Positions 1 through 26,105 of a stretch of 26,105 nt of DNA are shown here, in pieces; the first letter of the stretch is position 1; the number at the start of each line of letters is the position of its first letter. Under the pieces are notes generated by a model. That model saw nothing but the letters and a program-made list of their open reading frames with translations, had not been told where the DNA came from and did not search any database. The position numbers and the translations under genes are program-made. Location of the stretch: positions 1-26,105 of IMG/VR virus record IMGVR_UViG_3300009164_000315. One strand, given 5' to 3'. Source of the DNA: a virus.

Positions 1-478
1 TATCATGTCTAAGTTCCAATGATTGAGTAAAGCCACGATTTTCTTTCTTGTACATTTCAAACATACGGCTGCCAGTCATTTTTGAATATTGCACATTGGC
101 AATACGATCACATAACTTTACAAATACTGCATATGGAGTTGACCTGATTACTCTATAGTAATTATGATTTGCGCGGTCTTCTCGTGTTTTACCTTTTTCG
201 TTTGAGCATGCATAAATAATATCTGCAGCCATTTCGCCAAGTTCTTGTTTAACATCATTGTAGGAAACGCGAGTATCTTCAATCAAGTCATGACCCCATG
301 CTCCAAGAATTATACTTGGAAAATCTGGCTTATAGGTAATTAAGTGTTGGAATTTGTTTGCAACCTCCACGACCATTCTTAAATGGAATTCGTAAGGCAA
401 GTACGTATCGTACATATGATTGGTATCCCTGTGTTGAGAGATGATCCAATCAATTTTTGGATTATCTTGAGCTTTCAT
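1..478 (-). CDS. HD-domain hydrolase, RelA/SpoT-MESH1-like (C-terminus cut by window edge)
   Basis: An open frame begins at ATG 478 and runs off the left edge after about 159 residues. It shows the HD metal-binding pattern of the RelA/SpoT hydrolase family: a histidine at H32 (EFHLRMV), H63-D64 in GHDLIEDT with the ED pair typical of ppGpp hydrolases, and D124 in VKLCDRIANV, which closely matches the family's KLADRxxN motif. No synthetase domain is visible in the part seen, so it resembles a stand-alone MESH1-type small alarmone hydrolase. In a phage it could remove (p)ppGpp or a related nucleotide such as NADPH; this substrate is inferred. A GTATATTAATATAAAG stretch just upstream may be its promoter. 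The family call is strong; the substrate is not shown. Confidence 0.8.
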   Translation of the reverse strand, partial: MKAQDNPKIDWIISQHRDTNHMYDTYLPYEFHLRMVVEVANKFQHLITYKPDFPSIILGAWGHDLIEDTRVSYNDVKQELGEMAADIIYACSNEKGKTREDRANHNYYRVIRSTPYAVFVKLCDRIANVQYSKMTGSRMFEMYKKENRGFTQSLELRHD

Positions 479-527
479 AATTAATTCTTTATATTAATAT
501 ACCCAAAGGTACATAATACTGAACTAA

Positions 528-1007
528 CTATTTAAAATTAAAGACTGTTTTATAATGGGCTTTCACCTTTACAAAAATATCATCAGCTTCTTTTTTGCTT
601 TCGTAAACTCGGATAAAAGAGTCCATTGCTTCAGCTAATGAAACTGTAAAATAGGTGCAAGTAGCAAAGGATCCTTCAAGAATTCGGTCCTCTAATACTT
701 CGTGTATGCAGTGTTCTGGTTTATTGGTTGAGGTAAAAATAATTCCAAAGACTGTGTCTCTGTCAATTTTATGGATTAGGAAATAATGAGGAACTCCAAC
801 TATTGCTAAATAGAGAAGATCGTATTTTCGGATTACTTTTACTTTTGATTTTTTACTAGCTCCAGTAAAATTTACAACTTTACCGTCTGCCTGTAATTGA
901 TTTTCCAATTGATGAGATAGTGACTGTAATTTTGGTGCAAGCTCTTTTGCACTCCAGTTTGGTTTTGTATTAATATCCTTGATTAAGGCGTCTACTTGTT
1001 GAATCAT
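528..1007 (-). CDS. Unknown 159-residue protein, weak resemblance to PemK/MazF-fold proteins
   Basis: This is a complete frame starting at ATG 1007 with an A/T-rich leader. Residues 1-45 look helical and linker-like. The middle, about 58-95, is a run of beta-type segments (KYDLLYLAIVGVPHYFLIHK, then DTVFGIIFTST) resembling the start of PemK/MazF-fold proteins, in which a short strand pair precedes a conserved Thr/Ser in the second strand. The C-terminal third is helical with alternating charges. The MazF resemblance is by eye and weak, and no antitoxin partner lies next to it. It sits between the HD hydrolase and a phosphoesterase in a same-strand run. Function unknown. Confidence 0.55.
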   Translation of the reverse strand: MIQQVDALIKDINTKPNWSAKELAPKLQSLSHQLENQLQADGKVVNFTGASKKSKVKVIRKYDLLYLAIVGVPHYFLIHKIDRDTVFGIIFTSTNKPEHCIHEVLEDRILEGSFATCTYFTVSLAEAMDSFIRVYESKKEADDIFVKVKAHYKTVFNFK

Positions 1008-1023
1008 TTGTTAATTTATAATA

Positions 1024-1680
1024 TTATTTTGCATCATCCTCATGATGGTCGTTTGGTAATTCAAGGCACCTGATTGGACGGTCCCTCATTATTTGTAAAA
1101 TTTCTTGTAAAGAATATGGCTCCAATAAATTACCATCCATTCCAACATCCATTGCTTTACCTGCATGTAACTTTAGGTCTGGCGGTAAATGCACATGCCC
1201 ATGCAATTGAATAACTCCACGGTTCATATCGTGCCAACTTGCAATTGGGTAATGGCATAGTACAAAAGTTTTACGAATGGTTTCTTTAGCTTCTGGATTT
1301 AAAATATTAAGTTCAAGCCTAAGATAATTATTAACTGACTTAAATAGTTTTTGAATACCGCCCTTGTCATTCTCGATGTGATGGTCGTGATTTCCAAGTA
1401 GTAGATGAATGTTCTTACAGGTAATCTTTTGCCTAAACCCTTCAATATTCTCGTATCCTCCAAATGACCAATCTCCTAGATGAAATAGAATATCGTCTTC
1501 CCTAACTGAATTATTAATATTATCAATAATAACCTCATTCATTTGTTCAAGCTCGTCAAAATCACGAGTCTTACTACCCTCTACCCAATTAGACGTACCT
1601 CTACAAATATTAGAGTGCATGTAATGAGTGTCTGATGTAAACCAGACACGCTGATGCGGTTCAATCGTTAATTTCATCAT
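1024..1680 (-). CDS. Calcineurin-like metallophosphoesterase
   Basis: The 218-residue product carries the ordered metal-ligand motifs of calcineurin-like phosphoesterases: SDTHYMHSNI near the N-terminus (D-x-H), HLGDWSFGG (GD), LLLGNHDHH (GNHD), then CHYPIASWH and LHGHVHLP (GHxH). These coordinate two metal ions for phosphomonoester or phosphodiester hydrolysis. The order and spacing match small stand-alone phage and bacterial phosphoesterases. Two adjacent Met codons at 1680 and 1677 could each be the start. The first overlaps the stop of the upstream gene as ATGA, suggesting coupled translation. The substrate cannot be read from the sequence; nucleic-acid ends or nucleotides are possibilities. 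A second, unrelated-looking phosphoesterase lies at 16279-16962. Confidence 0.9.
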   Translation of the reverse strand: MMKLTIEPHQRVWFTSDTHYMHSNICRGTSNWVEGSKTRDFDELEQMNEVIIDNINNSVREDDILFHLGDWSFGGYENIEGFRQKITCKNIHLLLGNHDHHIENDKGGIQKLFKSVNNYLRLELNILNPEAKETIRKTFVLCHYPIASWHDMNRGVIQLHGHVHLPPDLKLHAGKAMDVGMDGNLLEPYSLQEILQIMRDRPIRCLELPNDHHEDDAK

Positions 1681-1967
1681 GAGTTAATATCCTCCAAATT
1701 ATTTACTACAAGTTCCTTTAGCTTGGCAAAGGTCTTGTCAATTGACCGATCTTCCAGATGGCTTAGAATTGCCAAATGAATTCGTTTTTCTAATTTAATA
1801 ATCCTTGCAATTTTCCACCATGGACAAGCTAATAAGTCCAAACTAATACTTTCTATTTCATGAGAGCGCTTTTGATAATATTCAGTTGCGTCCATTAATT
1901 CCAGCATTATTTTAGAACGCAATTCTAATCTTGCCTCTAATATTGATATTTTTTCTTCTGGTGTCAT
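1677..1967 (-). CDS. Small unknown, helical
   Basis: This 96-residue product begins at ATG 1967 and its stop overlaps the start of the phosphoesterase gene (ATGA). It is predicted mostly helical, with a charged coiled-coil-like N-terminal half and a WWKIARIIKLEKRI segment in the middle. No enzymatic motif, cysteine pair or membrane segment is apparent. Tight packing with both neighbours (2 bases to the upstream gene) suggests one operon. I do not recognise the family. Confidence 0.65.
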   Translation of the reverse strand: MTPEEKISILEARLELRSKIMLELMDATEYYQKRSHEIESISLDLLACPWWKIARIIKLEKRIHLAILSHLEDRSIDKTFAKLKELVVNNLEDINS

Positions 1968-1968
1968 A

Positions 1969-2223
1969 TTAAATTCCGTTTTTTATACAGTACCTTAAAT
2001 ACAGTGCTTGTTGCCGAATTCCAAATTCTCGGGTTAATAAATTTGCTGGAGCATCTTCATGCACAACTAATGAAACGTATCCAGCCATGCGCTGTGAATT
2101 AAATTCTCGGGATCGACCTTGGATCATGCCGGTTTCCTGATCAGCAATTGCTTTTAATGCATTGGTTAATTCTTCAGCAGTCTCGCATGCATTAACCATT
2201 TCAAATTTATCTAAGTGTGTCAT
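1969..2223 (-). CDS. Small unknown protein
   Basis: This 84-residue product starts at ATG 2223 and fits between neighbours with 1-2 base gaps, which supports it as a real gene. It is acidic to neutral, with an N-terminal helix (CETAEELTNALKAIAD) and a C-terminal LTREFGIRQQALYLRYC segment that looks helical. There is no recognisable catalytic motif or transmembrane stretch. Function unknown. Confidence 0.6.
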   Translation of the reverse strand: MTHLDKFEMVNACETAEELTNALKAIADQETGMIQGRSREFNSQRMAGYVSLVVHEDAPANLLTREFGIRQQALYLRYCIKNGI

Positions 2224-2224
2224 A

Positions 2225-2485
2225 CTATTTAATTTTTAAACTTGAGTCTTTAGCTTCCCAGTCCTCAAAAGACCCCCAAGTTAAGTCATCTCCTCCAATA
2301 TTACCATAGGCAATATTAACTTTACCGGTGTCGTCCTTTGAAACTGCAACCATTACACAACCTTCACACAATACCGAAATATAATGACCGATTGGAAGTT
2401 GATTAGCAATTTTAGGAACATCAATTTCTGGTTCAAAATCTTCTCCCCATAATTCGTGAGCACATTTATTACAAAAGTCTGCCAT
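2225..2485 (-). CDS. Small zinc-ribbon-like protein
   Basis: The 86-residue product has two CxxC knuckles, C5-C8 (FCNKC) and C40-C43 (LCEGC), a spacing typical of small zinc-binding ribbons. Between and after them are beta-type segments (HYISVLCEG, VMVAVSKD, KVNIAYGN). The fold probably binds one Zn ion; the partner is unknown. A TATAAATA box at 2502-2509 lies 16 bases upstream of the ATG, inside the end of the transglycosylase gene, so the gene may have its own late promoter. Confidence 0.65.
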   Translation of the reverse strand: MADFCNKCAHELWGEDFEPEIDVPKIANQLPIGHYISVLCEGCVMVAVSKDDTGKVNIAYGNIGGDDLTWGSFEDWEAKDSSLKIK

Positions 2486-2500
2486 TTTATTTAATTTTTT

Positions 2501-3016
2501 TTATTTATAGTTTGAGTGTACAATTTCTAGTGCATATGAATTTATTAAAGGTCTTCCGGTATTATAACAACCCAATGCAAGTTCCCAACTACCGTATCGT
2601 TTTTTCAAATGTGCAAGCAGTTTCATTGAGGTCTCAACATTAAATTTCAGATCCGTCAATAATCTTTTTGCGGTAATCTTTTTGCCTGACTGCCAAATAA
2701 AGTTTGCAGTAGGCACCTGTACCTGCATTGCTCCGTGTGCAGCAGCCGACGAGGTTAGTGCTGGGTTATATGACCAATCAAATGCTCCATTGTATCCAGT
2801 TTCTTTATGAGCTACTCCATATGCAATATGAAATGGAATCTTGTACTTATCTGAATATTCCTTAAGGTGATCATACATTTGAACACAAGGTGGAGCACTT
2901 TCAATTGTTCGTGCTCCATCCGGTAGTCCAACAGTGGTTTCATTAATCTCATAAGTCCATATTGCTCCAAATAAGATTAAGCTACTTAATATCAATATGG
3001 TTTTTAATGAGGTCAT
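2501..3016 (-). CDS. Membrane-anchored lytic transglycosylase (SLT-type lysozyme-like)
   Basis: This 171-residue protein begins with a hydrophobic N-terminal segment (about residues 4-23, TILILSSLILFGAIW), a signal anchor or signal peptide. Residues 45-165 match the SLT/goose-lysozyme fold: HKETGY with the catalytic Glu, then AAHGAMQVQVPTA (the G-x-MQ motif) and LGCYNTG (equivalent of AYNxG). It should cleave peptidoglycan glycan strands in the periplasm, either locally during DNA entry or at lysis. The start codon shares one base with the stop of the upstream gene (TAATG), indicating coupled translation. The main endolysin is probably the GH19-type protein at 18583. Confidence 0.85.
   Translation of the reverse strand: MTSLKTILILSSLILFGAIWTYEINETTVGLPDGARTIESAPPCVQMYDHLKEYSDKYKIPFHIAYGVAHKETGYNGAFDWSYNPALTSSAAAHGAMQVQVPTANFIWQSGKKITAKRLLTDLKFNVETSMKLLAHLKKRYGSWELALGCYNTGRPLINSYALEIVHSNYK
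2502..2509 (-). promoter_or_regulatory. Late-promoter-like box TATAAATA
   Basis: Exact T4 late consensus, 16 bases upstream of the ATG at 2485, embedded in the final codons of the transglycosylase gene. Confidence 0.5.
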
Positions 3017-3351
3017 TATTTTGTAGTTACTGGAACTGCTTGTTTATAAATACGATTTGCATAGAGATTAAAAATAACAATCCCTACTGAATCTTGATAA
3101 ATTGAATAGATTCCAGTCTTTCGGTCAATTACCAATAATTCATTACGTTCGTTAATTGCAACAGATGTTGTGGTTAACGGTTTAATACTATCCCATTGAG
3201 ATTTTCCAACCTTGTTTGTCATTACCCAATAGTAATAGCCAATAAAGAAACCGGCTAACATTGCAATGGCAACAATAATTAGGTTACCAAGTTTTTTGCC
3301 AAACACTCCTAGCTTCTTTAGAAATGCATCAATTAATTCTTTTTTGTTCAT
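3016..3351 (-). CDS. Small membrane protein
   Basis: This 111-residue product has a positively charged N-terminus, then one strong transmembrane segment (about residues 21-44, LIIVAIAMLAGFFIGYYYW), followed by a soluble, beta-looking C-terminal domain. Its stop overlaps the start of the transglycosylase (TAATG), so the two are likely made together. The transglycosylase's own N-terminal anchor would place both at the inner membrane with domains in the periplasm. The family is not recognised. A role in helping or restraining the cell-wall enzyme is inference from position only. Confidence 0.65.
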   Translation of the reverse strand: MNKKELIDAFLKKLGVFGKKLGNLIIVAIAMLAGFFIGYYYWVMTNKVGKSQWDSIKPLTTTSVAINERNELLVIDRKTGIYSIYQDSVGIVIFNLYANRIYKQAVPVTTK

Positions 3352-3392
3352 AGCTTTATTTTTTATGATTTTAAATAATATACCACTTTAAT

Positions 3393-3812
3393 TTATAATT
3401 TTACTTCAAATCGATCTCGCATTTCTTGCACCCTTTCCTCAGGTACTCCATGTTGATTAATTCCGCCATGGCGGTTCTCAACAATTAGGGAGACTACTGT
3501 ATACCCAAATTCTTTGGCTAAGTCTACATAGGCTTGCATTTCCCATTCACGAGTAAATGTATTTGATACAATTATTTCTGGATAATACTGACCGTTGGTT
3601 TGAATATTTTCTTCCATTGCAGTTTGTACACCAAGCCTACACCATTCATGGGCCTCTTTTAATTTAGCTCCATCAAACTTATAACCTCCATCTGGCGTAT
3701 CAAAGAATTTATCAGCTTCAAAAATTACACCGCTATTCCATACAAAATTTGCGAACGAGCTTTTGCCTGCTCCAGGAACTCCACGTAGGAGTACTAATAC
3801 TTTACCATGCAT
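3393..3812 (-). CDS. P-loop NTPase, polynucleotide-kinase/N4BP2-like
   Basis: The 139-residue protein opens with VLVLLRGVPGAGKSSFA, a Walker A motif (GVPGAGKSS, about residues 11-19), followed by FEADKFF, the acidic D that in small kinases contacts the substrate, and a later IIVSNTFTREWEM strand (N/D-T-x-T type) common in AAA_33/N4BP2-like kinases. Length and order fit a compact nucleic-acid or small-molecule kinase. T4-type phages use polynucleotide kinases for RNA repair, but no ligase is seen nearby, so the substrate is uncertain. Confidence 0.75.
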   Translation of the reverse strand: MHGKVLVLLRGVPGAGKSSFANFVWNSGVIFEADKFFDTPDGGYKFDGAKLKEAHEWCRLGVQTAMEENIQTNGQYYPEIIVSNTFTREWEMQAYVDLAKEFGYTVVSLIVENRHGGINQHGVPEERVQEMRDRFEVKL

Positions 3813-3818
3813 ATATTA

Positions 3819-4490
3819 TTATTTAGATTTTTTAGATTTTACAATCTCATCAATGATTCCGTATTTTACGGCCTCTTCTGCATTTAACCAAAAGTCTCTG
3901 GTTGCATCCTTCTTTACTTGATCAGGTTTTTTACCGCAGTATTTACCTAATAATACAAATAGTTCATGATTAACTTTTTGCCATTCAGCCCAGTCAACTT
4001 CAGCGTCTTGGATATTTCCGCTAAATCCACCAGAAGATTGATGTAACATTGTGGTTGAGTGCTTTAGGGAACTACGCTTACCCTTTGTGCCAGCACCCAA
4101 GAGAATAGATCCCATTGATGCAGCCATTCCAGTATTTACTGTTCGGATATCGGCTTTAATATAATCCATTACGTCTACCATTGAAAGTCCAGACTTAACT
4201 GATCCGCCTGGAGAATCAATATGCATTGTAATATCAGTACCATCAACTGAATCTAGGAACATTAACTGAGCCTGCACAATAGTTGACATATAATCATTTA
4301 CTGGACCAGCAACCCAAAGAATACGGTCCCTCATTAATCTGGAAAAAATATCCATTTGAGTAACCCGTAACTCGCGTTCTTCTAAGATATAAGGAGTCAT
4401 TGATGACTCAACTTGTTTACTGTAATAATCTAATTTCAATGAGGACACCCCGTGCTCGCTCATTGCATACTTTTGGAATTCATTCATCAT
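3819..4490 (-). CDS. clpP: ClpP-type serine protease
   Basis: The 223-residue product has the full ClpP signature: a glycine-rich turn in HIDSPGGSVKSG, the nucleophile Ser in GMAASMGSILL, the His in STTMLHQSSGG and the catalytic Asp in ATRDFWLNAEEAVKYGIID. This is the usual triad order and spacing, and the length is that of cellular ClpP. Phage ClpP-like proteins can act in capsid maturation or in general protein turnover; which applies here is not visible. No major capsid or portal gene is next to it, and adhesin-like genes follow downstream. Start at 4490 or at the next Met (4487). Confidence 0.9.
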   Translation of the reverse strand: MMNEFQKYAMSEHGVSSLKLDYYSKQVESSMTPYILEERELRVTQMDIFSRLMRDRILWVAGPVNDYMSTIVQAQLMFLDSVDGTDITMHIDSPGGSVKSGLSMVDVMDYIKADIRTVNTGMAASMGSILLGAGTKGKRSSLKHSTTMLHQSSGGFSGNIQDAEVDWAEWQKVNHELFVLLGKYCGKKPDQVKKDATRDFWLNAEEAVKYGIIDEIVKSKKSK

Positions 4491-4509
4491 GGTATTAATA
4501 TACCAAGAA

Positions 4510-5673
4510 TTACAGACCGTAGGTTGATTTAGTTGCGTTAAAATTAGTCAACACGTTGTTGCCAGTTAATGCCGTATTGTAGATTTGCATTCCACCAAAT
4601 CTCATGTTAGCATACGAGCCATCTCCAAGCTTTGTAAGATCCTCTGAAGCTACTGCATAGTGCAGTCCTACGCCGCCTCCGTTGTTATAAGGAGTTTGTC
4701 TGGTTATTGTACCGGAAGTTACAGCCAATGAACCATTAACATATCCTCTTAAATTTGTTCCGTCATAAGTGAACCCAACATAATACCAGTTATTTAAAGG
4801 CGTTGAAATAGATGATGATAAGTTTTGTACAACACCGCTCCAAACAGAAAATTTAATTGTTCCAGCAACCATTTCGATTTGAGAATCATGCCATAAGTCA
4901 TTTGCCGTTGCCTGTCCTAATTCTGCTACGATAACACCATTATCCATAGGATATACCCAAACAAATATTGATAATAAGGTTGACGTATTTGCTGGTGATA
5001 ATTTAGAATTTAATGAGGTGTTAGTAACAAAGTATTGATTGCTTCCGTTAAATGTTAAGTAGCCACCTCCAGAAGAAGTATACGTTGGGCTATTAACTGT
5101 TGTTGCATTGGAATTTCCCTGTAAGTCAGTTATTGTAGTTCCACTGCCTGAGTATGAGGCCGGCTTACTAATATCATAATTTAAAATAAGGCCAGAGGTT
5201 ATTATAGTTGGCGCTGCCGTAGTCGTTGTCGTAGTTGGCGCAGCAGTTGTTGTGGTTGTAGTGGTGGCAGCAACCGTTGTTGTGGTAGTAGTTGCTGGCA
5301 AAGTCCAGTTTGTATAGTAATTGTTTGCACCTAACCATACATTAGCAGCAGAGGCAGTTGCTAAATCAGCAGCTCCACCGAATGTCCGTTTAACATAATT
5401 GGCTAATGAAAGAAATTCAGAATCACTTAAGGAATTGGTTCTCCAAAATTGAACATTTCCTACTGATCCAATTGGAGTTGACTGATTTTCTAGAGCAACT
5501 GGTGCACCAATCACATAGCCAGTTGATTCGTCTGGCCCCATCCACCAAGTTAATCCGCCTGGATTAGCTGAATAGTTTTGAGCAGAGGTTCCTATTGCAA
5601 TATCTCCAAGATTGGTTACCCCTGAAATTGCAGTATGTGATGGATTTCTAGAAAATGGTTTTGTACTAGCCAT
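4510..5673 (-). CDS. Phage surface protein with LamG/concanavalin-like domain
   Basis: This 387-residue protein has three parts. Residues 1-125 form a module shared with the downstream gene, including NPGGLTWWMGP and a LANYVKRxxGG segment. Residues about 128-157 are a Thr/Ala/Pro-rich linker made of repeated T-runs and AAP units. Residues about 160-387 look like a LamG/laminin-G-type jelly roll (GLILNYDISKPASY, YLTFNGSNQYF, NWYYVGFTYDGTNLRGYVNG), a fold that often binds glycans. It is probably a virion surface or tail-fibre-associated adhesin; location and ligand are inferred. No late-promoter box is found directly upstream, so it may be read through from the gene at 5689-6558. Confidence 0.75.
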   Translation of the reverse strand: MASTKPFSRNPSHTAISGVTNLGDIAIGTSAQNYSANPGGLTWWMGPDESTGYVIGAPVALENQSTPIGSVGNVQFWRTNSLSDSEFLSLANYVKRTFGGAADLATASAANVWLGANNYYTNWTLPATTTTTTVAATTTTTTTAAPTTTTTTAAPTIITSGLILNYDISKPASYSGSGTTITDLQGNSNATTVNSPTYTSSGGGYLTFNGSNQYFVTNTSLNSKLSPANTSTLLSIFVWVYPMDNGVIVAELGQATANDLWHDSQIEMVAGTIKFSVWSGVVQNLSSSISTPLNNWYYVGFTYDGTNLRGYVNGSLAVTSGTITRQTPYNNGGGVGLHYAVASEDLTKLGDGSYANMRFGGMQIYNTALTGNNVLTNFNATKSTYGL

Positions 5674-5688
5674 TATAATATTTTATTT

Positions 5689-6558
5689 TTAAAAATTGTT
5701 TGTTGTTGAATTATAGAAAACTAATCCAGTAACATTAGTTGTTTTTGTAATAGTCGGGGTTGAATAGTTAAACGTTAAAACATCTCCGCCACTTAGTTCT
5801 CCAAACTGTATTCTAATTGGATAATAAACTCCAGCAGTTAATGTAATTGATCCCGATTTTTCAGTTGTTCCATGCAATCCACCATTATTAACCGTTGCAT
5901 TGGCTGTCGTAAAACCAGTTTGAGCCGTTGCACCAATCCACATATACGAAGCATCATCACTTGAGGTAAAGAATGTATAAGTTTCAGAAGTAGTTGGTTT
6001 AAAATAACCTAACCATTGGCAACTAAATGAAGATCCGTCATCAGTTCCAGGTTCTGATATTGTAGTTGTTTGAACTGACGTAATTGGATTTGCACCAAAT
6101 GCTTGTGGTGTTGCGGTTGCAAAGAAACTTACATTATCTGCAAAATATCCACTATATGTTGTTTTATATAAACCTGCAATATATGGTTGAACCCATGAAG
6201 TCCAATAACCATTATCATTTAACCAAGTAAGAGCGGCTGATGCGCTTGCTAGATTAGGCAATCCGCCTAGATCTCTTTTAATATAATTAGCCAGTTCCAA
6301 AAATGATTGATCAGTTTTAGCAGTACTTCTAGCAAATCGAACTGTTCCAATTGCACCCATTTGAGTTGGTTGATTTCCAGCAGGTACCGGTCTGCAAATT
6401 AGGTAACCGGTTGTATCTTCTGGCCCCATCCACCAAGTTAACCCACCTGGATTAGCGCCATAGTGCTGGTCAGTTGTTCCTATTGATAAATTAACTAAAT
6501 TTGTTGTTCCAGCAATAGTAGACTGACTTGGATTATATGCAAATGGGGTAGTACTCAT
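5689..6558 (-). CDS. Phage surface protein with PA14/GLEYA-like domain
   Basis: Residues 1-125 of this 289-residue protein are clearly related to the start of the neighbour at 4510-5673 (both have NPGGLTWWMGP and LANYxKRxxGG). The remainder (about 130-289) resembles a PA14/GLEYA carbohydrate-binding beta-barrel: YSGYFADNVSFF, then WLGYFKPTTSETYTFFTSSD, ASYMWIG and VYYPIRIQFGE. In PA14 domains a strand of this type plus the SDD turn helps bind Ca and sugar. This suggests two alternative receptor- or surface-binding tips on one base module. A GATAAATA late box lies 21 bases upstream of the ATG, after a terminator. Confidence 0.75.
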   Translation of the reverse strand: MSTTPFAYNPSQSTIAGTTNLVNLSIGTTDQHYGANPGGLTWWMGPEDTTGYLICRPVPAGNQPTQMGAIGTVRFARSTAKTDQSFLELANYIKRDLGGLPNLASASAALTWLNDNGYWTSWVQPYIAGLYKTTYSGYFADNVSFFATATPQAFGANPITSVQTTTISEPGTDDGSSFSCQWLGYFKPTTSETYTFFTSSDDASYMWIGATAQTGFTTANATVNNGGLHGTTEKSGSITLTAGVYYPIRIQFGELSGGDVLTFNYSTPTITKTTNVTGLVFYNSTTNNF

Positions 6559-6579
6559 CCTATTTTAATTACTTTATTC

Positions 6580-6587
6580 TATTTATC
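6580..6587 (-). promoter_or_regulatory. Late-promoter-like box GATAAATA
   Basis: One mismatch to TATAAATA, 21 bases upstream of the PA14-domain gene start at 6558, just past the terminator at 6594-6621. Confidence 0.5.
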
Positions 6588-6593
6588 TCACAT

Positions 6594-6621
6594 AAAAAAA
6601 CCGGTCCAGGTGAACCGGTTT
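6594..6621 (-). terminator. Rho-independent terminator
   Basis: AAACCGGT (6598-6605) and ACCGGTTT (6614-6621), loop 8 bases. On the minus strand the stem ends in a T-run (TTTTTTTATG). It closes the unit of the coiled-coil gene at 6643. Confidence 0.85.
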
Positions 6622-6642
6622 AATATATAAAGTTTAACTTAA

Positions 6643-7032
6643 TTATAATTGGTCATCGTGTCCAGCAAAGAACCACAGAATTGAACGAATATTACGTTGT
6701 TCATTACTTAATGCTTCAACTTCAATTTTCTTTTCTTGATTGATCCGGTTTAAATCCGCATGTTCATTACGAAGTTCAATTAGTTCAGAGTTAAATTGAG
6801 TACGCTCAATTAATTCAGCTTCACGAGCTTCCGCATTTGAATAAACTTTTTTACCGTTTGCATCAACTTCAGAATTGATGGCAGTTTTAATCTTTGATTC
6901 AATACTAGAGATTGATTCGCTAATTCGATTAGACTCATTAGTGAGACTTAATATCTCTACTTGGAGTTCTTGGATCTGCTTTGGCAATTGCATTAAACGC
7001 TCTGCCGTGTTTGATAATGTTGTACGTGTCAT
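6643..7032 (-). CDS. Coiled-coil protein of unknown function
   Basis: The 129-residue product is a nearly continuous heptad-rich helix (about residues 8-110, rich in L, I, E, N and S), such as IQELQVEILSLTNESNRI, ending in a short hydrophobic tail (SILWFFAGHDD). It could be a structural rod, chaperone or scaffold; nothing in the motif content decides. A GTATAATA box lies 18 bases upstream of the start and a strong terminator follows the stop, so it appears to be a single-gene transcription unit. Confidence 0.65.
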   Translation of the reverse strand: MTRTTLSNTAERLMQLPKQIQELQVEILSLTNESNRISESISSIESKIKTAINSEVDANGKKVYSNAEAREAELIERTQFNSELIELRNEHADLNRINQEKKIEVEALSNEQRNIRSILWFFAGHDDQL

Positions 7033-7050
7033 GTTATTATTATTTAGGGT

Positions 7051-7058
7051 TATTATAC
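7051..7058 (-). promoter_or_regulatory. Candidate GTATAATA promoter element
   Basis: GTATAATA on the minus strand 18 bases upstream of the ATG at 7032. Confidence 0.35.
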
Positions 7059-7094
7059 CAATAGTGGCCTAAAAAAAGTTTGAGTCAGTAACGA

Positions 7095-7724
7095 TTATTT
7101 TCGACCGAATTTCCAACCATTAGGTATGGATTCTCCACTTTTGATTTTGATACAAATATCGCCGTTTGTTATCCAACGTGTACCGAATTGAGAATTTTTT
7201 TCGCCTATGTAATTTTTACCAAGTTCGCTCAGTTTTAATTTAGTTTCAGCTGTGTGATTTTTCCCGGAGAACCGGCTGGAGTTATTCAACAAACCTTTAC
7301 TGTGAAGAGTTTTCATTGTTTCTCTAGCTGTATTTGATACTCGATGTTTGTATAAATCATCAAATTTCATTCGGCTTGAATGACCGTTGCCTCCAGCAAT
7401 AGAGCATTTTTTGAGGTGATCTTCGTTAACGAATCCGCCGCCTCCGCCTAGTTGTAAGTTCATGCATAGAGGATCTGATACCAAAGATTCGTTAACCAAT
7501 TCGGCTTCTCTGGTTTTTAGAGAACTTCGATCAAGAAACCATTCTAAGATTTCAATCGAATGGTTTTTCTTTCCGTACTTATTTAAGGATCTCTTCAGAA
7601 CCTTACCGCTACCGAAATACCCGTCATCTAAATTAGAAGTCGAATGCATTCCGATATAGTATTTTCCAGTTACATTACATATTATTTTATAGATGTAATG
7701 ATGTGTGTGTTGTTTTCTTGGCAT
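7095..7724 (-). CDS. GIY-YIG homing endonuclease (Seg-like)
   Basis: This 209-residue protein has the GIY-YIG fold at the N-terminus: HHYIYKII (GIY-type strand) and KYYIGMHS (YIG-type strand), followed by the HSIEILEWF and TREAELVNE helices and a Gly-rich GGGGGF loop. Residues about 145-185 carry NUMOD3-like DNA-binding repeats (HTAETKLKLSELGK, then IGEKNSQFGTRW). This is the build of free-standing phage homing enzymes such as T4 Seg proteins. It sits at the 3' edge of the tRNA array, a common place for such genes. A GATAAATA late box lies 20 bases upstream. No intron is associated with it here. Confidence 0.9.
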   Translation of the reverse strand: MPRKQHTHHYIYKIICNVTGKYYIGMHSTSNLDDGYFGSGKVLKRSLNKYGKKNHSIEILEWFLDRSSLKTREAELVNESLVSDPLCMNLQLGGGGGFVNEDHLKKCSIAGGNGHSSRMKFDDLYKHRVSNTARETMKTLHSKGLLNNSSRFSGKNHTAETKLKLSELGKNYIGEKNSQFGTRWITNGDICIKIKSGESIPNGWKFGRK

Positions 7725-7744
7725 TTTTGTCCTAGTCTTTTGAT

Positions 7745-7752
7745 TATTTATC
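7745..7752 (-). promoter_or_regulatory. Late-promoter-like box GATAAATA
   Basis: 20 bases upstream of the homing endonuclease ATG at 7724. Confidence 0.5.
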
Positions 7753-7779
7753 TAAGACCAGGTACAAAAATACCTGAAG

Positions 7780-7853
7780 TGGACCATTCAGGACTCGAAC
7801 CTGAGACCTTCGCATTATGAGTGCGCTGCTCTAACCAACTGAGCTAAAGGTCC
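7780..7853 (-). tRNA. tRNA with CAU anticodon (Met or Ile2)
   Basis: Read on the minus strand it has a GGACCTT acceptor arm (one T-T mismatch), a D arm GCTC...GAGC, an anticodon loop CTCATAA and a TTCGAGT T loop. The CAU anticodon fits elongator Met or the lysidine-modified Ile2. The C4-G69 and C5-G68 pairs favour Ile2 by the E. coli TilS rule, but this is tentative. No CCA is encoded. Confidence 0.9.
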
Positions 7854-7860
7854 AATAAGA

Positions 7861-7972
7861 TGATTGTGCTACCTGTTACACCAATACTGGGGCTCGAACC
7901 CAAATCTTCACTCCACGTGACGCATTGCCAATTATGCTATTACCAGGACTCGAACCTGGACTTATTACATTG
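7861..7972 (-). pseudogene. tRNA remnants: two T-arms and one D-arm without a full tRNA
   Basis: Minus-strand T arms with TTCGAGY loops occur at 7943-7959 and about 7887-7904, and a good D arm (GCAT...ATGC, 7922-7937) precedes the second. The anticodon arm between them is about 5 bases too short and has no properly placed U33, and neither T arm has a matching acceptor stem. It may be one or two decayed tRNAs, or a non-canonical tRNA-like RNA. Confidence 0.5.
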
Positions 7973-8056
7973 TGCCATATATAGGATTCGAACCTATTCA
8001 GACGTAAGTCAACGGTTTTACAGACCGTCCAGTCTCTCCAACTACTGCGATATGGC
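7973..8056 (-). tRNA. tRNA-Tyr (GUA)
   Basis: The acceptor arm GCCATAT pairs with ATATGGC; the anticodon loop CTGTAAA gives GTA; there is a type II long variable arm (about 13 bases) and a TTCGAAT T loop. CCA is not encoded. It ends directly at the tRNA-remnant region. Confidence 0.95.
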
Positions 8057-8066
8057 ATATTTTTGG

Positions 8067-8141
8067 TCGGGATAGGAGGATTCGAACCTCCAGCCTCCTG
8101 CTCCCAAAGCAGGCGCGATAACCTGGTTACGCTATATCCCG
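8067..8141 (-). tRNA. tRNA-Pro (UGG)
   Basis: Perfect CGGGATA/TATCCCG acceptor, anticodon loop TTTGGGA (TGG), TTCGAAT T loop. CCA is encoded (8064-8066). Confidence 0.95.
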
Positions 8142-8147
8142 ATAGTT

Positions 8148-8179
8148 TGATACGCTTTCGCCCCCTGTATGGCGTATCA
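8148..8179 (-). repeat. Inverted repeat in tRNA spacer (8-bp stem, 16-base loop)
   Basis: TGATACGC (8148-8155) is complementary to GCGTATCA (8172-8179). It lies between tRNA-Gly(UCC) and tRNA-Pro. No T-tract follows, so it does not look like a terminator. Confidence 0.6.
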
Positions 8180-8226
8180 CTGATGCTTGAGGTCGGCCTC
8201 GAACCATTAAGGGAGCCACCAGTTAG

Positions 8227-8298
8227 AGCGAGTACTCAGAATCGAACTGAGATCTCCAGCTTGGAAGGCTGGAGTAATAACCGTTATACGATACTCGC
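8227..8298 (-). tRNA. tRNA-Gly (UCC)
   Basis: Acceptor GCGAGTA/TACTCGC, anticodon loop CTTCCAA (TCC), T loop TTCGATT, discriminator U as usual for Gly. No encoded CCA. Confidence 0.95.
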
Positions 8299-8303
8299 TT
8301 AGA

Positions 8304-8339
8304 GTGTAGTGGCGGATATCGCGCCTGTGGTTACTACAC
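8304..8339 (-). repeat. Two-level inverted repeat in tRNA spacer (7-bp outer, 4-bp inner stem)
   Basis: GTGTAGT (8304-8310) pairs with ACTACAC (8333-8339). Directly abutting it is an inner GGCG/CGCC stem (8311-8314 and 8322-8325) with a 7-base loop, leaving a 7-base one-sided linker. The layout matches the element at 8687-8724. Confidence 0.6.
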
Positions 8340-8354
8340 GTTTGATCCACTTGG

Positions 8355-8427
8355 AGCGGGAGACCGGGTTCGAACCGGCGACCTCAACCTTGGCAAGGTT
8401 GCGCTCTACCAACTGAGCTACTCCCGC
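8355..8427 (-). tRNA. tRNA-Gly (GCC)
   Basis: Acceptor GCGGGAG/CTCCCGC, D arm GCTC...GAGC, anticodon loop TTGCCAA (GCC), T loop TTCGAAC, discriminator U. CCA is encoded (8352-8354). Confidence 0.95.
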
Positions 8428-8432
8428 AAATG

Positions 8433-8459
8433 GGTAGGATCGGTCTAGAACCGCCTACC
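8433..8459 (-). repeat. Minihelix-like inverted repeat with T-loop-like hairpin
   Basis: Outer stem GGTAGG/CCTACC (8433-8438, 8454-8459); inner stem CGGT/ACCG (8441-8444, 8450-8453). On the minus strand the inner arm reads CGGTTCTAGACCG, resembling a T arm with a TTCTAGA loop. It starts six bases beyond the 5' end of tRNA-Gly(GCC). Confidence 0.55.
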
Positions 8460-8513
8460 GAGACCTTGTCGTTAACTTTCGTCAGAGCGTACCAAGACAC
8501 CATTTAATTTTTC

Positions 8514-8553
8514 GACTTGAGGTAGTCACGGCCGTCTCTAATCCTCTCAAGTC
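8514..8553 (-). repeat. Inverted repeat in tRNA spacer (8-bp stem)
   Basis: GACTTGAG (8514-8521) is complementary to CTCAAGTC (8546-8553), with a 24-base loop containing the palindrome ACGGCCGT. No adjacent T-tract. Confidence 0.6.
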
Positions 8554-8557
8554 TATT

Positions 8558-8594
8558 TCATATCATGGCACAATACGGCTCGACCCTGATATGA
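8558..8594 (-). repeat. Inverted repeat in tRNA spacer (8-bp stem)
   Basis: TCATATCA (8558-8565) is complementary to TGATATGA (8587-8594), with a 21-base loop. It ends five bases from the 3' end of tRNA-Thr and may influence 3' processing; that role is inferred. Confidence 0.6.
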
Positions 8595-8598
8595 TGTG

Positions 8599-8671
8599 AG
8601 CCTCCTGCCGGAATCGAACCAGCGACCTACTGATTACAAATCAGTTGCTCTACCAGCTGAGCTAAGGAGGC
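8599..8671 (-). tRNA. tRNA-Thr (UGU)
   Basis: Acceptor GCCTCCT/AGGAGGC, anticodon loop TTTGTAA (TGT), T loop TTCGATT. No encoded CCA. Confidence 0.95.
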
Positions 8672-8686
8672 AAATACTGACTTTTA

Positions 8687-8724
8687 AAGTAGCGGCACCT
8701 TTACGCGGCCGACAGTTTCTACTT
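8687..8724 (-). repeat. Two-level inverted repeat in tRNA spacer (6-bp outer, 4-bp inner stem)
   Basis: AAGTAG (8687-8692) pairs with CTACTT (8719-8724). An inner CGGC/GCCG stem (8693-8696, 8708-8711) abuts the outer stem on one side and is separated by 7 bases on the other, the same geometry as 8304-8339. Confidence 0.6.
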
Positions 8725-8731
8725 GCGAAGG

Positions 8732-8803
8732 TAGCCCGTACGAGAATCGAACTCGTCTCTCACCCGTGAAAGGGGCGTGTCCTAACCGATAGACTAACGG
8801 GCC
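8732..8803 (-). tRNA. tRNA-Glu (UUC)
   Basis: Acceptor GGCCCGT/ACGGGCT with a G1-U72 wobble, anticodon loop CTTTCAC (TTC), T loop TTCGATT. No complete CCA encoded. Confidence 0.95.
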
Positions 8804-9070
8804 AAGTTTCGCTTAGTGAGATTTGCTAAACTAGATTTTAACGGGTTTCTCTGACTGTTTCGAGAACCATATCTCCTACTGCTGTTTGATAGCCCAGATA
8901 GCTACCCCCAATACAATAGGTCTTTTTCATTAGTGTCTTACCACATAAAAACCTGTCAATCCTTACGTCGGCGATGCAGGATCTTGCTATCGTTAGTCCG
9001 AATCGATACCTCATTAGGTCGAGGATTTTTTTACCACCATCACTTTTTTACAGAATGTGACCAATCTCTC

Positions 9071-9087
9071 CGAGTACCTCTTACTCG
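9071..9087 (-). repeat. Hairpin immediately 3' of tRNA-Asp
   Basis: CGAGTA (9071-9076) and TACTCG (9082-9087) form a perfect 6-bp stem with a 5-base loop, three bases beyond the 3' end of tRNA-Asp in the transcript sense. The 287-base spacer 8804-9090 also holds an imperfect stem AGGT(C)TTTTT/AAAAACCT (8918-8954), but no convincing tRNA or long ORF. Confidence 0.5.
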
Positions 9088-9090
9088 TTG

Positions 9091-9162
9091 CGGTCCCACC
9101 GGGAATCGAACCCGGCACTTCGCCGTGACAGGGCGATATTATAGCCGATTAACTACAGGACC
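9091..9162 (-). tRNA. tRNA-Asp (GUC)
   Basis: Acceptor GGTCCTG/TGGGACC with two wobble pairs, anticodon loop CTGTCAC (GTC), T loop TTCGATT, discriminator G. No encoded CCA. Confidence 0.95.
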
Positions 9163-9166
9163 GTTT

Positions 9167-9266
9167 CTCTTCAGTTCACTCCTACCCTGTGGGTATACCG
9201 TGACGGGTTGTTTATCCATGCAAATCTACCTGAAGAGCAATTGGTTTGTGCTCGACGTGCATGGAT
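9167..9266 (-). repeat. Interleaved inverted repeats with pseudoknot topology
   Basis: CTCTTCAG (9167-9174) pairs with CTGAAGAG (9230-9237). ATCCATGCA (9214-9222) pairs with TGCATGGAT (9258-9266). The arms alternate, so both can form together only as a pseudoknot, or they are mutually exclusive alternatives. A further GAGCA/TGCTC stem (9235-9239, 9249-9253) would compete with the first. Confidence 0.55.
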
Positions 9267-9271
9267 CCGGG

Positions 9272-9350
9272 TTGCGATTAGAGGATTCGAACCTCTCAGG
9301 GGTATATCTACCTAATCGTCTCATGAGAACGACCTTACACCAATATCGCA
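9272..9350 (-). tRNA. Atypical tRNA-like gene (apparent CAU loop, long variable arm, short D arm)
   Basis: The T arm AGAGG-TTCGAAT-CCTCT and the acceptor TGCGATA/AATCGCA (one mismatch at the seventh pair) are good, as is an anticodon arm TCGTT/GACGA with loop CTCATGA. The D-arm region is only about 9-10 bases and a 19-base variable region follows. A CAU loop with G37 and a type II variable arm fits no standard isoacceptor, so it may be decayed, mis-folded here, or unusual. Confidence 0.5.
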
Positions 9351-9356
9351 ATTTAG

Positions 9357-9431
9357 TAGCGGGGGCCGGATTCGAACCGACGATCTCCAGCTTATGAGGC
9401 TGGCGGGCTGACCATCTGCCACCACCCCGCG
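9357..9431 (-). tRNA. tRNA-Met (CAU), initiator-like
   Basis: CGCGGGG pairs with CCCCGCT so that position 1-72 is an unpaired C-U, resembling the unpaired C1-A72 hallmark of bacterial initiator tRNA. The loop is CTCATAA and the T arm reads CGG-TTCGAAT-CCG as in initiator tRNAs. The anticodon stem lacks the three consecutive G-C pairs, so initiator function is uncertain. Confidence 0.85.
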
Positions 9432-9444
9432 ATATATTTTTGCG

Positions 9445-9515
9445 TTGTCCCGCAAGGATTCGAACCTCAATTTTCTGGACCAAAACCAGACGTGCTGCCG
9501 TTACACCACAGGACA
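9445..9515 (-). tRNA. tRNA-Gln (UUG)
   Basis: Acceptor TGTCCTG/CGGGACA, anticodon loop TTTTGGT (TTG), T loop TTCGAAT. No encoded CCA. An AT-rich spacer with a GTATAATA box at 9562-9569 lies 46 bases upstream. Confidence 0.95.
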
Positions 9516-9561
9516 ATTTTTAATAACCAACATGTCAAAGACCTGATTTCTAATTAATAGC

Positions 9562-9569
9562 TATTATAC
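9562..9569 (-). promoter_or_regulatory. Candidate GTATAATA promoter element upstream of tRNA-Gln
   Basis: GTATAATA on the minus strand in the AT-rich 74-base spacer between tRNA-Trp and tRNA-Gln. The same string occurs at 7051-7058, 10062-10069 and 16277-16284 near other starts. It resembles a -10 box but no clear -35 is visible. Confidence 0.35.
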
Positions 9570-9589
9570 TATAATTTAGAAAATTTGCA

Positions 9590-9656
9590 CAGGTGGAAAG
9601 ATTCGAACTTCCATCAACGGTTTTGGAGACCGGCATGCTACCATTGCACTACACCT
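9590..9656 (-). tRNA. tRNA-Trp (CCA)
   Basis: Acceptor AGGTGTA/TCCACCT (one mismatch), anticodon loop CTCCAAA (CCA), T loop TTCGAAT, discriminator G. At 67 bases it is short owing to a small D arm. Confidence 0.85.
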
Positions 9657-9674
9657 ATGTATTTAAAGAACTGG

Positions 9675-9748
9675 TTGGAATAATAGGACTCGAACCTATA
9701 ACCTTTCGCGTATCAGGCGAATGCTCTAACCAATTGAGCTATATTCCA
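9675..9748 (-). tRNA. tRNA-Ile (GAU)
   Basis: Acceptor TGGAATA/TATTCCA, D arm GCTC...GAGC, anticodon loop CTGATAC (GAT), T loop TTCGAGT. CCA is encoded (9672-9674). Confidence 0.95.
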
Positions 9749-9754
9749 ATTTGG

Positions 9755-9827
9755 TGGTGCGGGCTGGAATCGAACCAGCGACACAAGGATTTTCAGTCCT
9801 TTGCTCTACCAACTGAGCTACCGCACC
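9755..9827 (-). tRNA. tRNA-Phe (GAA)
   Basis: Acceptor GGTGCGG/CCGCACC, anticodon loop CTGAAAA (GAA), T loop TTCGATT. CCA is encoded (9752-9754). First gene of the array in transcript order. Confidence 0.95.
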
Positions 9828-9837
9828 ATGTTAAACC

Positions 9838-9871
9838 AAAAAACCTCGAATTTTTTAGGTTCGAGGTTTTT
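9838..9871 (-). terminator. Rho-independent terminator, possibly bidirectional
   Basis: AACCTCGAA and TTCGAGGTT (within 9841-9869) form a strong stem, with A-runs on one side and T-runs on the other, so it can act on either strand. It ends the unit with the 43-residue ORF and separates it from the tRNA array. Confidence 0.75.
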
Positions 9872-9894
9872 CGTTTCATAGTTAATATTTTTCT

Positions 9895-10026
9895 TTAACT
9901 CTGTCTACTTAAACCTCGCAATACCCCAAAATCTTTAATCGTTTCTATTGCAATCACATTAGCTGTGCCTGCCGGATACTGATTCCAGTTTTGTGTATTT
10001 TTTGATATTTTTGTAGTTTGTTGCAC
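9895..10026 (-). CDS. Short unknown ORF (43 residues, GTG start)
   Basis: A GTG at 10026 opens a 43-codon frame ending in TAA at 9895-9897. The product contains NTQNWNQYPAGTANVIAIET and ends GLSRQS. A TATAAATA late box at 10050-10057 lies 23 bases upstream, at the usual spacing for other genes here, and a strong terminator follows, giving a complete one-gene unit. The use of GTG and the short length make it uncertain, but it fills an otherwise empty 195-base gap. Function unknown. Confidence 0.5.
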   Translation of the reverse strand: MQQTTKISKNTQNWNQYPAGTANVIAIETIKDFGVLRGLSRQS

Positions 10027-10049
10027 GAGTGTTTGAATGTTTGTCTTGT

Positions 10050-10057
10050 TATTTATA
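10050..10057 (-). promoter_or_regulatory. Late-promoter-like box TATAAATA
   Basis: Exact match to the T4 late consensus, 23 bases upstream of the GTG of the 43-residue ORF. A GTATAATA element lies just upstream at 10062-10069. Confidence 0.55.
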
Positions 10058-10092
10058 AAGCTATTATACCACTTTTTTAGAAAAGGTTTTAA

Positions 10093-10500
10093 TTAGTCTT
10101 TAGATCCATAAAAATAGGTAAGAGCTGCTGTATTACTAGGATCGTTATTTCTTGCTGAAATTTTGATACCTGCATAGTCTGCTGCAAATACTGGCAAATA
10201 GGTTATATCTCCAGGAATTAGTCTAACAAAATAAGATTGGCTTGTACTTTTATTATCAATAACTAAGTCAATTGGTTTTGTATTAGCCGAAGCTGCATTT
10301 GCATAAAAATACAGAACACCAGAGTTTCCAATTGATTCATTAGTTTCAAATAAGGTTTCTAAAGAACCTGCAGCCAATGTATTGGTTTGAAATGATGCAT
10401 AGGTACCAGTTAAGGTTTCAGTTGCAATTTTAGTAAATGACATTGGCGTTGGAAATAAAGCAGCCGATTCAAATATGAGTGTGGTTTTAAGAGTTGACAT
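10093..10500 (-). CDS. Probable virion protein, paralogue of the N-terminus of the 779-residue protein
   Basis: The 135-residue product starts MSTLKTTLIFESAALFPTP, closely matching MSILKTTLKVESTTLFPTP of the gene at 10894-13233. Both continue with beta-rich segments and end in a similar YF-GS-R/K motif (TYFYGSKD versus EYFVGSRGED). This suggests a shared, possibly virion-attaching, module that here stands alone. No signal peptide or membrane segment. It is the last gene of a structural-looking run before the tRNA array. Role in the particle is inferred. Confidence 0.7.
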   Translation of the reverse strand: MSTLKTTLIFESAALFPTPMSFTKIATETLTGTYASFQTNTLAAGSLETLFETNESIGNSGVLYFYANAASANTKPIDLVIDNKSTSQSYFVRLIPGDITYLPVFAADYAGIKISARNNDPSNTAALTYFYGSKD

Positions 10501-10520
10501 TTAGTTTTAATATTTTTTAA

Positions 10521-10859
10521 TTAAACAGTTTTTACTGGAGTAACTGGTGCTACATAGGCGTTAGTTGCCTCAAATTTAATTCCGTAAGCTTCACAAGCTA
10601 CATCATCAGCTACAATCTTACCGTCTCCAGTTTTAAGAGTAACATCAATAATTGTGTCTGCTAATTTAAGGTCAGCTTTAATTTTAGCCTTAAGTTCAGC
10701 GCCCGTAAATTTAATATCTTTGCCGGCATTAATATTGTATGAAGATTTGTCAGCCATCTGCTTTACTAATTTTGGAGCAGGAACAATTCTTTCTTTTCCA
10801 GGATCGCTAGTTGCAATATTGATTTGATCGAATATTGTTGCGGTTATTATGTAATTCAT
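10521..10859 (-). CDS. Unknown, probable structural-region protein
   Basis: This 112-residue product starts MNYIITATIFDQINIA and contains alternating beta-type and Lys/Asp-rich segments (AELKAKIKADLKLADTIIDV), ending in a Pro/Val-rich tail (YVAPVTPVKTV). It lies between two genes that share an N-terminal module, with gaps of 20 and 34 bases, so it is probably co-transcribed with them. A small decoration or fibre-associated protein is possible, but no family motif is recognised. Confidence 0.6.
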   Translation of the reverse strand: MNYIITATIFDQINIATSDPGKERIVPAPKLVKQMADKSSYNINAGKDIKFTGAELKAKIKADLKLADTIIDVTLKTGDGKIVADDVACEAYGIKFEATNAYVAPVTPVKTV

Positions 10860-10893
10860 AGTGTTATATTTTTTCTTTTTTAATTTCTAAGTA

Positions 10894-13233
10894 TTAGTAA
10901 ATATAGTTCCAATCATTAATAACATAGGTTGGATCAAAATCATCTATACCAATATACTTTTTGTAATTAATTAATGAACCTAGGTTAAATATGTTCCATT
11001 CAAGAGAACCTGATTCTGGTCTAAATGCAAACATATTAATATTATTATAGTCATCGTCCCAACTCCAATATTTACAATCAGTATTTATTGTATAGGTTGA
11101 GGTTAATGAATGGTCAAACCCTTTAATTATCCATTTGTCTAAGTTATCTGAATCTTGATATAAGAACCAAAAACCTTGAGGAGTAAGGTACCAGTTCCAG
11201 TCCCCAATATTAACAACTGATTCGTCTAAAATAATAACCTCAGCACTAACCACTCCATTTACCAACATTCTTGCTGCCCATTTATTATCATCTCTCCAAT
11301 AGCTTGGTGAAATTAATATCATATAGTTAGGTTTAAGTCCATCAGTTGCAGTAATATTTGCATAACCTCTTTGTGAATAGAATTTAGGAAGTTGAACAAA
11401 TTTACCCGTAACTGTATTAAAATACCAGCACTTTTGAGTTCCGATTAGATTCCAAGTACGAATGAAGATTGAATTTAGTTGAGTTCTCCAATTTGTTTCA
11501 TATGCATTATCAATAGTAAGAGTATCTAGGATAGTTGTACCTGAGATTACTTTATAAATTGTTTTATCTAATGCCTGATTGCTGTATTGGAATAGTCGAT
11601 AGTCTCCAGTTGCATAAAAATCCCATGAATTTCCAGGAGTATAGGTAGTCATGTCCTGTACTAATACATATTGAGTTGAACCAGTGGTTGTAAAATTAAC
11701 TGCATACAGAGGTCCACCTTCATAGTCATCATATTGAGTAAGCATCTGAATGCTCGTATCATTAATTTCCAGATTTAAGTTAACCCAATAGTCTGTGCCT
11801 GGGTCAGAGTGTATTACCTGTTTATTTGCAGTAGTTGAATTTCCAATTACATAATGAATATCTAAATAATCTATAAGAACTGGAGTAATTAAATCATAAT
11901 CATTGTCATCTTCATTATAAAATAATATGGCGATTGATTCAGCTTTAGCACCTTCAGTACCAGTTGGAGAATAATTATTATATTCAACATTTACGTCAGG
12001 AAAATTAGAACCCTTTTCATGAGTCCAGTCAAGACCTTCTCCAATTAGAACACCAGTTGACTGGTTATAGTTAAACATTAAATAGTCAACCGCTGTGTCA
12101 CTATAATTATACAAGTAACCCTGCCAATGTCCAGTACCATAGAAATCCCATGACATACTGTTATATGTATTTGGAGTTAAATTAACCGATTTTAATAAGC
12201 TTCCACTTGTATCAAAGATTTTAAGGCCAGTATAGTATCCGTTATCATCATCATACAGAGTTACAATAAAATAGTTAGCAAATGTATAGGTTGCAGCATC
12301 TGCATAAATATACGTATCTGTATTAATATCAGTAATTAGGCTCTTTTGATCGTCTTTAATTAAATAGATTGCCTCTTGATTACTAATACCGTTATGATTG
12401 TAAATATAGGCAGCAACGGTTCCATTTGCTGAGCAATTATCCCAGTTAGTTTCAATATCGATACCGCTTGCTCCAACAAAATCATGATGATAAACTTCAT
12501 TACCGTTATAATAAGACAGTCTCCAACCGGTTGCAGTTACGTATGTCCATAGAATTCCTTTACCGTCTAACGACCACCAATTATCATAATCAACGGTAAG
12601 ACCGTGTCCAAATAGCGGAGCTCCAGTTTTATCAGTTAAGAATAATTCGTCAGCTGGGCCATTGCCGTTTAGTCTAAAAACAATTCCTGCATTTTGTACG
12701 CCACTTTCGTAACCGTCCATATTGTAATCTGCTTTAGCAAAGCCAGTATCATATAACTTAGAAGCAACTCCACTGTTTGCATCAACTACAAAATACTTCC
12801 AAGTAGTACCAGGCGTATTATCTAAATGATATACTAGCGTAAATTGACCAAGATCTTCTCCACGGCTTCCAACAAAATATTCTAAGTTAGCAGTACCGTA
12901 AGTTGTTTTAGCATATAATTTACCTTGAGTTGCAGTAACTGGAATAAAGCCAGTATCGCCAGTAAATACAGTTACCACTGGAGTTTCTGCATCATCTCCG
13001 TAAATATTAACTGCAATCTCAGGACCATTAGTCACTGATGCTTTTACATATAGGAAGGTTCCTTTTGCACCTAAGTCTCCAGTAACTAAATAGGCAGGAG
13101 TTAAGTGATTAACTGCAATCTTTCCAAAATTACTGTCAGCAATCTCTGCATTATTATTTACATTAGTAAGTGCAGTCGGAGTTGGAAATAGGGTAGTTGA
13201 CTCAACTTTTAGCGTGGTTTTTAATATTGACAT
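10894..13233 (-). CDS. Large repeat protein, probable virion surface protein (beta-propeller-like)
   Basis: The 779-residue product has an N-terminal module of about 130 residues shared with the gene at 10093-10500. The rest is rich in Y, W, D, N and G, with a recurring motif of the form W-D/N-x-Y/F-x-x-G followed by a short hydrophobic strand: SWDFYGTGHWQGYLYNYS, SWDFYATGDYRLFQYSN, DWNWYLTPQGFWFLYQDS and NWWSLDGKGILWTYV. Such aromatic-rich repeats suit a beta-propeller or carpet of beta-sheets for surface binding. No signal peptide is present, consistent with a particle component. Ligand unknown. It precedes the array-side structural genes and follows the packaging-peptide genes. Confidence 0.75.
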   Translation of the reverse strand: MSILKTTLKVESTTLFPTPTALTNVNNNAEIADSNFGKIAVNHLTPAYLVTGDLGAKGTFLYVKASVTNGPEIAVNIYGDDAETPVVTVFTGDTGFIPVTATQGKLYAKTTYGTANLEYFVGSRGEDLGQFTLVYHLDNTPGTTWKYFVVDANSGVASKLYDTGFAKADYNMDGYESGVQNAGIVFRLNGNGPADELFLTDKTGAPLFGHGLTVDYDNWWSLDGKGILWTYVTATGWRLSYYNGNEVYHHDFVGASGIDIETNWDNCSANGTVAAYIYNHNGISNQEAIYLIKDDQKSLITDINTDTYIYADAATYTFANYFIVTLYDDDNGYYTGLKIFDTSGSLLKSVNLTPNTYNSMSWDFYGTGHWQGYLYNYSDTAVDYLMFNYNQSTGVLIGEGLDWTHEKGSNFPDVNVEYNNYSPTGTEGAKAESIAILFYNEDDNDYDLITPVLIDYLDIHYVIGNSTTANKQVIHSDPGTDYWVNLNLEINDTSIQMLTQYDDYEGGPLYAVNFTTTGSTQYVLVQDMTTYTPGNSWDFYATGDYRLFQYSNQALDKTIYKVISGTTILDTLTIDNAYETNWRTQLNSIFIRTWNLIGTQKCWYFNTVTGKFVQLPKFYSQRGYANITATDGLKPNYMILISPSYWRDDNKWAARMLVNGVVSAEVIILDESVVNIGDWNWYLTPQGFWFLYQDSDNLDKWIIKGFDHSLTSTYTINTDCKYWSWDDDYNNINMFAFRPESGSLEWNIFNLGSLINYKKYIGIDDFDPTYVINDWNYIY

Positions 13234-13260
13234 TGTTCGATATTTCTTTTTTTGGTGTAA

Positions 13261-13809
13261 TTACTTTACGATACCTGCTAATTTTTGGTTAGCTTGATCA
13301 ATCTTAGCTGTCTTAGTTGCAAATACTGATTTGAATTTCTCAACCGCCGATTTAATTTTATCAGATAGTTTAGCAACTACTGCCCTTACTTTATCAGATA
13401 ATTTAGATTCTTCAACCTTTTGAATATCATAAGAGTGTTTTACACTAGTTACTGCAGTATTTACTCTAACACATTCGTTAATAATTGCTTGAGCAGCTTC
13501 ATCAACTTGAGTAAGAGCTTGTTCAACTGCTTTACCATATGCAATTGACGTACCTTCTCCACCGTATCTAGTAATCTTAATTACGTACTTCTCAGTTAAG
13601 GCCAATTTATCATTTAAGACTTTCATTGCATCAAATACTGGTTTAATACTAGCATCAAACTCTTTTAATTCGCCTTCAATTGACTTGGTTTCAGCAGTTA
13701 GTTCTTTAAGTCTTTCTTTAATTTCATGGATTCTATCCAATTTTGAAACAAGCGCTTTATCTTTAATTTGAGCTTCGTTTACAAATTGTGTAAATTTTAA
13801 CATTTGCAT
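13261..13809 (-). CDS. Coiled-coil protein with T4-like packaging-peptide N-terminus
   Basis: The 182-residue product starts MQMLKFTQFVNEAQ and is otherwise heptad-rich helix (KLDRIHEIKERLKELTAE near the start, a second stretch from about residue 120). The start LKFTQFVNE|A resembles the T4 internal-protein packaging peptide (for example MKTYQEFIAE|A), which the prohead protease cuts after Glu. It could thus be a protein carried inside the head or a core component. ATG 13809 or the next Met (13803) can start it. A TATAAATA box lies 22 bases upstream of 13809. Confidence 0.7.
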   Translation of the reverse strand: MQMLKFTQFVNEAQIKDKALVSKLDRIHEIKERLKELTAETKSIEGELKEFDASIKPVFDAMKVLNDKLALTEKYVIKITRYGGEGTSIAYGKAVEQALTQVDEAAQAIINECVRVNTAVTSVKHSYDIQKVEESKLSDKVRAVVAKLSDKIKSAVEKFKSVFATKTAKIDQANQKLAGIVK

Positions 13810-13831
13810 GAGTGTTTTAATTATTTTAGGT

Positions 13832-13839
13832 TATTTATA
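13832..13839 (-). promoter_or_regulatory. Late-promoter-like box TATAAATA
   Basis: 22 bases upstream of the ATG at 13809 and just after the stop of the preceding gene. Confidence 0.6.
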
Positions 13840-13850
13840 TTAAGCCAATC

Positions 13851-14408
13851 TTAGTAATCATCAGTTCCGTTTAAATCACCAATTTCGTCGGCTAGAATAT
13901 TATTAAGTTGCTGAGCAAAAGTATCATTTGACTTATATAAAATTTCAGTATATTTGTCATTTTTTAACTGATCAGTTAAAATTGACTCTACTTGATCATG
14001 GTCAGCACTAGAGACCTCTTCCATTGAGTATTTACTAAATGCCTCATCTATAATACTGGACTGTATGTCTTTTTGAGATGCATCGGTTAGGCCTAATTCT
14101 CCAAGCCCTAATATATCATTTGTTGCTTCAGCAAGTTCAGTTAAGATAAGATTATTAATTTCGGGATCTTTAAACTTTTCGCAATAATGAATATTGTACA
14201 GCCACCAGTCTTCAGCAAAATATCTAGACCCAAAATGTCGGATCTCTTCATCATCACGGTCACCAACCTTCGCTGCAATTTCAATACCCATACGATAGAT
14301 GATTTGGTTAATGACAAATACCAGGTCCTCAAAGGCTACATGAACATCTCTAGTGGCTGGAAACTGACTTGCTTCAGTTACAAATTGTTTAAAGTTTTTA
14401 GCTTTCAT
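13851..14408 (-). CDS. Unknown protein with packaging-peptide-like N-terminus (tandem paralogue)
   Basis: I choose ATG 14408 (MKAKNFKQFVTEA) because the neighbour begins with the same KAKKFKQFVTEA, and because this start shares a base with the neighbour's stop (TAATG). An in-frame ATG at 14414 would add MV. The 185-residue product is a clear tandem duplicate of 14408-14962: shared VFVIN, EDWWL or DEWWL, CEKFxDPxIN and MEEV positions. The FKQFVTE|A start fits a cleaved head-packaging peptide. Body function unknown. Confidence 0.7.
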   Translation of the reverse strand: MKAKNFKQFVTEASQFPATRDVHVAFEDLVFVINQIIYRMGIEIAAKVGDRDDEEIRHFGSRYFAEDWWLYNIHYCEKFKDPEINNLILTELAEATNDILGLGELGLTDASQKDIQSSIIDEAFSKYSMEEVSSADHDQVESILTDQLKNDKYTEILYKSNDTFAQQLNNILADEIGDLNGTDDY

Positions 14409-14962
14409 TACCATCGGCCGTTATCATAATGTTCAACTTCATTATCTAATTCCCTAGTAGCTCGTTCGTCAAAGTTTCCAGTTAAATCTTGATATAATAA
14501 ATTCCTATAACTAGAGTCATCAATTTGTTTAGCTAGGATTGACGTTACTTGAGATAGTTCAGCATCAGGCACCTCTTCCATTGGATACTCATTTAAGGCC
14601 TTCCAAAGATAGTCGCTTACCGCTTTTTCAACTGAATCAGCAACTAAGTCTAATTCACGAAGGCCAGTTATATCATTTATGATATTAGAGATTTCAGCTA
14701 ATACTTGTTGGTTAATTTTTGGATCTGTGAATTTTTCACAAAAAGGAATACTATTTAACCACCACTCGTCTACATAAGTTGAAGCAGATAGTCCAACTGA
14801 CGAATCTGCTGGTTCATGGTCAACCGTTCCATCAAGTTCAACTGTCATAAAATAAATGGTATCATTAATAACAAATACACACTCTTCTACGTCAACACTG
14901 ATACTAGCAGATCTACGCTTAATTGCTTCGGTTACAAATTGTTTAAATTTCTTAGCTTTCAC
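14408..14962 (-). CDS. Unknown protein with packaging-peptide-like N-terminus (tandem paralogue, GTG start)
   Basis: The frame begins at GTG 14962 (VKAKKFKQFVTEA), 19 bases downstream of an AATAAATA box at 14982-14989. The 184-residue product aligns along most of its length with 13851-14408: N-terminal packaging-type motif, VFVIN, DEWWLNSIPFCEKF, then acidic helices to the C-terminus. Duplication followed by divergence is evident. Like its partner, it could be an internal head protein delivered with DNA, although no enzymatic motif is seen. Confidence 0.7.
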   Translation of the reverse strand: MKAKKFKQFVTEAIKRRSASISVDVEECVFVINDTIYFMTVELDGTVDHEPADSSVGLSASTYVDEWWLNSIPFCEKFTDPKINQQVLAEISNIINDITGLRELDLVADSVEKAVSDYLWKALNEYPMEEVPDAELSQVTSILAKQIDDSSYRNLLYQDLTGNFDERATRELDNEVEHYDNGRW

Positions 14963-14980
14963 TAGGGTAATAACTTTCAG

Positions 14981-15241
14981 TTATTTATTTCCAGCTCGGT
15001 CTAATACTTCAACCTTAATTGAAACGCCATCCTTATTTCTAAAGATTTTAATGGTTGCTTCCGAATAACCCCTGATATAGAAAAGGTCTTCGACAACTTC
15101 TTGTAAATCGTCTGGGTATATTTGTGGGTGGACCACGCCAGGCTGGTATGGGTCAGTTTCTAATTTCTCTACGAATTCTGCAGCCAAGTTACGTAAGTCC
15201 TTGTCCAGTATTTCAGCACGGATTTGGGAACCTTTCTTCAT
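14981..15241 (-). CDS. Small unknown protein
   Basis: This 86-residue product begins MKKGSQIRAEILDKDLRNLA and has an alpha-beta look: an N-terminal helix, VHPQIYPDDLQEVVEDLFY, then two strands near the end (TIKIFRNK, SIKVEVLD). Its stop codon region contains an AATAAATA box used by the next gene. It directly abuts the stop of the upstream gene. I do not recognise a family. Confidence 0.6.
   Translation of the reverse strand: MKKGSQIRAEILDKDLRNLAAEFVEKLETDPYQPGVVHPQIYPDDLQEVVEDLFYIRGYSEATIKIFRNKDGVSIKVEVLDRAGNK
14982..14989 (-). promoter_or_regulatory. Late-promoter-like box AATAAATA
   Basis: 19 bases upstream of the GTG at 14962, overlapping the stop of the gene at 14981-15241. Confidence 0.45.
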
Positions 15242-15925
15242 TTAGCCAATATATTTTGCAAAGTTAACAGCTGCTTCATAGGCCTGTTCGTATGAATGAA
15301 TTGTTTTAGCTCCCCTAAGTTTAAATGGAACATATCCAGTAGCCCATTTCTCAAGGGTTAATTCTTCGTCTGCTTCAGTTTTTGCCAAGCGTTCAATATA
15401 AAACTGATCAATGTGTTTAATATAGTAACGGTCATAGCTTAATAAATCTTCAACTGGGATAGTCCAGGTCTCAGTAAATAGTTTATCGCCTTTACCGAAA
15501 GACTGAGAAGCTCTATGCGAATACCCAACCCATCTTTTCTTTTCTTTATGCCATGCAGTATGTGGATGCGAGCCTTTAGTCGCTCTTAACTTATTATTAT
15601 AATACCACCAGCCCTCTTCAATAGATCCCACGTAATGACCGTCAGGGTGTATACTTGAATGGTAAAGAACAAACTCACCTCCTTGGCCATGGTGATCGAC
15701 TGTGCGAGTCTTTATCTTTAGGCCAGTATTCTCCTCTATTAATTTAATACATTCAGGATTTACAATCCAACCTCTAAAATCCCTAAATGGAGTTATACGA
15801 CTTACTAATTTAGTAAAGCCCAAGTTTAGATGGACTTTATTTAGTTTGTCTTTTCCTGAATAGTAAGGAAACTTTTCAAACTTAAGTCTAATTTTACCAA
15901 GGTATGGTGTTCTGTTTTTAATCAT
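15242..15925 (-). CDS. Unknown 227-residue protein
   Basis: The product starts MIKNRTPYLGKIRLKFEK and is rich in aromatic residues and histidines, with HHGQGGEF, HSSIHPDGH and SHPHTAWHKEKKRW between about residues 95 and 165. These could be metal ligands or simply surface residues; no standard His motif fits. The C-terminus is helical. It abuts the next gene without a gap. Family unknown. Confidence 0.6.
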   Translation of the reverse strand: MIKNRTPYLGKIRLKFEKFPYYSGKDKLNKVHLNLGFTKLVSRITPFRDFRGWIVNPECIKLIEENTGLKIKTRTVDHHGQGGEFVLYHSSIHPDGHYVGSIEEGWWYYNNKLRATKGSHPHTAWHKEKKRWVGYSHRASQSFGKGDKLFTETWTIPVEDLLSYDRYYIKHIDQFYIERLAKTEADEELTLEKWATGYVPFKLRGAKTIHSYEQAYEAAVNFAKYIG

Positions 15926-15947
15926 TGGGCTTTATTATTAAATGTGG

Positions 15948-16034
15948 CGGAGAGGGTGAGATTCGAACTCACGGATCCCTTTCAAGATCGCCAGTTTTCA
16001 AGACTGGTCCAGTAAACCGCTTTGGTACCTCTCC
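15948..16034 (-). tRNA. tRNA-Ser (UGA)
   Basis: Acceptor GGAGAGG/CCTCTCC, anticodon loop CTTGAAA (TGA), long type II variable arm, T arm GTGAG-TTCGAAT-CTCAC, discriminator G. CCA is encoded (15945-15947). It stands alone, about 6 kb from the main array. Confidence 0.97.
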
Positions 16035-16046
16035 GTATGTAAAGAA

Positions 16047-16268
16047 CTATTGTATAAAAAAGGAAAACGTTTCCTTAATGATTGTAATATTTACTTGATG
16101 CATGATCAACCATTTCATCCAAGCAAATGGAGCAAAAAAGAAATCTATGATACTCCAAAATATGCTATTGTGAATTGTGTAACCTATCATTGCCGTACAA
16201 AAGGCAATGACTGGATATAACCCACCAAGGTTAAATGAATAAGTTCTTTTGTTTTCTAATTGATCCAT
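16047..16268 (-). CDS. Small membrane protein
   Basis: The 73-residue product has two likely membrane-interacting segments: about residues 17-33 (LYPVIAFCTAMIGYTI) and about 36-58 (FWSIIDFFFAPFAWMKW), with a hydrophobic C-terminal tail. It is rich in F, I and W. T4-type phages carry small membrane proteins for superinfection exclusion or lysis timing, but no family motif decides between these. The ATG at 16268 lies ten bases before the stop of the neighbour gene at 16279. A GTATAATA box (16277-16284) overlaps the upstream gene end. Confidence 0.65.
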   Translation of the reverse strand: MDQLENKRTYSFNLGGLYPVIAFCTAMIGYTIHNSIFWSIIDFFFAPFAWMKWLIMHQVNITIIKETFSFFIQ

Positions 16269-16278
16269 CTCTATATTA

Positions 16279-16962
16279 TTATACTAAAGTTTTGTCTTTT
16301 GGTTCAATGTTAACAATTGGAGGATTCTCATAGTACATTGAGTAACGCTCATCAACAACTGATGCATTAATAAAAAGGGTATTGCCAATTTTAATTTGAC
16401 CCATGCCTTCATGAATATGCCCAAATACATGAACTTGTGGTTTAACTTGATCAACCTTTGCGAGTAATTGTTTACAACCAACACTCCAACCTTCTCTGAT
16501 TGTTTTATCTAGAACTCCGTGAGGCGGGCCATGGGTTATTAGGACATCAACTTCTTCAGGAATAAGAGCCCAATGGGCACCAATTTCATTTTCAAAACGA
16601 TTAAATGCCCAATTATGAAACTCCGGTGTTACTGGACTACCCCAAAATTTTATATCTTCAATGGTAACTCCACTATCGTTTAAGTAGGTAATTCCAGGAT
16701 ATTCAGCAAGTAGAGCTTGAACCTCTTCAGGTTTTGCAACTTCAAAAAAGAAGTCATGATTGCCTGCAATTAAGATTTTATGCATGTAAGGTAGCTTGTG
16801 AAACCAATCCAAGAAGAGTCTAATCTCTCTTTCCGTACCTCTGCCGCTTACATCTCCTGCGTGTACCAAAATTGGGCCACCAGGTAAAAGCTCATTTAAT
16901 TCTTCTATCTTAGATTGATCCGAAACTAGCCAATGTGTGTCTGATATAAATGTTATCTCCAT
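16279..16962 (-). CDS. Calcineurin-like metallophosphoesterase (MPPED/239AB-like)
   Basis: The 227-residue product shows ordered metal motifs: ITFISDTHW (D-x-H, residues 3-11), LVHAGDVSGRG (GD), ILIAGNHDFFF (GNHD), DVLITHGPPHG and HVFGHIHEGMG (GHxH). The THGPPHG string and length are those of MPPED/239AB-type phosphodiesterases, which act on cyclic nucleotides or related small substrates. It differs in motif detail from the phosphoesterase at 1024, so the phage has two kinds. The start is separated from the next upstream gene by one base, consistent with an operon. Substrate not shown. Confidence 0.9.
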   Translation of the reverse strand: MEITFISDTHWLVSDQSKIEELNELLPGGPILVHAGDVSGRGTEREIRLFLDWFHKLPYMHKILIAGNHDFFFEVAKPEEVQALLAEYPGITYLNDSGVTIEDIKFWGSPVTPEFHNWAFNRFENEIGAHWALIPEEVDVLITHGPPHGVLDKTIREGWSVGCKQLLAKVDQVKPQVHVFGHIHEGMGQIKIGNTLFINASVVDERYSMYYENPPIVNIEPKDKTLV

Positions 16963-16963
16963 G

Positions 16964-17209
16964 TTATGAAATTATTTTAGGAGAGTCAGTAGGTTGAGCC
17001 TTGGCATCCTTTACTTGAAATTGAGTATTCACATGACCGCATTTGGTACATATAAATGTTGGAACCGGTACAATCATATCTTCCGGCGATCCAGTTAATA
17101 ATTTTGAAATTTTTCGTAAATAGGTTGCTTCGCTAAAGGTGTCTCCACCGCACGACTCGCAAATAATTGGGCTTGAGTTTTCAAGTCCCACTCTGACATT
17201 TTGCTCCAT
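16964..17209 (-). CDS. Zinc-ribbon protein
   Basis: The 81-residue product has C17-x-x-C20 (ICESC) and C54-x-x-C57 (FICTKC) separated by about 33 residues, a two-knuckle zinc ribbon. Between them is TYLRKISKLLTGSPEDMIVP, after which TFICTKCGHVNTQF closes the ribbon. Small proteins of this layout recur in T4-type phage genomes as conserved hypotheticals. Function unknown. Confidence 0.7.
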   Translation of the reverse strand: MEQNVRVGLENSSPIICESCGGDTFSEATYLRKISKLLTGSPEDMIVPVPTFICTKCGHVNTQFQVKDAKAQPTDSPKIIS

Positions 17210-17262
17210 TGAATATTATTTTATACTATAATACTCAATTTCTAAAATTTGGTTCTAATTGA

Positions 17263-17520
17263 CTAAGCTTTATTTTCAGGTTTTTTAGTGCCTCTACTCT
17301 TTAACTTAGCTTCAAACCGTTTAGATAACAGTTCATTCTTACTTTCAAGATTCTGAACCTTGGTTTCGCAATTATTTAATTGCTTTTCATATACTTCAAT
17401 AACTTTATCAGTTGATTTACTTTTAACATCAGCTCGGTGCTTAAAGAATTCCCAAATATCTTTACCTTTAAGAATACCAATTAGCGCTAAAACTATACCT
17501 ACAATTGACGTTTCGTTCAT
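17263..17520 (-). CDS. Membrane-anchored coiled-coil protein (candidate lysis component)
   Basis: Residues about 4-18 (TSIVGIVLALIGILK) form an N-terminal membrane segment, followed by a charged heptad-rich helix (KVIEVYEKQLNNCETKVQNL) and a Lys-rich tail. An N-terminal anchor plus coiled coil resembles inner-membrane spanins, and the single TM and small size also allow a holin-associated role. It lies in a set with the next gene and a lipoprotein, near the divergent endolysin. The role is inferred. Confidence 0.6.
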   Translation of the reverse strand: MNETSIVGIVLALIGILKGKDIWEFFKHRADVKSKSTDKVIEVYEKQLNNCETKVQNLESKNELLSKRFEAKLKSRGTKKPENKA

Positions 17521-17536
17521 CTCTATTATATTTTTT

Positions 17537-17821
17537 CTATTTTGATCGTGCCTCGTTTAAGGCTTCATCCACATACTTATCCCGCTGATCTTGTAAATAT
17601 TTAATTCTGTCTAACAAAACCTGCTTATCATCCTTAGCTGTCTCGGTTATATAAATCTCTTTTTCTTCATATAACTTTTGCCAATAGTTAACACGCTCTT
17701 CCATTAACCTGTGTTGGTAATATATCACTCCAAGCATAAGAATGATTACAAATGACTGTTCTTTTAACTTTGATAGAAATGTATCTGCAAATCCAGTAAT
17801 TGGGTTTTGATTTTCTGACAT
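17537..17821 (-). CDS. Membrane-anchored coiled-coil protein (candidate i-spanin)
   Basis: The 94-residue product has a single TM at about residues 24-39 (FVIILMLGVIYYQ), then a long coiled coil (RLMEERVNYWQKLYEEKEIY onward) with a charged end, which is the classic shape of an i-spanin. A TATAAATA box lies 18 bases upstream. The next gene in the opposite transcript direction is a lipoprotein (17909), the expected o-spanin partner type. No spanin sequence motif exists to confirm it. Confidence 0.65.
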   Translation of the reverse strand: MSENQNPITGFADTFLSKLKEQSFVIILMLGVIYYQHRLMEERVNYWQKLYEEKEIYITETAKDDKQVLLDRIKYLQDQRDKYVDEALNEARSK

Positions 17822-17839
17822 GCATGCAATATTTTTTGT

Positions 17840-17847
17840 TATTTATA
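17840..17847 (-). promoter_or_regulatory. Late-promoter-like box TATAAATA
   Basis: Exact T4 late consensus 18 bases upstream of the ATG at 17821, just downstream of the terminator of the lipoprotein gene. Confidence 0.6.
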
Positions 17848-17849
17848 CA

Positions 17850-17885
17850 AAAAACAAATGCTCAAAGTTTGCACTTTGAGCATTT
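17850..17885 (-). terminator. Rho-independent terminator after the lipoprotein gene
   Basis: AAATGCTCAAAG (17856-17867) pairs perfectly with CTTTGAGCATTT (17874-17885), loop 6 bases. On the minus strand the stem is followed by GTTTTTTG. Confidence 0.85.
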
Positions 17886-17908
17886 AGATAGTAAAAAGTG
17901 TTAACTAA

Positions 17909-18103
17909 TTACTTAGACACGGTCGTATCAGCTACTGAAGTTGAATTAACTGCAGCACATGAATCCGGATTAACGCATTTAGTTGAATCAACTAGGGTTG
18001 AATCAGCTCCAATTGTAACCGGTGTCTCAGTTGCTGCGTTTTGACAGCTAGCAACAGCAAGCATTGCAGTGATAGCAACGATAGCGAAAATTGACTTTCT
18101 CAT
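17909..18103 (-). CDS. Small lipoprotein
   Basis: The 64-residue product has a lysine/arginine start, a hydrophobic stretch and a lipobox LAVASC with Cys20, so it should be exported and lipidated, leaving a 45-residue mature chain rich in T, S, A and D (ADSTLVDSTKCVNPDSC). Such a chain is flexible and low in secondary structure. Candidate roles are an o-spanin partner of the gene at 17537 or a superinfection-exclusion lipoprotein acting on the phage's own receptor. A TATAAATA box lies 20 bases upstream, and a strong terminator follows. Confidence 0.75.
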   Translation of the reverse strand: MRKSIFAIVAITAMLAVASCQNAATETPVTIGADSTLVDSTKCVNPDSCAAVNSTSVADTTVSK

Positions 18104-18123
18104 TTGTTTTGTTTTATTTTTAT

Positions 18124-18131
18124 TATTTATA
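18124..18131 (-). promoter_or_regulatory. Late-promoter-like box TATAAATA
   Basis: Exact T4 late consensus 20 bases upstream of the lipoprotein ATG at 18103. Confidence 0.6.
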
Positions 18132-18142
18132 GAGTAATTATA

Positions 18143-18514
18143 CTACAATCTTTTACGTAGTTTCCCTAAAATATAACGCCGAGCCTCAAGTTTATCGCGG
18201 TCGCCTCGGTTATTTGAGCTTATCTCATATGGATGATTTTCATAGCTGTTTCGATATTCTAGGTATTTTACCATGTCTTGTTGAAAATGTGTATACTCAT
18301 GTATGATAGTTGAGCATAGTGCAATAAGTGAGCGGTGTTTCTTGGGGTTTATCACAATTGTATTAGGGTATGGAAAGTATTGACCAAAGCATTCCAGGTT
18401 AGGATCCAGCTCAATGGTTAAGGTTTTTACATTAGCGTATGCACTTGGACCGTATTTTTGAATACACCAATCTAATATTAATTTTGAAACTCTTTTGTTA
18501 ATGTAAAGGCCCAT
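18143..18514 (-). CDS. Small zincin-type metallopeptidase (HExxH)
   Basis: The 123-residue product carries STIIHEYTHFQQD, an HExxH motif with H72, E73 and H76, and a downstream HPYEIS (E97) suitable as a third ligand, at gluzincin-like spacing. Before it lies a beta-rich part (TLTIELDP, YPNTIVINP). The catalytic role is probably peptide hydrolysis. The length is minimal for a metalloprotease. It is located at the divergent junction next to the lysis genes. No secretion signal is seen, so it acts in the cell or in the particle. Substrate unknown. Confidence 0.7.
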   Translation of the reverse strand: MGLYINKRVSKLILDWCIQKYGPSAYANVKTLTIELDPNLECFGQYFPYPNTIVINPKKHRSLIALCSTIIHEYTHFQQDMVKYLEYRNSYENHPYEISSNNRGDRDKLEARRYILGKLRKRL

Positions 18515-18557
18515 ACTTGATTATTTATTCTTCTGTTTAGATAGGATGAATCCAACG

Positions 18558-18565
18558 AATAAATA
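18558..18565 (+). promoter_or_regulatory. Late-promoter-like box AATAAATA
   Basis: Plus-strand box 17 bases upstream of the endolysin ATG at 18583, in the 68-base divergent region; a similar AATAAATA on the minus strand (18522-18529) lies only seven bases from the ATG of the metallopeptidase gene. Confidence 0.5.
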
Positions 18566-18582
18566 ACAAGAAACTCGTATTT

Positions 18583-19401
18583 ATGGTATTAAAAAATGGA
18601 TCAACCGGACCGGAGGTTATTCAACTTCAAACAAAGCTTGGATTAACCGCAGATGGCCAATTTGGGCCAGCTACTGAAAAAAAGGTCAAAGAATGGCAAC
18701 TTGCTAATGGGTTAGTTGCAGATGGAACAATCGTTCAATCTTCTTGGGATAAACTGATGGGGCCGGTTTCAACTGTCCAAGCTGTAATTCCGACCAGCGA
18801 ATTTAAACTTTCGGCTCTTAAAGGCCATGTCCCAGATAGTGTTATTGCACAAATTCCAGACACGGCTGCCAAGTTCGGTATTACCAATTCATTAAGACTT
18901 GCTCATTTTCTTGCTCAATGCGGTCATGAAAGTGGAGGTTTTAAAGCGGTCCAGGAAAATTTAAACTATTCAGCAAAAGGTCTAGTTGGAACATTTAAAA
19001 AGTATTTTGTTAATGAAGCAGCTGCTGCTCCATATGAAAGAAAACCTGAAAAAATTGCAAACCGGGTATACAGTAGCCGTATGGGTAATGGTGCTGAAAC
19101 TAGTGGAGAAGGCTGGAAATTTAGAGGCCGCGGTTATATTCAATTAACTGGTAAAGATAATTACACAAAATTTGATAAAACGGTTAGTGACGATATTTTA
19201 GCCAGTCCTGATCTAGTTGCAACAAAATATCCATTAGCCTCTGCTGCTTTCTTTTTTCAGTCTAATAGTCTTTGGGCAATTTGCGATAAAGGAGCAGATA
19301 CGGCAACCGTAACCGCAGTTACGAAAAGAGTAAATGGTGGAACTATAGGTTTAGACGATCGTATCAAACACTTCAACGAATATTACGCATTACTAAAATA
19401 A
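18583..19401 (+). CDS. Endolysin: peptidoglycan-binding plus GH19-type glycosidase
   Basis: The 272-residue product has two domains. Residues 1-60 match the peptidoglycan-binding type 1 repeat (GSTGPEVIQLQTKLGLTADG, then FGPATEKKVKEWQ). Residues about 85-272 form a GH19-chitinase-like lysozyme domain: LAHFLAQCGHESGGF with catalytic Glu116, GEGWKFRGRGYIQLTGKDNY and ASAAFFFQSN. No signal peptide is present, so a holin or other route is needed for export. This is the probable main lysis enzyme. It is the first gene of the only plus-strand block and is divergent from the lipoprotein and spanin-like genes. Confidence 0.93.
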   Translation: MVLKNGSTGPEVIQLQTKLGLTADGQFGPATEKKVKEWQLANGLVADGTIVQSSWDKLMGPVSTVQAVIPTSEFKLSALKGHVPDSVIAQIPDTAAKFGITNSLRLAHFLAQCGHESGGFKAVQENLNYSAKGLVGTFKKYFVNEAAAAPYERKPEKIANRVYSSRMGNGAETSGEGWKFRGRGYIQLTGKDNYTKFDKTVSDDILASPDLVATKYPLASAAFFFQSNSLWAICDKGADTATVTAVTKRVNGGTIGLDDRIKHFNEYYALLK

Positions 19402-19418
19402 TAAAACAAAACAAAACA

Positions 19419-19709
19419 ATGGAAACTTTTATTGGAACAATTACACAATTCCCATGGGATTGGGCACCAGAGGGCTGGGCAAAATGTGAAGGCCAAATCT
19501 TATCAGTTCAAGAAAATCCTGCACTATTCTCTTTAATTGGAGGATCATACGGTGGAGATGGTCAACATACATTTGCACTACCTGACTTAAGACTTAGAGA
19601 CGATAGAGGAAATATATTAGATCATGTTCCTGGACAAATGTATTATCGCGATAAACAATATATTCCATTTTATATTGCCCTAGTTGGAGAATATCCAATG
19701 CGTCCATAA
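19419..19709 (+). CDS. Tail-collar-domain protein
   Basis: The 96-residue product matches the phage tail collar domain (microcystin-dependent-protein type): FIGTITQFPWDWAPEGWAKC, then LFSLIGGSYGGDGQHTFALP and DLR. This domain often sits at the tip of tail fibres. Here it is nearly the entire protein, with no long fibre or coiled-coil portion. The gap to the endolysin is 17 bases and the leader is an AAAAC triplicate. Being stand-alone and placed between the endolysin and an envelope protein is unusual, so its role on the particle is inferred. Confidence 0.85.
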   Translation: METFIGTITQFPWDWAPEGWAKCEGQILSVQENPALFSLIGGSYGGDGQHTFALPDLRLRDDRGNILDHVPGQMYYRDKQYIPFYIALVGEYPMRP

Positions 19710-19722
19710 ACTCAATTAATTA

Positions 19723-20469
19723 ATGAGATACTTATTATTAGTAGTTGTACTAGGATTTGCTCAAATAAGCCATGGTCAAATTGTTAAAAATCTTTCCCTT
19801 GGAGCTGATGGTACCAGGGGAAATTTTAGTTCTCTTGGACTTACAGTTAAGACTGAAATCAAAAAGGATACTGGCAAATATAGTTGGGCAATCAATTCAA
19901 ATTACCGATGGAGTGAACAGTCGCCATACGGTAAAACCTCCATGGATTTATATGAAAGCGAATTTTATACAACGGCTAATTTAACGAAGTCATTAGGCAA
20001 TAATTGGAAATTAACAGCCTTTACCGAAGACGAAAACTCTTTTCAACGTAAAATTAATCTTAGAAGTTCAGTGGGTTTGGGTTTTGGGTTAACCGTTATT
20101 AAGACTAAAAAATGTACTCTTAATATTTCTGAATTAATTTTACCTGAGTACTATTCATCAAGCTCAAATGCTGATATGAATAACTTTACAGTTAGAGCAT
20201 CAACCAGATTTAGGTTTGATGCAATCCACTCGCTAGTCAAAGTATCATCAATTACTCTATTTCAACCAGCTCTTTATTCAGATCGCCAAGTTAGTTTCAA
20301 TAATAACTTAAATATTCGTAGTACAAATTCAATCGTGTTAAGTCTAACCAAGAAATATTCAATTGGGTTATTATATGTACTAAGCTATCAAGGCTATCCT
20401 TATTACATAAATAAAGCGGTCAGTCCTTTACAGGAGACCGCTTCAATTATTGTAGGTATTACCCTATAA
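19723..20469 (+). CDS. Secreted protein, probable outer-membrane beta-barrel (DUF481-like)
   Basis: The 248-residue product begins with a clear signal peptide (MRYLLLVVVLGFAQISHG, cleavage around residue 18-19). The remainder is alternating hydrophobic/polar strands with frequent Tyr/Phe/Asn/Thr: SWAINSNYRWSEQ, YESEFYTTANLTKSL, NFTVRASTRFRFDA and IGLLYVLSYQGY. It resembles the DUF481/YdiY-type barrel in layout. A phage-encoded envelope protein made after infection could mask or alter the receptor, or change lysis. It ends next to the convergent thioesterase gene. The terminal residue is L rather than the usual F, so outer-membrane insertion by BAM is not certain. Confidence 0.65.
   Translation: MRYLLLVVVLGFAQISHGQIVKNLSLGADGTRGNFSSLGLTVKTEIKKDTGKYSWAINSNYRWSEQSPYGKTSMDLYESEFYTTANLTKSLGNNWKLTAFTEDENSFQRKINLRSSVGLGFGLTVIKTKKCTLNISELILPEYYSSSSNADMNNFTVRASTRFRFDAIHSLVKVSSITLFQPALYSDRQVSFNNNLNIRSTNSIVLSLTKKYSIGLLYVLSYQGYPYYINKAVSPLQETASIIVGITL
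20414..20443 (-). terminator. Terminator-like hairpin inside the 3' end of the convergent gene
   Basis: AAGCGGTC (20414-20421) pairs with GACCGCTT (20436-20443), with an inner TCCT/AGGA stem. On the minus strand it is followed by TATTTATG. It lies just past the stop of the minus-strand thioesterase, within the coding end of the plus-strand barrel gene. Confidence 0.5.
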
Positions 20470-20470
20470 A

Positions 20471-20935
20471 TCAATTTGTATTCTTAGATTTCTTTTTTAA
20501 TTGTATCATTTCTTCTGGTGTAAATAGAGCTCTACCGAATTCTTTCATACGATCAGAGTATCTCTCTTTAACTCTATTGCTTATTGCAAGCGGAAGACCT
20601 TCATCGTCTATTCTAACAAATTTAATATGGGTATGAGTAACGACTGTTTGCAAACCTGTGTATACGTTATGCTTGCGAACTTCAATGTATAACGTAACTG
20701 ATGTTATGCCAAACTCTTTTACATTTGCATACACCTTTAAGATATTTCCAACCTTAACTGGTTTCTTGAAAATAAGCTCATCGATCTTTAATGTAACAAT
20801 ACGTTGGGTATCGCAAACTTGCGAAGCATAGCTGGCAGAAGCATCGTCTATTATTGAAAGAATTGTTCCACCGAACATATTATCATGAATTCCAATATCT
20901 CCTTTTTTACAAATGTAGGTGCTAACTAATTCCAT
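20471..20935 (-). CDS. Hotdog-fold acyl-CoA thioesterase (YciA/BFIT-like)
   Basis: The 154-residue product has the hotdog-thioesterase sequence pattern: HDNMFGGTILSIIDDASASY (residues 17-36, with the N-M-F-GG and D residues of the active-site region), then IVTLKIDELIFKKPVKVGN and ITSVTLYIEVRK. This matches cytosolic acyl-CoA thioesterases, which hydrolyse the thioester to free CoA and fatty acid. In a phage this could tune host fatty-acid metabolism, membrane repair or lysis. Its start lies inside the end of the 2H phosphoesterase gene (10-base overlap), so the two are made together. The plus-strand barrel gene is convergent. The substrate is inferred. Confidence 0.8.
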   Translation of the reverse strand: MELVSTYICKKGDIGIHDNMFGGTILSIIDDASASYASQVCDTQRIVTLKIDELIFKKPVKVGNILKVYANVKEFGITSVTLYIEVRKHNVYTGLQTVVTHTHIKFVRIDDEGLPLAISNRVKERYSDRMKEFGRALFTPEEMIQLKKKSKNTN

Positions 20936-21477
20936 GGTTCTTCAAGCCTCTCTCCTCCTGGTTTTGAGTACACAATTTTATCAGGAACAACATCATACTG
21001 TTTATCCTTAAATAGGTCTACGTATTTTTTACCGGTACCAGGTTTTAGGTATCCAATAGTTGCATGTGGATGGTAGTCTGGAAAATTAGTAGTATGTGGA
21101 AGCTTTGCTAATTCTGCATTTATTTTGGATAAGACCGGATTTTCAACATCAAATTTAAGAACATCGTATTTTTCGTTTTGGAATAGCGATGCATTAACTA
21201 GTGTCATTGGCCCAATTGGTTGAGCCATACAAATATCCAACACCTCTTGGTCTGGAATTTTATATGAATGTAATCCGTATAGCAGAGTAGTATGAGGTTC
21301 GTCCTCTAGGCCAAATGAGCGGTCGCCTTCTTCAGTATAGACATCAGCTTGATCAATTTGTGAATGAAAGTCTGCTATTTCTGGAAAGTTAAAATAGACC
21401 ATTGCGCAGCCAAACTCGTGAGTTTCGCCTTTCTTTTCAAATAGACTAGTTAGGAATTGTGTAAATGTTTTGATCAT
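20926..21477 (-). CDS. 2H phosphoesterase superfamily protein
   Basis: Two H-x-T motifs define it: H62-T-T64 in EPHTTLLYG and H138-A-T140 in YHPHATIGYL, about 75 residues apart, in a 183-residue product. These are the catalytic pair of 2H phosphodiesterases, which open 2',3'-cyclic phosphates or cut 2'-5' or cyclic nucleotides. T4 Acb1, which destroys CBASS signals, belongs to this superfamily, as do RNA ligase-like and CPDase members; which applies is not determined. The N-terminus MIKTFTQFLTSLFE resembles the packaging-type starts at 13261-14962 but lacks the E|A site. Confidence 0.8.
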   Translation of the reverse strand: MIKTFTQFLTSLFEKKGETHEFGCAMVYFNFPEIADFHSQIDQADVYTEEGDRSFGLEDEPHTTLLYGLHSYKIPDQEVLDICMAQPIGPMTLVNASLFQNEKYDVLKFDVENPVLSKINAELAKLPHTTNFPDYHPHATIGYLKPGTGKKYVDLFKDKQYDVVPDKIVYSKPGGERLEEPWN

Positions 21478-21484
21478 GATCGTA

Positions 21485-21859
21485 TTAATTATTTTTTATG
21501 GTTAAAGTTTTGACATTAATACTTCCGTATCGCGATCCTTTACCAAGTTCACAAGTTCCATCAGCTTTAAAAATAACTGCTGCTGATTTGATTATTGGAG
21601 AATTTTCATTTTCGAAGCGGCCATCCATCTCATATAGTACATACATGTCTTGGTCCAATGCTACCGCAAGCGATGAAAGTTTATCTTTATCTAATGTTAA
21701 ATCTAAATCTCCATACCATATTTTATTTTTGTCAGTACATACGTTTGCATTGAATATTACCAGATGGTTTGGATAGTTTTTGTGATACCCACTCTTTGAC
21801 CCAGAAATCATTCTTCCTGGAAAACCTAACGTTTGCGAAATTACTTTGTGTCTTTCCAT
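21485..21859 (-). CDS. Unknown 124-residue protein
   Basis: The product begins MERHKVISQTLGFPGRMISG and is beta-rich with KIWYGDLDLTLDK and DMYVLYEMDGRFE segments. It is acidic and lacks cysteines beyond two, membrane segments or known motifs. It lies between the topoisomerase medium subunit and the 2H phosphoesterase with gaps of two and seven bases. Operon placement suggests early or middle expression. Function unknown. Confidence 0.6.
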   Translation of the reverse strand: MERHKVISQTLGFPGRMISGSKSGYHKNYPNHLVIFNANVCTDKNKIWYGDLDLTLDKDKLSSLAVALDQDMYVLYEMDGRFENENSPIIKSAAVIFKADGTCELGKGSRYGSINVKTLTIKNN

Positions 21860-21861
21860 AT

Positions 21862-23223
21862 TTATTTTAATGTTGTTTTTAAATTTTTCTTAAGCTCAGT
21901 TAAATCTGTTCTGTACATGTCAATTGGTTCTAATTTTTTAATTTCAGCCAATTCAATTTTCTTATCAGCAACCTCTTTTAATAGTTGTTCATAGGTTTCT
22001 TTAGTTAAGGAATGAATTGGCATGTTTAGTAAGTAGCTGTAAGAACCATTCACTTCATCAAATCCATTTGCTTGCAAGTATTCTACTATTTCTTTTCGTG
22101 GAACATTATTAACCTTTAATTTTCCATCAACTATAAGTTTTACAAAGCGTGCTCTGTTTGAAAGATACTTAAGTTCTTCAGTATACTTATTAATTAGGAA
22201 AGCTTTTCGCTTTGAATAGAAACTTAATCTGAAATTTACAAAGTATTCTACAACTTGAGAAACCTCTTCAAAGATTATTAATTTACCTCGTTCATTTAGG
22301 CAAGTTAAGTTCTCAGTTTCAGTCTCAACCATTTTAAGAGTTTGATCAAGCTTGCCCTTTGCAATAAGATCAGCTAAGGTTGCTCGTGCAAATTTAATAG
22401 TGTAGTTAATTCCATTAGTTGAATTGTCTTCATATGAATAAATGATTCCTCTATCTAATAGGGAGTTAAGGTACACTTCATATTTTTGAAAGGTCATTGA
22501 CGGTGGAAGTTCTGTAATATTAACGGTTGTTGTATTTTGAATCTCGTATACTCCACGCATTACATATTGATTTGTACCAGTAACCAATTCAACTGGGCCA
22601 GAATATTCTTTCCACCATGGAAGTAATTTGCCAACCTTTTTACCATCAAGCACCTTAACACATGCATCAACTAAGTCAAGTGGATTACGATTAAGAATAT
22701 TGGTTGCAAAACCTACTGCAATACCTGAACTTCCATTTAATAGGACAGTTGGAATAACTGGCAAGAAATATTTGGGTTCAATTGTATTTCCTTCTTCGAC
22801 CTGATTTTCTAATAGTTCAAAGTCTTTATATAATAATCTAAAGTTTGAAGTTAATTTAGTTGAAATATAACGAGCAGCTCCAGCTTCAGGGGATCGTAAC
22901 GAACCAAACTGACCAAGTTCCTCAAGTAGAGGTAATGAATTCTTGAATGATTGAGCCATTCCAATAATTGCACCATTTAAGGATCCATCGCCATGATGGT
23001 AATGCGCATCAGCTGCAATACGTCCGCCTAATTGAAATATCTTTAAGGGCTTCTCATTACCTGATTTCCAAACTTTATCTGCAATGTAGATAATTTTACG
23101 AGCAGTAGGTTTAAAACCATCAATCACAGATGGAATTGCTCTACTCTCTAGAGTATACATTCCGTACATTGCATAGTCCTGGTCAAGATACTCAGTAACT
23201 GTTTTATTTTGTAGTTGATTCAT
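21862..23223 (-). CDS. 52: DNA topoisomerase II medium subunit (T4 gp52-like)
   Basis: The 453-residue product resembles the breakage-reunion part of GyrA/ParC but is trimmed, as in T4 gp52: YAMYGMYTLESRAIPSVIDG, then FKPTARKIIYI, the HYHHGDGSLNGAIIGMAQ region, and AGAARYISTKL with active-site Tyr119 preceded by Arg118. LLNGSSGIAVGFATNI follows. The C-terminal half includes a tower-like region and a coiled-coil end, with no GyrA-type DNA-wrapping beta-propeller. With the gene at 23619 it forms a type II topoisomerase for replication. Confidence 0.93.
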   Translation of the reverse strand: MNQLQNKTVTEYLDQDYAMYGMYTLESRAIPSVIDGFKPTARKIIYIADKVWKSGNEKPLKIFQLGGRIAADAHYHHGDGSLNGAIIGMAQSFKNSLPLLEELGQFGSLRSPEAGAARYISTKLTSNFRLLYKDFELLENQVEEGNTIEPKYFLPVIPTVLLNGSSGIAVGFATNILNRNPLDLVDACVKVLDGKKVGKLLPWWKEYSGPVELVTGTNQYVMRGVYEIQNTTTVNITELPPSMTFQKYEVYLNSLLDRGIIYSYEDNSTNGINYTIKFARATLADLIAKGKLDQTLKMVETETENLTCLNERGKLIIFEEVSQVVEYFVNFRLSFYSKRKAFLINKYTEELKYLSNRARFVKLIVDGKLKVNNVPRKEIVEYLQANGFDEVNGSYSYLLNMPIHSLTKETYEQLLKEVADKKIELAEIKKLEPIDMYRTDLTELKKNLKTTLK

Positions 23224-23238
23224 GCTTTATTAATATAC

Positions 23239-23619
23239 TTAATTTAATTCAAGACAGACCTTTGTTAAAAACTTATGGTCTTTTGGTAATTGCAAAAGCT
23301 CAGCAACATGGTTCTGGTTAAAGGCATCAGCCTCTTCAGCGTTTCTATTTCCCCAAACGGTTGCTTGATCGAAATGATTTAACTTAGCTAACCTAACTAA
23401 TTCAGTATAGTCTTGGTCTCTTAAATGGCCTTTGAGTGGCATAACTCCACCGACACACGTATTCCATTTTAGTTTTCGGCCATTATAGGTTATCCAGTAG
23501 TAGTCCATATCGTCTTCACCAACTGCTACAAGTCTTTCAATTTCCCAGCTGGCATTGATTACGAATTGGCCTTTAAGCTGTTCAAACTCTGCAAGGATTA
23601 AGGTTTTGTTATCTGTCAT
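23239..23619 (-). CDS. Unknown 126-residue protein inserted between topoisomerase subunits
   Basis: This frame fits exactly between the two topoisomerase genes: its ATG shares one base with the stop of the large subunit (TAATG) and its stop is 15 bases from the next start. The product has FVINASWEIERLVAVGEDDM, then YYWITYNGRKLKWN, and a helical end with DQDYTELVRLAKLN. No topoisomerase motif is present, and it is not a known T4 subunit (gp60 is part of the large gene here). It may be an accessory factor; evidence is only its position. Confidence 0.75.
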   Translation of the reverse strand: MTDNKTLILAEFEQLKGQFVINASWEIERLVAVGEDDMDYYWITYNGRKLKWNTCVGGVMPLKGHLRDQDYTELVRLAKLNHFDQATVWGNRNAEEADAFNQNHVAELLQLPKDHKFLTKVCLELN

Positions 23620-25454
23620 TATATTGAAAGCTTAAGAAGTTTTTCTTTACGAGGTTCAGAGTCAGAACCGAACCAATCACTAAGACTATCTTTATATAAC
23701 TTATCATTTTGAAGTTTAACCAGAACTGGGCTGTGTATAATATCTCGATACTCAACATCCTCAAGAGCTGCAAGCCCTTTCTTATATTCAACATCCCAAC
23801 CCTTTGAACCTGATTTCTTTTCCCATACAGAATATTCTTCATTTGAATAGAACGGTTTTACCTCTTTACCTTTCTTTGCAACAACAAGTGGAGTCATTAC
23901 TTTAAATATTCGACCTTGATCAAATAGTTCTGGCCAATACTTATTAAAGAAGTTTATTAGGAGAGCTGCAATTGAGTCTCCATCTGGATCTGCATCAGTA
24001 TAGATATAAACTTTTCCATATCTAAGATCCTTGGGTTCTTCTCCTAACTTAATTCCTAATGAAGCCATTAACTGAACCACCTCGTCATTCTGAATAACTC
24101 CAGAATTTGTCATCTCACTTACATTTAGGAACTTACCCTTTAATGGAAATGCTCCAAAGTTCTGAGGATCTCTAAACTTACGAACTGCCGATAAGGCAGA
24201 CATACCTTCAAATATTCCAAGAACACATTTGTTGCGGTCCTTGCCTTTTGCATCAATTAATTTTAAGACTTTAGTATTTGCAAGAGATTTATTTAGTTTA
24301 CGAAGTTCAGCTCTCTCATCTGCATTTTTCTTTTGCTCAATCCAATCCAGTAGAGACTGAATTACTTCTGATGTAAATACTGCCTTTGCAAATTTTTCAG
24401 TTACATCGTGTTTGGTACCAAAATCTTTAGGTTCAGTAATTAACTTCTCTTTAGTTTGGGAAGAGAATGCTGGATTTAAGACTGTACAATTTATAAAAAG
24501 AAATAGATGGTTTTTTATTTCAGACGGTTTAACTTCAACCTTGTGTTTTTTCTTAATCATGGTACGTAAGTACTCAATAACTTGATTTAAGATATAAGCT
24601 TCATGAGTTCCGCCGTCTTTGGTTTGAATTGAATTAACAAATGAAATAGATTGATAACCTTCTTTTGAAACGCCCATTGCAAATTCCCAGTCCTTTGACT
24701 TTTCCCAAATTGAATCCTTTACATAGAGATCAACGTATTCTTTAAATGTTTTAAACTTAAACTTTTCTCCATTGAATTCTAATTTAAGGCCTGGATTTGC
24801 TGCCGCAATATCAATAACCCGTTTGCGCATCATCTTCCAATTGCTTGCATTAATCTCTTTCATTTCAAATCTGGCCAGATCTGGAACATAAGTAATCTCA
24901 GTAAAACCTTGGCTGCTGCGACTAATTTTGGCAGGGGTTCGGTTTGCCATGTTATTGGTAAAGGTTTGTAGCAAACGATTCTTGCCATCAGCTGTATCAA
25001 TAACAAACCTCTTTGAGAATATATTAACTAGCGATGCACCTACTCCATTTGTACCTGCAACAGTACGACCTTCATCGTCATTAAAATTTGAACCAGCTCT
25101 AAGATTCGAAAAGATTAATTCTGGAATCCAAACTTTATGCTGCGGATGTTGAACTACTGGGATTCCGCCATTATCCCAAATAGTAATAGTATCTAGGGTA
25201 GTAGTTACTTTAATTGTATTGATTTTACCTGAGCGCTTATGCTCATCGACTGAATTTGAAATGATCTCATCAAACAGCTTAAGAAAACCTGGGTTATATG
25301 TGAGTTCGTATTTTTCATAGACTCCATCTTCTAGGATCCATTCATTTCCGGTATGAGGTTTAGTAGAACCAATATACATGCCCGGTCTTTTTAGTACGTG
25401 TTCAATCTCGTCGAGTAATTGATACTTCTTTCCTATGTCTTTGTTCGATGCCAT
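23619..25454 (-). CDS. 39: DNA topoisomerase II large subunit (T4 gp39/gp60-like, single gene)
   Basis: The 611-residue product combines both halves that T4 splits as gp39 and gp60. The GHKL ATPase has FDEIISNSVDEH (E63, N67), WDNGGIPV (D94) and AGTNGVGASLVN (residues 133-144). The TOPRIM domain has FEGMSALSAVR (E416) and YTDADPDGDS (D487, D489, D491). It pairs with the medium subunit at 21862 to relax or decatenate replicating DNA. Length suits a fused T4-type large subunit. The start follows an A-rich leader without a late box, in keeping with early expression. Confidence 0.95.
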   Translation of the reverse strand: MASNKDIGKKYQLLDEIEHVLKRPGMYIGSTKPHTGNEWILEDGVYEKYELTYNPGFLKLFDEIISNSVDEHKRSGKINTIKVTTTLDTITIWDNGGIPVVQHPQHKVWIPELIFSNLRAGSNFNDDEGRTVAGTNGVGASLVNIFSKRFVIDTADGKNRLLQTFTNNMANRTPAKISRSSQGFTEITYVPDLARFEMKEINASNWKMMRKRVIDIAAANPGLKLEFNGEKFKFKTFKEYVDLYVKDSIWEKSKDWEFAMGVSKEGYQSISFVNSIQTKDGGTHEAYILNQVIEYLRTMIKKKHKVEVKPSEIKNHLFLFINCTVLNPAFSSQTKEKLITEPKDFGTKHDVTEKFAKAVFTSEVIQSLLDWIEQKKNADERAELRKLNKSLANTKVLKLIDAKGKDRNKCVLGIFEGMSALSAVRKFRDPQNFGAFPLKGKFLNVSEMTNSGVIQNDEVVQLMASLGIKLGEEPKDLRYGKVYIYTDADPDGDSIAALLINFFNKYWPELFDQGRIFKVMTPLVVAKKGKEVKPFYSNEEYSVWEKKSGSKGWDVEYKKGLAALEDVEYRDIIHSPVLVKLQNDKLYKDSLSDWFGSDSEPRKEKLLKLSI

Positions 25455-25523
25455 ATTTTTATTGTATTTGTAAAAGTACTAAAAGTTTTTAAATAGAGTT
25501 AGATTCTTTTAAACTAACTCATA

Positions 25524-25703
25524 TTATTCAGATTTATCAGTTAATCTGTATTCTAAATAACAGTATCCATTGTAACACATTAGTGTTAAGTAAAACCACA
25601 CGTTTCCTACAAACGGATCAGCCTTCTTTAATATAACATCAACTGCTATAATAATCATAAAGCCAAATAATAGTTTTAAAAGATATTTAATATAGTTCCA
25701 CAT
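25524..25703 (-). CDS. Small membrane protein (59 residues)
   Basis: An ATG at 25703, two bases past the upstream stop, opens a 59-residue frame: MWNYIKYLLKLLFGFMIIIA with a TM (about residues 7-24), then ILKKADPFVGNVWFYLTLMC, possibly a second hydrophobic segment, and a polar end. Tight coupling with the upstream gene supports it. Its length is just under common ORF cut-offs. Function unknown. Confidence 0.6.
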   Translation of the reverse strand: MWNYIKYLLKLLFGFMIIIAVDVILKKADPFVGNVWFYLTLMCYNGYCYLEYRLTDKSE

Positions 25704-25704
25704 A

Positions 25705-25953
25705 TTAGCCTTGTTTGTTTAATGATTCTATTTTATACTTAACATTTAATAATGCTTCAATAACATTATCAGATGCACCTAACTTTGATTCAGCAGATAA
25801 AGTAATTATGATCCATTCATTAAGTTCATTAAAAATGTCTTCTTGGCATTGATTATAACCCATTACATAATCATAAGCAGATGTTCCATCTTCATTACCA
25901 ATAGATTCTGCATAGGCTTTTGCTTTTATTACTATTTCTGCTTGTGTTTTCAT
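25705..25953 (-). CDS. Small unknown protein
   Basis: I choose ATG 25953 (MKTQAEIVIKAKAYAESIGN) because its leader AACAAAACTAAT resembles other start contexts here and it leaves a clean gap from the upstream gene's stop; an upstream in-frame ATG at 25989 would overlap that gene by 17 bases. The 82-residue product is helical with NEDGTSAYDYVMGYNQCQED in the middle. No motif recognised. Confidence 0.6.
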   Translation of the reverse strand: MKTQAEIVIKAKAYAESIGNEDGTSAYDYVMGYNQCQEDIFNELNEWIIITLSAESKLGASDNVIEALLNVKYKIESLNKQG

Positions 25954-25972
25954 ATTAGTTTTGTTTTTAAAT

Positions 25973-26105
25973 TTAATACCTTTCTTCAAATCCTATTTTT
26001 GATAAAGGATATAATCCCATTAAAAAAGGAATTACACTTAGTATTTTTTCATGTGGTTCACCTATAATTATTACTAGTATTCCAGATGCTATCATTGTTA
26101 AAGAA
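25973..26105 (-). CDS. Membrane protein, N-terminus cut by window edge
   Basis: An open frame enters from the right edge and ends at TAA (25973-25975) after 43 visible residues. The visible part includes a strongly hydrophobic segment (TMIASGILVIII) and a second (ILSVIPFLMGLYPL), so it is a small membrane protein. Family and start unknown. Confidence 0.5.
   Translation of the reverse strand, partial: SLTMIASGILVIIIGEPHEKILSVIPFLMGLYPLSKIGFEERY

Follow-up and report, generated by a model that had tools for sequence, protein, structure and literature searches.

A putative T4-type capsid targeting leader on unrelated proteins of large environmental phages and its likeness to a repeat of the prohead scaffold

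Three adjacent genes in a fragment of 26,105 bases from a large T4-related freshwater phage (the window, i.e. the whole stretch of DNA that was analysed) and, in five related contigs, 15 to 25 genes per contig were found to encode proteins that start with a short common leader of the pattern aromatic-x-x-aromatic-aliphatic-x-Glu, which in all likelihood acts as a capsid targeting sequence of the T4 type. In the explanation proposed here, which was drawn from sequence comparison and which as a whole is considered highly probable, the leader-carrying proteins would be made late in infection, would be taken into the prohead core by the leader and would be cleaved after Glu by a gp21-type protease, releasing the bodies within the head, where they would remain beside the DNA, presumably to accompany it into the next host. 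The leader would correspond to one detached unit of a 14-residue array in the scaffold half of a protease-scaffold fusion, and the cargo would co-assemble like scaffold and be freed by a cut of the type by which the scaffold itself is shredded. The packaging into the prohead core and the cut after Glu are the steps that we infer strongly.

Leader-bearing genes of the window

The window was assigned to a T4-related phage by its split type II topoisomerase and its tRNA cluster (13 tRNA genes between 7779 and 9827, minus strand). A first-pass annotation had described three adjacent proteins with a T4-like head-packaging peptide, and the corresponding ORFs were found on the minus strand, as were all genes surrounding them (Table 1). 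The three N-termini fit KxFxQFV[NT]E/A, where the slash marks the predicted cut. Since the products of genes 13851 and 14408 (proteins 2 and 3) are paralogues with 40% identity, to which protein 1 is unrelated, all three leader starts stand, but they represent two independent cases and not three. Protein 1 is well conserved in the clade with 79-91% identity. In the family of proteins 2 and 3, five of the 14 invariant columns lie within the 12-residue leader, and the bodies are as low as 22% identical.

Table 1. Positions of leader-bearing genes, leaders and upstream elements in the window, and of the relatives' protein with an internal copy of the leader motif
Feature	Position	Strand	Remarks
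Leader protein 1	13261..13809	-	182 aa, pI 9.2 (basic); helical/coiled-coil body
Leader of protein 1, MQMLKFTQFVNE	13774..13809	-	predicted cut by the prohead protease between Glu12 and Ala13
Late-promoter-like TATAAATAA	13831..13839	-	upstream of protein 1
Leader protein 2	13851..14414	-	187 aa, pI 4.3 (acidic); paralogue of protein 3; may start at the second Met, 14408
Leader of protein 2, MVMKAKNFKQFVTE, then A	14373..14414	-	predicted cut after Glu14
Leader protein 3	14408..14962	-	184 aa, pI 4.3 (acidic), GTG start; paralogue of protein 2
Leader of protein 3, MKAKKFKQFVTE, then A	14927..14962	-	predicted cut after Glu12
Late-promoter-like AATAAATAA	14981..14989	-	upstream of protein 3
2H phosphoesterase, Acb1-like	20926..21477	-	degenerate leader MIKTFTQFLTSLFE, then K
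Degenerate leader of the 2H phosphoesterase	21436..21477	-	Glu shifted
Protein with internal KRFEQFVNEN	L040:3809-4462	-	
Same protein in G009	59552-60157		
Same protein in G007	61940-62605		

Searches with the bodies of the trio gave little. Against PHROG and Pfam, protein 2 had no match, protein 3 had chance-level matches at most and protein 1 had weak coiled-coil matches only; homology to the bodies of IPI, IPII or IPIII was not found in these collections, and PADLOC returned coiled-coil-type or weak matches only. No homologue of the body of protein 3 was found among named phages. In the AlphaFold2 model of protein 3 the body is folded from residue 18 (mean pLDDT 80) and residues 1-17, which comprise the leader, are of low confidence, a picture that fits a removable leader. 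The only match in a fold search with this model was a 91% identical protein of an uncultured phage, and all solved structures had a Z of at most 5; therefore, no function was assigned from the fold. Two genes from the leader cluster, a gene without a leader (15242-15925, minus strand) strongly matches Tad6, an inhibitor of type I Thoeris (PF25188, E 2.6e-23).

Leader counts, upstream elements and out-of-sample comparison with T4

Leaders were counted with a strict motif, F..F[ILVM][NTSAEKR]E[ASNGK], and with a profile of ten columns that was trained on the clade and used at a threshold of 9 with internal positions of the same proteins as control. The strict motif has a chance rate of one match in 206,428 internal positions of clade proteins and was seen at three of the gene starts of the window (42 called genes) versus about 0.0016 expected. 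In the related contigs G004 (271 kb) and G009 (253 kb) together it occurred at 19 of 581 first-ATG N-termini, compared with a mean of 0.09 and a maximum of 2 after shuffling. The first-pass annotation had proposed a genome-wide scan for further starts of this kind, and the profile indeed matched 24/312 genes in G004, 25/307 in G009, 16/212 in G007, 17/178 in G002 and 15/105 in G003, for which 0-1.2 matches were expected from internal positions. Moreover, the huge phage LR745206 (635 kb) carries the leader, as KKYxxFI[NK]E[SE], on 34 of 908 genes versus an expectation of 4.1, and of the 514 genes in the initial 400 kb of LR756500, 21 carry it as MKYIKxYEEF[ILV]xE versus an expectation of 2.8. 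A mere chance resemblance among short helical N-termini, which the shortness of the motif and the paralogy of two members of the window trio might suggest, is therefore as good as impossible: the expected numbers were about 8 to 100 times below those observed in every clade genome and in the two huge phages, and this candidate was ruled out by the internal-position and shuffle controls.

The leader, for example in the form MKAKKFKQFVTEA, was found on proteins that otherwise are not related, and it is located no further than about 15 residues from the start. When it was removed from 110 leader proteins, the remaining bodies fell into 56 families without detectable similarity between families. 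In locus L110 (16324-18342, minus strand), four small genes in a row have starts like MKYLRKYNES or MKHLKRYNES. These are perhaps a shortened leader overlooked by the profile, in which case the real total of leader genes would be higher.

In G004 and G009, 27 of 48 leader genes but 102 of 571 other genes have the heptamer ATAAATA, which forms the core of T4's late promoter TATAAATA, at most 100 bases upstream (Fisher p 2e-8); it was the most enriched 7-mer, yet also the one expected. Shared upstream elements would also accompany a 5′ gene end that was spread by recombination as a moving cassette and retained for expression and not for its peptide. Such an origin of the leader is highly improbable, since synonymous codons at its conserved Phe, Glu and Asn differ between families, which indicates selection on the peptide, the position of the first aromatic residue ranges from 4 to 11, and the peptide is kept in deeply split phages and in T4.

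The leader profile, which was built without any T4 sequence, was applied to T4 as an out-of-sample test. Among 249 T4 ORF starts IPIII and IPII were the top two and IPI was fourth, the T4 ORFs being taken as IPI-III from their sequences and lengths; due to the fact that IPII and IPIII have one leader in common, they were counted as a single event. Over all 49,739 T4 ORF positions, IPIII and IPII again ranked 1-2, the gp23 cut site QAFGSFLTE/A ranked 5th and a site in the gp22 scaffold 7th. The arrangement of the clade leader (aromatic, aromatic at +3, aliphatic at +4, Glu at +6) equals the key positions and spacing of T4 IPIII, in which targeting is determined mainly by residues 4 and 7 and cutting by residues 8 and 10, gp21 cleavage following L/I-x-E (PMC9026906).

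Prohead protease, capsid protein and scaffold repeats

The head module is absent from the 26 kb of the window, and its prohead protease is predicted from relatives only. Peptidase S77, the gp21 type for which the first-pass annotation had suggested a search, was found above the Pfam cut-off in all seven searched related contigs of at least 180 kb, in frames of 665-674 residues, and the S77 protease was found in 39 loci. The stretches GELDHP and SSRAAG, which presumably contain the active-site His and Ser, are strongly conserved. L186 is the nearest protease candidate for the phage of the window; its metagenome also yielded a contig with leader genes identical to those of the window, but L186 may belong to a different phage. 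In the relatives, a gp23-type capsid protein (PF07068, E 3e-41) adjoins the protease. Its N-terminal part contains a conserved NAGS[IL]NE/[SA] in the region that matches T4 gp23 processing, and SINE/S or SINE/A is a candidate capsid cut site near the expected place. Together with the further leaders and the ranks in T4, the occurrence of protease and capsid protein in relatives supports the initial reading of the peptide as a T4-like head-packaging signal.

A protein encoded near the capsid gene was observed to have a conserved internal copy of the leader motif, KRFEQFVNEN, at residue 106 (Table 1), which is perhaps an internal cut site. The window itself encodes a ClpP-type protease (3819-4490, minus strand; Pfam E 3e-57). 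It has matches among the PHROG head maturation proteases as well, and an S77 prohead protease is already present in this lineage.

In the protease protein, 9-13 repeats of exactly 14 residues, IxYSEY[IL]AEN, e.g. INYSEYVAENVEKT, are located in the C-terminal half. The same fusion of protease and scaffold was found, with nearly perfect repeats (NIAYSEYIAENLDK), in huge uncultured phages (635, 636 and 735 kb), and in degenerate form in another of 462 kb. The scaffold repeat retains the aromatic-x-x-aromatic-aliphatic-x-Glu of the leader with identical spacing, for which the chance in a random 14-residue repeat in any register, estimated from the clade's own residue frequencies, was about 0.004 with lenient and 0.0002 with strict criteria. 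A profile that was built solely from the repeats of the huge phages placed IPIII and IPII at the top of the T4 gene starts and ranked a leader gene first in G004, in G007 and in G009. The same profile gave no enrichment of the leader set as a whole, the leaders preferring Phe at the place of Tyr in the repeats, and on T4 it failed to pick out the scaffold gp22. The case for mimicry therefore rests on the shared key positions and the top ranks. With this evidence we lean slightly towards the view that the leader is recognised through imitation of one scaffold repeat, in which case it would contact the repeats.

Across the giant phages that were examined, leaders and repeats occur together. No leader genes were found in the genome of Tenacibaculum phage PTm1, which has an S77 protease, and its protease-scaffold protein (L121:3854-5548, plus strand) has a different aromatic periodicity of 16 residues. 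In T4, leaders are present and a repeat array is not visible, and the array is thus not essential for leader function.

An AlphaFold2 model of the protease-scaffold protein was set aside and not taken as evidence due to its low confidence (mean pLDDT 43; repeats helical but with pLDDT below 50). In LR745206, an ORF of 83 aa (L111:435-686, minus strand) made of scaffold repeats (MNYEDYIAESLEKNISYSEYIS...) is located beside a DnaJ-like gene, and in G004 (L040:10663-11568, minus strand) a DnaJ-like gene also adjoins the protease-scaffold gene.

Leader-carried bodies and relation to known systems

The recognisable bodies comprise a Nudix hydrolase, a MoxR-type AAA ATPase, a 2H phosphoesterase, a lysozyme, CHAP and a VanY/endolysin, with weaker matches to a HAD-like hydrolase and a nucleotidyltransferase; the majority of the leader bodies have no recognisable identity. 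Several bodies have leaderless homologues, as is expected if bodies gain or lose the leader. Starting from G009, homologues in the sister genome were found for 13 of 25 leader genes and 174 of 234 other genes (p 0.03), and starting from G004 for 13 of 21 and 174 of 235, respectively (p 0.3); leader genes are thus somewhat less conserved than others, significantly so in one direction only.

These data bear on whether the leader marks effectors for injection or structural proteins of the prohead core or minor head proteins whose bodies, that of protein 1 among others, act inside the head only. The presence of the motif in the scaffold itself, the small leader-bearing proteins adjoining the capsid gene (G004 6443-6808 and 6117-6422) and the conserved coiled coil of protein 1, which could equally possibly be a core protein, agree with a purely structural role. 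However, there are several enzymes among the bodies (Nudix, HAD-like, 2H phosphoesterase, AAA ATPase), which have leaderless homologues elsewhere, and the leader genes show the somewhat lower conservation given above, so that a structural role is considered rather unlikely though deserving serious attention.

In relatives, the leader was also observed on peptidoglycan hydrolases (lysozyme, CHAP and VanY; L045:8703-9548, minus strand; L064:5353-5979, minus strand; L047:8591-9844, plus strand), which are odd as injected effectors. Peptidoglycan hydrolase function is usual in tails, and these proteins might point to a leader that targets another part of the virion (neck, tail or baseplate) or a site in the host instead of the prohead core. 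Such a target is nevertheless very unlikely, because core cargo and sites cut by gp21 give the best T4 matches of the profile, the core scaffold that is joined to the prohead protease contains the motif again, and no leaders were found in PTm1, whose S77 protease is accompanied by a different scaffold repeat.

The 2H phosphoesterase encoded in the window at 20926 has a degenerate leader in which the normal Glu position is without Glu. The protein resembles Acb1 and the phage 'RNA ligase' PHROG 755, and both of its HxT motifs are invariant across six relatives; the match to Pfam Acb1 (E 2.5e-4) is under the curated cut-off, and comparison with Acb1 structures gave an E of about 0.7. In LR745206, the leader of a protein of 438 aa (L110:8257-9573, minus strand) is normal, and the start that comes after it resembles this phosphoesterase (HKYGC versus HEFGC).

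The closest known counterpart of the proposed prohead targeting by the clade leader is found in T4 (Tequatrovirus), where IPI-IPIII and Alt have the same N-terminal aromatic-x-x-aromatic-aliphatic-x-Glu leader before a gp21-type cut, a cut which in the clade is predicted. As in T4, one leader is found on unrelated bodies, and a gp21-type protease and a gp23 capsid protein occur in the same lineage. In contrast to the handful of leader genes in T4, about 25 per genome were found here; the bodies include enzymes and acidic proteins such as proteins 2 and 3, while the T4 internal proteins are basic, and the protease is fused to a scaffold built of repeats. Furthermore, the phages of the clade are large, environmental and distant from T4. 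In T-even phages, leaders of the T4 type were already known from diverse bodies in the 1990s; at least 10 internal proteins have been reported there, and IPI, IPII and IPIII act as inhibitors of type IV restriction enzymes (PMC12373910). In phiKZ-like phages (phiKZ, 201phi2-1, SPN3US) many head-internal proteins are likewise cut after Glu by a gp21-related protease, but their cut sites have very few determinants besides Glu (PMC9026906), whereas a specific short leader is shared in the clade. The Dar proteins of P1 are likewise head-packaged by an N-terminal signal (the capsid targeting signal of DarB) and act against restriction; they are without a consensus leader, and a separate scaffold is apparently lacking in P1 (PMC9024508). 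The literature since 2015 on capsid targeting sequences, in the parts available to us and judged from titles and abstracts, deals with T4, P1, P22, SPN3US or phage-based vectors and not with the phages described here. As far as this literature shows, three features are apparently new, absence from the literature being no proof: how large the repertoire is, its occurrence in giant environmental phages and the likeness to scaffold repeats.

The reviews consulted give no explanation of how the T4 core recognises the targeting leader, and the scaffold repeat array offers a concrete, testable answer. It is on balance plausible that within a broad group of T4-related giant phages the scaffold is made of 14-residue cut-and-bind units, and that any protein with one such unit at its start would be packaged, cut and injected. 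If true, the injected arsenal of each phage would comprise about 20-35 proteins and could be deduced from sequence alone. The sequence rule would thereby predict the injected proteome of large uncultured phages, whose genes are for the most part uncharacterised, and it highlights candidates for counter-defence, including the Acb1-like enzyme and several nucleotide-processing enzymes.
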